Below are positions 1 to 64,000 of a DNA stretch of 64,000 nt, piece after piece. This DNA is from Eubacteriaceae bacterium. Its GTDB lineage: Bacteria > Bacillota > Clostridia > Eubacteriales > Anaerofustaceae. Position 1 is the stretch's first letter. The number at the start of each line of letters is the position of its first letter. The notes below the pieces were generated by a model. The model was given only the letters and a program-made list of their open reading frames with translations. It made no database searches and was not told where the DNA came from. The DNA lies in the NCBI GenBank assembly GCA_017531485.1, contig JAFXKY010000058.1, positions 1-64,000 of the forward strand. Reading direction: 5' to 3'. The position numbers and the translations under genes are program-made.

Positions 1-75
1 GGAGCTGATGAGAGGACTTGAACCACCAACCTGCTGATTACAAATCAGCTGCTCTGCCGATTGAGCTACATCAGC
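1..75 (-). tRNA. tRNA-Thr (anticodon TGT)
   Basis: Read on the minus strand, the sequence folds as a tRNA cloverleaf. A 7-bp acceptor stem (GCTGATG with CATCAGC) closes it, and the anticodon arm GCTGA/TCAGC encloses loop TTTGTAA with anticodon TGT at plus positions 40-42. The T-arm carries GGTTCAAGTCC. The discriminator base is T at position 3, followed by CC of an encoded CCA tail whose final A lies outside the window, so the gene is cut by one base. Confidence 0.95.
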
Positions 76-85
76 GACAAGAGTT

Positions 86-113
86 ATTATATCAGAGTTT
101 CGGAAAAATGCAA
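86..113 (-). promoter_or_regulatory. Promoter of tRNA-Thr
   Basis: On the minus strand TTGCAT (plus 108-113) is followed after 16 nt by a perfect TATAAT (plus 86-91). The tRNA 5' end lies 11 nt downstream of the -10 box. Good match to a vegetative sigma promoter. Confidence 0.7.
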
Positions 114-184
114 GTGTTTTTTGTGATTTTTTTATTTTTTTGTTACTTTGTTTTGTGAGTGGGGATCGTAATTCTTCGGGTGTA

Positions 185-213
185 TTGAATTTATGGCTGA
201 AATATGGTAAAAT
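185..213 (+). promoter_or_regulatory. Promoter of the csoR-like gene
   Basis: TTGAAT (185-190), a 17-nt spacer and TAAAAT (208-213). Transcription would start near 220, only about 10 nt before the ATG at 230, so the leader would consist almost only of the GGAGG ribosome-binding site at 220-224. Confidence 0.5.
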
Positions 214-229
214 CAGCTCGGAGGAAAGT

Positions 230-634
230 ATGGAAAACAATAATTTCAAGGACACGGATCTGCCTCTGGGACATCACATCCACGAAGACGGCACGATCCA
301 TCACGATCATGATCACGATATAAATATACCGCACGAAGAGGACACTCACACCCACTCTCATCCTCACACCCATTCCCATGCGCAGACCAAGTCTGTCATA
401 AACCGCCTTTCGAGGGCAATCGGGCATCTTGAGTCAATAAAAAGAATGGTCGAAGAAGGAAGGGACTGCACGGAAGTTCTCGTTCAGCTTTCGGCGGTGA
501 AGGCGGCAATAAACAACACGAGCAAGGTTATCCTCAAGGATCATATCGATCACTGCATCGTCGACGCGGCGAAGACGGGGGATATGCAGGCGATCGAAGA
601 GCTGAATAAGGCGATAATGCAGTTTATCAAGTAA
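230..634 (+). CDS. CsoR/RcnR/FrmR-family repressor with His-rich N-terminus
   Basis: A 134-aa cytoplasmic protein. The C-terminal ~85 residues form the all-helical DUF156 (CsoR/RcnR/FrmR) repressor domain. They contain a Cys in the RDC motif, then DHIDHC, which supply the Cys-His-Cys positions typical of CsoR-like copper sensors. The first ~50 residues are unusual: a cluster of about 15 histidines in HDHDHD and THTHSHPHTH runs that could bind metal directly. Start chosen at 230 because GGAGGAAAGT precedes it; an upstream in-frame ATG at 140 lacks such a site. No metal efflux pump follows, so the target operon is unknown. Family assignment is firm; the metal specificity is inferred. Confidence 0.85.
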   Translation: MENNNFKDTDLPLGHHIHEDGTIHHDHDHDINIPHEEDTHTHSHPHTHSHAQTKSVINRLSRAIGHLESIKRMVEEGRDCTEVLVQLSAVKAAINNTSKVILKDHIDHCIVDAAKTGDMQAIEELNKAIMQFIK

Positions 635-648
635 CCGGGGAGAGCCTT

Positions 649-993
649 ATGAGCAGACTTCACACCGACGAATGGCTTATATTGATTCTTGCACATCTGC
701 ATCGTTACGGCGCTATTTACCCGTTGTTTATCCTTATGCCCATATTTGGTGAGGAATATCCTATGCTTGTCTACGGTTCGGTTTTTGTCTTGTGGGCGAT
801 ATATACCGCTGTCGGATATAAAATGCGATGGAAGCATATCTTCTGCTCGTTTCAGCCGATGAAACAGAAGATGACGCCGCACCGCATAAGGTGGCATGAG
901 ATCAAAAGCAGTGATGTGTACGGAATGAGCGCAATATTCGGTTTCTTTGGCATAATGGCGTTTGTATTGCATTTTATAACATTGAAAATGTGA
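649..993 (+). CDS. Small membrane protein, paralogue of the next gene
   Basis: 114 aa with about three hydrophobic segments: one near residues 20-32, one near 40-58 and one at the C-terminus (FGFFGIMAFVLHFITL). The central cytosolic stretch YKMRWKHIFCSF...KMTPHRIRWHEIK is shared with the gene at 1026, which shows recent tandem duplication. The gene starts 15 nt after the csoR-like stop behind GGGGAGAG, so it is probably co-transcribed. I do not recognise the family; the position after a metal sensor makes a role in metal homeostasis possible but unproven. Confidence 0.6.
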   Translation: MSRLHTDEWLILILAHLHRYGAIYPLFILMPIFGEEYPMLVYGSVFVLWAIYTAVGYKMRWKHIFCSFQPMKQKMTPHRIRWHEIKSSDVYGMSAIFGFFGIMAFVLHFITLKM

Positions 994-1025
994 GTCGGGC
1001 AGTTGAAAAGAAGAAGGGAGATAAA

Positions 1026-1364
1026 ATGAAAAAATCCACGAAGCGTAAGATCATTGTCTTTCTTGCATATTTTCATGGAATCGGTGTTTTTATCATCGGG
1101 CTTTTCATAATACCGCTGCTGTTTGCAGAAGAATATGAACTTCTTATATATGGACTGACTATGATAACGCAGGCGGCATACAGGCTCATTGGCTGCAGGA
1201 TGCGGTGGAAGCACGTATATTGTGGGATACAGTTTTCCTTGAGACGGAAAATGACCCCTGAGAGGATAAGGTGGAATGAGCTCAGCAAGCCGGATATGTA
1301 TCTTGAGCCGGGAATATTTTTCTTTGGCGGGATCGCTCTTCTGGCAATATACTTTTCAAACTGA
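1026..1364 (+). CDS. Small membrane protein, paralogue of the preceding gene
   Basis: 112 aa with a basic N-terminus (MKKSTKRK) and hydrophobic segments near residues 9-30, 38-50 and at the C-terminus (GIFFFGGIALLAIYF). It shares the signature MRWKH...KMTPERIRWNEL with the gene at 649. Start at 1026 is set by GAAGGGAGATAAA; an in-frame ATG at 990 has no ribosome site. Function unknown. The pair sits immediately upstream of the duplication junction at 1388-1446. Confidence 0.6.
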   Translation: MKKSTKRKIIVFLAYFHGIGVFIIGLFIIPLLFAEEYELLIYGLTMITQAAYRLIGCRMRWKHVYCGIQFSLRRKMTPERIRWNELSKPDMYLEPGIFFFGGIALLAIYFSN

Positions 1365-1387
1365 CGGATATAAAATCGGATACATGC

Positions 1388-1446
1388 AGGAGGAAATATG
1401 AAAAAAATACTCATGATAGTCGCTTCTTGGCGATAATGCAGTTTAT
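1388..1446. repeat. Duplication junction: reductase 5' end joined to csoR 3' end
   Basis: Positions 1388-1428 copy the ribosome-binding site and first codons of the FMN reductase gene (2552-2592) with 2 mismatches in 41 nt. Directly after, 1429-1446 is an exact 18-nt copy of the csoR-like gene's 3' end (610-627). The reading frame opened at 1398 is soon closed. This order, downstream gene start joined to upstream gene end, is what a tandem duplication of the whole interval leaves at its junction. Confidence 0.85.
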
Positions 1447-1468
1447 AATAAATTTGTAGGAGGGATAT

Positions 1469-2521
1469 ATGGGATTATCACTCAGCAGTATTCACATTTT
1501 CGGCGATATTGCGCCTGCGAATTGCGGATTTTCGTTTAAGTCTTTTTCGCCGGGGCGTATGACCTGTGTGGATGATTTTTCAGAAAAAGCTCCCGATTAT
1601 TCGTATAAAGCAGCGAAAAAGATTTCTCAGGAAACAGAATTTCCGGTGCTTCTTTTTGACGTGTTCGACAGTGATATGATCGAGTTTGATTTTTTTATCG
1701 GTGGAAAAATTGTTGCAGGATATTCAGATTATGAGTATGTCTCCAATAAAAAACTCTATGATATTCCCAAAATGGCAGGATATGAAGAAGGGAATAAAAA
1801 ACGTTTTTCAAATATTCTTGCCTGTTCCGATACGGAGCTGAAAATAAATATGCTCGAGGAATTTTTTGGTGTATGTCTTCTTTATGATCCTGAATTGGCT
1901 GATTCAGAAGATATATTCTTCAGATTAAAAAGTGAAGCTGTGTATAACGAATATATAGAAGCTGAAAATGCAATCACAGGTAAACAAGCTCCCATAAAAG
2001 TAAGGTTGATTTCTCAGTATCCGGGTAAAATCTTTAATAATAGGTTTGGTGAATCAAGAAGAACGAAGCCGCATTTTTACCTGTATGGATATACAGATAA
2101 AAGTTCAGGTCATATCCTCACACCTGTAGAATTTACGGGGAAAGGTCTTGAACCGACAGGTCCGGATATTTACAGTCAGCAAGTGCAGGAGGTTGATCAG
2201 AGGTTTATAAAGGATAAGAATTATTACATGACAAATAAAATTACTTTTTCCGATATGTGTCCTGGAGGATACCGCGGTAAAACAATGACCCTTCCCCCGG
2301 GATTCTATCCCTTTGATTTTCTGCCATCAGGAAAGTTTCTCATTGAAGGAATGAATCGCATATATATTGTCGATGAAAATATGAAAATCATATCAAAGCA
2401 GTCCGTTAAAGGTGAAATAAGTGATATTATAGATAATTATATCCTTACAACTACAGGGGACAGCTTTTGCGGATATTGCTACGACCCCAAAGCAAAAGTA
2501 TATATTTATGAAATTGTTTAG
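1469..2521 (+). CDS. Hypothetical protein, AT-rich orphan
   Basis: 350 aa, no signal peptide or membrane segment visible. It is rich in Asp, Phe, Tyr and Lys, and visibly more AT-rich than its neighbours (many AAA, ATA and TTT codons), which suggests later acquisition. The C-terminal part contains an alternation of short hydrophobic strands (FYPFDFLPSGKFLIEG, RIYIVDE) that could form repeated beta blades. A strong AGGAGGGATAT site fixes the start. It lies exactly between the duplication scar and the FMN reductase. I do not recognise the family and propose no function. Confidence 0.65.
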   Translation: MGLSLSSIHIFGDIAPANCGFSFKSFSPGRMTCVDDFSEKAPDYSYKAAKKISQETEFPVLLFDVFDSDMIEFDFFIGGKIVAGYSDYEYVSNKKLYDIPKMAGYEEGNKKRFSNILACSDTELKINMLEEFFGVCLLYDPELADSEDIFFRLKSEAVYNEYIEAENAITGKQAPIKVRLISQYPGKIFNNRFGESRRTKPHFYLYGYTDKSSGHILTPVEFTGKGLEPTGPDIYSQQVQEVDQRFIKDKNYYMTNKITFSDMCPGGYRGKTMTLPPGFYPFDFLPSGKFLIEGMNRIYIVDENMKIISKQSVKGEISDIIDNYILTTTGDSFCGYCYDPKAKVYIYEIV

Positions 2522-2561
2522 TATTGTTGTCAATAAATATCTTAAATGATAAGGAGGTAAT

Positions 2562-3122
2562 ATGAAAAAGATACTCATGATAGTCGCTTCTTTCAGAAAG
2601 AATTCTTTCAACAGGCAGCTTGCGGAGGCTGTGGGAGAATTATTTAGAGGGAAGGCGGAAGTAAAGATTCTGGAATACGGTGATGTGCCGTTATTTAATC
2701 AGGATATGGAATTCCCAACGCCTGAAGCTGTGGGAAGGGTCAGAGAAGAAGTTTTATCTTCTGACGGCATATGGATCTTTTCACCGGAATACAACTCAAA
2801 AACTCCGGGAGTTCTTAAAAATCTCCTCGACTGGCTGTCCCGTCCCGTAACAGAAACGGCAGGTTCACGGGAAAGCGCCGTAAGGGGAAAATGCGTCACT
2901 GTTTCATCCGTCGCAGGCAAGAGCGCGGGAGCAGGCGTCAGGAAGGACCTTTCGGAGCTTCTTTCAAAGATGTCCATGAACGTTGTTTACGGCGAAGGTT
3001 GCGGCATTGCCCTTGGAAGTGATGCGTTCAGCACGGGAAAGATGGATCTTTCTGAAGAAGAAATAAATATGTTCAGGGCACAGGCTGAAGAGCTTCTGAG
3101 AGCGGCAGGACAGATGATATGA
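2562..3122 (+). CDS. NADPH-dependent FMN reductase family protein
   Basis: 186 aa, a one-domain flavodoxin fold. The N-terminus MKKILMIVASFRKNSFNRQ is the FMN phosphate-binding loop, and FSPEYNSKTPGVLKNLLDWLSRP is the conserved flavin-contact and dimer segment of the NAD(P)H-dependent FMN reductase/azoreductase family. Such proteins reduce FMN, quinones or azo compounds in the cytoplasm. AAGGAGG precedes the ATG. The gene overlaps the next one by 4 nt (ATGA). Substrate cannot be read from sequence. Confidence 0.88.
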   Translation: MKKILMIVASFRKNSFNRQLAEAVGELFRGKAEVKILEYGDVPLFNQDMEFPTPEAVGRVREEVLSSDGIWIFSPEYNSKTPGVLKNLLDWLSRPVTETAGSRESAVRGKCVTVSSVAGKSAGAGVRKDLSELLSKMSMNVVYGEGCGIALGSDAFSTGKMDLSEEEINMFRAQAEELLRAAGQMI

Positions 3123-3619
3123 TAAGGAAAATTTCCTTGAAAATGACGATGGGGCAGGCGATGATGGTATTCATTGTCGGGCTGATGATGGGGACAGTGT
3201 TCTTATTCGGGGAAGCGTACTGGAATAAGGAAATAACTCCGGATGAGGCGCGCCATTTAACGGCGATATACGAATCTCACAAAGTGTCAAGAAGCCGTCA
3301 TTCGATCAGGGAAATAGTTGTAAGATTCTCGGATCATGATGATCTCTGTATCGCCGGTTGTTGCGTAGATGCGGAAATGATCGGAGAGTTGCGGGATATC
3401 CCTGCCGGTGCAAAGGCTGAGATGCTTGTTCATCCAAATTCGGATACGATAATCGAGATGAGCGTTCAAGGCAAAGAGATCGTGGATTTTGACGAAGCCA
3501 TGAAGGATCTGATGAAAGAAAAGACGGGATTCGGGACTTTGGGGATATTTATGTATTGTTGTGCTCTGGCAGGACTGATCGGAATGTATTTAAATCGGGG
3601 GATCAGTCCGGGGATATAA
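3119..3619 (+). CDS. Hypothetical membrane protein with two terminal TM segments
   Basis: 166 aa. A hydrophobic helix at residues ~13-32 (MMVFIVGLMMGTVFLFG) and another near the C-terminus (FGTLGIFMYCCALAGLIGMYL) flank an extracytoplasmic or cytosolic domain of about 100 residues. That domain has a strand-rich pattern (REIVVRFSDHDDLCIAGCC) and a Cys pair. Translationally coupled to the FMN reductase through ATGA. Family not recognised. Confidence 0.6.
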   Translation: MIRKISLKMTMGQAMMVFIVGLMMGTVFLFGEAYWNKEITPDEARHLTAIYESHKVSRSRHSIREIVVRFSDHDDLCIAGCCVDAEMIGELRDIPAGAKAEMLVHPNSDTIIEMSVQGKEIVDFDEAMKDLMKEKTGFGTLGIFMYCCALAGLIGMYLNRGISPGI

Positions 3620-3643
3620 TGCGATGAAGGAAAGAGGGAGAAG

Positions 3644-4126
3644 ATGAAAGAATATAAAACATATACATTCGAAGAGATCATTGATGACGTAAGGCTTTCG
3701 CAGGAAGCGTGGGACAGGGTAAGGAGTGTGCCGAAGGAAGAGTACGCCGATGCGATCAGGCGTGAGGTAGCTTGTCCGGAGGGATTTCTCGAAAAGCTCA
3801 GAGGAAAGAGTATTGAAGAGCAGATGAAGTATTACTGTGTCGTTGAGGAAGAATACCACTCAAGAACAGCGTACGGCGAGATCACCAGGGAAAACATGAG
3901 AAGCTTCGGATATGCGCTTGAAAATTTCAGCGGTGTCAAGGGGCTTATAGTTGATGATGGAGTGATCATCGGCGTAATAATGAAATATGCTTTTGATTGG
4001 AGTGGATCGGGAGTACCGGCATTTCCTTATCAGACGATATGTACATATTCCGCAAGCGACAACAATGGTTCGGGATATGTGGACAGGGATGATTATGCAC
4101 ACCTTTGCTGTGTGATGGAGGAATAA
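3644..4126 (+). CDS. Hypothetical soluble protein
   Basis: 160 aa, acidic and soluble, with no signal peptide. The N-terminal half is helical and charged, the C-terminal half more strand-like and ends in Cys-Cys (HLCCVMEE). GGGAGAAG precedes the ATG. It lies in the same plus-strand run as its neighbours, 24 nt after the previous stop. I do not recognise a family. Confidence 0.55.
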   Translation: MKEYKTYTFEEIIDDVRLSQEAWDRVRSVPKEEYADAIRREVACPEGFLEKLRGKSIEEQMKYYCVVEEEYHSRTAYGEITRENMRSFGYALENFSGVKGLIVDDGVIIGVIMKYAFDWSGSGVPAFPYQTICTYSASDNNGSGYVDRDDYAHLCCVMEE

Positions 4127-4131
4127 CAGAT

Positions 4132-4455
4132 ATGAAGAAATTAAAAGTTATTTCAATTTCGGGACAGGAAAGTTACGTCCTGAGAGATGAAGCGACAAAA
4201 GACGAATATAAGGGTGATTTCGGGTTTATAAATTTTGATGATGTTCCTGTAGTGGGGGATTACATTTTTATGTCCGAAACCGTATGTACCGATAAGGAAG
4301 AATGTCTCGGCGGAGTATTCCGTTCGGGACATTATTACGGACCTTACGGGAATGATGCAGTAAGCATAAGAAAAGGCAGAAGGATCACGGATGTTGACTT
4401 TATTGTGCTTGTTAAAGAAGACAGGACATATCTGCTTCACAGATATTACGGATGA
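4132..4455 (+). CDS. Hypothetical small soluble protein
   Basis: 107 aa, with alternating short strands (LKVISISGQESYVLRDE) that suggest a small beta-barrel. The start at 4132 is preferred because GGAGGAATAACAGAT lies upstream, within the end of the preceding gene; an in-frame ATG at 4105 would overlap that gene. Followed by an intrinsic terminator at 4487. Function unknown. Confidence 0.55.
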   Translation: MKKLKVISISGQESYVLRDEATKDEYKGDFGFINFDDVPVVGDYIFMSETVCTDKEECLGGVFRSGHYYGPYGNDAVSIRKGRRITDVDFIVLVKEDRTYLLHRYYG

Positions 4456-4486
4456 TATTGTCGGAATGAATATTAATATTAAATAT

Positions 4487-4511
4487 AAGCCGTTTTATGC
4501 GGCTTTTTTTG
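4487..4511 (+). terminator. Intrinsic terminator
   Basis: AAGCCG pairs with CGGCTT across a TTTTATG loop and runs into at least eight T. It ends the transcript of the 2562-4455 group. Confidence 0.75.
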
Positions 4512-4560
4512 TAATCGGGAGATGTATGTGATATAATCATAATATATGCAGGAGGAGAAT

Positions 4561-4863
4561 ATGAAAGAGACGGATAAAAGAAATGATCATGGCAAAGTGG
4601 CTTACATGGAAAGCATAGTTGCCGCATTTTTCGTTACGTTCTTAATTGGTATTATCATGTTTTTTGCGGTATTGTTCACAGACGAAACGAAGCTGTATCT
4701 TGTTGAGAGTGTGAAGATCGCAAGCATGATGGGGTTTGGAGCATATTTTTTACTTTATGGCTATAAAGAAAGAAAAAAGCTGTTTATTATCGTCGGAGCA
4801 TCTCAGATAATATTACAGATACTCAGACTTATAGATTTCTTTACTGATTATATTATCGGTTGA
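4561..4863 (+). CDS. Small integral membrane protein
   Basis: 100 aa with three hydrophobic segments: residues ~17-38 (SIVAAFFVTFLIGIIMFFAV), ~55-70 and ~76-95. The start at 4561 is fixed by AGGAGGAGAAT; a Met five codons earlier lies inside that site. A TATAAT-like box (ATAATC region near 4530) lies shortly upstream, consistent with its own promoter after the terminator at 4487. No family recognised. Confidence 0.6.
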   Translation: MKETDKRNDHGKVAYMESIVAAFFVTFLIGIIMFFAVLFTDETKLYLVESVKIASMMGFGAYFLLYGYKERKKLFIIVGASQIILQILRLIDFFTDYIIG

Positions 4864-4907
4864 TACACCGAAAGTTGCAGGATAAATAAGGGAGCCGAGG
4901 AGGAATC

Positions 4908-5501
4908 ATGAAAATATACGACATATCGCAGGAAGTCTTTTCATGCGTTGTCTATCCCGGGGATACTGTGCCGGAGATGAAAAAAGTAAAGCGCATGGAA
5001 GACGGAGAGGTTTATAATCTGACGGATTTTTATATGTGTGCGCACAACGGAACGCACATTGACAGCCCGTTTCACTTTTTCAAAGACGGAAAGACCGTAG
5101 AACAGCTTTGTCTTGAAAAAATGGTGGGTTACTGCGCGGTGGTTTCCCACAGCGGAGAGATGACGGCTGAGGATGCGGAGAATATATTGAAGACTGCATC
5201 TTCTTACGGGGAAGATGCCACAAAGAGGATCGTCGTAAAGGGTGAAAGCGTAATAAGTCTTTCAGCGGCGAAGGTTTTCGCAGAAAGCGGAATATGGCTC
5301 ATCGGAGTTGAAAGTCAGTTTGTCGGGCCTGAAAATGCACCTATGGCGGTGCATAAATGCCTTCTCGGAACGGAAGCTGTCCTTCTGGAAGGGCTGAGGC
5401 TCGGGGAAGTGCAGGACGGGAAGTATATTTTATCTGCGGCGCCGATAAATCTCGCAGGCATTGACGGTGCGCCTTGCAGGGCTTTGCTCATTGAGATGTG
5501 A
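4908..5501 (+). CDS. Cyclase family protein (kynurenine-formamidase-like)
   Basis: 197 aa, a single cyclase-family domain. The motif HNGTHIDSPFHFF (around residues 46-58) is the metal-binding HxGTHxDxPxHF signature of the family that includes bacterial kynurenine formamidase KynB and other amidohydrolase-like enzymes. No tryptophan-degradation gene is nearby, so the substrate is open. Start follows GAGGAGGAATC. It heads a tightly packed plus-strand series of genes to 10064. Confidence 0.85.
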   Translation: MKIYDISQEVFSCVVYPGDTVPEMKKVKRMEDGEVYNLTDFYMCAHNGTHIDSPFHFFKDGKTVEQLCLEKMVGYCAVVSHSGEMTAEDAENILKTASSYGEDATKRIVVKGESVISLSAAKVFAESGIWLIGVESQFVGPENAPMAVHKCLLGTEAVLLEGLRLGEVQDGKYILSAAPINLAGIDGAPCRALLIEM

Positions 5502-5508
5502 GGAAGAT

Positions 5509-6435
5509 ATGAAAGAGATAATTTATTTTAAAGGCTCAGACGGAGAGATCCCTGCGAACGTATTTTATCCCGAAGGGAAGGTTCGCGCAGTAGTGCAGTT
5601 TGTCCACGGAATGACGGAACATTCGGGGAGGTATGAAGAATTTGCGGAGTATCTTAATTCGCATGACGTAGCATTCGTATCATATGACCTTCGCGGGCAT
5701 GGAAAGAATAAAATCTCTCCAACAGCTTCATTCGGTGAAGGCGGCTGGGAGAAGAGCATCGACGACATAAAATACTGCGGGGATATGATCGGCGGGAAAT
5801 TTCGCGGAATTCCGAAATTCCTGCTCGGTTTTTCGCTTGGGTCGTTTCTCGTAAGGGAATATCTCGGGAAATATCCCGGGTGTGATGAAGGTGCGATAAT
5901 CATGGGGACAGGCACCCAACCGAAGATGCTGCTTGGTATCCTCATGGCTGTTGTCGGCAGGGAAGTGAAAAACGGCGGATATGATAATGTGACGCCGCTT
6001 GTAAAAAAGCTTTCCATGGAAACTTACAACAAAAAGTTCAAAAATGCAAAGACGGGTTTTGACTGGCTTTGCAGTGATGAAGATGAAGTATTGAAGTACA
6101 TAAGTGATGAACTTTGTGCGGAAAGTATCTCATCGGGACTGTTTTATGAGCTTCTGGGGTCAATGAAGCGTACGGCGGACAGGAAGATATACGATTCGTA
6201 TGATAAGGATATGCCGCTAATGGTAATTTCAGGCGAAGATGATCCTGTTGGGGATTTTTCGAAAGGTGTAAGGAAGGTCTTTGGCCGCATGAAAAGCGGA
6301 GGGCTGAAAAATGCCCGGATCGTGCTGCTTGCATCTTGTCGCCATGATGTCTTACACGAAAAAAGATCCGCTGCCGCGAAAAGGGCATCGGAATTTATTA
6401 CAGAATTTATAAATGACTACACGGAGGGAATATGA
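5509..6435 (+). CDS. Alpha/beta hydrolase, lysophospholipase/S33-like
   Basis: 308 aa. HGMTEHSGRYEEFAEYL near residue 30 and the nucleophile elbow GFSLGS near residue 105 are hallmarks of the monoacylglycerol lipase/lysophospholipase group. An Asp in SGEDDPVG and a His in SCRHDVLHE near the C-terminus complete a Ser-Asp-His triad. No signal peptide, so probably cytoplasmic. The start at 5509 is placed behind GAGGAAGAT, 8 nt after the previous stop, in preference to a longer frame that would run into the cyclase gene. Confidence 0.88.
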   Translation: MKEIIYFKGSDGEIPANVFYPEGKVRAVVQFVHGMTEHSGRYEEFAEYLNSHDVAFVSYDLRGHGKNKISPTASFGEGGWEKSIDDIKYCGDMIGGKFRGIPKFLLGFSLGSFLVREYLGKYPGCDEGAIIMGTGTQPKMLLGILMAVVGREVKNGGYDNVTPLVKKLSMETYNKKFKNAKTGFDWLCSDEDEVLKYISDELCAESISSGLFYELLGSMKRTADRKIYDSYDKDMPLMVISGEDDPVGDFSKGVRKVFGRMKSGGLKNARIVLLASCRHDVLHEKRSAAAKRASEFITEFINDYTEGI

Positions 6436-7061
6436 AAACCATAATTATAAACGCAAGTCCGAGAAATAATTTCAACACGGCGCTTCTTTTAAAGGAAGCC
6501 GCAAAAGGCGCAGAAGAAGTCGGAGAAGTGAAGTACATCGATCTTTATGACCTCTCTTTTTCGGGATGTGTCAGCTGTCTTTCATGCAAAAATAAGGCGG
6601 CGAAGGTGCAGTGCAGATGTTATCACAAAGATGACATTACGGATATCATAAATGAAATATATACATCCGATCATCTCATCATCGGTTCTCCCATATATTT
6701 CTCTCAGGTCACGGCAGGCTTCAGGGCAGTTATGGAAAGAGCAGTATTCCCTGCTTTGTCATACAATGATTACAAAAGCACATTCGGCGGTAAAGTTGAT
6801 GTAGATATCTTCCTTACGATGAATGTTGGTAAGGAAGGATATGAAAAGATGTACAAGGACAAGTTCGCAGGGGAGTTCGGTTCATTCGGGCTTCTGAACG
6901 GTAAAGTCAATATTTATCCTTTCTGCGACACTCTGCAGGTAGAGGATTATTCAAAATACAACATGGCAGGATTCAGCGAAGAACACAAGAGAAAAGTGCA
7001 TGAAGAAGAATTCCCGAAGTGTCTTGAAATGGCTTACGGAATCGGAAAGGGAATAAAATAA
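6432..7061 (+). CDS. Flavodoxin-family NAD(P)H:FMN oxidoreductase
   Basis: 209 aa. MKTIIINASPRNNFNTALLL is the FMN-binding loop of the multimeric flavodoxin/iron-sulfur flavoprotein family. A Cys cluster GCVSCLSCKNKAAKVQCRC near residues 45-65 resembles the Cys motif in clostridial NAD(P)H-dependent oxidoreductases of this family. SPIYFSQVTAGFRAVMERA is the conserved flavin contact. Overlaps the lipase by ATGA and the next gene by one base, so it is part of the same transcript. Confidence 0.85.
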   Translation: MKTIIINASPRNNFNTALLLKEAAKGAEEVGEVKYIDLYDLSFSGCVSCLSCKNKAAKVQCRCYHKDDITDIINEIYTSDHLIIGSPIYFSQVTAGFRAVMERAVFPALSYNDYKSTFGGKVDVDIFLTMNVGKEGYEKMYKDKFAGEFGSFGLLNGKVNIYPFCDTLQVEDYSKYNMAGFSEEHKRKVHEEEFPKCLEMAYGIGKGIK

Positions 7062-7816
7062 TGTTTGAGAAGATCACGGGTAATATTTACATCCACCCTG
7101 CGGAAACATACACCGACCGCCCCAACATCGGGCTCATCGTCGGGGAGAAGTATTCACTTTTGTTTGATGCGGGAAATTCGGTATATCACGTAGAGAATCT
7201 GAAAAATGAGCTTCGCGAGCAGGGGCTCAGGGAACCGGATTTCGTCGTTATCTCTCATTGGCACTGGGACCATTCTTACGGAGCAGACGCATGGAAGAAA
7301 ACGGTCATTGCGGGAGAAAAGACGAATGAATATTTAAAGAAGATGACTTCATGGAAGTGGGATGACCGGTCAATGCAGGAAAGGCTCGAAAGCGGAGAGG
7401 ACATTGAGTTCTGTCATCATATGGTGAAAAGGGAATATCCCGACAGAAGCATTATCACCGTCAAGACTGCGGATATCGTCTTTTCCGATACCCTCACAAT
7501 TGACCTTGGCGGAGTTACTGCGGAACTTTCCCACATTGCAGGGCCTCATTCCGAGGACAGCATTGTGTGCTTCGTTCCGGAAGATGAGTTTTTGTTCCTC
7601 GGCGACAGCAACAGCAAGGATCTTCTGAATAACAAGTGGCATTTTGACATTGAGCACGAAGAACTTCTGGAAGACGAGATTTCGAAGATCCCGTATGATA
7701 AGGTGTTGGTGGAAGAATATATCAGCCGTCTTGAAAACATCCCGTTTGATAAATGCATCGGAGGTCATATGGACATTATGGACAGGGACGGGCTTTATAA
7801 GATGGTGAGAGAGTAG
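7061..7816 (+). CDS. MBL-fold metallo-hydrolase
   Basis: 251 aa. The metal motif SHWHWDHSYG (HxHxDH, around residues 67-73) and later conserved His (AGPHSEDS) and Asp (LFLGDSNSKD) residues and a C-terminal GGHMD match the metallo-beta-lactamase fold. These enzymes hydrolyse thioesters, lactones or phosphodiesters; the substrate cannot be told here. The start codon overlaps the stop of the flavodoxin gene (TAATG). Confidence 0.88.
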   Translation: MFEKITGNIYIHPAETYTDRPNIGLIVGEKYSLLFDAGNSVYHVENLKNELREQGLREPDFVVISHWHWDHSYGADAWKKTVIAGEKTNEYLKKMTSWKWDDRSMQERLESGEDIEFCHHMVKREYPDRSIITVKTADIVFSDTLTIDLGGVTAELSHIAGPHSEDSIVCFVPEDEFLFLGDSNSKDLLNNKWHFDIEHEELLEDEISKIPYDKVLVEEYISRLENIPFDKCIGGHMDIMDRDGLYKMVRE

Positions 7817-7820
7817 TGAA

Positions 7821-8291
7821 ATGAAAAAGAAAGCGATAGTTTTTATTATGGCACTTGGTATATTATTTTCATTTCTGACGGGTTGTTCAAAGGAAGTTCC
7901 CATTGGGGAAGTTGAGAGATTTTCTCTTAATTATAACAAAGGCAACATGAGCGGATCGAGAGTGAGTTATCTTTTTGAGAATAATGAAGGGGAATATACG
8001 GTAAGTATCAAGCCTTACGGGGAAGATGAAGAAAACGTATATACTTTCAAAACCGATGAAGATTTCGCAGATGCTCTCGAAGATATTCTCAGAAAATCCG
8101 AAGTCGGAAAATGGAACGGCTTTGACAAAGTGAATAAAAAGGTCCTCGACGGCAATGGTTTCAGTCTGAATATTGTTTTTACCGACTCTTCACGGATAGA
8201 GGCATCGGGATATATGAAATATCCCGACGGATATGGCTCTTTCAGGGAAGCCGTTGACGGGCTGTTCGGGGAATTTTTGCAGGATAATTAA
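7821..8291 (+). CDS. Putative lipoprotein
   Basis: 156 aa. The N-terminus MKKKAIVFIMALGILFSFL followed by TGC is a type II signal peptide with the lipid-modified Cys at about residue 22, so the mature protein is predicted on the outer face of the membrane. The mature part is strand-rich (EYTVSIKPYGEDEENVYTF) and has no motif I recognise. It starts 4 nt after the MBL gene. Confidence 0.75.
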   Translation: MKKKAIVFIMALGILFSFLTGCSKEVPIGEVERFSLNYNKGNMSGSRVSYLFENNEGEYTVSIKPYGEDEENVYTFKTDEDFADALEDILRKSEVGKWNGFDKVNKKVLDGNGFSLNIVFTDSSRIEASGYMKYPDGYGSFREAVDGLFGEFLQDN

Positions 8292-8294
8292 GGT

Positions 8295-8768
8295 ATGAAG
8301 ATTCATTTCGGGGAAAAGGACGGACTTTCCCGTCTTCCGTTTGTTGTCGGGATAAGTGACGACATTGACAACACTCTTACGATAACCGTTTCTCTTGCGA
8401 AGGAAGAAGACAGGGGAAGTATTCTTTCGGGAGATGAGATCATTGACGATATCTTAAAGGACAAGATACCGATAGTGGCCGACGAAGAAGAGGAGTATGA
8501 GATAATATTCGAAGGATATATCATGTACCGCGTATTGAATGAGTCGTATTCCCTCGGAGATGAGTATGATAAATTTTCGGGGAAATATTTCAGGGTATAC
8601 GAAAGATCCCGTTTTCTCGAAAGTATGAAATACGGAGTTTTCTGTCAGAAGGACCAAAGCGGGGAGTATTACCCCGGAAAGTGGGTGCATTACGGCATAT
8701 GTTCACAAAATCATGTCGTTGACATCATTTCCCACATTCCGCCTGTTGTGAGAAGGAGGAGTGTATGA
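8295..8768 (+). CDS. Hypothetical soluble protein
   Basis: 157 aa, acidic, no signal peptide. It begins only 3 nt after the lipoprotein stop and overlaps the next gene by ATGA, so it is translationally coupled on both sides. Family not recognised. The tail HIPPVVRRRSV is basic. Confidence 0.55.
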   Translation: MKIHFGEKDGLSRLPFVVGISDDIDNTLTITVSLAKEEDRGSILSGDEIIDDILKDKIPIVADEEEEYEIIFEGYIMYRVLNESYSLGDEYDKFSGKYFRVYERSRFLESMKYGVFCQKDQSGEYYPGKWVHYGICSQNHVVDIISHIPPVVRRRSV

Positions 8769-9193
8769 CGATAAAGTGGTATTTTCCAATGGAGGTCCTC
8801 GGACTTGTGGAGGATGTTTCGGAGAAATATAACGACGGGACGACTTACGTGGTTTCCGCAAAGTGCGCAGATGTGTTTTTGTGGATGCTCGGTGGGTTTA
8901 TTTTAATGTGCTTTACAGCGGGGATAATTCTTACGTTGATTTCAAAGACGAAGACTTCAAAAGCTGCCAGGACGGTTTCGTTGATCCTGCTTTTATATGC
9001 GGTGCTGCTGGCAGTAGGTGTCGGTCCGTATTTTCAGCTTTACCCTCAGGGCGCAGGTTTTGTGGATTTTTCCGTCATAGAGCATATACTTGACGGAATA
9101 TACATGGGAATATGTGCATTGAGTGTTTATCTTGGTTCGAAGATCGTGTTGATAACAGGAAAAATTGTTAATAAAAACAAAACGGGAGCATGA
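8765..9193 (+). CDS. Hypothetical membrane protein
   Basis: 142 aa with three hydrophobic segments: ~37-56 (FLWMLGGFILMCFTAGIILTL), ~68-85 (VSLILLLYAVLLAVGVG) and ~110-130. Coupled by ATGA to the preceding gene, which supplies its ribosome site (GGAGGAG). Function unknown. Confidence 0.6.
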   Translation: MTIKWYFPMEVLGLVEDVSEKYNDGTTYVVSAKCADVFLWMLGGFILMCFTAGIILTLISKTKTSKAARTVSLILLLYAVLLAVGVGPYFQLYPQGAGFVDFSVIEHILDGIYMGICALSVYLGSKIVLITGKIVNKNKTGA

Positions 9194-9194
9194 T

Positions 9195-10064
9195 TTGAAA
9201 GAGGAAATAAAGACATATATCGAAAAATATCCGTATGATGTACGGGAGATGTTTTTATCTCTCCGTGAGATGATATTGTCTTTGGATGGCGGTATTTCCG
9301 AAAAAATGTGGGCGAAGATGCCTGAATACCGTATGGGGGACAAATTTATACGGCTGATAGCATTCAAAGACCACATCAACATACAATGCGAAGCCATTCA
9401 GGAATATACGGACAGGCTTGGAAGTTATAAATTTACTCCCAAAGGATTTTTGCAGATATACACAGATGATAACATTCCCGAAGAGATCTTAAATGAAGCG
9501 TTCGGGAAGTATTATAACGGTGAAGACAATAAATACGAGGACACGGATATCATACTCGTAAAGGAGATCATTTCCGACATTATCATTGAGCTGAAATATG
9601 CAACGGAGGATAATTTCACCGGTCAGGTAATATATGAATCAAATGATGCGTACCTTCGTTACGGAACTCTCAGAAAGCTTCGAGCAGCGCAGGAAAAGGC
9701 GAAGATGCATGGATGCAGGCTTGTAGTGTGGGATGCGTTCCGTCCGAAATCCGCGCAGTTTAAATTATGGGAAGTGTGCCCCAATGACGATTATGTGGCG
9801 GATCCGTACAAAGGCTCTTCGCGACATAACCGCGGTTGTGCGGTGGATGTGTCGTTTGTGGACGAAAACGGGAATATGCCCGAAATGCCGTCGGAATATG
9901 ACGACTTTTCTTCCCTCGCGGACAGGGATTATTCGGATGTTTCCGTATCGGCGGCGAAAAATTCATCATTTCTTGAAGAGATCATGACATCTTCCGGCTT
10001 CAGGGCGTATTTTAACGAATGGTGGCATTATAACGATACGGAAGATTATGATGTGGTGGAATAA
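9195..10064 (+). CDS. DUF1801 - D-Ala-D-Ala dipeptidase (VanX-like) fusion
   Basis: About 289 aa from a TTG start at 9195, chosen because GGGAG lies 7 nt upstream and overlap with the previous gene is avoided; an in-frame ATG at 9165 would overlap by 29 nt. Residues ~1-115 are a DUF1801 (YdhG-like) domain. The rest is a VanX-type zinc D-alanyl-D-alanine dipeptidase: WDAFRPK carries the substrate Arg, SSRHNRGCAVDVSF the SxHxxGxAxD zinc ligands, and EWWHY the catalytic Glu and third ligand. VanX-type enzymes hydrolyse D-Ala-D-Ala in the cytoplasm. No VanA ligase or VanH is nearby, so a cell-wall recycling role is likelier than glycopeptide resistance. Confidence 0.85.
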   Translation: MKEEIKTYIEKYPYDVREMFLSLREMILSLDGGISEKMWAKMPEYRMGDKFIRLIAFKDHINIQCEAIQEYTDRLGSYKFTPKGFLQIYTDDNIPEEILNEAFGKYYNGEDNKYEDTDIILVKEIISDIIIELKYATEDNFTGQVIYESNDAYLRYGTLRKLRAAQEKAKMHGCRLVVWDAFRPKSAQFKLWEVCPNDDYVADPYKGSSRHNRGCAVDVSFVDENGNMPEMPSEYDDFSSLADRDYSDVSVSAAKNSSFLEEIMTSSGFRAYFNEWWHYNDTEDYDVVE

Positions 10065-10067
10065 AAA

Positions 10068-10104
10068 AAGCAGGGTGACTGTATTGGTCATAACCTGCTT
10101 ATTT
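10068..10104. terminator. Terminator between convergent genes
   Basis: AAGCAGG on the 5' side and ACCTGCTT at 10093-10100 form a stem flanked by A-rich and T-rich sequence, placed between the stops of the dipeptidase fusion (plus) and vanZ (minus). Confidence 0.65.
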
Positions 10105-10655
10105 TATTTTAAACATACTCTTAATTTTCGGGAAGCGTTTTGATATTATCAGGTATATCACATATCCGATAACTGCGCCTGTGGTATTGAGGATAATGTC
10201 ATCAATATCCGTCGCCCTGAGGATCGGAAGCTGCATAAGCTCGATAATAAGCGAAAAAAGCGCGCCGCCTCCGACAGAGAGAATGAATGAATTTCCACAA
10301 AACAGCATAGGCGTCATGATCCCGAGGGGAATGAAAAACGCGATGTTTCCGAGGACGTTTACGAGAAAATACGTATCCGAAGCGGTCTTTGTGTGAAGGA
10401 CGAACTTAAACGGCGTCAGGTTTATGTTTTCCAGCCCTCCTGCATAAACGAGTCAAGATCGGAAAACACCGTCTGTGAAAAGATCGCTAAAATAAACATG
10501 AGGTATATTCCCATCAATATCTCACGGCGGAGTGGGGAACGGTATCCTTTCTTTCTCAGATAAGTCAGCCTGAAGACGCGGAAGAGGATTATGACAAAGA
10601 CGAAAACGGGGATGAGGTGAGCTATCTTGTGGATATATGAATTTATCGCACTCAT
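10099..10655 (-). pseudogene. VanZ-family membrane protein, frameshifted
   Basis: On the minus strand the first 77 codons (from 10655) encode the N-terminal half of a VanZ-like membrane protein and then hit a stop at 10422. The VanZ signature NINLTPFKFV...VLGNIAFFIPLG continues in another frame through 10440-10318 and joins the C-terminal half ending at 10099. The second part has no upstream start codon before that signature, so this is one gene with a lost base. Restoring one T near 10447 (TTTAT to TTTTAT) gives a continuous D-S-F-Y-A-G-G-L-E-N reading. It overlaps ispE by ATGA. Either a real pseudogene or a sequence error. Confidence 0.85.
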
Positions 10656-11494
10656 CTGTTTATGAATTGCTCCACGAATGCATTCTGGCGATATTCTTCA
10701 CATATCTCCATCAGTGACGGTCTTCTTTTGAAGATGCCGACGACGCTGCTTCCGCTTCCGCTCATGAATGACGCAAGGGCGCCGATATTCATAAGCTCCT
10801 GTTTTATCTCTTCGATCTGCGGGAATCTGATCCTCGCGTAGTCTTCAAATACGTTTATTGCGCTTTTTGACAGCATTTCTCCGTCTGCGGACATAAGGGC
10901 AGGGAGGATATTGTCGAAATCCGGGTGAAGAGTAATTCCGATATTGTCCATCCGTTCATAAGCTTCCTTTGTTGAGACAGAAAAACGCGGCTTTACGATA
11001 AGTACGTAATACGCGGGGATATTTTCTGCGATGGGCGTAATTATTTCCCCGATACCTTCGCACATCGACGGAGAGGGCATGAGAAAAAACGGCACGTCAG
11101 CTCCGAGCTTTACTGCTATGGACGAAAGTTCACTCACTGAGAGGTTCGTTTCGTATATTTCATTCAGCGCAAGGAGAGTCGTTGCGGCATTGCTGCTTCC
11201 GCCGCCGAGGCCTGCCTGAGTGGGGATGCGTTTCTGGATGTGGACATAAAGGTTTGCGTTTATTTTTGTATATTCCCTGAAAGCCAGAATCGCCTTATAT
11301 ACGAGGTTTCTTTCGTCGGTGGGAATATAGCTGACGGATGAAGTAAGGATCGTTTCGTCGGAAGGCTCTATCGTGAGGATATCACTCAGGGACACCTTCT
11401 GCATTATTGTTCTGATGTTGTGGTATCCGTCGGGGCGTCTTCCCACGACGTCAAGACCGATATTTATTTTCGCAAATGATTTATATTTTTTCAT
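10652..11494 (-). CDS. ispE: 4-diphosphocytidyl-2-C-methyl-D-erythritol kinase
   Basis: 280 aa, the usual IspE length. It phosphorylates CDP-methylerythritol in the non-mevalonate isoprenoid pathway. SFAKINIGLDVVGRRPDGYH at the N-terminus and the GHMP-kinase ATP loop PTQAGLGGGSSNAATTLLAL near residue 95 are diagnostic. Third GHMP motif FMSGSGSSVVGIF lies near the C-terminus. The ATG overlaps the gatC stop by one base (TAATG), so the two are translationally coupled. Confidence 0.96.
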   Translation of the reverse strand: MKKYKSFAKINIGLDVVGRRPDGYHNIRTIMQKVSLSDILTIEPSDETILTSSVSYIPTDERNLVYKAILAFREYTKINANLYVHIQKRIPTQAGLGGGSSNAATTLLALNEIYETNLSVSELSSIAVKLGADVPFFLMPSPSMCEGIGEIITPIAENIPAYYVLIVKPRFSVSTKEAYERMDNIGITLHPDFDNILPALMSADGEMLSKSAINVFEDYARIRFPQIEEIKQELMNIGALASFMSGSGSSVVGIFKRRPSLMEICEEYRQNAFVEQFINR

Positions 11495-11772
11495 TACATT
11501 ACTTTCGGGACTTTGAATGATCGGTCATCCCAGTCCGGAGCTATTTTTTCTACTTCTTCAATGGGGAGAGTATCTGACGTAATGTCCTCTCTTGTGACGT
11601 TGGTGGTTTCCATAACGTGAGTGAGGGGAAGGACGTCTTTGGTGTCGACTTCTGAGAGCATATCCACATATGAGAGAATATCGCCGAGGCCTTTTTCCAC
11701 CTTTTCGAGTTCGCTGTCGTCAAAAGACAGGTTGGAGAGTTTAGCTGTGTGGAGAATATCTTCTTTTTTCAT
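11494..11772 (-). CDS. gatC: Asp/Glu-tRNA(Asn/Gln) amidotransferase subunit C
   Basis: 92 aa, typical GatC length. The pattern KLSNLSFDDSELEKVEKGLGDILSYVDMLSEVDT, followed by DVLPLTHV and a tail ending RSFKVPKVM, matches subunit C of the GatCAB transamidosome, which stabilises GatA on mischarged Glu-tRNA(Gln) or Asp-tRNA(Asn). gatA and gatB are not in the window, so the subunit is encoded apart from its partners or they lie elsewhere. AAGGAGGAAC precedes the ATG. Confidence 0.93.
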   Translation of the reverse strand: MKKEDILHTAKLSNLSFDDSELEKVEKGLGDILSYVDMLSEVDTKDVLPLTHVMETTNVTREDITSDTLPIEEVEKIAPDWDDRSFKVPKVM

Positions 11773-11840
11773 TTTGTTCCTCCTTGATAAGTGTTTTTGT
11801 ATGATAGCACCAAAAGCTTTGATTAAGCTTAAAATGATGC

Positions 11841-13832
<1,992 letters not shown>

Positions 13833-14720
13833 TTATAATTTTGAGAGAATCTTGTCGGTATTTTTGAAGAAGTACTTGCTGACTTTTTTCAGCTCGTCGG
13901 AACCGTATTTTTTTACGAATTCGACTCCGGATCTGTCTACGATATCTCCTGCGCCGAGGGGGAAGGACATATTGTATTTTTCGCTGAGAGCATTTACGCA
14001 TTTGATGAATTTACATCTTGCGATAATGCTCGCGGCGGCAACAGCGGCGTTTACTTCCGCGCGTGGAAACTGAACGGCGTTAATGCTGACACCGTAATGC
14101 CTGAGGGCATCTTCGATGAGATTTTCGGGACCGAACTTGTCGGAAAGGGAGTTTTTGCAGCCGGTCTTTTTATTAAGGGCGGCGATCGTCCTTGCGTGTG
14201 CCATGCCGAGGAGCTCGTTGATGTTGTATTTACTGTGCAGCTCTGTCAGCTTTTCGGGAGTGAACTCCACAAGGGCATAATCCGGACAGATCCGGATAAT
14301 CTCGGTACTCATCTCCATCATCTTTTCGTCGGTGAGCTTTTTGGAGTCCTTTACTCCGAGTTTTTCAAGCTCGCGGTACTGCATTTTGTCCGCGTATACT
14401 CCGCAGACGATGAGGGATGAAAAATAATCTCCTTTACCCGCTTCGTCGGTGCCGATGAGAGGAGGCGGAAGAAGGATGGAATCTTTCTTTTCTTCACCTG
14501 AAAAATCCGCAAGGATGTAAAGAAGATCTTCGTCCTTTACGGGGGAAGTGTCGAGGGTGATCTTTCCTTTTTTATTCTGATATACCCTTATAACGCTCTC
14601 CCGGGATCTTTTTACGCGGTACATGATGCCGTAGTTTATATTTTTCTCTTCTGTGATGATATAATCATTTTCCGAGAGAAATTCTTTAAGTTTTTTATTG
14701 TAAATATCGAAATCGTTCAT
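13833..14720 (-). CDS. rnhC: Ribonuclease HIII
   Basis: 295 aa. An N-terminal TBP-like substrate-binding domain (~1-85) is followed by the RNase H fold. GTDEAGKGDYFSSLIVCGVY carries the first catalytic Asp-Glu pair in the GKGDYF context that separates HIII from HII, and later VKDSKKLTD and PRAEVNAAVAAASIIAR are conserved. It cleaves the RNA of RNA-DNA hybrids. First gene of the minus operon. No ribosome-binding site is visible before the ATG, and a TAGAAT box ends 9 nt upstream, so the mRNA may be leaderless. Confidence 0.95.
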   Translation of the reverse strand: MNDFDIYNKKLKEFLSENDYIITEEKNINYGIMYRVKRSRESVIRVYQNKKGKITLDTSPVKDEDLLYILADFSGEEKKDSILLPPPLIGTDEAGKGDYFSSLIVCGVYADKMQYRELEKLGVKDSKKLTDEKMMEMSTEIIRICPDYALVEFTPEKLTELHSKYNINELLGMAHARTIAALNKKTGCKNSLSDKFGPENLIEDALRHYGVSINAVQFPRAEVNAAVAAASIIARCKFIKCVNALSEKYNMSFPLGAGDIVDRSGVEFVKKYGSDELKKVSKYFFKNTDKILSKL

Positions 14721-14729
14721 AGTTTATAT

Positions 14730-14735
14730 ATTCTA
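14730..14735 (-). promoter_or_regulatory. Possible -10 box for rnhC
   Basis: TAGAAT on the minus strand, ending 9 nt before the rnhC ATG. No good -35 is seen 16-18 nt upstream. If used, transcription would begin within about two bases of the start codon. Confidence 0.4.
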
Positions 14736-14788
14736 TCACAATATACTCATGTTGAGTAGATTTTTTTTTGATTATGTCCGAAAAAGGC

Positions 14789-14817
14789 TTTACAATAACG
14801 ATTTTTTATGATATTAT
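14789..14817 (+). promoter_or_regulatory. Promoter of the rimP-nusA-infB operon
   Basis: TTTACA (14789-14794), a 17-nt spacer and TATTAT (14812-14817). Predicted start near 14824, about 100 nt before rimP. Confidence 0.75.
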
Positions 14818-14826
14818 ACGTATGGA

Positions 14827-14850
14827 AATGAGTGGGGAGACCCACTCATT
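14827..14850 (+). other. Perfect hairpin at the 5' end of the rimP-nusA mRNA
   Basis: AATGAGTGGG and CCCACTCATT form a perfect 10-bp stem with a GAGA (GNRA-type) tetraloop, beginning about three bases after the predicted start site. No T-run follows closely, so it is probably a 5' stabiliser or regulatory stem rather than a terminator. Confidence 0.7.
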
Positions 14851-14923
14851 AGGTTTTATATGTGACAATTTTTTCGGACAATTGTGTTTTCTGACAGATT
14901 ATTGAATTTTTAATGAGGTGAAA

Positions 14924-15397
14924 ATGGCTGACAGATTTATTGACAGAATGATTGCGGTTGCAGAACCGGTAATCGAAAAAAATGACTGCGAACTCGTGGA
15001 TGCGGAATATAAAAAAGAAGGCTCCGAACAGATCCTGCGTTTTTATGTTGAAGCAAAAGAAGGAAGGGTAACGCTGGATCAGTGCACGGAGATCAACCGT
15101 GAAGTATCCGACATTATCGACACTATGGAAGACATCGTCCACTCATTCGTGCTGGAAGTAAGTTCTCCCGGTATCTTCAGGGTTCTCAAAAAAGAAAAAG
15201 ATTATATCCGTTACAGCGGAAATCTCGTTAGTGTATCGCTTTATAAGATGGTTGAAGGTGTCAAAGCCAAGCAGTTCATCGCAACGCTTGCCGGTTTTGA
15301 TACGGAAAGCAAGACTTTCACATTTGACTCTCAGGGCGAGATTTTTAATGTAGAGGAAAAAGACGTCGCTAAGATAAATTTGCATTTTGAATTTTAA
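14924..15397 (+). CDS. rimP: Ribosome maturation factor RimP
   Basis: 157 aa, normal RimP length, with an N-terminal alpha/beta domain (CELVDAEYKKEGSEQILRFY) and a C-terminal SH3-like domain. The segment DQCTEINREVSDIID...FVLEVSSPGIFRVL is the family signature (LEVSSPG). It assists 30S subunit assembly. The start at 14924 is used because GAGGTG is then the ribosome site; an alternative GTG at 14918 lies inside it. First gene of an eight-gene operon. Confidence 0.95.
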   Translation: MADRFIDRMIAVAEPVIEKNDCELVDAEYKKEGSEQILRFYVEAKEGRVTLDQCTEINREVSDIIDTMEDIVHSFVLEVSSPGIFRVLKKEKDYIRYSGNLVSVSLYKMVEGVKAKQFIATLAGFDTESKTFTFDSQGEIFNVEEKDVAKINLHFEF

Positions 15398-15414
15398 TAT
15401 TAAGGAGTAAGAAA

Positions 15415-16623
15415 GTGGCAAGAGCAAAAAAACAGGCGGAAGATACTTCATTCAAGGAATTTCTTCTCGCGTTGGACGAAATAGAAAAGACTAAGGGTAT
15501 TGACAAAGAAGAACTCATCGAAGCTGTTGAAGCGGCACTTATCTCCGCTTACAAAAAAGAAAACAACGGCGGAATGAACGTAAAAGTCCTCATCGACAGA
15601 GTTACGGGAGCGTTGAAAGTATACTCCCAGAAGGAAGTCGTTGAGACAGTTGAAGACGACACTCTTCACATGGCTCTCAGCGAAGCCAGAAAGATCTCTC
15701 CGGCATATGAACCGGGGGACATCGTTGATGTTGAGATCAACCCCAAAGGCTTCGGAAGAATGGCTGCACAGAACGCAAAACAGCTCATCCTTCAGAGAAT
15801 CAAGGAAGCGGAAAGAAACAAGATCTTCGATACATTCATCGAAAGAAAAGACGAACTCATTACGGGTACTATCTCAAGAGTTGAAAGAAATGACGTATAC
15901 ATCACTCTTGACAAGTACGAAGCAGTAATGAATCAGGCACATCAGCTCCCGAACGAGCAGTACGTTCCGGGAATGAGAATAAAGGTATATATCTCAGATG
16001 TAATCAAAACAAACAAAGGTCCCGTCATTCAGGTTTCAAGAACACACACAGGACTTATCATGCGACTCTTCGAACTTGAGATTCCGGAAGTTTATGACGG
16101 AACGGTCGTAGTGAAGGGTGTGAGCCGTGATGCGGGAAGCCGTTCGAAGGTAGCGGTATATTCCGAAAGAGAAGAAATTGATGCCATCGGTTCATGCATC
16201 GGTCAGAGAGGAACGAGAATCATGAATATTTTAACTGAGCTCGGCGAAGAAAAGATCGACATGATCGAATATTCTTCAGATCCGGCACAGTACATCAAAA
16301 ACGCGATCTCACCGGCAAGCGTTGAGGAAGTCATCGTTGACGAAGAGATGAGAAGCGCTGTGATCATTGTAAAGGAAGACCAGCAGTCACTCGCCATCGG
16401 TATCGGCGGACAGAACGTACGTCTTGCGGCTAAACTCACAGGTTTCAAACTCGACATCAAGCTTCGTGAAGAATACGAAAAGATGCTCGAAATGAAAGAG
16501 GAAGAAGAACTCATCCTTCAGGCGGAATATACACAGGACCTCGCAGCGGAATATCAGGAAGAAGAGATCGACCTTTCGATCTTTGACGGCATTGATGATG
16601 AAAACGGCGGGGAGGTAGAATAA
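15415..16623 (+). CDS. nusA: Transcription termination/antitermination factor NusA
   Basis: 402 aa from a GTG start behind AAGGAG, 17 nt after rimP. N-terminal RNA-polymerase-binding domain (~1-130), an S1 domain (~140-205, LITGTISRVERNDVYITL), then two KH domains (CIGQRGTRIMNIL; IGIGGQNVRLAAKLTGFKL). It modulates pausing and termination. The protein ends in a short acidic tail and lacks the extra C-terminal repeats of E. coli NusA, as is usual in Firmicutes. Confidence 0.97.
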   Translation: MARAKKQAEDTSFKEFLLALDEIEKTKGIDKEELIEAVEAALISAYKKENNGGMNVKVLIDRVTGALKVYSQKEVVETVEDDTLHMALSEARKISPAYEPGDIVDVEINPKGFGRMAAQNAKQLILQRIKEAERNKIFDTFIERKDELITGTISRVERNDVYITLDKYEAVMNQAHQLPNEQYVPGMRIKVYISDVIKTNKGPVIQVSRTHTGLIMRLFELEIPEVYDGTVVVKGVSRDAGSRSKVAVYSEREEIDAIGSCIGQRGTRIMNILTELGEEKIDMIEYSSDPAQYIKNAISPASVEEVIVDEEMRSAVIIVKEDQQSLAIGIGGQNVRLAAKLTGFKLDIKLREEYEKMLEMKEEEELILQAEYTQDLAAEYQEEEIDLSIFDGIDDENGGEVE

Positions 16624-16624
16624 T

Positions 16625-16918
16625 TTGAAGAAAATTCCCATGCGCTCATGCGTAATGTGCCGCGAAAAGGTCGAAAAGAGGGAACTTCTGAGAATAATCA
16701 GAAACACCGACGGTAAAATAGAATTCGACCCCACCGGCAAGAAAAACGGCAGAGGCGTATATCTTTGCAGGAAGGATAACTGCATACAGAGTGTAAAGAA
16801 CAGACAGAAAATATCAAACTCGCTGGAAATCTCACCGACTCAGGAAGAAATGGATGACGTGTTTGAAAAGATAACAAATTTCTTACAAAGAGAAAGCTTA
16901 AAAAGGGAGGGTAAGTAA
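16625..16918 (+). CDS. rnpM: RNase P modulator RnpM (YlxR)
   Basis: 97 aa of the DUF448/YlxR family, recognised from MRSCVMCREKVEKRELLRI...GRGVYLCRKDNCIQ. The family binds RNA and has been shown to modulate RNase P. TTG start at 16625 with GGGGAGG in the nusA 3' end. Its stop overlaps the infB ATG (TAATG). In Bacillus subtilis an L7Ae-like gene (ylxQ) follows ylxR; it is absent here. Confidence 0.92.
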   Translation: MKKIPMRSCVMCREKVEKRELLRIIRNTDGKIEFDPTGKKNGRGVYLCRKDNCIQSVKNRQKISNSLEISPTQEEMDDVFEKITNFLQRESLKREGK

Positions 16919-19713
16919 TGGCAAATAAAAAGGTTTATGATCTTGCTAAGGAATATAACGTTGCGAGCAAAGATTTCGTGAAAATGCTTCAGGATGCGGA
17001 TATTCCCGTAAAGAACCATATGAGTTCCGTTACGGAGCAGCAGGAGAAGTATTTCAAGAACAACTACGTTGTCGTGGATGGCAGATCCATGACAAAGGAC
17101 GAAGCTGAAAAATACAAGGCTAAGACTGAAGCAAAGGCTGAAAAGCCCTCTCAGGAAAAAACATCTCAGCCCAAGGAGAACGCGCCTATGAAGGAAAAAG
17201 CAAAAGACGAAAACAATCAGTCCCAGAGACAGCCGAAAAAAGAGAGCCGTCCGAGGGATAATCAGGAAAGAAGCAGAGATAATACAAACAGAGAGCCGAG
17301 AAACAATCAGAACCGCGACGGTCAGAGAGATTCTCAGAGAAGAGAATATCAGCCGAGAGATAATCAGAACCGCGACGGACAGAAGAGAGAGTATCAGCCG
17401 AGAGACAATCAGAATCGTGACGGACAGAAGAGAGAGTATCAGCCGAGAAACAATCAGAACCGCGACGGACAGAAGAGAGAGTATCAGCCGAGAGACAATC
17501 AGGGCCGTGACGGACAGAAGAGAGAATATCAGCCGAGAGATAATCAGAACCGCGACAGAAACAATCAGAACCGTGACGGACAGCGTCAGGGACAGAGCCG
17601 CGACGGCGGACAGAGAAGAGACAATCAGGGCGGATACAACAGAAATCAGGGCGGTGCTTATGACAAAGACCGCGATAAAGTATATGACCGCACAAAGCCC
17701 ACTGCGCAGAACCGCAGTCAGGCACCGAAGAGAAATACTGCAGGGGTAGCTCAGGAAGGACTTGAAAAACAGAAGATCGACAAGTCAAAGAAAGAGTCCA
17801 AGCAGAAGAACGAACAGAAGTCACGTGCCAAAGAAAACTTCTACAGCGATGATATGCCGTCAAGAAGCATCGACAACGCAAAGAAGACAAAAGGCAACAA
17901 AGGCGAATATAAAAAGAAAAAGATCGCGGAAAAAGAAGAAAAGATGTTCCGCGGAGTTGACGGTCCGGTAACACTTCCGGAAAGCATGTCAGTAAGTGAG
18001 CTTGCTGAAAAGGTAATGCTCAAACCGACAGACATCATCAGAACACTCATGGGTTACGGAATGATGGTTTCTATGAACCAGGTCATCGACTTCGAAACAA
18101 TGCAGATCATCTGTGAAGAGCTCGGAATCGAAGCGAGAATGGAACAGGAAGAAGACATCATCGAAAACATCCTCGCAAAACACTATGCGGATGAAGATAA
18201 GCTCATGACGAGACCGCCGATCATCACTGTTATGGGTCACGTTGACCATGGTAAGACATCACTCCTTGATGCGATCCGTAACACAAACGTAATCAAAGGC
18301 GAAGCCGGCGGTATCACACAGCACATCGGTGCTTACACTATCGAACTTAACGGAGAAGCTATCACATTCATCGATACACCGGGACACGAAGCCTTCACTG
18401 CAATGCGTTCAAGAGGTGCGTCAGTAACAGACATCGCAGTTCTGGTCGTTGCTGCAGACGACGGAATCATGCCGCAGACAGTCGAAGCGATCAACCACGC
18501 AAAGGCTGCGGAAGTTCCCATCATCGTAGCAATCAACAAGATCGACAAGACAGAAGCGAATATCGATAAGGTTAAACAGGGTCTTACGGAATACGGCCTC
18601 GTAAGTGAAGACTGGGGCGGAGATACTATCTGCGTTCCTATCTCAGCTAAAAAAGGCATCGGCATCGAAGAACTCCTTGATATGATCCTTCTCGTTGCTG
18701 AAGTTGAAGACCTCAAGGCAAACTTCGAACTTCCGGCAGTCGGTACGATCATTGAATCACGTATCGACAAGCAGAGAGGTGTTACGGCAACTCTCCTCGT
18801 AAAGAGCGGCGTGATGAAAGACGGGGATATCGTAGTTACGGGTACTGTTTACGGCAAGATCAGGGTAATGACAGACGACAAGGGCAACAAGCTCACAGAA
18901 GCAGGCCCGTCAAGAGCTGTTGAGATCCTCGGACTTGATGCGGTTCCGGATGCAGGAAGCAAGTTCTATATTGCAGAAAGCGAAAAAGAAGCAAAACGCA
19001 TCACAGACCAGAGAAAAGACCGTCAGAGAGCACTCGCAGCAAAATCAACTGCTCCTGTCAGCCTTGATGACCTCTTTGAACAGATCTCTCAGGGTCAGCT
19101 CAAAGAAATCCAGCTCATCGTCAAGACCGACGTTCACGGTTCATTCGAAGCTATCAAGCAGTCACTTGAAAAACTCAGCGACAACGGAGACAACATCGCA
19201 GTACGCGTAATCCACGGCGGAGCAGGCGCTGTTACGGAATCAGACGTAACGCTCGCAGCAGCTTCAAACGCTCTCATCATCGCATTCAACGTCCGTCCGG
19301 ACGCAAAAGCGAGAGACGCGGCAGCAAGGGAAGGCATCGAAATCAGAACTTACAACGTAATTTACAGCATCCTCGAAGAAGTCGAAGCGGCTATGAAGGG
19401 TATGCTTGAACCGGAATACAAAGAAGTCGTCACAGGTTCAGTCGAAGTCCGTCAGCTCTTCAAAGTACCCAACGTCGGTACTGTTGCAGGCGGATACGTT
19501 ACGGGTGGTACTGTATCAAGAAAAGAAAACGTACGCGTTATCCGTAACGGCATCGTAATCTTCGACGGCGTCATCGCTTCTCTCAGAAGATTCAAAGACG
19601 ACGTAAGGGAAGTTGCGGCAGGATATGAATGTGGTATCGGCATTGAAAGATACAACGACATCAAGGAAGGCGACGTTCTGGAATTCTACAAGATGGAGGA
19701 AATCCCGAGATAA
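16918..19713 (+). CDS. infB: Translation initiation factor IF-2
   Basis: 931 aa. A short N-terminal IF2_N motif (KKVYDLAKEYNVASKDFVKML) is followed by a long charged linker that includes five 15-residue tandem repeats (~145-219). A second IF2_N segment lies near residues 350-405 (VSELAEKVMLKPTDIIRTLMGYGMM), and the GTPase domain begins near 435 (MGHVDHGKTSLLDAIR, DTPGHEAF, NKIDK). C-terminal beta-barrel and C1/C2 domains bind fMet-tRNA. It delivers initiator tRNA to the ribosome. The ATG overlaps the rnpM stop. Confidence 0.97.
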   Translation: MANKKVYDLAKEYNVASKDFVKMLQDADIPVKNHMSSVTEQQEKYFKNNYVVVDGRSMTKDEAEKYKAKTEAKAEKPSQEKTSQPKENAPMKEKAKDENNQSQRQPKKESRPRDNQERSRDNTNREPRNNQNRDGQRDSQRREYQPRDNQNRDGQKREYQPRDNQNRDGQKREYQPRNNQNRDGQKREYQPRDNQGRDGQKREYQPRDNQNRDRNNQNRDGQRQGQSRDGGQRRDNQGGYNRNQGGAYDKDRDKVYDRTKPTAQNRSQAPKRNTAGVAQEGLEKQKIDKSKKESKQKNEQKSRAKENFYSDDMPSRSIDNAKKTKGNKGEYKKKKIAEKEEKMFRGVDGPVTLPESMSVSELAEKVMLKPTDIIRTLMGYGMMVSMNQVIDFETMQIICEELGIEARMEQEEDIIENILAKHYADEDKLMTRPPIITVMGHVDHGKTSLLDAIRNTNVIKGEAGGITQHIGAYTIELNGEAITFIDTPGHEAFTAMRSRGASVTDIAVLVVAADDGIMPQTVEAINHAKAAEVPIIVAINKIDKTEANIDKVKQGLTEYGLVSEDWGGDTICVPISAKKGIGIEELLDMILLVAEVEDLKANFELPAVGTIIESRIDKQRGVTATLLVKSGVMKDGDIVVTGTVYGKIRVMTDDKGNKLTEAGPSRAVEILGLDAVPDAGSKFYIAESEKEAKRITDQRKDRQRALAAKSTAPVSLDDLFEQISQGQLKEIQLIVKTDVHGSFEAIKQSLEKLSDNGDNIAVRVIHGGAGAVTESDVTLAAASNALIIAFNVRPDAKARDAAAREGIEIRTYNVIYSILEEVEAAMKGMLEPEYKEVVTGSVEVRQLFKVPNVGTVAGGYVTGGTVSRKENVRVIRNGIVIFDGVIASLRRFKDDVREVAAGYECGIGIERYNDIKEGDVLEFYKMEEIPR
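17350..17574 (+). repeat. Five tandem 45-bp repeats inside infB
   Basis: Units begin at 17350, 17395, 17440, 17485 and 17530, exactly 45 bp apart. Each encodes close variants of QPRDNQNRDGQKREY. Most differences between units are synonymous or D/N changes. Being a multiple of three, copy number can change without breaking the frame. Confidence 0.9.
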
Positions 19714-19714
19714 T

Positions 19715-20113
19715 ATGTCAACATACAGAGTTGAAAGAGTCAATCAGATAATCAAAGACGAATTATCTAATTTCATAAACTATCAGATGAATGACCCGAG
19801 AGTCAAGGACGCGGTAATTACCATCACGAACGTAAACACAACTCCGGATATGAAATATACGAAGGTTTTTGTGAGCATTTACGGTGACGAAGCGAAGAAA
19901 AAGGAAATCCTCGCAGTCCTCGACAAGGCAAGAGGGGTCATGAGAAAGATCCTTGCGGAAAATCTCACAACGAGATTCACTCCGCAGATCACTTTCGCCC
20001 TTGACACATCCCTTGATTATGCTATGCATATTGAAAAGGTTCTCTCCACCCTGGACATTCCGCCCCTCGAAGAAGATGAAGAGGAGGATTTCTGGGATGA
20101 ATTTGATGAATAA
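19715..20113 (+). CDS. rbfA: Ribosome-binding factor A
   Basis: 132 aa. YRVERVNQIIKDELSNFI at the N-terminus, then DPRVKDAVITITNVNTTPDMKYTKVFVSIYG, are the RbfA KH-fold signature. It binds immature 30S subunits during cold adaptation and 16S maturation. The acidic tail (EEDEEEDFWDEFDE) is common in the family. Starts one base after the infB stop, with GGAGG inside infB. Confidence 0.95.
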   Translation: MSTYRVERVNQIIKDELSNFINYQMNDPRVKDAVITITNVNTTPDMKYTKVFVSIYGDEAKKKEILAVLDKARGVMRKILAENLTTRFTPQITFALDTSLDYAMHIEKVLSTLDIPPLEEDEEEDFWDEFDE

Positions 20114-21089
20114 TGTGGAAAGCGACGAAATAGCTAAACTTAAAGATGTTGCGGATGAAATAAAAAAATCCGGCAAGATCGCGATCTTTGCGCACCAGAA
20201 CCCTGACGGAGATGCTTATGCATCTTCAGTCGGGCTCGGAATGGCCCTGAGAAAAAACGGATATGAAGTAAGTTTTTATCTCGGAAGCTCAAAGCAGGAC
20301 TTTTCGCCCATTATCGGTATGCACGAAGCGTTTGAGGAAAATACTTCTCCCATCCCGGAAGGCACCACAGCCCTTTGCGTTGACTGCGCAAGCAGGGATT
20401 ATGCGGCGAATAATGAAATGTTTGACAAGTGTGAGAGGATCATCGTCGTGGATCATCACGCGACGAACACTTTTTACGGAGATGTGAATTATGTAGACTC
20501 ATCTGCGGCGGCATGTGCGGAAATATCTTATTTTCTCATCAAGGCCATGGGATATGAGATAACGGAGGATATTGCGTATGCGCTTTATCTCGGACTCGTT
20601 ACGGATACGGGAAGTTTTCAGTATTCCAACACCACCATCCGCACCCACTACGTTGCGGGAGTCCTTTCAACCATCAGAAGGGACTTTCACAAGCTGCATG
20701 ACGAATTGAAATATATCTCCATGGACACATTTTTAGCCCTTTCGGAAGCGATGAACAACACGGACTTTCTCTTTGGCGGAAAGCTGGGAATAATGTCGCT
20801 GACGAAGGAAGATGAAAATTACTGGAATTCCCACGTTGATACGGACGGATTTGTGGATCATGTCAGGGACATTTACGGCATCCGTCTTGCGGTCTTCACA
20901 AAGGAGATCGAAGAGAATGTCCATAAGGTATCAATGAGGGCGATGGATGAAGTGATGAACGTAAGTGACTTTGCCGCAAGGCAGGGCGGCGGCGGACATC
21001 CGAAAGCCGCAGGATTTACGTTTAACGGGGATATTGAAGGGCTGCACATGATGTTGGCTGAATATTACGAGGAAGAATGGACGGAGTAA
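20097..21089 (+). CDS. nrnA: DHH-family oligoribonuclease/pAp phosphatase
   Basis: 330 aa. DHH domain with AHQNPDGDAYASSVGLG, then CVDCASRDY and VVDHHATNTFYGDVN supply the metal-binding Asp and His; the DHHA1 domain ends with GGGGHPKAAGF. NrnA degrades nano-RNA and converts pAp to AMP. Start at 20097 overlaps rbfA by 17 nt and uses GAGGAGG at 20079-20085; a second ATG at 20106 is possible. Position between rbfA and truB matches other Firmicutes. Confidence 0.92.
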   Translation: MNLMNNVESDEIAKLKDVADEIKKSGKIAIFAHQNPDGDAYASSVGLGMALRKNGYEVSFYLGSSKQDFSPIIGMHEAFEENTSPIPEGTTALCVDCASRDYAANNEMFDKCERIIVVDHHATNTFYGDVNYVDSSAAACAEISYFLIKAMGYEITEDIAYALYLGLVTDTGSFQYSNTTIRTHYVAGVLSTIRRDFHKLHDELKYISMDTFLALSEAMNNTDFLFGGKLGIMSLTKEDENYWNSHVDTDGFVDHVRDIYGIRLAVFTKEIEENVHKVSMRAMDEVMNVSDFAARQGGGGHPKAAGFTFNGDIEGLHMMLAEYYEEEWTE

Positions 21090-21961
21090 TACTTATCGAC
21101 AAGCCGGAGGGAATGACGAGTTTTTCTCTGGCGAACAGGGTAAAAAGGCTCACCGGAGCGAAAAAAAGCGGTCATGCGGGAACGCTTGATCCGCTTGCGA
21201 CGGGGGTAATGGCGGTGATGCTGGGAAATGCGACGAAGCTGAGTGAATACCTCACCAGCGAGGACAAGCGTTACACGGCGACGATCCGTTTCGGTCTTTC
21301 AAGCGACACAATGGACAGCGAAGGCGAGATAATCGCCGAGAGAGAATGTAACTTCACGAAAGAAATGCTTCTTTCGGCCATGGGAAAATTCCTCGGCAGG
21401 ATCACTCAGGTCCCGCCGAAATATTCCGCGATCAAGGTAAACGGAAGAAAGCTCTATTCCTACGCAAGAGCAGGTCAGGAAGTAGAGATACCGTCAAGGG
21501 AAGTGGAGATATATGTCTTCGATCTTATATCTTTTGACGAGGAGAAGTATGAAGCGGTGGTGGATGTATTCTGTTCGAAAGGGACATACATCCGCTCTCT
21601 CATAAACGATCTCGGAGAGATGCTCGGTTGCGGAGGGATAATGACTGCTTTGAGAAGGACGAAAAGCGGGGACTTTGAAATAGAAAACTGCATTACTCTT
21701 TCAATGCTCGAAGAAGGCGGAGAAGAAGTGATTTCGAGAATTATTCCCTGCGATGAAGTCATTTCCCATATGCCGAGGGCGGACGTTTCAGAATCTGACA
21801 AAAAGGCTTTCACAAACGGCAATCCGATCCCTGTCGGTTCGGTGGCGTTTTGTGGGGAAGGCGAGCTTTACAGGGTTTACTGCGAAGGCGTATTTTACGC
21901 TGTGGGCAGGACTGAAGAAGGCTATTTAAAGATCGTGAAGATGATAAAGGTGACGGGATGA
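21077..21961 (+). CDS. truB: tRNA pseudouridine(55) synthase
   Basis: 294 aa. GVILIDKPEGMTSF at the start and GHAGTLDPLATGVMAVMLG with the catalytic Asp near residue 39 identify TruB, which makes pseudouridine 55 in the T-loop of tRNA. VDVFCSKGTYIRSLINDLG is also conserved. It overlaps nrnA by 13 nt and ribF by ATGA. Confidence 0.96.
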   Translation: MDGVILIDKPEGMTSFSLANRVKRLTGAKKSGHAGTLDPLATGVMAVMLGNATKLSEYLTSEDKRYTATIRFGLSSDTMDSEGEIIAERECNFTKEMLLSAMGKFLGRITQVPPKYSAIKVNGRKLYSYARAGQEVEIPSREVEIYVFDLISFDEEKYEAVVDVFCSKGTYIRSLINDLGEMLGCGGIMTALRRTKSGDFEIENCITLSMLEEGGEEVISRIIPCDEVISHMPRADVSESDKKAFTNGNPIPVGSVAFCGEGELYRVYCEGVFYAVGRTEEGYLKIVKMIKVTG

Positions 21962-22866
21962 TAAAGGTAATCAGTGATATTGACACCAATGTGGCAGAAG
22001 ACGGTCTTTGCGCGGCAGTCGGCTTTTTCGACGGTCTGCACAGGGGACACAGGAAGATAATTGAGCTTTGCCGGGGGGAATATCCTCTTGCGGTAATAAG
22101 CTTCGAAAATCAGCCGGCGGCTTTTATCAACTCGCAGAGCACTGCGCATAAGCTGATGAGTAATGCTGAGAAAGAAAAGCTTCTCGGGGAGATGGGGGTA
22201 GAGTATCTTTTTTCATATTTATTTGATGAAAAGATGAGAAACACTTCTGCGGAAGAATTTTTCGAGAAGGCGATCGTTAAAAATAACGTAAAGCGCCTTG
22301 CCTGCGGATTCAATTTCCGGTTCGGCAAAGGCGGATGCGGCGATACGGAGCTTCTCAGAAAGCTTTGTGAAGAATACGGCATCACTCTCCTCATCGGAGA
22401 TGCGGAAACAGAAGACGGGGAAGTCATTTCAAGCACCCTCATAAAGAAATATCTTTACAAGGGGGATGCGAAGAAGGCTTCACAGCTTCTCGGAAGAGAT
22501 TTTTACATAACGGGAATTGTTGCGGAAGGCAAAAAGCTCGGCAGGACGCTGGGTTTTCCGACGGCGAACGTCTATGTTCCTTCAGAGATCGTCGTTCCGA
22601 AGTGGGGCGTTTATGAAAGCTACACTACCGTCGGGGGAGTGCGTTACCCAAGCGTCACAAACATCGGCAACAACCCCACCATCGGCGAGGATATCCGCGT
22701 TGAAAGCCACATAATAGGTTTTGACGGGGATATTTACGGCGAAGAGATAAAGATCGAATTCCACGATTATATCCGCGGGGAAATGAAATTCTCAGGCATT
22801 GAAGAGCTTGCCGCACAGGTACATAAAGATATTGATACCGTAAAAGAGAGAAACGGTATAGTATAG
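21958..22866 (+). CDS. ribF: Bifunctional riboflavin kinase/FAD synthetase
   Basis: 302 aa. N-terminal FAD synthetase (nucleotidyltransferase) domain with GFFDGLHRGHRKII, and C-terminal riboflavin kinase domain with GRTLGFPTANV and YPSVTNIGNNPTIGE. It converts riboflavin to FMN and FAD. Last gene of the rimP operon; ATGA overlap with truB. No rpsO follows, unlike in several relatives; rpsO lies at 50875. Confidence 0.96.
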   Translation: MIKVISDIDTNVAEDGLCAAVGFFDGLHRGHRKIIELCRGEYPLAVISFENQPAAFINSQSTAHKLMSNAEKEKLLGEMGVEYLFSYLFDEKMRNTSAEEFFEKAIVKNNVKRLACGFNFRFGKGGCGDTELLRKLCEEYGITLLIGDAETEDGEVISSTLIKKYLYKGDAKKASQLLGRDFYITGIVAEGKKLGRTLGFPTANVYVPSEIVVPKWGVYESYTTVGGVRYPSVTNIGNNPTIGEDIRVESHIIGFDGDIYGEEIKIEFHDYIRGEMKFSGIEELAAQVHKDIDTVKERNGIV

Positions 22867-22972
22867 AATTCAAAGATTCATTTTTCGCTACAATAATCGG
22901 ACGTTTGCCTGCTATGCAGGGATCTTTAACCGCGCAGAATGCGGTGACAGAGGGGTATTTCAGGAGGTACTT

Positions 22973-23527
22973 ATGGGAAAGTGTATCGAAAGTGTATTCA
23001 CACTTACGGCAGTACTTATTTTATTAATAACCGGTTGCGTAAAGCAGGAGAGTACCGTGTACGAAAAGGTGGTTATTGATAAGATGCAGAATTCCGGAAC
23101 AATGCCACTTTATTATGCGACCATTCAGGCCGACGAAGCGGTACTTACAAAAATGAATGACATTCTCGATGACGGAAACTGCGGTGAACCGATATTTATA
23201 TTCAGATCAAAAGAAGATGATCCGGACAGGGTATTCTGGTTTCCTGTAATGGATAAAGATGGCAGCGTTATGAACGTTAAGGCGGTGCATATGTCCGGGG
23301 AGGGGAAAGTAAATCAGGTCAACCTCATGGATGTTTCCGATGAGCTGAATACTATTGCTGAATATACGAGTAATGAAGAACCCCTTTATATCGTTGCAGG
23401 TGATATTGAAACTTATTATGTTGTCGGCGACAAGGCGTATGTATTCAATGAAATTGATACAGAAACGGTTTCTGTCGGTGAGTTTGCTTTACCGGCAGAT
23501 GAAGTAACGGTAAAAGTGCTTGAATGA
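22973..23527 (+). CDS. Putative lipoprotein
   Basis: 184 aa. MGKCIESVFTLTAVLILLI followed by TGC is a lipoprotein signal with the modified Cys near residue 22. The mature part is acidic with strand-like segments and no family I recognise. CAGGAGGTAC precedes the ATG. The 106-nt gap after ribF contains two small hairpins (CCTGC/GCAGG at 22908-22920 and ACCGC/GCGGT near 22930-22946) and no clear terminator. Confidence 0.72.
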   Translation: MGKCIESVFTLTAVLILLITGCVKQESTVYEKVVIDKMQNSGTMPLYYATIQADEAVLTKMNDILDDGNCGEPIFIFRSKEDDPDRVFWFPVMDKDGSVMNVKAVHMSGEGKVNQVNLMDVSDELNTIAEYTSNEEPLYIVAGDIETYYVVGDKAYVFNEIDTETVSVGEFALPADEVTVKVLE

Positions 23528-23565
23528 CTCAGGAAAAATGAATTTTAAGAAAATGGTGATTTGGC

Positions 23566-23593
23566 TTGAAAAATCGCCGCAAAAATATATAAT
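23566..23593 (+). promoter_or_regulatory. Promoter of alaS
   Basis: TTGAAA (23566-23571), a 16-nt spacer and a perfect TATAAT (23588-23593), 36 nt before the alaS ATG. The leader is too short for a T-box. Confidence 0.75.
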
Positions 23594-23628
23594 TATTCTA
23601 GAATGGAAAATATTCAGGAGGATATATA

Positions 23629-26262
23629 ATGCATCCGTATGGTTTAAACGAACTCAGAGAGATGTTCCTTTCTTTCTTCGAAAGCAAAGGTCACCTCAGA
23701 CTCAACAGCTTTTCACTTATTCCGCATAATGACAAAAGCTTACTTCTCATCAACTCAGGTATGGCACCCTTAAAGCCGTACTTCACAGGTCAGGAAACTC
23801 CTCCGAGAAAGAGAGTTACTACCTGCCAGAAATGTATCCGTACTCCGGACATCGAAAACGTAGGTAAGACAGCAAGACACGGCACATTCTTCGAAATGCT
23901 CGGTAACTTCTCATTCGGGGACTATTTCAAACATGAATCCATCAGATGGGGATGGGAATTCCTGACAGAAGTAGTAAAGATCCCTGTAGATCTTTTATAT
24001 GTTACAGTATATCAGGATGACGACGAAGCTTTCGCGATCTGGAGAGATGAGATCGGCGTTGAAGAAAGAAGAATCGTCAGAATGGGCAAAGAAGACAACT
24101 TCTGGGAAATCGGTACAGGTCCGTGCGGTCCTTGTTCAGAAATTTACGTTGACCGCGGCGAACAGTACGGATGCGGCAAAGAAGGCTGCTACGTAGGATG
24201 CGACTGCGACAGATACGTTGAAGTATGGAACCACGTATTCACACAGTTCGACAAAGACGACAACGGCGTATATAACCGCCTTGAACACCCGAACATCGAC
24301 ACAGGTATGGGACTTGAAAGACTTGCAGTTGTTATGCAGGGAGTAGGAAGTCTCTTTGAAGTAGATACAGTAAGACACGTACTTGATTATGTATGTGAAC
24401 TCGCAAACATCAAATATAAGGATGACGAAACTAAAGACGTTTCAATCCGCGTTATCACAGACCACATCAGAAGTACAGTATTCATGCTTTCAGATGGCGT
24501 TATGCCTTCAAACGAAGGAAGAGGATACGTTCTCAGAAGACTTCTCAGAAGAGCTATCCGTCACGGAAAGATCCTCGGCATCAACGGCAAATTCATGCTT
24601 CCGCTCGCTGAAAAAGTTATCGAAACATCAAAAGGCGCATACCCGAACATGGTTGAAAACTATGATGCTATCATGAAGATCCTCGACGTTGAAGAAAACA
24701 AATTCAACGAAACCATCACATCAGGCATGAACCTCATCAAAGAGCTTATCGACGAACAGAAAGCAAAAGGTGAAAACACAATTTCAGGCGACGACGCATT
24801 CAAGCTTTATGACACATACGGATTCCCCCTCGAACTCACTTTAGAGATCGCGGAAGAAGAAGGAATGAGTGTTGATACAGACAGATACACAGTTGTTATG
24901 CAGGAGCAGAAACAGCGCGCTAAGGCTGCTCACGCAAAACAGGGTATCGAAGGCTGGAAGGACGAGCTCACAGAGATCGTAAGCGAATTCCCGACAACAA
25001 AATTCGTTGGTTATGACAACCTTGAATATGAATCAGAAGTTATCTGCCTCGTTAGCGGCGGAGTAAGAGTAAACGAAGTTGAAGAAGGCGAGGAATGCGT
25101 AATCTTCACACCGGTTACACCGTTCTACGCACAGAGCGGCGGTCAGCTCGGTGACACCGGCGTTATCGTTTCAGACACATTCTCAGGTCAGGTTACAGAT
25201 ACACAGAAGAGCGGCGACAAACACGCTCATTATGTAACAGTAATCGGCGGAACACTCAAAGAAGGCGACAAAGTAACTCTTAAAGTTGATTCCAGACGCA
25301 GAACAGATATCGCAAGAAACCACACTTCAACACACCTTCTCCACAAAGCACTTCGCGAAGTTCTCGGAAACCATGTAAATCAGGCAGGTTCTGAAGTTTC
25401 TCCGGACAGACTCCGTTTCGACTTCTCACACTTCGAAAAGATGACTCAGGAAGAGATCAGGAAGGTTGAAGATATCGTTAACAATGCTATTTTGGACTGC
25501 ATCCCGGTTGACATCATCAACACAACAATGACAGAAGCAAAAGCTCTCGGCGCAACAGCACTCTTCGGAGAAAAATATTCAGATGAAGTACGCGTTGTAA
25601 AAGCAGGAGATTTCTCAATGGAACTCTGCGGCGGTTGCCACCTTACAAACACAGGTTTCGCAGGACTCTTCAAGATCATCTCTGAAGCAGGCGTTGCAGC
25701 AGGTGTAAGAAGAATCGAAGCTGTTACAGGCAGAAAAGCTTATGAATATGCTCAGACAAACGAACACCTCATCAAAGAAGCGGCAGGCGCACTCAAGACA
25801 AACGTAAACGGCGTTGCAGGCAGAATAAATGATCTTAACGCTACGATCGCAAACCTCAACAAGCAGCTCAATGAAATCAAAAAATCTCAGAGCGCAAACG
25901 TTGCTGACGAGCTCGCAGGCAAGGCAGAAGAAGTAAACGGAACAAAAGTTCTCGTTGAATACGTAGACGGTCTTGACATGAACGAACTCCGTGAACTCTG
26001 CGACAAGCTCCGTGACAAAATGGGAAGCGGCGCACTCATGATCATCTCAGTCAAAGAAGGCAAAGGTTCGATCATTGCGGCAGCTACTAAGGATGTAGTT
26101 GAAAAAGGCTTCAACGCAGGCAAATTCGTCAAGGAAGTTGCAACAAGCGTAGGTTCAGGCGGCGGCGGAAGAGCAGACATGGCTCAGGCAGGTCTCAAAG
26201 ACGTCACACTCGCTCAGACAGCAGTAGAAAACGCTAAAAACATCGTTAAAAATATGCTTTAA
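23629..26262 (+). CDS. alaS: Alanyl-tRNA synthetase
   Basis: 877 aa, full length. Class II catalytic core (MHPYGLNELREMFLSFFESKGH; GTFFEMLGNFSFGDYFKHE; GTGPCGPCSEIY), editing domain with the HTSTHLLHKAL metal motif and CGGCHLTNTG, and a C-terminal DHHA1-like domain ending in GGGGRADMAQAG. It charges tRNA-Ala and edits Ser or Gly mischarging. Codon use is strongly biased, suggesting high expression. Own promoter at 23566 and strong terminator at 26272. Confidence 0.98.
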   Translation: MHPYGLNELREMFLSFFESKGHLRLNSFSLIPHNDKSLLLINSGMAPLKPYFTGQETPPRKRVTTCQKCIRTPDIENVGKTARHGTFFEMLGNFSFGDYFKHESIRWGWEFLTEVVKIPVDLLYVTVYQDDDEAFAIWRDEIGVEERRIVRMGKEDNFWEIGTGPCGPCSEIYVDRGEQYGCGKEGCYVGCDCDRYVEVWNHVFTQFDKDDNGVYNRLEHPNIDTGMGLERLAVVMQGVGSLFEVDTVRHVLDYVCELANIKYKDDETKDVSIRVITDHIRSTVFMLSDGVMPSNEGRGYVLRRLLRRAIRHGKILGINGKFMLPLAEKVIETSKGAYPNMVENYDAIMKILDVEENKFNETITSGMNLIKELIDEQKAKGENTISGDDAFKLYDTYGFPLELTLEIAEEEGMSVDTDRYTVVMQEQKQRAKAAHAKQGIEGWKDELTEIVSEFPTTKFVGYDNLEYESEVICLVSGGVRVNEVEEGEECVIFTPVTPFYAQSGGQLGDTGVIVSDTFSGQVTDTQKSGDKHAHYVTVIGGTLKEGDKVTLKVDSRRRTDIARNHTSTHLLHKALREVLGNHVNQAGSEVSPDRLRFDFSHFEKMTQEEIRKVEDIVNNAILDCIPVDIINTTMTEAKALGATALFGEKYSDEVRVVKAGDFSMELCGGCHLTNTGFAGLFKIISEAGVAAGVRRIEAVTGRKAYEYAQTNEHLIKEAAGALKTNVNGVAGRINDLNATIANLNKQLNEIKKSQSANVADELAGKAEEVNGTKVLVEYVDGLDMNELRELCDKLRDKMGSGALMIISVKEGKGSIIAAATKDVVEKGFNAGKFVKEVATSVGSGGGGRADMAQAGLKDVTLAQTAVENAKNIVKNML

Positions 26263-26271
26263 TTAAAAATG

Positions 26272-26304
26272 ACACCGAAGGACGGACGTCCTTCGGTGTT
26301 TTTT
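26272..26304 (+). terminator. alaS terminator
   Basis: ACACCGAAGGAC pairs with GTCCTTCGGTGT and is followed by six T. Confidence 0.9.
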
Positions 26305-26373
26305 AGTGGGAATGATATTGACTTGATAAAATAAAACTGTTACACTTAATAAAACTATAATGTCGGGTGAATT

Positions 26374-26898
26374 ATGCAGATAAGGTTTTTATTTGAAGAT
26401 GAATTTGATAAAGTGTGGCACTTTTATGATCATGTCATAGAGAAAATGAAAGACAGTCCCTTTGATCCGGACTGGAATATGGAGTATTATCCCGACGCGG
26501 AGTATATCACAGATTCCTTAAAAGAAAAGAGGATGCTGGGAATGGTGGACGAAGATGGAAGGATAATATCCTGCATGGTCATAAATCACGAGCTGGAAGG
26601 GGATTTTGACGACAGCGTATGGAATGTGGAAGCTACGTGGGATGAAGTCATCGCCATACACACATTCGGAGTTCTGCCTGAATATCACTCAAAGGGGATC
26701 TCGCGGCAGATGATGGACTACATAATTTCTTATGCGAAGAATGAAGGTTACAAAGCCATACGTCTTGACGTAATGCCGGGGAACATTCCTGCGGAGAAGT
26801 TATATTTAAGATATAATTTCACGTTTATCGGGAATTTCACGGAAGTGTGGGATGACGGAAGCAGCGAAGAATTTAAAGTATATGAGCTTGTATTGTGA
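26374..26898 (+). CDS. GNAT-family N-acetyltransferase
   Basis: 174 aa. The acetyl-CoA-binding region IHTFGVLPEYHSKGISRQMMDYI and following AIRLDVMPGNIPAEKLYLRYNF is the GNAT signature (V-x-x-x-Y-x-x-K/R-G motif and the late NxxAxxLYxxxGF-like motif). Cytoplasmic acetyl transfer to an unknown amine. It is a tandem paralogue of the gene at 26905, with the same length and domain order. Confidence 0.88.
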   Translation: MQIRFLFEDEFDKVWHFYDHVIEKMKDSPFDPDWNMEYYPDAEYITDSLKEKRMLGMVDEDGRIISCMVINHELEGDFDDSVWNVEATWDEVIAIHTFGVLPEYHSKGISRQMMDYIISYAKNEGYKAIRLDVMPGNIPAEKLYLRYNFTFIGNFTEVWDDGSSEEFKVYELVL

Positions 26899-26904
26899 GG
26901 GAAT

Positions 26905-27414
26905 ATGGAAATAAGGGTTGTAAGAGCCGATGAATTTGAAGAAATGATGGGGATGTATTACGACGTCATGGACGCATTGCCGCAGTCGAAGTTTTTTGAC
27001 TGGAAGAGAGGCGGATATCCTCAGCCGGAGAGAATAAAGCGTTACATAGAAAACGGCGAGGCGTACGCAGGGTTTGAAGACGGGAAGATAATATGTGCGG
27101 CGGTACTCAATCACCGATACAACGACGGATATTCCGAAGCTCCGTGGCAGATCGAAGCGGGAGAAGAAGAAACGCTTATGGTACACACACTTGCTGTTCA
27201 TCCTTCATATCACGGCAAGGGCGTTTCAGGAGCGCTTGTGGAGGAGATAAAAAACATCGCGAGGGGCATGGGGTTAAAAGCTGTGCGTCTTGATCTCATT
27301 GTCGGAAACGTGGCTGCGCAGAAGTTATACGAGCGTGCAGGGTTTATGTTTATCGAGCATTACGTATCGAAAGTGAAGGACGAAGAAGTTTATTTTTACG
27401 AATTTGTGCTTTGA
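26905..27414 (+). CDS. GNAT-family N-acetyltransferase, tandem paralogue
   Basis: 169 aa. VHTLAVHPSYHGKGVSGALVEEI and AVRLDLIVGNVAAQKLYERAGF are acetyl-CoA-binding and substrate motifs of GNAT enzymes. It starts 6 nt after its paralogue behind GAGGGAAT. Pairwise divergence is high enough that substrates may differ. Followed by an intrinsic terminator and the large palindromic element at 27461. Confidence 0.88.
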   Translation: MEIRVVRADEFEEMMGMYYDVMDALPQSKFFDWKRGGYPQPERIKRYIENGEAYAGFEDGKIICAAVLNHRYNDGYSEAPWQIEAGEEETLMVHTLAVHPSYHGKGVSGALVEEIKNIARGMGLKAVRLDLIVGNVAAQKLYERAGFMFIEHYVSKVKDEEVYFYEFVL

Positions 27415-27426
27415 TTTTATAATGTT

Positions 27427-27455
27427 GCTTTATGCTGTCGCATAAAGCTTTTTTT
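27427..27455 (+). terminator. Terminator after the GNAT pair
   Basis: GCTTTATGC and GCATAAAGC form a 9-bp stem with a TGTC loop, followed by seven T. Confidence 0.85.
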
Positions 27456-27460
27456 GTTTT

Positions 27461-27655
27461 CCCGCCCACCACCCCGCCGCCGGGCTCAGCGCTCTGCGCT
27501 GAGCCCGCCGAAGGCTTTGCCTTCGGCAAAATCCGCATCCGCGGATTTTCCGGCGGCGGCCGCGCCGCGCGTGCCGCTTTGCGGCACGCAGCCCGTGGCT
27601 TCGCCACGGGCGAGTGATGCGGAGCATCGCTCGCGGCGCGGGGGTGGTGGGCGGG
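27461..27655. repeat. Type C palindromic element, copy 1
   Basis: A GC-rich intergenic block closed by a long outer stem: CCCGCCCACCACCCC at 27461 pairs with GGGGTGGTGGGCGGG ending at 27655. Inside are serial hairpins with 3-4 nt loops: GGGCTCAGCGC/GCGCTGAGCCC, CCGAAGGC/GCCTTCGG, AAAATCCGC/GCGGATTTT, GCGTGCCGC/GCGGCACGC, GCCCGTGGC/GCCACGGGC and GCGAGTGATGC/GCATCGCTCGC, plus a CGGCCG-centred palindrome. No plausible gene. The same order recurs at 55512-55679 with compensated changes. Confidence 0.9.
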
Positions 27656-27664
27656 ATCAAATCC

Positions 27665-27683
27665 ATAAAAGCGAAGCTTTTAT
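27665..27683. repeat. Short hairpin next to element C1
   Basis: ATAAAAGC and GCTTTTAT form an 8-bp stem with GAA loop, the same stem and loop style as the hairpins of element C. Confidence 0.7.
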
Positions 27684-27690
27684 ACCTTAT

Positions 27691-27791
27691 TGTATCGCTG
27701 AAATCCCATTTCAGCGATACAGGGCGGAGGGACACCTGTGGAGCTGAGGATGCTCTGCGAATATGTGGTACAGGGCGTGTGGCTGACGATG
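27691..27791 (+). repeat. Type B element, partial copy 1
   Basis: Begins with a perfect 13-bp hairpin (TGTATCGCTGAAA, loop TCCCA, complement) and continues with AGGGCGGAGGGACACCT, the core shared with 63614 and 63798. The 3' half is degenerate: the closing CGCCC arm is not well preserved. Confidence 0.75.
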
Positions 27792-27848
27792 TGTGTATAT
27801 GTGTTGTAAAATTATTGCATATGTGATATATTTTTAGCGAGGTGGATT

Positions 27849-28535
27849 ATGGAAAAGATTAATTATGTTCTTGATGACAGAAATATTACGATTTATAAAA
27901 ACTACGACGAGGGAGATGTAATTTATCTCTGCGAATCACATTCCGATGATGAGATGATGGAGAAAATATCCGCAAGATTAAAGAAACTTACAGGGAAAAC
28001 GCCGTGGAGCTTTGTGATCTTTGATGTGAAAGACTGGAACAACGACCTTTCTCCGTGGAAAGGCAGAAATTCAAAGGACGAAGATGTCTTCGGCGGAAAC
28101 GGAAGTAAGACACTTGAATGGATAAAAGACAGACTTATTCCGTTTGTGGAAGGGGAGGATAAATACTCTCACAGATATATTTCAGGCTATTCCCTTGCAG
28201 GGCTGTTTGCGTTGTGGGCGTTTTACGAAACGGATCTGTTTGACGGCGTTGGAAGCTGCAGCGGATCGGTATGGTTCGACGGATGGGATGAATATATGAA
28301 ATGCGCGTCTGCAAACAAACCGTCGAAAGTGTACCTCAGCCTTGGAATGAAGGAAGAGAAGACGAAAGACAAGCTTATGGCGACAGTCGGCGACAGGACG
28401 AGAATGCAGTACGAAATGGCGGAAAATGACCCGTCTGTTGAGGAGAAGATCCTTGTGATGAACCCGGGCGGACATTTTACGGAGCCTGAAAACCGCATCG
28501 CATCGGCTGTGGCGTGGCTTGTGAAGGGAGTATAA
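27849..28535 (+). CDS. Alpha/beta hydrolase, esterase-like
   Basis: 228 aa. The nucleophile elbow GYSLAGLFALWAFYE near residue 115 and a late NPGGHFTEPE His suit the esterase-D-like (PF00756) branch of alpha/beta hydrolases. No signal peptide, so the site is cytoplasmic. GAGGTGG precedes the ATG. Faces the Gx transporter gene convergently across a bidirectional terminator. Substrate unknown. Confidence 0.8.
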   Translation: MEKINYVLDDRNITIYKNYDEGDVIYLCESHSDDEMMEKISARLKKLTGKTPWSFVIFDVKDWNNDLSPWKGRNSKDEDVFGGNGSKTLEWIKDRLIPFVEGEDKYSHRYISGYSLAGLFALWAFYETDLFDGVGSCSGSVWFDGWDEYMKCASANKPSKVYLSLGMKEEKTKDKLMATVGDRTRMQYEMAENDPSVEEKILVMNPGGHFTEPENRIASAVAWLVKGV

Positions 28536-28539
28536 AAAT

Positions 28540-28563
28540 AAGGAAGGTATATATACCTTCCTT
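28540..28563. terminator. Bidirectional terminator
   Basis: AAGGAAGGTAT and ATACCTTCCTT form an 11-bp stem with a minimal loop, between convergent genes. Confidence 0.75.
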
Positions 28564-29099
28564 TATTCATTTCTGATCTTGCTTGCCATATCTTTCAGGA
28601 ATGTGACCCTTGTGAGGAACACTCCGAGGATGACTGACGTAACGCTTCCCGCGGCGATGCCTGAGATGATGAGGACGGGAAGATATGCTGCGATGAGCAT
28701 CGTGCGTGTGAGCAGGGATGCAATAACTATCTGGGCAACGTTGTGGCTTACGGCGCCTGCAACGCTTAAAATAAGGTAGCTTGCTTTTTTCTTTGTGATG
28801 AACATGATGAGTATCATTACTCCCACCGAGCATAATCCGCCGCTGAAGCTGAGAAGGCCTGCGGTGAATCCTCTTGTGAGGAAGACAAAGAATGATTTGA
28901 ATGAGCTCATCATGACTGCATATTTTCCGCCAAGGAAAAACAGGCAGTACATCGTCACTATATTTGAAAGACCGAGCTTTACTCCCGGCGGCAGGAATGC
29001 CGCTGTGGGGATAGTCGCTTCTACATAATTTAAGACCATTGCAACGGCGAAGAAAATGCCTAAGAATGCAACGGTGTCCGATCTGGAATTTCTGTTCAT
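28563..29099 (-). CDS. Gx transporter family membrane protein
   Basis: 178 aa with about five membrane segments. The motif FLPPGVKLGLSNIVTMYCLFFLGGKYAVMMSSFKSF is typical of the Gx transporter/heptaprenyl diphosphate synthase component I family (PF07456), relatives of ECF-type substrate-binding membrane proteins. The transported substrate is not known; family members are often next to FMN-binding or NusG-like exported proteins, which are absent here. GGAGG precedes the ATG. Confidence 0.85.
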   Translation of the reverse strand: MNRNSRSDTVAFLGIFFAVAMVLNYVEATIPTAAFLPPGVKLGLSNIVTMYCLFFLGGKYAVMMSSFKSFFVFLTRGFTAGLLSFSGGLCSVGVMILIMFITKKKASYLILSVAGAVSHNVAQIVIASLLTRTMLIAAYLPVLIISGIAAGSVTSVILGVFLTRVTFLKDMASKIRNE

Positions 29100-29255
29100 A
29101 ATTTCCTCCGCATGAAATTATACACCAAACAGGGATTTTTTCATAGTGGTTTTCGGTTTATGGCGTACTTTTTTGTGAAAACACCAATAAAATATGGAAA
29201 TAGTAAGCTTTATAGTGTTATAATACACATAACAAATTATTTTAAGGAGAAAAAC

Positions 29256-29774
29256 ATGAACGAAGTATTAAAATGCCTCATCGAAAGAAGAAGCGCAAGA
29301 GCATTCAAAAATGAACCCCTCAAAAAAGAAGACATCGAGCTCATCATCGAAGCCGGTAAATATGCTCCCAACGGAATGGGTAAGCAGGCTCCGATCTTTG
29401 TGGTAACGACTGATCCGGAAAAGATCGCTGAACTCAGCAAGCTCAACGCGTCAATCATGAACTCAAACGGCGATCCGTTTTATGGAGCAGTTTGCGTAAT
29501 TACAGTTTTAGCAGATTCAAACGTCGGCACATACGTTTATGACGGCTCACTCGCTCTCGGAAATATGCAGAACGCAGCATGGTCACTTGGCATCGCAGGA
29601 TGCTGGATCCACCGCGCAAAGGAAATGTACGAAACAGAAAAAGGCAAAGCTATCAAAGAACAGCTCGGAATCGGCGATGAATACGTAGGCATCGGAAACC
29701 TCATCCTCGGTTATGCCAAGGACGAACCGGCAAAAGCAAAAGACAGAAAAGAAAACTCAGTATTCTATTATTAA
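29256..29774 (+). CDS. Nitroreductase family protein
   Basis: 172 aa. ECLIERRSARAF-like start (CLIERRSARAFKNEPL) with the RRSxR FMN-phosphate motif, then AGKYAPNGMGKQ and GSLALGNMQNAAWSLGIAGCWIHRA are characteristic of FMN-dependent nitroreductases, which act as dimers on nitro compounds or quinones with NAD(P)H. Start at 29256 behind AAGGAGAAAAAC. A TATAAT at 29219-29224 provides its -10; the -35 is weak. Strongly biased codons suggest good expression. Confidence 0.9.
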   Translation: MNEVLKCLIERRSARAFKNEPLKKEDIELIIEAGKYAPNGMGKQAPIFVVTTDPEKIAELSKLNASIMNSNGDPFYGAVCVITVLADSNVGTYVYDGSLALGNMQNAAWSLGIAGCWIHRAKEMYETEKGKAIKEQLGIGDEYVGIGNLILGYAKDEPAKAKDRKENSVFYY

Positions 29775-29787
29775 TTCTTATTCCACC

Positions 29788-29816
29788 GACCGTCAGATAT
29801 TCTGACGGTCTTTTTT
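29788..29816 (+). terminator. Nitroreductase terminator
   Basis: GACCGTCAGA and TCTGACGGTC, 10-bp stem with TAT loop, then six T. Confidence 0.9.
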
Positions 29817-29819
29817 ATT

Positions 29820-29847
29820 AAAAAAGCAGGACGTTTTTGCGTCCTGC
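29820..29847 (-). terminator. Terminator of the UROD-family gene
   Basis: On the minus strand GCAGGACG and CGTCCTGC pair and six T follow. Confidence 0.85.
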
Positions 29848-29893
29848 CCATTAAGGAGTCATAATATGAGTAACCAAATACCCACTGTTTTCA

Positions 29894-30904
29894 TTATTTC
29901 TGTTTAGCCTGCCAGAGTTCTTCGCCGTAGATGTCGATTTCTTCTCTTGTCATAGCCCATTCCTGCATATTTACCTGAATTGCGAGGGGGATGAATCCGC
30001 CGTTGGGGCCGTATGTGTCGATTGCGCGACGGACTTCCTGACGGACGATGCTGCGGTCGATGCCTTTGTGGTCGATAGCTGCGCCGTCAATACCGCCCTG
30101 GAAAGCGATCTTGCCGCGGTAAAGCTTCTGCATTTTTTCGATGTCGTTCTGCGGGATGCAGCCGTGCCATACGTTTACGCCGAGTTCGATCATGTCTTCG
30201 ATTACGTCCTGGCATACGCAGTCAGCATGGTGCTGAATGATAACGCCCTGTTCGCGGAGGTAGCCGTAGATCTTTTCATATCTCGGTTTGAGGATCTTAC
30301 GCCATGTTGACGGGCTGAGGAAGAGGGATTTTTTGTTGCCCCAGTCATCATGGAAGTGGATCATGTCGATGTTTCCGTGTTCAACGAGCATTTTAACGTA
30401 TTCGAGTTTATAATCTGTAATAACGTCTAAAAGTTCGCCCATTGCTTCCGGTTCTTCAACGTAGTTGATGAGAGCATCTTCAAATCCCATGAGGTAGTGG
30501 CTCATTTCGAAGAGACCGCCGAAGCAGTAACCGCAGAAGATGTGGTTTTCTCTGTCGAAGTTTTTAGCGCCTTCTTCATATTCTGTCCAGTCAAGTTCTT
30601 TCTTTGACGGCATGGGGATATCTGTGAGGTATTTATCCCATTTTGTGATGTCTTTGATAACTTTGTTTTCTTCTGTGATGTGCGGGTTTGCAGCCGGTGC
30701 GCCGGGGATCCATCTCCATGTTACGCCCCAGTCATCTACTGAATCTGCATTCGGGATACGCGGTTTACCTGATTTCATGATCGGGTCGAAAACCCAGGGA
30801 CCTGTATAGTTATTGTCGTCGCAGTAATACTCAGGAACTTCGCCTCTGAGTGCCATCATGAAGTTTTCTCTCGGAGAGATCTTACCTTCGAAATTGAATG
30901 CCAT
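29894..30904 (-). CDS. Uroporphyrinogen-decarboxylase-family (methyltransferase-like) protein 1
   Basis: 336 aa. It belongs to the UROD/MtaA-CmuA superfamily: HFHDDWGNKKSLFLSP and GVNVWHGCIPQND correspond to conserved barrel strands, as in corrinoid or coenzyme M methyltransferases. Where zinc-dependent relatives have HxCG, this protein reads HHADCVC, so the usual His-x-Cys zinc pair is altered. It is unlikely to be heme-pathway HemE, since no heme genes are near. Strong promoter at 30950 and terminator at 29820 make it a single-gene unit. The paralogue at 51653 keeps the HSCG motif. Activity is inferred from family and context only. Confidence 0.82.
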   Translation of the reverse strand: MAFNFEGKISPRENFMMALRGEVPEYYCDDNNYTGPWVFDPIMKSGKPRIPNADSVDDWGVTWRWIPGAPAANPHITEENKVIKDITKWDKYLTDIPMPSKKELDWTEYEEGAKNFDRENHIFCGYCFGGLFEMSHYLMGFEDALINYVEEPEAMGELLDVITDYKLEYVKMLVEHGNIDMIHFHDDWGNKKSLFLSPSTWRKILKPRYEKIYGYLREQGVIIQHHADCVCQDVIEDMIELGVNVWHGCIPQNDIEKMQKLYRGKIAFQGGIDGAAIDHKGIDRSIVRQEVRRAIDTYGPNGGFIPLAIQVNMQEWAMTREEIDIYGEELWQAKQK

Positions 30905-30949
30905 AATATATTCTCCTTTATCTGAAGTATTATTTTTTATCGTAATGCA

Positions 30950-30978
30950 ATTATATCAACAATTTTCAAAAAATTAAA
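30950..30978 (-). promoter_or_regulatory. Promoter of UROD-family gene 1
   Basis: On the minus strand TTTAAT (30973-30978), 17-nt spacer, TATAAT (30950-30955). The same -35/-10 pair and spacing precede the RACo-like gene. Confidence 0.7.
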
Positions 30979-31093
30979 CGTGACGACATAACAAAAACGC
31001 ACTATCAAAACAGCCCGTTTTAGTTACTTTGATACAAGAATAAATAATTTCCCTGTGACGGGCGGCATATAATGAATCAAAAAGGAGAGTTTT

Positions 31094-31456
31094 ATGCAAA
31101 GGCTTTTGAGAAAATTATTTTATCCCGCGGTATTTTCCGGAGTTTATCTCGCAGTGGTGTTTTTGTTTTCCGTATGTGCGTATTATCTTGATATGACGGA
31201 TGAAGCGTTGTCGGTGGGGGCGTTTGTGATAAGTGTGGGATGCGTTCTTATCTGCAGCATCCTTACGGGGAAAATTTCCGAAAAGAACGGGTGGCTCGAA
31301 GGAATGTTCAGCGGAATGATCTTTACGGGGATCATATTTGTCATAAGCGTTTTATTATCGTCCGGAGATGTGGATATATTGAAGGTGGCAGTGCGGATTC
31401 CGCTGTTTTTGCTTACTTCGTTTATCGGCGGAATTATGGGAATAAATCTAAAATAA
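31094..31456 (+). CDS. TIGR04086-type membrane protein
   Basis: 120 aa, four hydrophobic segments (AVFSGVYLAVVFLFSVCAYYL; VGAFVISVGCVLICSIL; GMFSGMIFTGIIFVISVLL; IPLFLLTSFIGGIMGI) separated by short loops. Size, topology and location just upstream of secDF match the TIGR04086 family of Firmicutes, which has no assigned function. AAGGAGAG precedes the ATG. Confidence 0.7.
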   Translation: MQRLLRKLFYPAVFSGVYLAVVFLFSVCAYYLDMTDEALSVGAFVISVGCVLICSILTGKISEKNGWLEGMFSGMIFTGIIFVISVLLSSGDVDILKVAVRIPLFLLTSFIGGIMGINLK

Positions 31457-31458
31457 GT

Positions 31459-31487
31459 TTGCAATGGTAAGGGCTGTGTGATATAAT
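31459..31487 (+). promoter_or_regulatory. Promoter of secDF
   Basis: TTGCAA (31459-31464), 17-nt spacer, TATAAT (31482-31487), giving a leader of about 108 nt before the secDF ATG. Confidence 0.7.
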
Positions 31488-31493
31488 TTACTG

Positions 31494-31601
31494 TATGCAA
31501 AGATTCCGCAAGCTTTCCGGCCGATTCATCCCTAAGACCGGAATGGGAAGATATTCTTTGTAATAGCCATATGGCGGAAAGGGAAATTGTCTTTATAATC
31601 T
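31494..31601 (+). promoter_or_regulatory. Structured 5' leader of secDF
   Basis: Complementary segments: TTCCGG (31515-31520) with CCGGAA (31538-31543); TTCCGC (31504-31509) with GCGGAA (31574-31579); GCAAAG (31497-31502) with CTTTGT (31556-31561, one G-U). The last two cross, so a pseudoknot or alternative folds are possible. Only a poor, distant ribosome site precedes the ATG. It matches no riboswitch class I recognise. Confidence 0.5.
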
Positions 31602-33788
31602 ATGAAAAAAACAAAACCACAGGTAAAGCTCATAGCTCTTATCATTGTTGCCGCGATCTTCGGCACATTATTCCTTACGGGACTTCCCGTAAGCAAGCTT
31701 TTCGGATATTATGATATTGCACCTGTAAAAGACCTTATCAACTACGGCCTTGATTTCACAGGCGGTATCTATATCGTACTTGAAGCGGATGAATCTGAAG
31801 GCGAAGTATCGGATGATACTCTCGACAAAGCCATCGCAACTATCCGCACGAGAATCGACTCAATGGGCGTGAGTGAGCCTACTATCACAAAGCAGGGAAC
31901 GAATCAGATACGTATCTCCATTCCCGACGTTACGGATCAGCAGGAAGCTCTCGAAATGGTCGGAAAAACAGCTCAGCTCGAATTTATCGATCCGGACGGA
32001 AACGTTATCCTCACGGGTAATGACGTAAAATCTTCAACATATGACGAAGTTACGGACGAAACAGGCCTTATGGCGGCTTATTCCGTAAAACTTACGTTCA
32101 ACGACGCAGGTTCAGACGTATTTGAAAAAGAAACATCCGAACACATCGATTCAACGATCCGGATCGTACTCGACGGCGAAGTTATCAGTAATCCCCAGGT
32201 TCGGGAAACCATCACAGGCGGCGAAGCCTGGATCACAGGTCTTCAGTCAAAAGACGAAGCAGTAAACCTCGCAACACTCATCCGTGCCGGCGCACTTCCC
32301 GTTGACTTTGACGCTGTTCACGTTGAAACCATCGGTCCGACACTCGGCGAAGGTTCACTCGCAAAGAGCCTCATCGCAGGGGCAATCGGCGTTGTGCTCG
32401 TAATGCTGTTCATGGCAGTTGTTTACAGACTTCCGGGCATCGCGGCTGACATCGCACTCGCACTTTACGTTATCATCTATCTGTATTTCATGGCGGCAAT
32501 GAAGGTTACTCTCACCCTCACAGGTGTTGCAGGTATCATTCTCTCCATCGGTATGGCAGTAGACAGCAACGTCATCATCTTTGAAAGGATCAAGGAAGAA
32601 CTTTCTCTCGGAAAGAGCGTGAAGACGGCAGTAAACGCAGGTTTCTCAAGAGCTCTCGCAACAATCCTTGACGCAAACGTTACGACTATCATCGCAGGTG
32701 CTTGTCTGTTCCTCTTCGGTTCAGGTTCAGTTCAGGGATTCGCTGCAACACTCATCATCGGTGTTCTCGTGAGCCTTATCACGGCAGTCTTCTTCACAAA
32801 GAGGATCCTTATCTGGATCATCGATATCATGCACATCGAAAACGGCAAGGCTTTCGGAATGAAGGAAGCAAAAGGCTTCAACCTTCCGATCTTTGAAAAA
32901 TCCAAGGCGTTTGTATCTGTAGCTTTGGTAATTCTCCTCATCTGCGCAGGAGCAAGCGTATTTACAGGTTTCAACCTCGGAATCGACTTCGCAGGCGGAT
33001 CGATCATTCAGGTGGATATGCATGAAACATTCGAAGTAAGCGATATCAAGGCTCTTATGACCGAATTTGACGATCAGTGCGACATCACAACAGCAGGGGA
33101 TGACAGAACATACGTAGTTATCTCATCAAGCAAGGACTTCTCAGACGAAGAAAAGAACGCAATCATGGATAAGTTCGGCGAAGAATACGGACTTGTTTAT
33201 GAAGATCTTCTCTCATTCAACAAGGTTGCTCCGTCAATCGGCAAAGACCTTCAGAAGCAGGCGCTCACAGCGGCACTCGTTACGGTTATCGGTATCCTCA
33301 TTTATATCACGTTCCGTTTCGAATTCTTCTTCGGCGTTGCGGCTGTTATCGCGCTTATTCACGACCTTCTCATCGTTGTCGGAATCTACTCGATCTTCAA
33401 GCTGCCCGTTAACTCATCATTCATCGCGGCACTTCTGACGATCCTCGGTTATTCCATCAACAACACTATCGTAGTATTCGACAGAGTACGTGAAAACCGT
33501 TCAAGATTCGGAACAGACATCAAGGGTCTTATCAATACAAGTGTAAACCAGACGTTCACACGTTCGCTTTATACGACTATCACAACCCTTCTTGCAGTAT
33601 GTGCGCTTTACATCTTCGGAGTAAGCTCAATCAGGGAATTCTCACTTCCGATGATCATCGGATTTGTTGCGGGATTATATTCATCAGTATTCCTTGCGGC
33701 AAATGTATGGAACATGGTAAAGAAGAAAGAAGCAGTAGCAGTAAGAACAGGCGGAAACGCAGGAAAGAAAAACAGCAAGAAGAAATAA
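31602..33788 (+). CDS. secDF: Protein translocase SecDF fusion
   Basis: 728 aa. The SecD half (~1-400) has one N-terminal TM helix, the periplasmic-type domain with DFTGGIYIVLEAD and IRISIPDVTDQQEALEMVGKTAQLEF, then five TM helices including MAVDSNVIIFERIKEEL. The SecF half (~430-728) begins near FNLGIDFAGGSIIQV and includes GYSINNTIVVFDRVREN. It uses the proton-motive force to complete Sec export. Fused SecD-SecF is common in Firmicutes. The gene has its own promoter and an unusual leader. Confidence 0.96.
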   Translation: MKKTKPQVKLIALIIVAAIFGTLFLTGLPVSKLFGYYDIAPVKDLINYGLDFTGGIYIVLEADESEGEVSDDTLDKAIATIRTRIDSMGVSEPTITKQGTNQIRISIPDVTDQQEALEMVGKTAQLEFIDPDGNVILTGNDVKSSTYDEVTDETGLMAAYSVKLTFNDAGSDVFEKETSEHIDSTIRIVLDGEVISNPQVRETITGGEAWITGLQSKDEAVNLATLIRAGALPVDFDAVHVETIGPTLGEGSLAKSLIAGAIGVVLVMLFMAVVYRLPGIAADIALALYVIIYLYFMAAMKVTLTLTGVAGIILSIGMAVDSNVIIFERIKEELSLGKSVKTAVNAGFSRALATILDANVTTIIAGACLFLFGSGSVQGFAATLIIGVLVSLITAVFFTKRILIWIIDIMHIENGKAFGMKEAKGFNLPIFEKSKAFVSVALVILLICAGASVFTGFNLGIDFAGGSIIQVDMHETFEVSDIKALMTEFDDQCDITTAGDDRTYVVISSSKDFSDEEKNAIMDKFGEEYGLVYEDLLSFNKVAPSIGKDLQKQALTAALVTVIGILIYITFRFEFFFGVAAVIALIHDLLIVVGIYSIFKLPVNSSFIAALLTILGYSINNTIVVFDRVRENRSRFGTDIKGLINTSVNQTFTRSLYTTITTLLAVCALYIFGVSSIREFSLPMIIGFVAGLYSSVFLAANVWNMVKKKEAVAVRTGGNAGKKNSKKK

Positions 33789-33805
33789 TAATTGATGTAA
33801 AAATA

Positions 33806-33833
33806 AGGGGCAGGGAAGACTGCTCCTTTTTTA
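33806..33833 (+). terminator. secDF terminator
   Basis: AGGGGCAG pairs with CTGCTCCT (one G-U) and is followed by T residues. Confidence 0.8.
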
Positions 33834-33854
33834 CTGTGGAAATATGGAAATGAG

Positions 33855-33884
33855 AAAAGGTGGCCGTTCAGCCACCTTTTTTAT
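33855..33884. terminator. Bidirectional terminator (flavodiiron gene side)
   Basis: AAAAGGTGGC and GCCACCTTTT form a 10-bp stem with CGTTCA loop, flanked by A and T runs, just beyond the stop of the minus-strand flavodiiron gene. Confidence 0.8.
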
Positions 33885-33902
33885 ATTATATATCAGGGAG
33901 TT

Positions 33903-35708
33903 TTAGTTTTCGATCTTTTCGAAGTCGAGTACGCCGTGGTTGCAAAGCGGGCAAACGATGTCTGCCGGAAGTTCGTCGCCTTCGTAGATCCATCCGCAGG
34001 TCTTGCAGACATAGCCTGTCTTACCTTCTGTGTCCGGTTTCGGTTTTACGTGATCGAAGTAGTAAGAGTAGCTCATTGTCGGTTTTTCGTTGAAGATTCT
34101 TGCTTCTTCTACGCTGCAGACGAAGAGTCCGTGTGTATCCATGTCAACGTAGCTTTCAACCTTGAGGGACATGAATGAGTTGATGAATTTCGGGAGGAAT
34201 CTGAGTCCGTTGTCAGAACGGAGGTCAACGCAGCCTTCGAATTTGTCAACGTTTCTGCCACTCTGGAAGCCGAAGTGTTCGAATACGTAGAAGGGAGTTT
34301 CTTCAGAGAGAACGTTTACGTTCATGATGCCTGTGTTTTTGACTACATCGTGAGAGTATGTTGATTTGTTGATCGCAACGCCTACGCGGTTGGGTGTATT
34401 TGTGAGCTGTGTAACAGTATTTACGATGAGGCCGTTGTCTTTTGTGCCGTCGTTTGATGTTACTACATACAGACCGTAACCGATGTTGAAGAGAGCGTTG
34501 AGGTCTTCTTTGTTAGCTTTTTCGCTGTTCTGTGCGATGTATTCTCTGCAGAGTTCGTTTGCGAGAGCTTCTGTCTTTGCGATTGATGTTTCGTTGAGAG
34601 CAGAAAGGACAGTTACTGTGTTCTTAGCGAATGTGATGTTCTTGGAGTTCGCGAACATATCTTTCATTACTCTTGCCGCACACGGTGCCCATGAACCGTT
34701 TTCAACGAGGGCGATGGTTCTGTTCTGATAATCTCTTTCTGTGAGGTTATTGATGAATGTGTGCATGAACGGGAAGATTGATGCGTTGTATGATGTTGTG
34801 GCGAGGACGAGTTTTGAGTAACGGAATGCGTCTTCAACAGCTTCAGCCATGTCGCATCTTGCGAGGTCGTGTACTACAACTTTCGGTGCGCCGTTTTCTT
34901 CAAGTTTCTGAACGAGGAGTTCAACTGCTTTTTTAGTGTTGCCGTAAACTGATGTGTAAGCAACTACGATGCCTTCTTCTTCCGGTTTATATGATGACCA
35001 GATGTCATAGAGGTTAATGTAGTAACCGAGGTTTTCTTTGAGTACGGGGCCGTGTGTCGGGCAGATGACCTGAATATCAAGACCTGCTGCTTTTTTGAGG
35101 AGGCGCTGTACCTGTTCGCCGTATTTGCCTACGATGCCGATGTAGTATCTTCTTGCTTCGCAAGCCCAGTCTTCTTCAACGTCGAGAGCTCCGAATTTTC
35201 CGAAGCCGTCTGCTGCGAAGAGAACTTTGTCTTTTACGTCGTATGTAACGATAACTTCCGGCCAGTGTACCATCGGTGCTTCAACGAAAGCGAGTGTGTG
35301 TGAACCGAGAGAGAGTGTGTCGCCTTCTTTTACGATGATTCTTCTGTCAGAGTAATCTGTGCCGAAGAACTGTCCCATCATCATGAACGCTTTTTCTGAA
35401 GAAACGATAGTTGTTGTCTGATATTTTTCCATGAATTTATCGATGTTAGCTGCGTGGTCCGGTTCCATGTGCTGAATGATGAGGTAATCCGGAACGTTGC
35501 ATCCGATAACTTCTTCGATGTTTTCGAGCCATTCGTCGTTGAAGTTTGCGTCTACTGTATCCATAACGGCGATCTTTTCGTCGAGGATGACGTATGAGTT
35601 ATAAGCCATGCCGTTGGGAACGATGTACTGTCCTTCGAAGAGATCTACCTGATGGTCATTAACTCCTACATAGCGGATGTCGTCTGTGATTGTTACGTTA
35701 GTTTTCAT
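33903..35708 (-). CDS. Flavodiiron protein with flavodoxin, flavin-reductase and rubredoxin domains
   Basis: 601 aa. Domains in order: MBL-type diiron domain (~1-245) with QHMEPDH (H80-x-E82-x-D84-H85), later APMVHWPE and CPTHGPV ligands; flavodoxin (~250-395, YTSVYGNTKKAVELL); flavin-reductase-like domain (~405-560); rubredoxin (~563-600, CKTCGWIY and CPLC). Flavodiiron proteins reduce O2 to water or NO to N2O in anaerobes; the attached rubredoxin and flavin reductase would let one polypeptide pass electrons to the diiron site. Strong promoter with an inverted repeat at 35818. Codons are highly biased, suggesting abundance. Confidence 0.93.
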   Translation of the reverse strand: MKTNVTITDDIRYVGVNDHQVDLFEGQYIVPNGMAYNSYVILDEKIAVMDTVDANFNDEWLENIEEVIGCNVPDYLIIQHMEPDHAANIDKFMEKYQTTTIVSSEKAFMMMGQFFGTDYSDRRIIVKEGDTLSLGSHTLAFVEAPMVHWPEVIVTYDVKDKVLFAADGFGKFGALDVEEDWACEARRYYIGIVGKYGEQVQRLLKKAAGLDIQVICPTHGPVLKENLGYYINLYDIWSSYKPEEEGIVVAYTSVYGNTKKAVELLVQKLEENGAPKVVVHDLARCDMAEAVEDAFRYSKLVLATTSYNASIFPFMHTFINNLTERDYQNRTIALVENGSWAPCAARVMKDMFANSKNITFAKNTVTVLSALNETSIAKTEALANELCREYIAQNSEKANKEDLNALFNIGYGLYVVTSNDGTKDNGLIVNTVTQLTNTPNRVGVAINKSTYSHDVVKNTGIMNVNVLSEETPFYVFEHFGFQSGRNVDKFEGCVDLRSDNGLRFLPKFINSFMSLKVESYVDMDTHGLFVCSVEEARIFNEKPTMSYSYYFDHVKPKPDTEGKTGYVCKTCGWIYEGDELPADIVCPLCNHGVLDFEKIEN

Positions 35709-35791
35709 ATTTTTTCCTCCATAGCTTTCTTAGCTTTGTTTATATTTTCTTTTTATTCAGCCTGAGCTGTTTTATTTCTCTTTGTGGATAT

Positions 35792-35820
35792 ATATTAACA
35801 TATATCTCCGCTCTTGTCAA
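35792..35820 (-). promoter_or_regulatory. Promoter of the flavodiiron gene
   Basis: On the minus strand a perfect TTGACA (35815-35820), 17-nt spacer, TAATAT (35792-35797). Confidence 0.8.
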
Positions 35821-35838
35821 TAATAATTATCGTTATTG
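35818..35838. promoter_or_regulatory. Candidate operator overlapping the flavodiiron -35
   Basis: CAATAA (35818-35823) and TTATTG (35833-35838) form a 6-9-6 inverted repeat that overlaps the -35 box. The AT-rich palindromic character is compatible with a PerR/Fur- or Rex-type site, but it matches no consensus exactly. Confidence 0.45.
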
Positions 35839-35918
35839 TTAATATTTTTTATCTGCGGGGGAGTGGTTGCTTCACGGGTTCGCTGTTAATGTGAATCTGA
35901 CGGAGTCTGTACAAAAAA

Positions 35919-35966
35919 ATCCCCCTTACTGAGTAAGGGGGAAAGCGGCACAAGTCGCAGGGGGAT
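35919..35966 (+). repeat. Type A palindromic element, copy A1
   Basis: ATCCCCC...GGGGGAT ends; hairpin 1 CCCCCTTAC/GTAAGGGGG; hairpin 2 GCGGC/GTCGC with ACAA loop. Lies between the flavodiiron promoter and the anti-sigma gene; the rest of the 309-nt gap shows no gene. Confidence 0.85.
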
Positions 35967-35972
35967 CGGCGG

Positions 35973-36014
35973 GCGCAGTACTATAGTACTGCGCTTTACG
36001 CTTATGCGTAAAGC
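35973..36014. repeat. Two abutting perfect hairpins
   Basis: GCGCAGTAC, TATA, GTACTGCGC (35973-35994) and GCTTTACGC, TTAT, GCGTAAAGC (35993-36014) share a GC. Each has a 9-bp stem and 4-nt loop, similar to the units of element C. They sit at the 3' end of the anti-sigma gene without a T-run. Confidence 0.8.
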
Positions 36015-36017
36015 ATA

Positions 36018-37208
36018 TCATTCATAACTGACGAATCTGTCTTCTATGGCAGGGACGTAATAAACGGCGTAGTGGCGGATAGATTTATCTTCGTATTCGT
36101 CGTATTCTTCCGGAAGGGACGTTCTGACGTAGAATACATAATACGGCAGGAAGTATTCATCGACAGGATCTTTTGAATATACGAGGGTACAATACTCCAC
36201 ATCGTCTTTATTTATCTTCTGCGTGCCGACAATGTACCCGACTACATTCATTCCCTTTATGAGATATTCTCCGTTTGTGAGCTTTTTCATGGCTTCTGAT
36301 GCAGGTATGATGTCATAATCCCCGATCTTTTCCGCAGAGGAGAGGATGTCGTCTTTGGTGATCCTCATAAGAGAACCGTACTCATCCGTGATAAAGCGGA
36401 CGGAGGAGAAGTTGTAATTCAGGATGCTCTGAAGGGAGTTTCCGCTGTTTTCGTAAGCGCTTATGGTGTAATGGGGTGTTGAAGAATATGTGTAGTTTGC
36501 CGTAACGTCTGTAGTCAGCTCACCCGAACCGATAAGGTGCGAGTATTCATCCGCAAATTCTTCCGCGAGGGAATATGCATTGAAGGTGTCTTCCGTTGAC
36601 TTTTCTTTTGAATCGTCGCAGGCATATTCAGGCTTTGCCGCCGGTGAGATACTCACGCTTCCGTTTCCGAAAACGGAGATGTCATAATTTTTCGTGTTTG
36701 TCATGAGTGAAAACGCGTCATATTCCTCGTCGGGGATATTGTCTTCCGATGTTCCTGCGTATACGGACTGATCGGATAATTCATAGCAAAATTCGTCAAT
36801 GTCTTCTCCGAGGATGCGTGCGTGATCCCGGGCAATATCCATAAGCTTTCTGTTTGAGTGATATGCCGCCGCTCCCGAACGGTCGACATACGCGAGGTTT
36901 TTGTATACGGGAAGGTTTTTTATTCCTTCCGCTTCGTCCCACGGGTTTGAACCGATAAACTCCTTGGGAGAATATACTGAAACGAAATTGTTTGCCGCAA
37001 CGTCATAAAGCGTTTCAACATCCGTTACCTGCAACTCGCCCCCATCGGTGAGTAAGGTGGGGAAAAAGAGAAAAACTGCGGCTGTAAGGCAGGCGGCATA
37101 AGCTGCATAACGTCTGAAATTCTTTTTACTGTCTTTATATTCTTCCGCTTCGGTTATGAATCTGTCGTTAATATCCCCGATGGCGTTTAATAATCTTTCG
37201 CCTTTCAT
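36018..37208 (-). CDS. Putative membrane-anchored anti-sigma factor
   Basis: 396 aa. About 30 cytosolic residues (MKGERLLNAIGDINDRFITEAEEY) precede one TM helix (~31-52, YAAYAACLTAAVFLFFPTLL). The rest, over 340 residues, would be outside the cell. The gene overlaps the upstream ECF sigma gene by ATGA, the classic sigma/anti-sigma arrangement, so its cytosolic segment probably holds the sigma factor. The extracellular part has no motif I recognise. Role inferred from topology and context. Confidence 0.7.
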   Translation of the reverse strand: MKGERLLNAIGDINDRFITEAEEYKDSKKNFRRYAAYAACLTAAVFLFFPTLLTDGGELQVTDVETLYDVAANNFVSVYSPKEFIGSNPWDEAEGIKNLPVYKNLAYVDRSGAAAYHSNRKLMDIARDHARILGEDIDEFCYELSDQSVYAGTSEDNIPDEEYDAFSLMTNTKNYDISVFGNGSVSISPAAKPEYACDDSKEKSTEDTFNAYSLAEEFADEYSHLIGSGELTTDVTANYTYSSTPHYTISAYENSGNSLQSILNYNFSSVRFITDEYGSLMRITKDDILSSAEKIGDYDIIPASEAMKKLTNGEYLIKGMNVVGYIVGTQKINKDDVEYCTLVYSKDPVDEYFLPYYVFYVRTSLPEEYDEYEDKSIRHYAVYYVPAIEDRFVSYE

Positions 37209-37765
37209 ATTGTGATATCCTCCTTTCTGAGTCTTTCGCGGAGTTTGTTTCTCGTGCGAAGAAGGCTCATCTTTACTGCGGCTTCCGTTATTCCCATCTG
37301 TTTCGAAATGTCTTTGACGGAATATAGATGCCAGTATTTTTTTACAAATATTATTCTGTCACGTTTTTTCAGCGAACCGAGAAAGCTGTTCAGAACTTCT
37401 GTCAGGAATATGTCGTCTATTATTTTTGAAGTATCCGCTTCTGACGGGACGGCTTCGCTGAGTTCTTCTATTGACAGCATCACATCTGACGGAAATCTCT
37501 TTGATGCGTTGTTTCTCCTGAAGCGGTCAAGGGAAAGGTTACGGATTATCTTCCCGAGATATACGCTGAGTTTGTCCGGCACAGTCGGCGGAATAGTGTT
37601 CCATGCGCGCAGATATGTATCGTTAAGGCACTCCATTGATTCTTCGGAGTGAGAGAGGATAGTGTATGATATTTTAAAGAGATACTGACGGTATTTTCTG
37701 TCGGTCTGGGCTATCGCATCTTCGCTTCTCGCGAAATACAGTTCGATGATATCTTTGTCGTCCAT
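37205..37765 (-). CDS. ECF-type RNA polymerase sigma factor
   Basis: 186 aa. Region 2 lies at ~20-80 (LFKISYTILSHSEESMECLNDTYLRAWNTIPP, YLGKIIRNLSLDRFRRN) and region 4 at ~125-180 (LGSLKKRDRIIFVKKYWHLYSVKDISKQMGITEAAVKMSLLRTRNKLRERL), with no regions 1 or 3, as in ECF sigma factors. Start at 37765 is set by AAGGAGGGACAT; a longer frame upstream lacks a ribosome site. Its own promoter at 37787 looks ECF-like, suggesting autoregulation. Confidence 0.92.
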   Translation of the reverse strand: MDDKDIIELYFARSEDAIAQTDRKYRQYLFKISYTILSHSEESMECLNDTYLRAWNTIPPTVPDKLSVYLGKIIRNLSLDRFRRNNASKRFPSDVMLSIEELSEAVPSEADTSKIIDDIFLTEVLNSFLGSLKKRDRIIFVKKYWHLYSVKDISKQMGITEAAVKMSLLRTRNKLRERLRKEDITI

Positions 37766-37786
37766 ATGTCCCTCCTTATATAAGTA

Positions 37787-37814
37787 TAGACGAAAAATTC
37801 CTGATAAGGTAACA
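37787..37814 (-). promoter_or_regulatory. Possible ECF-type autoregulatory promoter
   Basis: On the minus strand TGTTACC (37808-37814), 15 nt and CGTCTA (37787-37792) resemble the AAC/CGTC-type -35 and -10 elements of ECF sigma factors. No vegetative pair of similar quality is seen. Confidence 0.5.
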
Positions 37815-37817
37815 AAA

Positions 37818-37849
37818 TGAAAAATTTCGCAGCTTCGTACTGCGAAATT
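37818..37849 (-). terminator. Terminator of the subtilase gene
   Basis: On the minus strand AATTTCGCAG and CTGCGAAATT pair across TACGAAG and T residues follow. It lies between the subtilase stop and the sigma-factor promoter. Confidence 0.8.
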
Positions 37850-39006
37850 CATCTTAACAGTTTTTTTATATCCAGAATGCCGCATCCCTGATCATACATG
37901 GGATAGCCGAGATTATATGCGCAGGAACGGATCCTTCTTTTTATCATATCGGGAGTGAGATCCGGCTCTTTTTCAAGAAGCAGGGCGCAGGCGGCGCTGA
38001 CGATGGGCGTTGCCATGGATGTTCCGCTTTTTGTGTCGTATCCGCCCGGGGAATTTTTAAGGGATCTGATGTTGTCCCCGGGGGCGAGGATGTCGGGTTT
38101 GTAGCGGGTATACTGCGAAGGTCCCCTTGAAGAAAATTCCGACACGGTATCATCCCTTCTCGTCGGGGTGTGGTGCGTATCGCAGGAGCCGACGGTGATG
38201 AGTTTCGGGGAAGAGGCAGGGGAGTCGATGGTAAAATGCTTCGGTCCCGAATTACCTGCGGCGGCAACGACGGTGATGCCTGCGTCCCACAGTTTCTCCG
38301 CCGCCTTTATCAGCGGATCCATCTCTCCCGGGGATTTGTTTTCCGTTCCGAGGGACAGGGAGAGGATCTTTATATCAAGGAGCTTATGATTCTGCCACAC
38401 CCAGTTCATCGCCGCCAGGATATCGCTGAGTTTACCTTCGCCCTTTTCGTTCAGCGCCTTTATTGCCACTATCTCACACTCAGGCGCGATGCCGCGGTAT
38501 TTTTCATTCACGACACCTCCCGAAGCGATTATTCCCGCAACATGGGTGCCGTGTCCGTTATCGTCATAAGGTTTTTTTTTACCGTTTACGAAGTCTGCAA
38601 ATTCCCTTATCCTGTTTTTCGGCTTTATGAGGTCATCGTGAGGGTAAATACCCGTATCTATGACGGCGGCGGTGACTCCCTTGCCCGTAAGGTGGGTATC
38701 GCATCTGACGGAGCGTTTTGCGCAGTCCATGCGTGCGTATGCGGTGGTGTCGGATGCGATATAATTCACTGTGTCGTAATTTATCAGTTCCCCGATATGC
38801 TTTGCGTCCACTTCCGCGGCGTATGCTCCGAGGATCTCCAGCTCATAGCGTATTTTTCCGCCGAGGGCGTTGATATGTTCACGGAGCTTTGGTTTATTTT
38901 CCTTATCCGTGAAGATTATGACGGGGATCTTGCCGTTATTCTCCGAAAATTTACAAAGGTCGCTGACGGTTCTTTCGAGTTTATACGCGTTGTCGTTACT
39001 CAGCAT
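37849..39006 (-). CDS. S8-family serine protease (subtilase), probably intracellular
   Basis: 385 aa. Full Asp-His-Ser triad: AVIDTGIYPHDD (near residue 117), DDNGHGTHVAGIIASGG (near 152) and SGTSMATPIVSAA (near 337), plus oxyanion Asn in AAAGNSG. No signal peptide; a ~90-residue N-terminal part may act as a propeptide or inhibitory domain. This suits the intracellular subtilase type of Firmicutes. The ATG at 39006 (or GTG at 39009) overlaps the small basic ORF upstream and has no ribosome site of its own, implying translational coupling. Confidence 0.9.
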   Translation of the reverse strand: MLSNDNAYKLERTVSDLCKFSENNGKIPVIIFTDKENKPKLREHINALGGKIRYELEILGAYAAEVDAKHIGELINYDTVNYIASDTTAYARMDCAKRSVRCDTHLTGKGVTAAVIDTGIYPHDDLIKPKNRIREFADFVNGKKKPYDDNGHGTHVAGIIASGGVVNEKYRGIAPECEIVAIKALNEKGEGKLSDILAAMNWVWQNHKLLDIKILSLSLGTENKSPGEMDPLIKAAEKLWDAGITVVAAAGNSGPKHFTIDSPASSPKLITVGSCDTHHTPTRRDDTVSEFSSRGPSQYTRYKPDILAPGDNIRSLKNSPGGYDTKSGTSMATPIVSAACALLLEKEPDLTPDMIKRRIRSCAYNLGYPMYDQGCGILDIKKLLR

Positions 39007-39187
39007 CACAGTTATCCGCGGATGTTATTTTGCTACAGTTCTTTCTTCTCTTTTTCTTATTTTCCATACGTGAACACCTTCTCTTTTTTCTGAGTTCAAG
39101 TCTTTCTTTACGGCGTTTTTTCAGATCTTCTCTTCTTTGGGAAGATCTTTCTTTGTCGGATGAAAAAAGTTTATCTAAGATAGGCAT
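38996..39187 (-). CDS. Small very basic protein, coupled to the subtilase
   Basis: 63 aa, about 40% Lys plus Arg in the middle (KKRRKERLELRKKRRCSR). CAGGAGAATAACT precedes the ATG at the right distance, while the subtilase lacks such a site, and the ORF's end overlaps the subtilase start by about 11 nt. Both points favour real translation. Composition suggests binding to nucleic acid or an acidic protein. Homologues would be needed to confirm. Confidence 0.5.
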   Translation of the reverse strand: MPILDKLFSSDKERSSQRREDLKKRRKERLELRKKRRCSRMENKKKRRKNCSKITSADNCDAE

Positions 39188-39204
39188 AGTTATTCTCCTG
39201 AAAA

Positions 39205-39507
39205 TTATTTTAAGTATTCCTTCATGGATCTGATGACGTCCGAGAGTTGTTTTTGAGTGTCTTTGGGAAGGCTTTTTTTCATTTTAAGCACAAGTCTGGC
39301 CTTCTCCTCGTCGGTCATCTCGCCTTTTTTCGCAAGTTCCGCCATGAAGTCGTTGATTTTCCCTGAATATTTTTTCTCGAAGTCCTTTATCCGGTCTTCG
39401 AGTCCCTTTTCATGGACTTCGTTTTTCAGTTCATCCACACGTGAGGGGTCATTTTTGATCTTTTCGATGATATCGCGGATATCGTTTATTTCTCTCTGAC
39501 TCTGCAT
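39205..39507 (-). CDS. Hypothetical charged helical protein
   Basis: 100 aa, almost entirely charged and helical (IRDIIEKIKNDPSRVDELKNEV...MTDEEKARLVLKMKKSLP). Start at 39507 is placed at the Met behind AAGGATGGTGTGCT; a longer frame to 39588 has a Pro- and Trp-rich start unlike a coding N-terminus. No family recognised. Upstream of the basic ORF and subtilase, probably in one transcript. Confidence 0.55.
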   Translation of the reverse strand: MQSQREINDIRDIIEKIKNDPSRVDELKNEVHEKGLEDRIKDFEKKYSGKINDFMAELAKKGEMTDEEKARLVLKMKKSLPKDTQKQLSDVIRSMKEYLK

Positions 39508-39757
39508 AGCACACCATCCTTTCTGTGTATAGTATGCAAGGGGCGGGGAAGTGTGAATGGTTGGTTGATTCATGGCGCGAACGGGCAAGGCGGGTGAGCG
39601 CTATAATGGGCGGGCAGCGGCGGCTGCGGAGCAGGGGAGCGGATGGCATTATAAAAGCCGGAGGATTTTATAATGCATACACGCAGGAGTACTTTCTCTG
39701 TGGTAATTACATTTCACCTGCATGCCGGCATAGCTTTAAGGACACTTTCGGCAAATA
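39508..39757. other. Intergenic region with two hairpins, no gene seen
   Basis: A GC-rich stretch containing GCAGC/GCTGC with GGCG loop (39614-39627), and GCATTATAAAA with TTTTATAATGC (39646-39676), an 11-bp perfect stem. The stem style resembles the C-type hairpins, but the order of units differs. No ORF with a ribosome site is visible. Confidence 0.6.
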
Positions 39758-39760
39758 AAA

Positions 39761-39784
39761 AAACAGACCCATTAGGGTCTGTTT
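39761..39784 (-). terminator. Terminator of the DUF2284 pair
   Basis: AAACAGACCC and GGGTCTGTTT form a 10-bp stem with ATTA/TAAT loop; on the minus strand a T-run follows. Confidence 0.9.
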
Positions 39785-39785
39785 G

Positions 39786-40328
39786 TCAGTCGATAAATAC
39801 GCAGCCGACGTATGTGAGGGTGCCGGGGCCGTAATAATAATTTATGTTGTTGTCGCGGCACACTTCGCTTACGATCATTCCCAGCGCCGACATTGAATAA
39901 GAGATCTTATCCGGGAAGCGGCAGGGTTCGTGAGGATATGTACATTCCTTACATTCGATGCAGGGCATATCTCCGACGATCATGCCTGTAGGGACGGCTT
40001 TGCGGAAGTATTTGGAGAATTCGATCATTTTTTCCGTATGGAGTTTTGAGATCTCTCCCATACCTTCGAAGTCAAGGGTGTCTTCAAGTTCGCCTGTGGT
40101 CTGAAGGATGAGACCGCGGTGATACTTTCTGATCCTTTCTTCACATTCTTCCAGAGTACCCGTTCCCGGCGGGCAGGTCCACTTCTTGTCATACTGGTGG
40201 CATTTGTTTTCTTTGCAGTATTCTCTTACGGCAGGGTGGACGACGATGGTGTCAACGTCGAGAATTCCTACGTGAGAGAAGATGCTTTCGGCTTTTTTTA
40301 AGATTTCGTTGATGTTTACTTCTGTCAT
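39786..40328 (-). CDS. DUF2284 metal-binding protein 1
   Basis: 180 aa. Cys-rich pattern of DUF2284: KCHQYDKKWTCPPGTGTLEEC in the first half and CIECKECTYPHEPCRFP (CxxCxxC...C) in the second, suggesting an iron-sulfur or other metal site. It is a full-length paralogue of the gene at 40344, sharing the end YYYGPGTLTYVGC. No clear ribosome site lies in the 15-nt gap, so it may depend on reinitiation. The family is often found near corrinoid methyltransferase genes. Function unknown. Confidence 0.85.
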   Translation of the reverse strand: MTEVNINEILKKAESIFSHVGILDVDTIVVHPAVREYCKENKCHQYDKKWTCPPGTGTLEECEERIRKYHRGLILQTTGELEDTLDFEGMGEISKLHTEKMIEFSKYFRKAVPTGMIVGDMPCIECKECTYPHEPCRFPDKISYSMSALGMIVSEVCRDNNINYYYGPGTLTYVGCVFID

Positions 40329-40343
40329 ATTTTTATTCGTATG

Positions 40344-40886
40344 TTAATCAACAAGGACGCAGCCTGTGTAGGTGAATGTTCCCGGTCCGTAATAATACGG
40401 CATACCGTTTGATTTGCATACGTTGTTTACGATCATGCCCATGGCTTCCATTGAAGCGATCTTTTCATTCGGGAAGCGGCAGGGTTCGTCGGGATATGTG
40501 CATTTTTCGCAGAGTGTGCAGTGTCCGTCGCCGATGAACATCATATCGGGATACTGTGCTTTCATCTTCTTTGCGAATGCGTAGAAGTTCTTTCTGTGTC
40601 TTTCTTCCACATCCATCATACCTTCGAAGTCATAATCATCTTCGATCTCGCCTGTTGACTGAAGGATCGCGCCTCTTTTGTAAGCTTTGATCACTTTGTC
40701 ACATTCTTCCAGTGTTCCGAGTGCCGGCGGGCAGGACCAGTTTTTGTTGTATGCGGGGCATCTTCCCGTTTCGCATGCTGCGCGGACTTCCGGGATGAGC
40801 TCGATTGTCTGAACATCCATTTCTCCGACGTTGTCAAATCCCGCTTCTCTTGCGAGAGCGAGAAATTCTTCCATATTGATTGTCAT
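40344..40886 (-). CDS. DUF2284 metal-binding protein 2
   Basis: 180 aa. GRCPAYNKNWSCPPALGTLEEC and HCTLCEKCTYPDEPCRFP give the same conserved Cys spacing as its neighbour, and the C-terminus YYYGPGTFTYTGCVLVD is nearly the same. GACAGGAGAAGAT provides a good ribosome site, so this is the leading gene of the pair. Located between the RACo-like gene and DUF2284 protein 1 on the same strand. Confidence 0.87.
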   Translation of the reverse strand: MTINMEEFLALAREAGFDNVGEMDVQTIELIPEVRAACETGRCPAYNKNWSCPPALGTLEECDKVIKAYKRGAILQSTGEIEDDYDFEGMMDVEERHRKNFYAFAKKMKAQYPDMMFIGDGHCTLCEKCTYPDEPCRFPNEKIASMEAMGMIVNNVCKSNGMPYYYGPGTFTYTGCVLVD

Positions 40887-40962
40887 ATCTTCTCCTGTCA
40901 GTTTGTTGTCTTTTGGGGGTATTTTTCCCTTGAAATAAGGGATGTATTGATCATATTAAAGC

Positions 40963-40988
40963 TCAGACCATCATGAATGATGGTCTGA
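40963..40988 (-). terminator. Hairpin after the RACo-like gene
   Basis: TCAGACCATCAT and ATGATGGTCTGA form a long stem with a minimal loop. Only a short T-run follows on the minus strand, so it may terminate partially and let the DUF2284 genes be read. Confidence 0.55.
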
Positions 40989-40995
40989 ATATATA

Positions 40996-42789
40996 TTATT
41001 CTTCCGGGAAGAACATTTCGTCAACGTATGTATCGTTGAAGTCCGGGTGTGTAGCGAGTTCAACGAATTCAGCGTTTGCGCCGATGGTTGCACTTCTGTA
41101 GAATTCCTGAGCGTTGAGAACAGCGATCTTGCTGCCTTCGCCTGCTGCGTTTCCGATGGGCTCGATAACGTCTGAGAGTTCTGACGGGATGAGGCCGATG
41201 CGGCAAGCGCTCTGCGGATCCATGTAGTTACCGAATGCGCCGGCGATCATAACTTTCTTGATGTCCTTGATTGCAACGCCGAGTGTGTCAGCCATGAGGA
41301 TAACGCCTGCTGCCATAGCACTCTTAGCGAGCTGAACTTCACGAACGTCCTGCTGAGTAAGGATAACAGCATCTCCGTCGCCTGATTCTTCAGCTGTTGC
41401 GAGAACGAATGCGGGTTTGCCGTTGAATTCGATGATTCTGTCAGCGTTTGCTTCTGCGATTGCGCCTTCAGCTTCGTCAGCAGTGATCATTCTGCCTGAT
41501 TCTTCGATGATCATAGCATCGAGGAGGATAGCGATGATGTCCATAAGACCGCTTCCGCAGATACCGATCGGTTTAGCGCCGCCGATTGTTGAGTATACGA
41601 ATTTTGTTCCTTCGAACTTGACGTGGTCGATAGCACCTTCAGCGCCGCGCATACCGCAGTGGATCTTAGCGCCTTCGAAAGCCGGACCTGCTGCTGTTGA
41701 GCAGGCAACCATCTTGTCTTTGTTTCCGAGAACCATTTCGCCGTTTGTTCCGATATCGATAGCGAGTGTGATCTCTTCGAGAACGTCGAATTCTGTTGCG
41801 AGTAAAACGCCGATTGTGTCAGCGCCTACGAAGCCTGCGATGTTCGGGAGGATCATTACTTTACCGCCGTTGGCGATCTTGATCTGGTAATGAGTTGCGT
41901 CAACGAGCATCGGTTCGCTGATAGCCGGGTTATAAGGAGCTTTTACGAGTGATCCCGGAGAGATTCCCGTAAAGAGGTGGTGCATGCATGTATTACCTAC
42001 GACAGAGATGAGGTAGAGGTTCTTTTTGTCGATTCCCGCTTCTTCGCAAGCGTCATTGATAAGGTCGTTGAGTGTTCCGCGGATAACTTTTGCGAGTTTA
42101 GCCGGGCCGTCTTCGAGTGCATATTCAGCTCTCTGGATAACGTCAGCGCCGTACTGGCTCTGGGGGTTAACCATGCTCTTGACTGCTTTCTGTTCGCCTG
42201 TACGTGAATCGAGGAGGTAACCTACAACTGTTGTTGTACCGATATCGAATGCCATTACGTAGATAGGTTCGTTAGTTGCTCTGATATCAATGATCTCATT
42301 TTCGCACATAACAACGTTTACTTTGAAATCGTTGTCATAAAGAGCCTTATAGAGGTTTTCAACTACGTTTACTGAAAGCGGGATATCCTTTTCATCTACG
42401 CCGCTTGCTTTTGAAACTGCTTTTTTAAGTCTTTCCCAGTCAGATGTGCTTTCGCCGATAACGCATCTTTCAACTTCAACGTCGAGAGATCTTACGATAG
42501 GTTTGATAGCGATATTTCTCTTAGCGCCGTCCATTAAGATGGAGTGTCCTGTTGAAGCTTCTGAAAGCATTACTGTGAGGTTTGCAGTAACCGGTGTGTC
42601 ACAAGCTTTTACCACGCCCTGATTCGGACCGTCCATGATTTCCACAAGACATTTTCCGCAAGTACCTTTACCGCCGCAGGGTGCGTCCGGGTTAAGACCT
42701 GCCTGAATTTCCGCTTCAAGAATTGTTGTTCCTTCTTCCACGAAGATCTCGATTTCTTCGGGGAGGAAGAATACACGATATTTGTTCAT
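40996..42789 (-). CDS. RACo-like corrinoid activator with ferredoxin domain (ASKHA/DUF4445)
   Basis: 597 aa. N-terminal plant-type [2Fe-2S] domain with C38, C44, C47 and C63 (PCGGKGTCGKC...KAC). The remainder is an ASKHA-fold domain with FDIGTTTVVGYLLD and DIGTNGEMVLG phosphate loops, as in the reductive activators of corrinoid proteins (RACo/RamA-like). Such proteins use ATP to drive reduction of Co(II) to Co(I) in methyltransferase systems. Start at 42789 behind AAGGAGGATACAT; a longer frame to 42834 is less likely. Strong promoter at 42833. No corrinoid protein is encoded in the window. Confidence 0.9.
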   Translation of the reverse strand: MNKYRVFFLPEEIEIFVEEGTTILEAEIQAGLNPDAPCGGKGTCGKCLVEIMDGPNQGVVKACDTPVTANLTVMLSEASTGHSILMDGAKRNIAIKPIVRSLDVEVERCVIGESTSDWERLKKAVSKASGVDEKDIPLSVNVVENLYKALYDNDFKVNVVMCENEIIDIRATNEPIYVMAFDIGTTTVVGYLLDSRTGEQKAVKSMVNPQSQYGADVIQRAEYALEDGPAKLAKVIRGTLNDLINDACEEAGIDKKNLYLISVVGNTCMHHLFTGISPGSLVKAPYNPAISEPMLVDATHYQIKIANGGKVMILPNIAGFVGADTIGVLLATEFDVLEEITLAIDIGTNGEMVLGNKDKMVACSTAAGPAFEGAKIHCGMRGAEGAIDHVKFEGTKFVYSTIGGAKPIGICGSGLMDIIAILLDAMIIEESGRMITADEAEGAIAEANADRIIEFNGKPAFVLATAEESGDGDAVILTQQDVREVQLAKSAMAAGVILMADTLGVAIKDIKKVMIAGAFGNYMDPQSACRIGLIPSELSDVIEPIGNAAGEGSKIAVLNAQEFYRSATIGANAEFVELATHPDFNDTYVDEMFFPEE

Positions 42790-42832
42790 ATGTATCCTCC
42801 TTAAAAAGTTTGCTTTGTTCTTTTCTCCGTAC

Positions 42833-42861
42833 ATTATATCACATACTTTTGTGGAATTAAA
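42833..42861 (-). promoter_or_regulatory. Promoter of the RACo-like gene
   Basis: On the minus strand TTTAAT (42856-42861), 17-nt spacer, TATAAT (42833-42838). Confidence 0.75.
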
Positions 42862-42923
42862 TCAATTTTTTCATTTTCTGCTCAATAATCGTTTTTTTTC
42901 GTGTCAGGCCCTGAGGGGTGGTG

Positions 42924-42972
42924 TCCCCCTTACTTGTAAGGTGGAAAGAGGCGCATGGTGCCTCAGGGGGAT
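42924..42972 (+). repeat. Type A palindromic element, copy A2
   Basis: TCCCCCTTAC/GTAAGGTGGA hairpin 1 (one mismatch), hairpin 2 GAGGC/GCCTC, closing GGGGGAT. After 28 nt a TGAATCACGA segment resembles the start of type B elements. Confidence 0.8.
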
Positions 42973-43039
42973 CGGGGAGATGCGGGAGGTAAGGATGATC
43001 TGAATCACGATGTCATATCTACGTTACTCGTGATATAAA

Positions 43040-43061
43040 AAAGCAGGTTTACACCTGCTTT
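43040..43061 (-). terminator. Terminator of the HyuA-like gene
   Basis: AAAGCAGGT and ACCTGCTTT pair with a 4-nt loop; six T follow on the minus strand. Confidence 0.88.
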
Positions 43062-43071
43062 ATGTATGTAA

Positions 43072-45057
43072 TTAAATCGTTGCGTACATTTCGCATTCTG
43101 CCGTTGCTGTAACGATAGTTTCCATATGGATAACTTCTTTTTTCTTGCCGGCTTTTCTTTCGTTGATCGTAACTTTTACTGTCGGGTTGACAGCGCCGCG
43201 TTTTTCTGCTTCTTCTTTTGCGATCGCTTCAGCTTCTCTCTGAGCGATTTCGAGAGCTGCCTGATAGCTTGATGCGACGAAGCTGCGGAGTCTTGTGAAG
43301 ATCTGATATTTTCTTCCGCCGACTTTGATAGTTACTTCTTCGGTTACCCTGATCTTGCAGATCGCAGCGCCGAGAGCGTTTGCAACCGGTGAGTAATCAT
43401 TGATGATGGATTTTGTTCCGAGTGCCTTTGCTACGTCCGGAAGGAAGAGGTGGATCGGAGCGCCTACACCGATGATAGGTACTTTGGAGATGATCTGATA
43501 ATCAAGGACAGAGTCGCTTTCGATTGTGTGCTTGTAATAAGCGTTGTGGAAGAGCTGTTCCATTCTTGCATCGAGTTCTTTCGGAGAGAAGTATTTATCT
43601 TCATCCTGTTCGAAGAGCATTCTTGCGAGTGAGCAGAACATTCTTTCTTTTACTTTATAGTAAATTTCTTCGCAGTAAGCTTCTACTGTTGTTTCGAAGT
43701 CTTTTGCGTAATACTGAAGGATCATTTCTGCAGGTTTTTTGTCCCACATATCATAATCGCCTCTTACCATCATAACGTCTGTCGGTGTGAGTCCTGAACG
43801 GAGGACGATGCCGAGGTTTTCGAGTTCTTCGATAGCAACGTTTGCGAGGTAAGATTCTTTGATAACTGATGCGATGGTGTTACCTGACATCCAGCGTCTT
43901 ACTTTGAGTTCTTCGTAAAGGATTCTCGGGAGTTCGCCGAGCTGATTTACGTCGTAGTTGTCGTTTAAGATGTAGTAGAAGCGGTTGTCTGACGGTGTGT
44001 AGTAAATTGAACGTGTTACTTCCGGGAACTGTGTTGCGAGGTCACAGATCGGACGGACACGTCTTACGCCGAGATGAACTTCACCGTAACGGTCTACTGT
44101 TACGAGTGTGTCGCCGCCGAGGCCGACTGTGTTGATCTGGAGTGATTTTACGGCTGTCTTGAAATCGCCTACAACAGCGCCTGACGGTGTGAGGATCGGA
44201 GCGCCGCGTCTGATGAGGGCGATGTCTGATGTTGTGCCGCCCATGTCGATGAGGAGACCGTCTTCAGTATCAGCGAGATACATTCCGCCGAGAACACTTG
44301 CCGCAGGACCGCAGAGGAGTGTTTCAACCGGTTTGTCGAGAGCGAATTCCGCAGTCATGATACTTCCGTCACTTCTTACGATGAAGATAGGAACGTCGAT
44401 GTTTCTTTCGCCGAGGATCTGTTTTACGGCACGGATGAAGTCAGCGATGATGGGAAGGAGTCTTGCGTTGAGCATTGCTGAGCATGCACGTTTGATGATG
44501 TCGAGTGCTGTAGAGAGCTCGTGGCCGCAGACTACCGGTTTGTCAACGATTGACTGGATGTGTGCTTTTGCTGAAAGTTCGAGTTCCGGGTTTTTCATAC
44601 CCCAGAGGCTTACTACTGCGAATGAGTCAAAGTTCTTTTCGCATTTTCTGATGATCTCATCGAAGTTATCCCAGTCCGGAGCGCGGTTGATAACGCCGTC
44701 GATCGTGATTTCAGCGTCGATGTACTCAAATTCGCTTGTTGAAGAAATACCGTATTTAGAGCAGTTTCTTTCGAAGAGTTCCGGGTAGCATCCGATGAGG
44801 ATGAGTTTTACTTTACCGCCTTTGTTTTCAACGCATGCGTTTGTTGCGAGAGTTGTTGAAAGGCTTACGAGGCAGGCCTGTTTAAGGATATCCTGATCGA
44901 TCTTATCGAGAACTGAAGAGATACCTATTGTGAGGTCTTCGTGTGTTGTTACTGATTTTGCTTTTGAGAGGACGATTCTTTCGTCGTAGTCATATAAAAC
45001 GGCATCTGTGTATGTACCACCTGTATCGATACCGAGTGCGATATTTTTGTGTGTCAT
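43072..45057 (-). CDS. Hydantoinase/oxoprolinase (HyuA)-family protein
   Basis: 661 aa. GIDTGGTYTDAVLYD near the N-terminus and LLIDMGGTTSDIALIRRG near residue 275 are the two ATP-phosphate loops of the HyuA/oxoprolinase ASKHA family, with CGPAASVLGGMYLA between them. No HyuB partner is present, and the C-terminal ~100 residues are Lys/Glu-rich and unlike classic hydantoinases. Members without HyuB occur beside corrinoid methyltransferase genes in clostridia, so an ATP-dependent activator role alongside the RACo-like protein is plausible but inferred. GGGGATAAAA precedes the ATG. Confidence 0.85.
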   Translation of the reverse strand: MTHKNIALGIDTGGTYTDAVLYDYDERIVLSKAKSVTTHEDLTIGISSVLDKIDQDILKQACLVSLSTTLATNACVENKGGKVKLILIGCYPELFERNCSKYGISSTSEFEYIDAEITIDGVINRAPDWDNFDEIIRKCEKNFDSFAVVSLWGMKNPELELSAKAHIQSIVDKPVVCGHELSTALDIIKRACSAMLNARLLPIIADFIRAVKQILGERNIDVPIFIVRSDGSIMTAEFALDKPVETLLCGPAASVLGGMYLADTEDGLLIDMGGTTSDIALIRRGAPILTPSGAVVGDFKTAVKSLQINTVGLGGDTLVTVDRYGEVHLGVRRVRPICDLATQFPEVTRSIYYTPSDNRFYYILNDNYDVNQLGELPRILYEELKVRRWMSGNTIASVIKESYLANVAIEELENLGIVLRSGLTPTDVMMVRGDYDMWDKKPAEMILQYYAKDFETTVEAYCEEIYYKVKERMFCSLARMLFEQDEDKYFSPKELDARMEQLFHNAYYKHTIESDSVLDYQIISKVPIIGVGAPIHLFLPDVAKALGTKSIINDYSPVANALGAAICKIRVTEEVTIKVGGRKYQIFTRLRSFVASSYQAALEIAQREAEAIAKEEAEKRGAVNPTVKVTINERKAGKKKEVIHMETIVTATAECEMYATI

Positions 45058-45124
45058 TTTTATCCCCTTAGAAATATATTCAAAATATCAATCTGAAATA
45101 TTTTATCATAAACAACCGTATTAT

Positions 45125-45142
45125 ATCAATAGGTTTATTGAT
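45125..45142. promoter_or_regulatory. Inverted repeat upstream of the HyuA-like gene
   Basis: ATCAATA, GGTT, TATTGAT: a perfect 7-bp inverted repeat adjoining TATAAT-like and TTGATA boxes on the minus strand (TTGATA, 18 nt, TAAAAT reading toward the gene). Candidate operator. Confidence 0.45.
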
Positions 45143-45261
45143 TTACAGGCAAAAAATATCATATTTTTTATATCGATGAGGATTTTTATGCGTTTTTGGG
45201 TGGGAAGGCGTAAGTCCCATTTGGGGATAATGTATAAAAGATGGATCTGATTGCGGCGGAT

Positions 45262-45310
45262 ATCCCCCTTACTTGTAAGGGGGAAAGGTAGCTGGGCGCC
45301 GCAGGGGGAT
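45262..45310 (+). repeat. Type A palindromic element, copy A3
   Basis: ATCCCCCTTAC/GTAAGGGGGA hairpin 1 and terminal GGGGGAT; hairpin 2 is degenerate (GGTAGCTGGGCGCC). Lies in the 315-nt gap between the HyuA-like gene promoter and the rRNA methyltransferase terminator; no gene seen there. Confidence 0.8.
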
Positions 45311-45325
45311 AATTGAAATGAAAAA

Positions 45326-45367
45326 AGTGCGGAAGATATATGTGATTCACAAAATATCTTCCGCACT
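45326..45367 (-). terminator. Terminator of the SpoU methyltransferase/KtrAB transcript
   Basis: AGTGCGGAAGATAT and ATATCTTCCGCACT form a perfect 14-bp stem; TTTTTT follows on the minus strand. Confidence 0.9.
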
Positions 45368-45372
45368 ATGTA

Positions 45373-46110
45373 TCAGTAGCCTATTGTTTTATACATAAGT
45401 ATTCCGCCGGCAACGGAAGCGTTGAGGCTTTCGCAGTCGCCGAGGATCGGGATCTTCACGAGGACTGTGCACTGCTCCTCGGCTTCTCTCGTCATTCCCT
45501 GTCCTTCACTTCCCACGATGAGGACAGTCTTTTCGTAATTGAGGTTTACGGCTTCGCCTTTGAGGGATGAACCGATGATGGCGAAATCGTTCACTCTGAG
45601 GTGATAAAGTGTGTTTGCATCGGCGCGGTGAATGCCGATACGGAGGGCGGCACCTGCGCTTGAACGGACGGATTTGGGAGAGAACGCATCGGCGCATTTG
45701 TCCGTAAGAAGGACAGCGTCATATCCGCAGCAGACGGCACTCCTGATGAGGGCGCCGACATTTTCGCTCTGCTGGACGCCGTCGAGGAAGAGGATCCTTC
45801 TCATTGAATTTATGTCAAGTTCATATTCCGGAATGCGGAAAACTCCGAGGATGCCCTGAGGGGATTTTGTGTCGGAGAGAGTGGAAAACACTTCCTTTGA
45901 TACGGTAATGGGGTCGTTATATTCCGAAGGGTCTATGCGTGAATTTTCTTCGATGATGATATGTTCACAAATAAATCCGCTGTTTAAAGCGTAGTCGGTG
46001 AATTTCTTTCCTTCCAGAACGAACAGCCCCAGCTTGTTGCGGTTCTTTTTGAGTTCGAGGGATTTTATTTTTTTGATAAGCGGGTTTGCTTTCGATGAGA
46101 TATACATCAC
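45373..46110 (-). CDS. SpoU/TrmH-family RNA 2'-O-methyltransferase
   Basis: 245 aa. An N-terminal substrate-binding domain (SSKANPLIKKIKSLELKKNRNKLGLFVLEG) is followed by the SPOUT knot: LFLDGVQQSENVGALIRSAVCCGYDAVLL, LIVGSEGQGM and LNASVAGGILMYK. It would methylate a ribose in rRNA or tRNA using S-adenosylmethionine. It overlaps ktrA by ATGA. The exact target is not readable. Confidence 0.92.
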   Translation of the reverse strand: MMYISSKANPLIKKIKSLELKKNRNKLGLFVLEGKKFTDYALNSGFICEHIIIEENSRIDPSEYNDPITVSKEVFSTLSDTKSPQGILGVFRIPEYELDINSMRRILFLDGVQQSENVGALIRSAVCCGYDAVLLTDKCADAFSPKSVRSSAGAALRIGIHRADANTLYHLRVNDFAIIGSSLKGEAVNLNYEKTVLIVGSEGQGMTREAEEQCTVLVKIPILGDCESLNASVAGGILMYKTIGY

Positions 46111-46766
46111 AGGCTCACTTTCTTTGAAACGAGTTTTGAGATCGTTGTCTTTTCTCCCATGACGATAATGCGGTCGCCGGGGAGAATTTTCTCTTCCGCC
46201 GAGGGATTCACTATGGTCTTTTCTCCTCTTTTTATGGCGAGGACATTGAGTTTATAAATGTTGCGCACATTAAGGTCTATGAGAGAATGGTCGTGCCACG
46301 CTTTCGGGGAATCTATTTCGGAGATGGTGTGTTCTCCGTCGAGGCTGAGAAGATCCGTGAGGGATGTGTCCGTAAGGCTTCTTGCGAGGCTTTCGCCCAT
46401 TTCCTGTTCGGGGAAGATTATTTTTTCCACTCCGAGCTTGCGGAGGACTTTCGCCTGAACAGAATCTTTTGCCTTGGCATAAACCGTCTTTACGCCCAGC
46501 TCCTGCAGGTTTATTGCCGCCATAAGCGAAACGTTCAGATCGTTTGCCGAAGCGATTATTGCGCAGTCCACTTCTCCGATGCCGATGGAACGCAGGGCGT
46601 TTATGTCGGAAATGTCTGCGGATATGGCATAGGTGGTGTTGTCGGCGATTGCACGGATTATGTCTTCGCGTCTGTCGACGGCATAAACGTCATGTCCGAG
46701 TTCATATAATTTTGTGGCAAGGCTGTAACCGAAGGTACCGAGCCCTAAAACTGCAAATTGTTTCAT
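46107..46766 (-). CDS. ktrA: Potassium uptake regulator KtrA/TrkA
   Basis: 219 aa, one RCK unit. N-terminal Rossmann domain with GLGTFGYSLATKLYELGHDVYAVDR and IIASANDLNVSL; C-terminal RCK_C domain (INPSAEEKILPGDRIIVMG-like end). It binds nucleotides on the cytosolic face and gates the KtrB channel. Located 9 nt after ktrB and overlapping the methyltransferase gene. Confidence 0.93.
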   Translation of the reverse strand: MKQFAVLGLGTFGYSLATKLYELGHDVYAVDRREDIIRAIADNTTYAISADISDINALRSIGIGEVDCAIIASANDLNVSLMAAINLQELGVKTVYAKAKDSVQAKVLRKLGVEKIIFPEQEMGESLARSLTDTSLTDLLSLDGEHTISEIDSPKAWHDHSLIDLNVRNIYKLNVLAIKRGEKTIVNPSAEEKILPGDRIIVMGEKTTISKLVSKKVSL

Positions 46767-46775
46767 ATTTCCTCC

Positions 46776-48128
46776 TTAAAGCATGAGATTTCCTTCCGGA
46801 TAACGGAAAGAGGAAGTTTCTGCATTTATATCTTCGCGCTTTCTGGCTATTGCATACGCTATGGTCATTATTCCGACTCTGCCGAAGAACATACTCATTG
46901 CGATGAGTATCTTTCCGAGAGCGTTGAGTTTTGTTGTTATTCCCGTCGTCAGTCCCACCGTCGCAATGGCGGATACTGTTTCAAACAGAATGTCGTGAAG
47001 AGGCAGGCTGTTTGTCATGGATATTATCATCACTGCGAATATTGTCCACACAAACGGCATGAAAGCCATAACAAACGCTTTTCTCAGCGTCTGTTCCGTA
47101 ATTCTGCGGCCGAAGATATTCATGTCGTCTCTGCCCTTTACGGTGCTGTAAACCGAAACGAGGATCACAGCTATGGCGCTTGTTTTGATCCCGCCTGCTG
47201 TGGATCCGGGGGAGCCGCCGATAAACATGAGTATTATCGTTACGAGATAACCGATGGTGGTGACTTTCGAGTAGTCAATGCTGAAAAATCCCGCTGTCCT
47301 CGGCGTTACGGACGCAAAGAGGGAAGTAAGGATCTTTTCCCAAAGCGGCATATTTCCGATGGTGGCACTGTTATTATACTCCGAAAAGAGCATAAACACA
47401 AACCCGAAAATCAAAAGAGTGAGTGTTGTGGAAAGGACGATCTTTGAGTTGAATGAGAGCTTTCTGAAGCCTTTCTTTTCGAGGACGTCCATGGCAACGG
47501 TAAAGCCGATGCCTCCGAGGACGATAAGCATGGAGATAGTAAGCGTTACGGTTGGGGAGGAAGTATATCCCATAAGGCTTATTCCTCCGCCGAAGATGTC
47601 AAAGCCTGCGTTGCAGAACGCGGAGACAGAGTGAAAGACGGAGAAGTATACAGCCTTCATAAGAGGATAATCCCTGACAAAGCGCGTAAAGAGCAAAACA
47701 GCTCCGATGCATTCCGTTATAAAGGTAAACATCAGCACGCTTTTTACGTATTTAACGATCCCTTCCGCCGAATCAAGGCTCAGGGAGGACTGGATGAGCA
47801 TACGGTTTTTGATGGAGATCTTTCTTCCGAGCATGAGAAAGACAATGGTCGTAAGGCTCATGAAGCCCACACCGCCGATCTGGATGAGGGTGATGATGAC
47901 GAGTTGCCCGAATGTGGACCAGTAGGTTCCCGTATCAAAAATCGTAAGTCCCGTAACACAGGTGGCGGATGTCGCCGTGAACAGGCAGTCGATAAAATTT
48001 GTGGGAACACCTTCCGCGCTTGATACGGGGAGCATGAGAAGGATGGTTCCGAGGAGTATCAGGGTGATAAATCCAAAAGAGAGGATCTGTGACTGAGAGA
48101 GTTTTCTCAGGTGTTGTTTTATATTCAT
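46776..48128 (-). CDS. ktrB: Potassium uptake membrane subunit KtrB/TrkH
   Basis: About 450 aa with many TM helices arranged as four M1-P-M2 repeats. Selectivity-loop regions show SATCVTGLTIFD, HSVSAFCNAGFD, SVTPRTAGF and SAIATVGLTTG, each with the conserved Gly. KtrB carries K+ (with Na+) under KtrA control, serving osmotic adaptation. Start at 48128 is preferred because AAAGGAAATACT precedes it; a longer frame begins at 48170. Confidence 0.93.
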   Translation of the reverse strand: MNIKQHLRKLSQSQILSFGFITLILLGTILLMLPVSSAEGVPTNFIDCLFTATSATCVTGLTIFDTGTYWSTFGQLVIITLIQIGGVGFMSLTTIVFLMLGRKISIKNRMLIQSSLSLDSAEGIVKYVKSVLMFTFITECIGAVLLFTRFVRDYPLMKAVYFSVFHSVSAFCNAGFDIFGGGISLMGYTSSPTVTLTISMLIVLGGIGFTVAMDVLEKKGFRKLSFNSKIVLSTTLTLLIFGFVFMLFSEYNNSATIGNMPLWEKILTSLFASVTPRTAGFFSIDYSKVTTIGYLVTIILMFIGGSPGSTAGGIKTSAIAVILVSVYSTVKGRDDMNIFGRRITEQTLRKAFVMAFMPFVWTIFAVMIISMTNSLPLHDILFETVSAIATVGLTTGITTKLNALGKILIAMSMFFGRVGIMTIAYAIARKREDINAETSSFRYPEGNLML

Positions 48129-48267
48129 AGTATTTCCTTTACAATTCATAATGTCCTGAGTTTTGTTCATTATACCACAGGTTTATGAAAATAATGAGCA
48201 TGGCAGGGTAAAAAAAGTGTAAAAGGTGTAAAATGTGTGTGAATGGGTGGAGGGACATCCTTATCCT

Positions 48268-48386
48268 CCTGTCATCATCGCGAAAGTCGTCCGATGACGT
48301 CCCCCTCAGGATAAGGGGGAAAGATGACGCAGTCATCAGGGGGATTCTGACCGAAGAAGTACGTCAGATGCGGATGTTCCACGAAC
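48268..48386 (+). repeat. Long type A element with start of type B (copy A4)
   Basis: An arm GTCATC/GATGAC (48271-48297) precedes a standard A core (48300-48345; hairpin 1 plus GATGAC/GTCATC). A 29-nt linker follows, then TGTTCCACGAAC (48375-48386), the first bases of type B. The whole stretch closely matches 63881-64000. Confidence 0.88.
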
Positions 48387-48406
48387 TTACTTTTCAAACC
48401 AAAAAC

Positions 48407-48428
48407 GGACACTCCGAAAGGAGTGCCC
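48407..48428 (-). terminator. pnp terminator
   Basis: On the minus strand GGGCACTCC and GGAGTGTCC pair across TTTC and a T-run follows. Confidence 0.88.
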
Positions 48429-48438
48429 GTAATTTCAA

Positions 48439-50619
48439 TTATTCTTCTGTCTTTTCTTCAACCTTTTTGTTATTGTTGCGGTTGTTGTTTTTATTGTTGT
48501 TGCGGTTATTGTTGTTTCTCTTCTTTTCTTCGCTCATTCCTTCCGGCATGGGGAGAAGTGCTTTTCTTGAGAGATCGTATTTACCCTGTTTGATGTCGAT
48601 GACTTTTGCTGTTGTGATGTCGCCGACTTTGAGGTAATCTTCAACAACTTCTACTCTTTCGTGAGCGATCTTGGAGATGTGGATGAGGCCTTCTTTGTTG
48701 CCCGGAAGTTCCATGAATGCGCCGATGGGGAGGATGCGTGTGATCTTGCCTGTGTAAACATCGCCGATCTCGATATCTCTTACGATATCTTCGATGATTG
48801 ATTTAGCTTTTTCAGCGCCGGCCATGTCTACTGACATGATGTATACGTTGCCGTCATCTGTGATGTCGATCTTGACGCCTGTGTCAGCGATGATCTGGTT
48901 GATGACTTTGCCGCCTGTACCGATGACTTCACGGATCTTGTCTACCGGGATCTGCATTGAGATTACTCTCGGTGCGTACGGTGACATTTCCTGTCTCGGT
49001 TCCGGAAGTGTTTCGAGCATCTTGCCCATGATGAACATTCTGCCTTCCTTAGCCTGATGGAGAGCCTGTGTGAGGATAGCTTCGTCGATGCCGTGGATCT
49101 TGATGTCCATCTGGATCGCCGTGATACCTCTTGAAGTACCTGCAACCTTGAAGTCCATATCGCCATAGAAGTCTTCAAGACCCTGAATGTCTGAAAGAAC
49201 TACTACGCTGTCTTCTTCCTTGATAAGACCCATTGCAATACCTGCAACGGCTGCCTTGATGGGAACGCCTGCGTCCATGAGTGAAAGTGTTGAACCGCAG
49301 ACACTTGCCTGTGATGTTGAGCCGTTTGAAGAAAGAACTTCACTTACGACACGGATAGTGTACGGGAATTCTTCCGGTGACGGAATTACGGGGAGGAGAG
49401 CTCTTTCAGCGAGTGCGCCGTGACCGATCTCACGTCTGCCGGGGCTGCGGAGAGCGCCTGTTTCGCCTGTTGAATAAGGCGGGAAGTTGTAGTGGTGGAT
49501 ATATCTCTTTGATTCTTCTTCACCTACTCCGTCGAGGATCTGTTCTTCGCGGAGCTGTCCGAGTGTTACTGCTGAGAGAACCTGAGTCTGTCCTCTTGTG
49601 AAGACTGCAGAACCGTGAGCGCGTCTGAGGCGGCCTGCTTCACATGTGATCTTACGGATCTCTGTGATCTTTCTGCCGTCGGGACGTACGTTTTCGAATG
49701 TGATCATGTTGCGGATGAGCTTTTTGAGGGCTTTTGTGAATACTTCGTCGATATCCATGATGTTATCGGGGTATTCTTCTGCGAACATTTCTTTTACTTC
49801 GGCTCTTGCCTGATCAATAAGATCGTTGCGGAGAACTTTGTCGTCTGTTACGATAACGGCTTTGAGTTTGTCGTATGAAACCGGGAATACTTTTTCTTCG
49901 ATTTCTGCAAGCGGACGGTAATACGGAATGTCAGCTTTTTCTTTGCCTACTGCAGCCATAACTTCCTTCTGAAGCTGAATAAGGGGCTGGAGTTCCTGCT
50001 GTGCGAAGAGGATCGCTTTGATCATTGTTTCTTCGTCAACTTCGTTTGCGCCTGCTTCTACCATGAGAACTGCTTCTTCCGTACCTGCAACCGTAAGGTC
50101 AAGACGGCTTACTTCTCTCTGTGCGCTTGTGGGGTTAACGATGAACTGACCGTCGACAAGACCGATGTTTACTGCTGCAACGGGGCCATCGAAGGGGATG
50201 TCGGAAATGCATACTGCGAGGGAGCATCCGAAGAGGGCTGCGATCTCGGGAGCGTTGTCATGATCCACGCTCATTACTGTCGCGATTACCTGAACGTCGT
50301 TACGGCATCCTTTGTCGAAAAGCGGACGGAGTGCGCGGTCGATAAGACGTGAATGAAGTGTAGCCTGTTCGCTTGCTTTTCCTTCTCTCTTCAGGAATCC
50401 GCCCGGGATCTTGCCTACGGAGTAAAGCTTTTCTTCGTAGTTTACGCTGAGGGGGAAGAAGTCTGCGTTTGACTTGGGTTCTTTTGACATACAGGCAGTG
50501 ATGAGGATCTGTGTGTCGCCGTAGCTTACGAAAGCGCTGCCGTTTGTCTGCTGTGCGAGAGTACCTGTTTCAACGGTAACTTCTCTGCCTGCGAGCATTG
50601 TTTTGAAAATCTGTGTCAT
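48439..50619 (-). CDS. pnp: Polynucleotide phosphorylase
   Basis: 726 aa. Two RNase PH-like domains (first with [26 protein letters not shown]; second with [23 protein letters not shown]-like [12 protein letters not shown] and [10 protein letters not shown]), then KH ([21 protein letters not shown]) and S1 ([20 protein letters not shown]) domains. It degrades RNA 3' to 5' with phosphate. The C-terminus is an Asn/Lys-rich low-complexity tail ([19 protein letters not shown]). Start at 50619 behind GGAGGTAAAA; a longer frame to 50670 runs into the leader hairpin. Confidence 0.97.
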
Positions 50620-50656
50620 TTTTACCTCCATGGCAACCGCTAATCCGTAAAGATTC

Positions 50657-50730
50657 ATACCCGGATGCATGTGCGTGCGTTTAATAAAAAACGCATGCGC
50701 ACAGGTTCCATAAGGACTGCATCCCGGTAT
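50657..50730 (-). promoter_or_regulatory. Long double-stem hairpin in the pnp leader
   Basis: The outer arm 50657-50669 pairs with 50718-50730 (12 of 13 positions), and the inner arm 50670-50682 pairs with 50689-50703 (13 bp with a 2-nt bulge). The two helices are contiguous on one side, separated by a 14-nt loop on the other. The structure ends about 38 nt upstream of the pnp ATG. Similar leader stems mediate RNase III cleavage and autocontrol of pnp in enterobacteria. Confidence 0.7.
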
Positions 50731-50835
50731 AAACCCTTCGGACTATTGATTGCGAAATATAATTATTGTGGGTTGAAAATGGTTGTTTCTGTTAAATGAA
50801 TACTAAAATTTATATCTGATATTCAATAAATAAAA

Positions 50836-50866
50836 AGGCGGAAAACAAGTACATTGTGATCCGCCT
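50836..50866 (-). terminator. Terminator between rpsO and pnp
   Basis: AGGCGGA and TCCGCCT pair on the minus strand and are followed by TTTTT. Confidence 0.75.
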
Positions 50867-50874
50867 CGGATAGA

Positions 50875-51144
50875 CTACTTTCTGAGTCCGAGCTGAGCGA
50901 TGAGTGCTCTGTATTTTTCGATGTCTTTAGCCATCAGGTAGTCAAGAAGTCTTCTTCTTTTACCAACCATTTTAAGAAGGCCTCTTCTTGAGTGGTGGTC
51001 TTTTTTGTTCTGTTTAAGGTGTTCGTTTAAGTGGTTGATTCTTTCTGTGAGAATAGCAACCTGTACTTCTGCAGAACCTGTATCTTTGTCATGGTGCTGA
51101 TACGGCTGCATTACAGCAAGTTTTTCTTCTTTGTTAAGATGCAT
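50875..51144 (-). CDS. rpsO: 30S ribosomal protein S15
   Basis: 89 aa, the exact usual length. [50 protein letters not shown] is spread over the middle and is diagnostic for S15, which binds 16S rRNA early in 30S assembly. Start at 51144 behind CGGAGGAAATAAAA; a longer frame would include the leader. The gene order rpsO-pnp is the widespread bacterial one. Confidence 0.98.
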
Positions 51145-51217
51145 TTTTATTTCCTCCGAATATTTACTCCTCTGCCCCTGTATGCGTCGGAAATTCGACA
51201 TACAGAGCACAGGGCAC
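51145..51217 (-). promoter_or_regulatory. Structured rpsO leader
   Basis: The minus-strand leader contains CTGTATG-TCG pairing with CGA-(GC)-CATACAG (plus 51178-51205). The loop-flanking CCCTG and CAGGGG segments could form a second or pseudoknotted helix near the ribosome site. This fits a ribosomal-protein autoregulatory leader for S15, but the class is not certain. Confidence 0.5.
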
Positions 51218-51223
51218 CTTGGT

Positions 51224-51252
51224 ATTATACTACCGTGGACATGATTTGTCAA
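51224..51252 (-). promoter_or_regulatory. Promoter of rpsO (perfect consensus)
   Basis: On the minus strand TTGACA (51247-51252), exactly 17 nt, TATAAT (51224-51229). Confidence 0.92.
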
Positions 51253-51467
51253 GCACAAAACGGCTTTTTTCAGCGAATTGCACGGCGTACCTGTCTGTTT
51301 GGTATTATAGCATTTTTTATATGGTTTTAAAAGCGTGAGAAATAATTTTCTAATGAAATTCTAAGAAAATTCTAATGTTGGTCTAATAATTATATTGTAT
51401 TATATCTGTAACAGGAAAAACAGAACCGATTTCTTGTTATAAACTCCTAAATTTCATATGACAAATC

Positions 51468-51501
51468 AAAAAAAATACAGCTGGGGGGCTGTATTTTTTT
51501 T
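51468..51501. terminator. Orphan terminator-like hairpin
   Basis: AAAAAAAATACAGC and GCTGTATTTTTTTT form a 14-bp stem with a G-rich loop and T-run. No recognised gene ends here. Between this and the rpsO promoter (51253-51467) the DNA is AT-rich, with four spaced copies of a CTAA-containing motif (TTCTAATG, TTCTAAG, TTCTAATG, GTCTAATA at 51347-51388), and no ORF with a ribosome site. Confidence 0.65.
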
Positions 51502-51509
51502 ATGGGAAG

Positions 51510-51556
51510 ATCCCCCTTAGGATAAGGGGGAAAGAGGGCGAAGCTCTCAGGGGGAT
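51510..51556 (+). repeat. Type A palindromic element, copy A5
   Basis: ATCCCCC...GGGGGAT ends, hairpin 1 CCCCCTTA/TAAGGGGG, hairpin 2 GAGGGC/GCTCTC with GAA loop. Confidence 0.85.
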
Positions 51557-51613
51557 CGGGGAGAAGTACGAATGTCGGGAAAAGTATATGATCTCAGCCT
51601 GCAGGTATGCGTT

Positions 51614-51645
51614 AATAAAAAACACAGCCTTTTTACGGGCTGTGT
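51614..51645 (-). terminator. Terminator of UROD-family gene 2
   Basis: On the minus strand ACACAGCC and GGCTGTGT pair and TTTTTT follows. Confidence 0.88.
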
Positions 51646-51652
51646 CGGAAGA

Positions 51653-52726
51653 TCATTCTGAATATTTGATTCTTGAGAGGCGGTATACTTCTTTTCTGAA
51701 TACGGGGTTGCCCATAGCAACTCTGCCTGACATACTGATGAAGCATGTTGTGCCGGGTTTGGTGTATTTTTCAACGAATTCTTTTGCAGCCTTCGCAGCT
51801 TCTTCGTCTGTAGCGTTTTCGTGGAGTTCGGGGATCACGCCGAAAGCGATCTTGTCGCCGTAAAGCTCATAAAGCTTGCCGTAATCGTTCATGGGCTGTC
51901 CGCCCCATGTGTTGAAGCCGATCTCGATCATAGCGGGAACGAGCATTTCGATCATACCGCAGGAGTGGAAGTCAACGTACATACCCTTTGAGTGGCAGAA
52001 GTCAACGACTTTCTTCATCGGCGGAACGAGCATTTCGCGGACTGTGTCGAGGGAGAAGAACGGTGCTCTCTGTGCGCCCCAGTCATCATGCATATTTACG
52101 CCGTCGATGGGGTAATACTGGATGTGTTTGTCGATGATCTTGATGTAAAGGTCAGCGATGTTGTCGAGGAGTTCCTTTAAAGCGTCCTGCTGTTCTTCGT
52201 CGATCATGGCCATAGCAGCGCCTTCGAAGTCCATGAATGAGATAAGTCTTTCGAAGAAGCCGTTGAAGAGCATCATCTGAACATAAACGTCTTTGTTTGC
52301 TTCAAAGAACGGTTTCATTCTTTCTGCGCTGCCTTCCCAGTCCCAGCTGTCAACGTCCGGGAATTGGATGACTTCTTTCCAGTCGTTGGCGTCTTTGAGA
52401 GTCGGTTCACCGGGTTTTACGATAGATCCGCCGACTGTGGGGATGTATACCCATTCGATGCCGAACATATCTTTTCCGCCGATTTCTTCCGGTTTAAGTC
52501 TTTTGCCTGATACGGCACCGCGGGCGATGTTGTCGCCGATGAGGTCTGTTGAGAAGTAAGCTGTCTCGAGACCCATAGGCATCCATACGGGTTCGCCTCT
52601 GAGCATAGAGAACCATGCTTCCTTGAAAGTAACGGGGAAGTCATAAAGCGGTGTCGGCGGGCCGAAGAATGAAGGTTTTTCGCCAACGACAGTGAGTTCT
52701 TTTTCGTTGAAGGGGATCTTTGTCAT
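51653..52726 (-). CDS. Uroporphyrinogen-decarboxylase-family (methyltransferase-like) protein 2
   Basis: 357 aa of the UROD/MtaA-like superfamily. VNMHDDWGAQRAPFFSLDTVREML and MYVDFHSCGMIEMLVPAMIEIGFNTWGG align with the same segments of the gene at 29894. This copy keeps the His-x-Cys-Gly zinc motif (HSCG) of corrinoid-dependent methyltransferases. No corrinoid-binding subunit is adjacent. Promoter at 52755 with a palindrome over the -35, terminator at 51614. Methyl donor and acceptor unknown. Confidence 0.85.
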   Translation of the reverse strand: MTKIPFNEKELTVVGEKPSFFGPPTPLYDFPVTFKEAWFSMLRGEPVWMPMGLETAYFSTDLIGDNIARGAVSGKRLKPEEIGGKDMFGIEWVYIPTVGGSIVKPGEPTLKDANDWKEVIQFPDVDSWDWEGSAERMKPFFEANKDVYVQMMLFNGFFERLISFMDFEGAAMAMIDEEQQDALKELLDNIADLYIKIIDKHIQYYPIDGVNMHDDWGAQRAPFFSLDTVREMLVPPMKKVVDFCHSKGMYVDFHSCGMIEMLVPAMIEIGFNTWGGQPMNDYGKLYELYGDKIAFGVIPELHENATDEEAAKAAKEFVEKYTKPGTTCFISMSGRVAMGNPVFRKEVYRLSRIKYSE

Positions 52727-52754
52727 TGTGTTTCTCCTTGTGTGTTATTTATTT

Positions 52755-52785
52755 ATAATATGTTACTGTTATTTTACCGTAAAAT
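52755..52785 (-). promoter_or_regulatory. Promoter and palindrome of UROD-family gene 2
   Basis: On the minus strand TTTACG (52778-52783), 17-nt spacer, TATTAT (52755-52760). The -35 lies inside a perfect palindrome ATTTTACCGTAAAAT (52771-52785). Confidence 0.6.
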
Positions 52786-52867
52786 GTTCCATGATTAAAC
52801 ATATCCGCAATACGAAATATATATCTTCTGCCTTCTGATTTTTCGTCATGGTGAGAAGATGTGAATA

Positions 52868-52916
52868 TTCCCCCTTACTTGTAAGGGGGACAGATGGCGC
52901 AAGTCATCAGGGGGAT
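52868..52916 (+). repeat. Type A palindromic element, copy A6
   Basis: CCCCCTTAC/GTAAGGGGG hairpin 1; hairpin 2 GATGGC/GTCATC with GCAA loop; GGGGGAT end. The rest of the 298-nt gap has no visible gene. Confidence 0.85.
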
Positions 52917-52979
52917 CGGGGAGATGGAAAGAGTGCGGCAGATGTGGATGAATCATAAACCGGTGGTTTGTGCCGGAAT

Positions 52980-53004
52980 AAAAAAAGCGCGGCGGAGCCA
53001 CGCT
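52980..53004 (-). terminator. Terminator of the GNAT/scp transcript
   Basis: On the minus strand AGCGTGGC and GCCGCGCT pair (one G-U) with TCC loop; TTTTTT follows. Confidence 0.85.
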
Positions 53005-53024
53005 GATAGGTATATTTTTGCCTG

Positions 53025-53480
53025 TTACAGATGCTTTACCATAAGCAGTCGGGTATTGTCTTTACGCAGAAGTTCATAACCGCTTCTTTCGTACAGACGT
53101 CGTGCGGGGAGGTTTGATTCTTCCACATGAAGGAGAATGTCGTATATTCCCGCATTTTTTGCCGCTTCTTCCGAATATGAAAGGAGCTTTGTGCCGATTC
53201 CGCGGCTGCGGTATTTTTCGTCCACGCAGAAGTCGTCGATATATACGTACTCCCGGTCTTCCCGTTTCACTTCCACGGAGATATATCCGATAACCTCGCC
53301 TTTATTTTCCGCAACGATGATGACGTCTTCGGACGGGCCGAAAAAACGAAGGAGATAATCTTCTTCGTATCCGCCTTTTGGGTCTTCACCGTAAATGGCG
53401 CGGAGCATATCCATAAACAGCTCTTCAATGGCTGATTTGTCGGAGAGGGTGGCTTGTCTGAAAATCATGTCGGAGATCAT
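53025..53480 (-). CDS. GNAT-family N-acetyltransferase
   Basis: 151 aa. YVYIDDFCVDEKYRSRGIGTKLLSYSEEAAKNAG holds the acetyl-CoA motif RxxGIG, and ESNLPARRLYERSGYEL is the C-terminal GNAT motif. Overlaps scpB by ATGA, so it is the last gene of the lysA-side minus operon M50-scpA-scpB-GNAT. Substrate unknown; the length and motif arrangement resemble RimI-like or small-molecule acetyltransferases. Confidence 0.88.
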   Translation of the reverse strand: MISDMIFRQATLSDKSAIEELFMDMLRAIYGEDPKGGYEEDYLLRFFGPSEDVIIVAENKGEVIGYISVEVKREDREYVYIDDFCVDEKYRSRGIGTKLLSYSEEAAKNAGIYDILLHVEESNLPARRLYERSGYELLRKDNTRLLMVKHL

Positions 53481-54022
53481 TCTTTTTCTTCTTCGTTTTC
53501 CTGCATATCGACGCCTGAGAACGCGCCGAAGTCGGGAAGTTCTTCGATGGTTTCGATCTGCATGAACTGCAGAAATTCGTCCGTTGTCACAAATCCCATA
53601 GGTCTTCCGGGAAGGTCAAGCCTTCCGTTAGAATCCACAAGCCCTCTTGCGATAAGAGTATCAAGGGAGGATGTGGACTGCACTCCGCGGATGCGTTCGA
53701 TCTCCGAACGGGTGACGGGCTGACGGTAAGCGACGATGGCGAGGGTCTCCAGAGCCGCCTGAGAGAGGGTGGTCGGTTCGGGCGGGGAGAGAAGGAGCTT
53801 GATGTATGGATAATATTCTTCGCGGGACACCATTTTCACCGTGTCGTGGGTGATGATGATTCTCATACCGCGCTTTTGTTCGTCATAATCATCCCGCAGT
53901 TCGCAGAGAATGGGATATATGTCTTCGTAATACGCGTCAAAGACTGCCTCGATATTTTTTATTTTGACGGCTTCTCCGTGAGCAAACAGGAGAGCCTCGA
54001 TTATATGTTTTCTATTGTCCAT
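53477..54022 (-). CDS. scpB: Segregation and condensation protein B
   Basis: 181 aa of two winged-helix domains. LSQAALETLAIVAYRQPVTRSEIERIRGV and SSLDTLIARGLVDSNGRLDLPGRPMGFVTTDEFLQF are the ScpB signature. ScpB dimers bind ScpA in the SMC condensin complex for chromosome segregation. Start overlaps the scpA end by 11 nt. Confidence 0.96.
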   Translation of the reverse strand: MDNRKHIIEALLFAHGEAVKIKNIEAVFDAYYEDIYPILCELRDDYDEQKRGMRIIITHDTVKMVSREEYYPYIKLLLSPPEPTTLSQAALETLAIVAYRQPVTRSEIERIRGVQSTSSLDTLIARGLVDSNGRLDLPGRPMGFVTTDEFLQFMQIETIEELPDFGAFSGVDMQENEEEKE

Positions 54023-54752
54023 TTTGTGTGTCTTTCGTGTAATTTACGGTAATGTCGGAATATGAATATTCCTGAGAGATAGTGATCTCGCCCATTTTGT
54101 ACATCTCCAGTATCGCAAGGAATATGCCTGTCATGTACGCCCTTGTGGGGTGAGAGGAGATTATTTCGTCAAATGTCAGGCGGCGTTTTTCCCGGAGTTT
54201 CGCCTGAAGGTCGCTGATGAGGACTTCAACGGAATATTCTTCCGTTTCCATCAGCATAGGCGAGTTTTCCTCAATGCGGATCTTTCGTTTGAGAAGGACC
54301 TTGCTCATGGCTTTTAAGATCATCTCGCTTGTAAGCTGAAGGTTGGTGTTGTCGACGATGTCTTCGAAATAATCCTGCTCACGGGAAAAGCGGAGGGAAT
54401 AATCGCCTTCGGCTTTTGCGAGGTGGGAGGCTATGGCCTTGAACTGGGAATATTCAATGAGCCTTGCCACAAGTTCTTCTCTCGGGTCGATCTCTTCGCC
54501 TGTTTCCTCGTCGATCTCTTTTGGAAGCATCATCCTTGATTTGATCTCAATTAAGGTGGAAGCCATGACGACAAATTCCGCCGCAAGTTCAATATTGAAA
54601 GAATTGGCGGCGTAGATGTAGTTCATATATTGTTTTGTTATTTCGGAAATGGGGATATCGAATATATCCACCTCATTTTTTGCAATAAGGCTCAGAAGCA
54701 GGTCGAGGGGACCTGAGAATTTCTCTAAGGTGAGGATATTTTCTTCGTTCAT
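54012..54752 (-). CDS. scpA: Segregation and condensation protein A
   Basis: 246 aa, kleisin family. EKFSGPLDLLLSLIAKNEVDIFDIPISEITKQYMNYI is the N-terminal SMC-neck-binding region and the C-terminal winged helix (RLTFDEIISSHPTRAYMTGIFLAILEMYKMGEI) binds the SMC head. Works with ScpB and SMC. GAGGAAAA precedes the ATG, 10 nt after the M50 gene. Confidence 0.96.
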   Translation of the reverse strand: MNEENILTLEKFSGPLDLLLSLIAKNEVDIFDIPISEITKQYMNYIYAANSFNIELAAEFVVMASTLIEIKSRMMLPKEIDEETGEEIDPREELVARLIEYSQFKAIASHLAKAEGDYSLRFSREQDYFEDIVDNTNLQLTSEMILKAMSKVLLKRKIRIEENSPMLMETEEYSVEVLISDLQAKLREKRRLTFDEIISSHPTRAYMTGIFLAILEMYKMGEITISQEYSYSDITVNYTKDTQNGQ

Positions 54753-54762
54753 TTTTCCTCCG

Positions 54763-55374
54763 TCAAAGGGTAGAGATGATGATATTCATTATTGCGGAAT
54801 AAACACCGTTGATGATGGGATACATTATGTCCGACAAAACTCCCGTATAGATAAGGGCGATAAGCACGATATAGATATACTTTTCGTACTTATACATATA
54901 ATACTCATACTTTCTCGGCAGGAATGTTGCGAGAAGTTTGCTTCCGTCAAGAGGCGGGAAGGGCATTAAGTTAAACACCGCATATCCGATATTGAGCTGG
55001 ATGCCGTATATGAGCATGATATTGAGGTATGTAAGGTCCGTCATGACGAATATTCTCAGGAGGACTGCGAAAAGGACCGCGAGTATCATATTCGCAGTTA
55101 CTCCCGCGAGGCTGACGAGGCGCATACCTGTCTTTCTGTTACGGAAGTTCATGGGGTTAATGGGCACAGGTTTTGCCCAGCCGAATCTGAACAGTATCAT
55201 ACAGATAAGTCCGAATATGTCGATATGTTTTATGGGGTTGAGGGTAAGTCTGCCGCGGATCTTTGCGGTATTATCTCCCATATAAAGGGCGGCATACCCA
55301 TGGGCGCACTCGTGGATCATGATTGAGAGTATGGCGACGGGTGCTATAAGAAGGATTTCAAAGATATCGTTCAA
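54763..55374 (-). CDS. Site-2 protease (M50) family membrane metalloprotease
   Basis: About 203 aa from a TTG at 55374 behind AAAGGAATAAGACC; upstream codons to 55455 look non-coding. The zinc motif HECAHGYAALYMGD (HExxH) lies in the first TM segment, and the third zinc ligand region FPPLDGSKLL in a later one. Four to five TM segments. The short form without PDZ domains occurs next to scpA in many Firmicutes. Substrate unknown. Confidence 0.88.
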   Translation of the reverse strand: MNDIFEILLIAPVAILSIMIHECAHGYAALYMGDNTAKIRGRLTLNPIKHIDIFGLICMILFRFGWAKPVPINPMNFRNRKTGMRLVSLAGVTANMILAVLFAVLLRIFVMTDLTYLNIMLIYGIQLNIGYAVFNLMPFPPLDGSKLLATFLPRKYEYYMYKYEKYIYIVLIALIYTGVLSDIMYPIINGVYSAIMNIIISTL

Positions 55375-55463
55375 GGTCTTATTCCTTTCGTGGTTGTCGG
55401 GGGTAATATGGAAAGTGGGGTATGGTGATTCACGGATATTTCCCTTGATCCGCAATATCCCCG

Positions 55464-55510
55464 ATCCCCCTGCGGGCTTCGCCCGCTTTCCCCCTTATCC
55501 TGACGGGGGA
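55464..55510 (-). repeat. Type A palindromic element, copy A9
   Basis: Minus orientation. Hairpin 2 is GCGGGC/GCCCGC with GAA loop; hairpin 1 CCCCCGTCAGGATAAGGGGG is partly mismatched. It directly abuts element C2. Confidence 0.82.
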
Positions 55511-55511
55511 C

Positions 55512-55679
55512 GGCGCCGCCGTGCTCATCGCTTCGCGATGAGCCGCCTGAGGCGAAGCCTCAGGCAAAATCCGCTTCGCGGATTTTACGGCGGCGGCCGC
55601 GCCGCGCGTGCAGCAAAGCTGCACGCAGCCCGTGGCGAAGCCACGGGCAAAGCAAGGCTTTGCCTTGCTTTGCGGCGCC
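55512..55679. repeat. Type C palindromic element, copy 2
   Basis: Outer stem GGCGCCGC (55512-55519) with GCGGCGCC (55672-55679). Inner serial hairpins, mostly 9 bp with 3-nt loops: GCTCATCGC/GCGATGAGC, GCCTGAGGC/GCCTCAGGC, AAAATCCGC/GCGGATTTT, GCGTGCAGC/GCTGCACGC, GCCCGTGGC/GCCACGGGC, AAAGCAAGGC/GCCTTGCTTT. Same order as element C1, with paired substitutions in several stems. No gene. Confidence 0.9.
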
Positions 55680-55682
55680 CAT

Positions 55683-55727
55683 GCTCCCTTATTTATAAGG
55701 GAGCTGTCACGGAGTGACTGAGGGATC
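55683..55727 (+). repeat. Type A element, divergent copy A10
   Basis: Hairpin 1 GCTCCCTTAT/ATAAGGGAGC, hairpin 2 GTCAC/GTGAC with GGA loop, end GAGGGATC. The C5 arms are replaced by TCCCT, with matching change on the other arm. Confidence 0.75.
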
Positions 55728-55809
55728 GGTCCGATACGAAGACTGTTTCCGGATCGGGGTGTTTCTTACGAGTTATACAATCATCTTTGTGTATGCATTT
55801 TTTAAGCAC

Positions 55810-55841
55810 ATCCCCCTGTTTTCCCCTTATCCTGAGGGGAT
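55810..55841 (-). repeat. Type A element, short copy A11
   Basis: Minus orientation: ATCCCCTCAGGATAAGGGGA then ACAGGGGGAT, lacking hairpin 2, like the copy at 63509. Just downstream of lysA; may also serve as its terminator, as no other one is visible. Confidence 0.75.
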
Positions 55842-55844
55842 AAT

Positions 55845-57116
55845 TTATTCAAGCCATGACGGCGTAAGGTCGTTCTGAATTACCTGTTCGACTGTTTCCC
55901 TTCTTACCATAAGTTCCGCTTTGTCACCCTTTAAGAGGACGACGGCAGGGCGCGGAAGGCGGTTGTAGTTGCTTGCCATGGAATAATTGTAAGCACCTGT
56001 GCACATTACGGCGAGGATGTCGCCGCGCTGCGGGTCGGGAAGGGAAATGTTCCTGATCAGTGTGTCACTTTCGCAGGCACGTCCCGCAACAGTGACCGTG
56101 CGGGTAGGTTCTTCGCCGAACTTGTTGGCGATGATTGCGTGATACTCAGCCTGATAAAGCGCAGGGCGTGGGTTGTCCGCAAGGGAGCCGTCAACGGAGA
56201 TGTATGTCTTGACTTCGGGGATCTCTTTGATTGTTCCGATGGTGTAAAGAGTGATGCCCGCTTCGCTGATGATGAATCTGCCGGGCTCGACGATGATCTT
56301 CGGAACTTTTTCGTCGGGATATTTTTCAAAGAATTTGTCAATGCTCTGTCTGAGTGTCTTAGCGTATGCTCTCAGGTCAAAACGTGTGTCGCCGGGAAGA
56401 TATATTACCCCGAAGCCGCCGCCGAGGTTGAGTTCGGAAAGATCGATTCCCATGCCCCTGAACTGCATGAACATATCAAGCATTATCTCCATTGCAACCG
56501 CGAACGGCTCCATTGTTGTTATGGAAGAACCGATGTGACAATGGATGCCCGTGAGTGAGAGATTTGCCGCTTCCTTACACATGATCGCCCCTCTTATTGC
56601 CTGTGAAAGGGGGATGCCGAATTTGGAGTCGAGAGTGCCTGTGGTGATATATTCATGGGTGTGGGCTTCCACTCCCGGAGAAAGGCGGAGGTGTACGTTC
56701 TGCACTTTTCCGAGCTCTCCTGCGATCCTGTCCACTCTCGGGATCTCTTCGAGGGAGTCGATGGTGATGGTGCCGACAGAGGAATTTATCGCAAGGGTTA
56801 TTTCACGGTCGGTCTTGTTTGAGCCGTGGAAGGTGATGCGTGAAGGGGGGAATGCGCTTGTGAGGGCTGTGATGAGTTCGCCTTCGGAAACGACGTCCAG
56901 GTTGATGCCTGCGTTTTTCACTATCCTGCACATAGCAGTATTCAGAAATGCCTTGCCGGCATAATTGATGGAGTGGTCTATGTTTTCTGCCGTGAGGGCT
57001 GATGTTATTTCATTTATTGACTGTTCGATCTTGTCCTGACTTATGACGTAAAGCGGAGTGCCGAAAGTCTTTGCGAGGGTGGTGGTGTCGTGATCTGAAA
57101 AGATAAAATTGCTCAT
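55845..57116 (-). CDS. lysA: Diaminopimelate decarboxylase
   Basis: 423 aa, fold-type III PLP enzyme. INYAGKAFLNTAMCRIV holds the PLP-binding Lys; GIHCHIGSSITTMEPF, ELNLGGGFGVIY and IIVEPGRFIISEAG bind PLP phosphate; AGRACESDTLI contains the active-site Cys of the partner subunit. It makes L-lysine from meso-diaminopimelate. AAGGAGAAGACA precedes the ATG. Confidence 0.96.
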   Translation of the reverse strand: MSNFIFSDHDTTTLAKTFGTPLYVISQDKIEQSINEITSALTAENIDHSINYAGKAFLNTAMCRIVKNAGINLDVVSEGELITALTSAFPPSRITFHGSNKTDREITLAINSSVGTITIDSLEEIPRVDRIAGELGKVQNVHLRLSPGVEAHTHEYITTGTLDSKFGIPLSQAIRGAIMCKEAANLSLTGIHCHIGSSITTMEPFAVAMEIMLDMFMQFRGMGIDLSELNLGGGFGVIYLPGDTRFDLRAYAKTLRQSIDKFFEKYPDEKVPKIIVEPGRFIISEAGITLYTIGTIKEIPEVKTYISVDGSLADNPRPALYQAEYHAIIANKFGEEPTRTVTVAGRACESDTLIRNISLPDPQRGDILAVMCTGAYNYSMASNYNRLPRPAVVLLKGDKAELMVRRETVEQVIQNDLTPSWLE

Positions 57117-57191
57117 TGTCTTCTCCTTATATGGTTATACGGAATATTATAGCAAATTTTTATAATAAATCGTACGATTTTGTGAACTTTT

Positions 57192-57222
57192 TTGAGATAA
57201 ATCCCTGTTTTTTTGGTATCAT
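57192..57222 (+). promoter_or_regulatory. Possible promoter of rnr, leaderless arrangement
   Basis: TTGAGA (57192-57197) and TATCAT (57217-57222) are 19 nt apart. The -10 ends 6 nt before the ATG at 57229, and no ribosome site is present. Confidence 0.45.
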
Positions 57223-57228
57223 ATACGT

Positions 57229-59318
57229 ATGAAAGAGAAATTGTTGAATATTATAAACATGGAAAACTATACCGCCATGAGAGCGAAGGATTTTTATTAT
57301 CTTCTCGGTTGCGGTGACGAAGAAAAAGAGATGGTGAACATATCTCTTGAAGAGCTTGAAAACGACGGAGTCATCATACGCAACTCCAAAAACAAGTATG
57401 TCCGCTGTGACGAAAATTCAGTCACGAGAAAAGGCACCTTCCGGAAAGGAAACGGCAATTACGGCTTTGTGGTTCTGGATGATGCAGGGGACACAGGGGA
57501 TGTATTCATCTCGCCGAAGAATATGCTCACTGCGGCGGACGGCGACAGCGTTGTTGTCACTATCCTCACCCATGCCTACGGCGACAAGAAAGCCGAAGGC
57601 AAGATAATCAGGGTCACAGCCAAGGCGGAAAAGACACTCCTCGGCATCGTCAGAAAAGGCAGGAGAGGGCTTTTCGTTGACGGCGGAAATATGGGGAACT
57701 TCGATTTGATGAACACAGGCGGCGCGAAAAACAACGATGTCGTCAGTTACAGCGTCATCGGAAGGATAAACAAATCGTCAAAGAGCGAATACGCTAAGAT
57801 CGTCAAAGTCGTGGGAAGTCTGTATGACGAAGATATCAACATCAAGATGGCGATCGCGAAGTATGACATACCGACTTTGTTTGACAGCGAAGTCTTTTCC
57901 TCAGCGAGAAGCCTGACGAATATGATAAATTCCGAAGACATCGCTTCCCGCCGCGACCTGAGAAATGAAAATATCTTCACCATTGACTCCTTCACCGCCA
58001 AGGACCTTGACGACGCGGTGGGAATAAGTTTCGACGGGGAGATATATAACCTCAAAGTATCCATAGCGGACGTGAGTTATTTCGTCCGGGAAGGTTCTTT
58101 GGTCGACAAGGCGGCTTATGAGAGAGGCACGAGCGTATATACCCCGGAACAGCCGTGCATATGCTTCCGGGAGAGCTCTGCGAGAATTTATGTTCTCTCG
58201 CTCCTGATGTGGACAGGCTGGCGTTTACGGTTGAGATGGACATTGACACAAAAGGCAAAGTGGTAAGAAGCGATTTTTATAAGTCCGTCATCCGTTCGAA
58301 AGGCAAACTTACTTACGAAGACGTCAACAGACTGTTTGACGGAGAAACGGGGCTCGGGGAAATATATTCCGTACTTAAAAACGATCTTTACACCATGCGC
58401 AGTCTCCGGGAGATTCTTTCCGAAAAGCGCTCAAAGCGCGGAAGCATAGACCTCGATCTGCCGGAAAGTGAGATATATATTCAGGGCGGCATGATTGAAG
58501 ATATCCTCCTTCGGGAAAGGGGAGTGGCGGAAAGGCTCATTGAGGAATTCATGCTCATCACAAACACCACCGTTGCGGAATATGTCGCATCCACGGGAGT
58601 GGCGTGTCTTTACAGAAGCCACGAAGATCCGGACAAGGAGCGTCTTGAAAATTTCCGCACGCAGATGAACCTCATGGGACATTCCCTCAGGCTGAAGGAT
58701 GAATATTATTCCGGCATCCTCAACAAATTCCTCGCGTCCATTCAGGGAGAAGATGACGAATTCATCATCCGCAAGATGCTTCTCAGGTGCATGAAAAAAG
58801 CCTGTTACAGTATCGAGGAAACTTCTCACTTCGCCCTCGGTTATGAGTATTATACGCACTTCACATCCCCCATCCGCCGATATCCGGATCTGGTGGTACA
58901 CAGGGTCCTTTCGAAGATCGTCAGCGGCGGGATGACCGAAGAGGACATGGCGCACTTTGCTTCCACTCTCGGAGAAGTCGCCGAGCATACCTCAAAGCGC
59001 GAGAGGGTGGCGGAAGATGCGGAGAGATACTGCGAGAAATTATACATGGCGGGATATATGGATGAGTACAGCGATGAAGTCTTTGAAGGCATCATCAGCG
59101 GAGTGATAAAGAGCGGATTTTTCGTACAGCTCGGCAACCTCATCGAAGGGTTTGTTCCGCTTCACACCATGGAGGACGATTATTACGACGCAGACGTATT
59201 GTCATTGAAGGTCGTTGGCCGTCGTCACGGCGATGTTTACAAGATCGGAGATACGGTTGAAGTGGGAGTAGACAGAATAGACTTCCTTACGGGAGAAGTG
59301 GATTTTTATCTGATATAA
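57229..59318 (+). pseudogene. rnr: Ribonuclease R, frameshifted
   Basis: Two overlapping frames encode one RNase R. Frame 1 (57229 to about 58154) has the N-terminal helix-turn-helix, cold-shock domains (GNYGFVVLDDAGDTGDVFIS) and the start of the RNB domain (FTIDSFTAKDLDDAVG...AYERGTSVYTPEQP). Frame 2 (from about 58155 to 59318) continues with HMLPGELCENLCSLAPDVDRLAF, the rest of RNB, and the S1 domain (FEGIISGVIKSGFFVQL). A single missing base near 58153-58155 (CAGCCGTG, expected one more C or G) breaks the gene; frame 1 alone stops at 58266. Real loss would remove the structured-RNA exonuclease; a homopolymer sequencing error is equally possible. Confidence 0.9.
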
Positions 59319-59323
59319 GATTA

Positions 59324-59353
59324 AAACGGCGGCGCGGTCTCAGCGCTGCCGTT
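59324..59353 (+). terminator. Hairpin after rnr
   Basis: AAACGGC and GCCGTTT enclose an inner GCGC/GCGC pairing. No strong T-run follows, so termination may be weak. Confidence 0.5.
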
Positions 59354-59359
59354 TAAATA

Positions 59360-59383
59360 TAAAAAACCACCCCATCCGGGGTG
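59360..59383 (-). terminator. Terminator 2 of the SipW-type protein gene
   Basis: On the minus strand CCACCCC and GGGGTGG pair and TTTTTT follows. Confidence 0.8.
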
Positions 59384-59395
59384 GCGCAGAAAAAA

Positions 59396-59438
59396 TGCAG
59401 AGTTCAAAGGACACTTCCCAAGTGCCCTTTGAACTCTG
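59396..59438 (-). terminator. Long-stem terminator 1 of the SipW-type protein gene
   Basis: 59396-59415 pairs with 59419-59438, 20 positions with one A-C mismatch; T6 follows on the minus strand. An unusually long stem for a terminator. Confidence 0.85.
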
Positions 59439-59462
59439 CCCCCGACGGGGGCAGTGAGATGA

Positions 59463-61061
59463 TTACGAGATTGTAATCTGATTTCCGTCTGCATCGAAAT
59501 TGATAACATCATCGAAACCGAACTCAATGATTCGCTTATCATTCTTTGTAGCTATAAATGTGTTGCCGTTACCAAAAATATTGAGGTTAAGTGTTGAATC
59601 TTTTACACCCTTGCCGCCGTTATCTTTATCAGAGTAGATATGTACCCAGAATGCACGGCTTACGCCTTCAAGTGTGCTGTTTTTGATAGTAACGTTATTC
59701 ATGCCTGAACCATTGTTGAAAATACGAACAGGAATGTAGCTTGATTTGATTTTAGAGTTAGTGATGTTAAGAGTTGTATTTGTTGAGTTTACAACGTCAA
59801 CTGCATATGCCATATCAGAACCACCAAGGTTTTCAATAACAGCATTGTCAATATTTAATGTTCCGTTGAAACCTACATAAAATACTTCAGTGCATGCATT
59901 CCAACCAAAGTTGTCAGACATGTGATTTATAGTAATTGTACCGTTTTTAACATTCAGTGTTCCTCTTACGTCGATAGCTACTTCATTGTCTGCACTTGTT
60001 AATTTGCCGTCGTCATTCTTGTCTGCATCATCAGTAACAAATTCAAGTGTGTGTCCATTAAGATCTAATGTTGATGTTGCTCCAGCCTGAATAGTGATTG
60101 TTTCATCTGAATCAGATTCGATATCTTCCGTAAGAACTACATCTTTACCTGCAGCGAGAGCTGCTGTGAGTTCTTCTGCTGTTGCAACGGTTACAGGAAC
60201 TTCAAATTCGTCTTTTTCAAACCATGCTTTAGCATTTGTTGCATCAGCTACACCAAACGCTGTATCAAGAGCTGTCTGTGCGTTTTCAAATCCTGCTGTC
60301 TGAACTGCCTGAGAGAATACGAGGATATCGTATGTACCGTTCTTGTTGCCGTCGATTGCTTCAACGTCTTCGTTTGTTGCAGAACCAGTCATATAAACCT
60401 GAGCAAGGCTCGGGTATGTAGTATCTCCTGCGGGGAGAACACCGTTTTCATGAACACCGCCTAAAGCTTTTGCGCCGTTGTAGAGATATTCGCTGACAAC
60501 GTACTTGTTGCCGTCAATTTCAACAACGCCAATATCGTTTACTTTCCATACACCCTGAGTTGTCATGAAACTACTTGTTCTGATTATGTTATCAAACTCA
60601 GCCTCAGCCAAAGAGCCGATTTCAAAAGCGATAAGTGTACGTACATAAGCGTCTGATTTGCCTGTGTTTTCAACTGTTACGAATTTGTCAACAGCGTTTT
60701 TGTTTACAAACACATCCATAGAGCCATGAGAGTCAACCTGTGACATCTTTACTCTTGTTGCACCATAGTTGCCTGCGCCGTAGTTATACGGATCGCCGTT
60801 TGCATCTACGTCTGTTGCAGGATAAAGCGGTTTAGCCTGAGAGAAGTTTTTCAGAACATAACCATATGTTGTGTCAGTTTTGTACTCGCCGTTTTCTACA
60901 ACACGTTCATACTCATGCTGTTCGATTGTTACATTTCCAAGTGTCATAACGTTCACGTCGCTGTCTTCGTCCTGAAGGTACGCTACTGTTGCGCCTACAG
61001 ATACTGCAGCTACCATCGCAAATGCGAGCACGGATGCTATGACTTTTTTAAAAGTTTTCAT
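59463..61061 (-). CDS. Exported protein with SipW-dependent-type signal and beta-helix-like C-terminus
   Basis: 532 aa. MKTFKKVIASVLAFAMVAA then SVGATVAYLQDEDSDVNVMTLGNVTIEQ matches the SipW-dependent signal and the conserved start of TasA/camelysin-like and related clostridial surface proteins. A middle domain (~50-290) is TasA/CalY-like. After a linker (TVATAEELTAALAAGKDVVL) the C-terminal ~210 residues have repeated short strands and Asn ladders (NITNSKI, NVTIKNSTLEG, NLNIFGNGN) typical of a right-handed beta-helix. The Met at 61061 follows GGAGGAAAAAACA. SipW-like peptidase is not in the window. Promoter contains a (TA)n tract; two terminators follow. Role in matrix or adhesion is inferred. 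Confidence 0.82.
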   Translation of the reverse strand: MKTFKKVIASVLAFAMVAAVSVGATVAYLQDEDSDVNVMTLGNVTIEQHEYERVVENGEYKTDTTYGYVLKNFSQAKPLYPATDVDANGDPYNYGAGNYGATRVKMSQVDSHGSMDVFVNKNAVDKFVTVENTGKSDAYVRTLIAFEIGSLAEAEFDNIIRTSSFMTTQGVWKVNDIGVVEIDGNKYVVSEYLYNGAKALGGVHENGVLPAGDTTYPSLAQVYMTGSATNEDVEAIDGNKNGTYDILVFSQAVQTAGFENAQTALDTAFGVADATNAKAWFEKDEFEVPVTVATAEELTAALAAGKDVVLTEDIESDSDETITIQAGATSTLDLNGHTLEFVTDDADKNDDGKLTSADNEVAIDVRGTLNVKNGTITINHMSDNFGWNACTEVFYVGFNGTLNIDNAVIENLGGSDMAYAVDVVNSTNTTLNITNSKIKSSYIPVRIFNNGSGMNNVTIKNSTLEGVSRAFWVHIYSDKDNGGKGVKDSTLNLNIFGNGNTFIATKNDKRIIEFGFDDVINFDADGNQITIS

Positions 61062-61109
61062 TGTTTTTTCCTCCATTTCTTTCGTTTTACTTGGAATCAA
61101 TACGAGTCC

Positions 61110-61134
61110 ATTATATATATATATATATCGTCAA
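61110..61134 (-). promoter_or_regulatory. Promoter with (TA)n spacer tract
   Basis: On the minus strand TTGACG (61129-61134) and TATAAT (61110-61115) are only 13 nt apart, and the spacer is pure alternating TA: 61112-61128 is a 17-nt uninterrupted (TA)8.5 run. Adding two TA units would give the optimal 17-nt spacing. Confidence 0.7.
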
Positions 61135-61166
61135 GGTTTTTTTTGATATTTATCGCAAAAAATACA

Positions 61167-61193
61167 AAAGGAACCGCCCTTTCGGGCAGTCCC
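61167..61193 (-). terminator. Terminator of the rlmB-smr transcript
   Basis: On the minus strand GGACTGCCC and GGGCGGTTCC pair with G-U pairs across GAAA, followed by TTTT. Confidence 0.7.
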
Positions 61194-61200
61194 TCTGAGT

Positions 61201-61566
61201 TCATTTTTTAAGCATAAGTATGGTTATTCCCTGATTGACGGAGTGGAGGTTCTTTTTTACTCTCTTGTGGCGGAAGTCGTGTTTCAGATAGTTCTTGATT
61301 GCGTTTCCGCTGTGGTACCCGTGGACCACATGGACTTCGTCAACGGATGAGTCCACGAAGTTCAGAAAGTTGTCAAGCTCGATCTTTGCGTCGTCAAGGG
61401 TATATCCATGCAGATCGAGAGTTTCCACATTCGCGGGAGATACTTCCTGTATTTTCTTGTTTATTCCTAAAAGTTCGTCAATGCGGTTGGCGCTTGTAAA
61501 ACCCGTCTTCTTTGACGGATTCTCCGGCGGCAGCATTTTTTTTGAGCCGTTACGAGCTTTCTTCAT
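61201..61566 (-). CDS. Smr-domain protein
   Basis: 121 aa. VETLDLHGYTLDDAKIELDNFLNF and VHVVHGYHSGNAIKNYLKHDFRHKRVKK are the LDLHG and HGxGxG-like motifs of the Smr (MutS2 C-terminal) domain, an endonuclease or RNA-cleaving module. Here HGYHSG replaces HGxGTG, which may alter activity. It stands alone without MutS2. Its ATG overlaps the rlmB stop by one base (TAATG). Confidence 0.88.
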   Translation of the reverse strand: MKKARNGSKKMLPPENPSKKTGFTSANRIDELLGINKKIQEVSPANVETLDLHGYTLDDAKIELDNFLNFVDSSVDEVHVVHGYHSGNAIKNYLKHDFRHKRVKKNLHSVNQGITILMLKK

Positions 61567-62534
61567 TATTTTCTGTGTTTTACGGCTTCAAACATTACGA
61601 TGCCTGCCGCAACGGATGCGTTGAGGGAGTCGATGTTGCCTTTGATGGGGATCGATGCCACGAAGTCGCATTTTTCCTTGATAAGTCTGCCGACGCCTTC
61701 ACCTTCCGCACCGATGATGAGAAGAAGGGGCATGTCGTAATCGATTTCTGTGTAGTTTGTGCCGTCCATATCACAGCAGATGGCGAACAATCCTTCCTTC
61801 TTGAGGAGATCGATGGTCTGGGCGAGGTTTGCTACCTGAGAGATGGGGAGATATTCAACGCTGCCTGCGGAAGATTTGAATACGCCTTCTGAAATGAGGG
61901 CGCTTCTGCGCTTGGAGATGATGATGCCGTGAGCACCTGCGCAGTACGCGCTTCTGATGATAGCGCCTGCGTTGTGGGGGTCTGTGATGCCGTCGAGCAT
62001 GATGACGAAGGGCTTTTCGCCTTTTTCGCGGGCGGAGGATATAATGTCTTCAACGGATACGAATTCAACCGGCGAGCATACTGCAACGACGCCCTGATGA
62101 TTCTGGTTGTTTGTGAAGAAGTCGAGCTTTCTGCGGTCTGTGTATGAAATATTGATGCCGCGTTCCTTGGCCATAGCGACGATGACCGTGAGGGTGTGGT
62201 CTGTTTCGCCTTTTGCGATATAGAGCTTATTGATGTTTCTGTCAGCCTTTAATGCTTCACGCACAGCGTTTCTGCCGAAAACTTTGTTGTACTGCTCATA
62301 GCTTTCGGAATTCATCAGGCTGTCTTCGTATTCATTCTTCTGAACTCTTTCTTCTCTTCTCTGGGGGCGGTCGTTGTCACGGCGTTCGAATTTGCCGCCT
62401 CTGCCGCCTTTGGGAGCGCGTGAAGAACTTCTGTCGTTGTCTTTGTCGCGGCGGACATTCTTTGTCGGGTCGAAGTTTCTTGTCTTTTTTCTGTTGTTTT
62501 TATCGTCAAACTGTTTTGAGTCTTTGTATGCCAT
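61566..62534 (-). CDS. rlmB: 23S rRNA (guanosine-2'-O-)-methyltransferase-like RlmB
   Basis: 322 aa. An extended N-terminal tail (~1-80) rich in Arg, Asp and Lys precedes the typical RlmB domains: VFGRNAVREALKADRNINKLYI, NHQGVVAVCSPVEF, then SPOUT motifs ITDPHNAGAIIRSAYCAGAHGIII, LLIIGAEGEGVGRLI and DSLNASVAAGIVMFEA. It methylates ribose in 23S rRNA with S-adenosylmethionine. AAGGAAGGATAATT precedes the ATG. A TATAAT (plus 62567-62572 region) within an ATTCATG/CATGAAT inverted repeat forms its -10. Confidence 0.92.
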   Translation of the reverse strand: MAYKDSKQFDDKNNRKKTRNFDPTKNVRRDKDNDRSSSRAPKGGRGGKFERRDNDRPQRREERVQKNEYEDSLMNSESYEQYNKVFGRNAVREALKADRNINKLYIAKGETDHTLTVIVAMAKERGINISYTDRRKLDFFTNNQNHQGVVAVCSPVEFVSVEDIISSAREKGEKPFVIMLDGITDPHNAGAIIRSAYCAGAHGIIISKRRSALISEGVFKSSAGSVEYLPISQVANLAQTIDLLKKEGLFAICCDMDGTNYTEIDYDMPLLLIIGAEGEGVGRLIKEKCDFVASIPIKGNIDSLNASVAAGIVMFEAVKHRK

Positions 62535-62750
62535 AATTATCCTTCCTTTGAGGTGTATTCATGATATTATACATGAATTTTGATGAAAAATACAGTAAAA
62601 TCCGCATTTTTCTCAGTATTTTTTTGTAAAATCGTACTGTTGGAATATACCATTTGCGGATTTAAATATATCGCTTGATTTATGTTCATAAAGGTACAGA
62701 TATTTAAGTGTTTCTAATCAAAATTTAATAATTTTCATTGGGTCATTTTA

Positions 62751-62779
62751 TTGACGTGTTTTTCAACATATGATAAACT
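62751..62779 (+). promoter_or_regulatory. Promoter of the lipoprotein gene
   Basis: TTGACG (62751-62756), 17-nt spacer, TAAACT (62774-62779). Confidence 0.65.
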
Positions 62780-62821
62780 GAATGTGCAGATATACAAAAC
62801 ATCAAAAGGAGAATAACGGAA

Positions 62822-63472
62822 ATGAAAAACAGAAAAACGGTCAGTATTATTTTAGCGTTGCTTCTTATGGTGAGCGTTCTTTGTTCATGCGAGGAGAAGC
62901 CGACGGAGGTGACGGGGGATATGTTCTTCAGCGGCGTAAAGATCGGGGACAATATTTTCGACATCGACGAAGAAGTGATCAGAAGCGGACGATATGACGA
63001 GCTTGTCGTTGACGAAGAGATCGAAAAGCCTGTATACGGCGGTTCGTTTGACGATCCGGTGAAGCTTTCCGACGGCAGCGTAATTTACACTTCCATGCAC
63101 GTCAGAAACGACATCGTCTATGTCCTCGACACGGAGATCGAGCCTGCGAACACACCGGCTGAGAAGAAAGATGAGCTGTTCAAGGATTATCTGAAGCTCT
63201 TCACAGATGAATTCGGGCTTTCTGAAGAACCGGATGCGAAATATACGGACAATGACGAAGTGATCTCTCTCACTCAGCATCATCTGCGTCCTGCGGACAG
63301 AGGGCCGATAGATCAGGCGTACGAGATAACGGACGAAGTATATTACTTATGGCATGACGATGCGGGAGTATATTACGCTGCGTCCGACGTTACCTATCAT
63401 TACCCCGGAATCGAGAACTCCACATCCCGCCGCTTTATGTTCAGCGTGATGACGGATAATATGCAGGAGTAG
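62822..63472 (+). CDS. Putative lipoprotein
   Basis: 216 aa. MKNRKTVSIILALLLMVSV then LCSCEEKP is a lipoprotein signal with the lipid-modified Cys near residue 23. The mature part is strongly acidic and has no recognised family. AAGGAGAATAACGGAA precedes the ATG. Own promoter at 62751 and terminator at 63478. Unrelated in visible sequence to the lipoproteins at 7821 and 22973. Confidence 0.78.
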   Translation: MKNRKTVSIILALLLMVSVLCSCEEKPTEVTGDMFFSGVKIGDNIFDIDEEVIRSGRYDELVVDEEIEKPVYGGSFDDPVKLSDGSVIYTSMHVRNDIVYVLDTEIEPANTPAEKKDELFKDYLKLFTDEFGLSEEPDAKYTDNDEVISLTQHHLRPADRGPIDQAYEITDEVYYLWHDDAGVYYAASDVTYHYPGIENSTSRRFMFSVMTDNMQE

Positions 63473-63477
63473 TATTT

Positions 63478-63506
63478 AAGCCCCATGCGCGGCATGGGGC
63501 TTTTTA
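63478..63506 (+). terminator. Lipoprotein gene terminator
   Basis: AAGCCCCATG and CATGGGGCTT, 10-bp stem with CGCGG loop, then T5. Confidence 0.9.
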
Positions 63507-63508
63507 TG

Positions 63509-64000
63509 TCCCCCTTAGGATAAGGGGGATACAGGGGGATGCGACACGCAGAAGGCCGGGGAAAAACGGGTGTTCCACGAACCAAACCCGCTGAAATCCC
63601 ATTTCAGCGGAACAGGGCGGAGGAGCACCTGCGGAGTCAGAATCGGAGCTTGCCGCAGATTTTGACGGATGCACGGTGCTTTGACGCCCGGGGGAAGGTG
63701 GCACGCAGTGCCGGATGAGGGGATTGTAAAAAGAACGAGTGCGGGAGATGCTGATGTTCCACGAACCGGACCCGCGGAAATCCCATTTTCGCGGAACAGG
63801 GCGGAGGGACACCTATGGAGCTAAGACAGAAGCAACGCGGAGGGCTTAGCGGATATACGGTGTTCTGACGCCCTCATCCCCCTGTCATCATCGCGAAAGT
63901 CGCTCGATGACGTCCCCCTTACAAGTAAGGGGGAAAGATGACGCAGTCATCAGGGGGATTCTGACCGAAAGAGTACGTGATATGCGGATGTCCCACGAAC
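63509..64000. repeat. Composite array of alternating A and B elements
   Basis: Order: short A (63509-63540), 30-nt linker, B2 (63571-63690), degenerate A with GGCAC/GTGCC hairpin (63690-63724), 30-nt linker, B3 (63755-63877), long A (63881-63959), 29-nt linker, start of another B (63989-64000), cut by the window end. No coding sequence is evident. B2 and B3 share GTTCCACGAAC, a hairpin around AAATCCCATTT, then AGGGCGGAG and closing CGCCC. Confidence 0.88.

Follow-up and report, generated by a model that had tools for sequence, protein, structure and literature searches.

Candidate phase-variable promoters with TA-repeat spacers in a dispersed family of SipW-type surface-protein genes

Gram-negative pathogens and mycoplasmas supply most of the known cases of phase variation through microsatellites in promoters. 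In one such system, that of the Vlp lipoproteins of Mycoplasma hyorhinis, the repeats are homopolymeric A tracts and the genes are clustered. The Vlp lipoproteins are expressed combinatorially (PMC11868660), from promoters that carry repeats (PMC3899988). At hifA/hifB of Haemophilus influenzae, a run of (TA)9-11 lies between the -35 and -10 hexamers and acts as a switch through slipped-strand changes in promoter spacing (PMC2651432, PMC3899988); other TA tracts listed for H. influenzae have 8-10 units (PMC2651432). The porA promoter of Neisseria meningitidis has a poly-G spacer that sets the level of expression, again by spacing (PMC3899988). For the Clostridia, the examples of phase variation given in a recent review are the invertible promoters of Clostridioides difficile (PMC11868660).

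We describe here a promoter of similar architecture in a window of 64,000 nucleotides, this being the whole stretch of DNA analysed, together with its counterparts elsewhere in the same genome. As in hif, a TA microsatellite lies between the -35 and -10 of surface-structure genes, with a similar number of repeats (8 to 10 here). The hif region, however, has one bidirectional promoter serving two divergent fimbrial genes, whereas the present genome has at least six one-way promoters belonging to a dispersed family; and whereas switching has been shown for hif, with spacing proposed as the switch, the present set is known from sequence, in a SipW-encoding host of Gram-positive type. The resemblance to Vlp is that several surface-protein genes each have a repeat-bearing promoter of their own (six TA promoters, eight dispersed genes), but the repeats are TA dinucleotides and the loci are scattered over seven contigs. 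The porA tract shares the position between -35 and -10, but it is mononucleotide and serves a single gene. With the SipW-TasA/CalY/BsaA matrix systems of Firmicutes the family shares a SipW-type leader, a dedicated SipW peptidase and exported β-rich proteins, although the window protein differs in bearing a C-terminal β-helix, as predicted by modelling. We know of no repeat-based promoter switching in those systems, and a search of the open-access literature found no TA-spacer switching across a dispersed SipW-type family. The class of mechanism is known; what would be new is its use across such a family outside the classic organisms and, if this is correct, repeat-based contingency loci would extend to the SipW-type surface systems of Gram-positive-type bacteria.

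TA promoters of the window gene and its sisters

The promoter in the window stands on the minus strand ahead of a gene for a SipW-type exported protein (59463-61061). It reads AAAAAAAACC TTGACG ATATATATATATA TATAAT GGACTCG, followed by a ribosome-binding site (GGAGG, 61070-61074, 8 nt ahead of the start codon) and then by the ATG at 61061. The -35 hexamer TTGACG (61129-61134), with the A-rich stretch AAAAAAAACC just upstream, and the -10 hexamer TATAAT (61110-61115) are separated by a 13-nt spacer of pure TA (61116-61128), while the full (TA)8.5 tract (61112-61128) overlaps the -10 hexamer. Shuffling the window gives an expectation of 0.00 for runs of (TA)7. A terminator-like hairpin belonging to the upstream gene (61167-61196, same strand) isolates the TA promoter as a transcription unit of its own and, since the adjoining gene lies on the same strand, the promoter is one-way rather than shared by a divergent pair.

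An earlier sequence-only reading had described this region as TTGACG and TATAAT separated by 13 nt of pure TA, within a 17-nt (TA)8.5 run, and as the only good promoter of the gene. The hexamers and spacer are exactly as it claimed (61134-61110, minus strand), the run is recovered by TRF, and a scan for sigma-70-like sites from the terminator (61196-61167) to the start codon finds no other promoter for the gene. Its description of the tract as a single one was wrong, however, as the same architecture stands ahead of at least five sister genes.

These sister promoters are spread through the host genome, a 2.17-Mb draft in 81 contigs. For the eight dispersed genes six promoter regions are assembled, and every one of them has a TA run separating a TTG-type -35 from the -10. 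Besides the window promoter (TTGACG-13-TATAAT, on contig C47), there are two on C73 (C73a, TTGACT-18-TATAAT, and C73b, TTGACC-14-TATAAT), one on C2 (TTGCAT-13-TATAAT) and one at the left end of C30 (TTGCAT-15-TATAAT), these tract lengths being taken from one draft, apparently short-read to judge from its 141-nt overlaps, in which microsatellite length can be wrong. The sixth, at the left end of C65, has TTGATT as its -35, and the contig stops within the tract; if it is joined to C16, whose contig starts TATATAATGG, the spacer is at least 19 nt, the pairing of C65 with C16 being made solely by elimination. Promoter and gene are linked directly in the window and in the two C73 cases, whereas the link spans contig ends for C2 (gene body on C78 or C39), C30 (on C28 or C62) and C65. 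The C2 and C30 promoters agree in the -35 and in its flank (AAAAAAGGCTTGCAT) and are one TA unit apart. A single G interrupts the tract of C73a; the other five are uninterrupted and hold 8 to 10 full TA units. A terminator-like hairpin precedes every one of the six promoters, and the A-rich upstream stretch is conserved across the family along with the tract.

Only five places in the whole genome have a TA tract of seven or more units, and six in its 2.17 Mb have (TA)8 with at most one mismatch, all of which are these family promoters; allowing two mismatches adds one further place. Searched for as a pattern (TA tract, AAT, 25-55 nt, ATGAA), the arrangement matches 3 times in its own genome, twice among the 390 other genomes of the class, as unrelated singletons, and nowhere else in the order or family, and no comparable set of TA promoters was found among 391 genomes of the class. 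The genus has one other genome, and its SipW-type loci have no TA tract as long as (TA)5; two distant relatives examined for comparison are without TA tracts, and the viral contigs searched gave none. Because a comparable pattern is nearly absent from the other genomes of class, order and family, the TA-promoter arrangement appears to be lineage-specific, as far as the genomes searched go.

The exported proteins, the SipW operon and the 3' element

The window protein, of 532 residues, comprises a SipW-type leader, a conserved N-terminal domain and a C-terminal half predicted to be a right-handed β-helix. It is one of nine sister genes that align well (the window gene, two on C73, and one each on C16, C78, C39, C28, C62 and C30), the others having overall identities of 38-62% to the window protein and the same build of leader, conserved N-terminal domain and variable C-terminal part; eight of them are dispersed, over seven different contigs. 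The window protein scores 14.7 bits against TIGR04088, below the curated cut-off of 19, and even the best of the nine aligned members reaches only E 0.026. An AlphaFold2 model built on nine sequences is of moderate confidence (mean pLDDT 62.8, pTM 0.48). Its residues 287-530 match mainly right-handed β-helix proteins (Z 13-14), which include the adhesins PfbA and SRRP as well as lyases, a common fold being no proof of function; the comparison is hardly a test of the N-terminal domain. Two members match the pectate-lyase-like adhesive domain PF20585 (best E 3.7e-7), and a profile search of solved structures gave no match. Surface adhesion or a matrix role is likely for the product, as the sequence-only reading had also suggested, given the SipW-type leader, a predicted β-helix with adhesins among its matches, and a SipW peptidase in the genome.

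This SipW-type signal peptidase (C30:8119-8691; 106 bits against a cut-off of 51.85) is apparently encoded in one operon with the sister gene C30:3458-5152, and two of the operon neighbours pass the TIGR04088 cut-off, with 24.9 and 27.0 bits. The apparent operon (C30 162-8691, minus strand) includes the peptidase, two proteins with SipW leaders, the TA-family member and an isopeptide-domain protein, the last with five pilin-type (Spy0128/FctA-type) isopeptide domains. Its gene content reads as a pilus-like and a matrix-type system side by side.

The family also has a 3' element of its own, at 59361-59454 on the minus strand in the window, which follows seven of the eight dispersed genes. It consists, in order, of a hairpin (CTGCCCCC/GGGGGCAG), an overlapping hairpin of 17-20 bp (AGTTCAAAGGGCACT/AGTGTCCTTTGAACT), a U-run and a terminator hairpin; the two overlapping hairpins are possibly mutually exclusive. 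With a covariance model, the element is found in its own genome solely at this family (window, C78, C39, C16, C73, C28, C62 and, in the SipW operon, C30), and 66 other genomes of the order give one marginal match (E 7.4e-4). Support from covariation is modest, with three pairs changed on both sides. In the SipW operon the first two hairpins stand between genes, implying that the element may do more than terminate. The family thus forms a set of coherent cassettes, from promoter to terminator.

Spacer lengths and the case for switching

What spacing do the promoters of this genome prefer? In 191 kb of genome, exact TTGA...TATAAT pairs are found 15 times with a spacing of 16-18 nt, where about 2 would be expected, and are near background at other spacings; there are three at 13-14 nt, of which two are TA promoters. 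A looser count, requiring five of six positions in each hexamer, has no spacing peak. By the genome's own rule the promoters of the window (13 nt), C2 (13), C73b (14) and C30 (15) are off-spacing, that of C65 is probably so too, and C73a (18 nt) is acceptable. This lends support to the earlier view that the window spacer is too short as sequenced. Most tracts lie off the 16-18 nt peak, and one or two TA units would correct each of these. A spacer of odd length (13, 15) would have a single full ON length open to it, 17, and one of even length (14, 18) would have two, 16 and 18. That 13 nt corresponds to OFF we infer from general promoter knowledge together with the TTGA/TATAAT count. The six natural spacers are on offer for comparison with expression.

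We propose that these genes are a dispersed family of phase-variable surface-protein cassettes, with hif-like slipped-strand switching at TA-spacer promoters, and put the probability of this at roughly three in four. Each cassette would have its own sigma-A promoter, with a -35/-10 spacer made up largely of TA microsatellite. Slipped-strand mispairing would gain or lose TA units, shifting the spacing by 2 nt per step, with transcription active at about 16-18 nt and dropping outside this range; the window copy, at 13 nt, is predicted to be OFF or weak and to turn ON after gaining two units. With a separate tract for each cassette, the combination of exported proteins on display, cleaved by the dedicated SipW peptidase, would differ from cell to cell. 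Slippage at any one locus, its effect on transcription, the combinatorial display and the adhesive or matrix function are what we infer. Slipped-strand change in the spacer would explain together the position of the tracts, their purity, their differing lengths, their exclusivity and the class of gene they serve, and the uncultured host probably turns a whole set of surface proteins on and off randomly. The suggestion that first drew attention to the window promoter, that it may be phase-variable, holds up as a candidate on its position, the spacing preference, the sister tracts, their exclusivity and the product. We lean slightly towards the further idea of a lineage-specific display, in which some eight SipW-type adhesin or matrix cassettes slip independently and the protein mix is reset randomly in each cell lineage.

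The differences in length are those among sister loci of one genome, with one genome per species, and could be a slow accumulation. The genome has MutS, so that slippage would run against a working mismatch repair, which is expected to restrain dinucleotide slippage. Loss of mismatch repair as a cause of hypermutability was rejected on the presence of the same gene.

Alternatively, the TA tract could be a fixed promoter feature, an easily melted sequence or regulator site that permits an unusual spacer, with conventional regulation and a length that hardly matters. This would accord with the conservation of the tract and A-rich stretch across the family and with the conventional regulation of SipW matrix genes elsewhere, the sipW-bsaA operon of Clostridium perfringens being bimodal via a two-component system (PMC7395162). 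We nevertheless consider it unlikely: the spacer length is not conserved (13, 14, 15, 18 and at least 19 nt), the other TTGA/TATAAT pairs of the genome hold to 16-18 nt, and there is no TA tract ahead of the SipW operon gene C30:3458-5152.

Duplication of cassettes, or gene conversion, has clearly happened, as seen in the 5' sequence that members have in common (99% for the window and C28, over 145 nt), in the short exact blocks of 45-141 nt common to sister genes, and in the 3' element. The tract might then be a passenger, spread with duplicated promoter-leader cassettes and now drifting in length without selection as a switch. Drift should have interrupted most of the tracts, yet five of six are uninterrupted while the leader regions, -35 hexamers and flanks have diverged, and we find this explanation improbable.

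Contig ends and repeats

Loci of this kind disrupt short-read assemblies: eight contig ends (C2, C30, C65, C16, C78, C39, C28 and C62) coincide with the tracts or come within about 160 nt of them. The right end of C2, which carries a promoter and leader, shares an overlap of exactly 141 nt with each of C78 and C39, and C2 is the single upstream contig found for the two. This exact overlap points to a k-mer assembler halted by shared sequence. A rearrangement in which recombination within the common 5' region puts different gene bodies behind a single promoter-leader segment would make use of this fork and of the exact blocks, but it is highly improbable, since the neighbours of C78 and C39 differ and joining both to C2 would need large rearrangements, the only recombinases found are two of phage-integrase type (serine recombinases being outside the search), neither on a family contig, and a second copy left unassembled accounts for the fork. 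DNA inversion as the main mechanism was rejected on the same search, the two recombinases not being nearby.

For slipped-strand switching, the remaining contig ends have little weight: C65, C16, C28, C62 and C30 break off in the tract or close to it and lack a 141-nt overlap, which is consistent with heterogeneity in length and also with low coverage or confusion among repeats. C16 carries genes recognisable from sequence as CO-dehydrogenase/acetyl-CoA synthase-like, which suggests that the host belongs to an acetogenic lineage of Clostridia. Near the end of the window there is a G+C-rich repeat, GTTCCACGAACC...GAAATCCCATTT...GCGGAACAGGGCGGAGG (63570-63620 and 63755-63800), with a similar translated stretch on C73 (3943-4284); it looks like a dispersed intergenic repeat. 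A 45-bp tandem repeat, its unit divisible by three, occupies 17341-17556 of the window in 4.8 copies with 90% matches.
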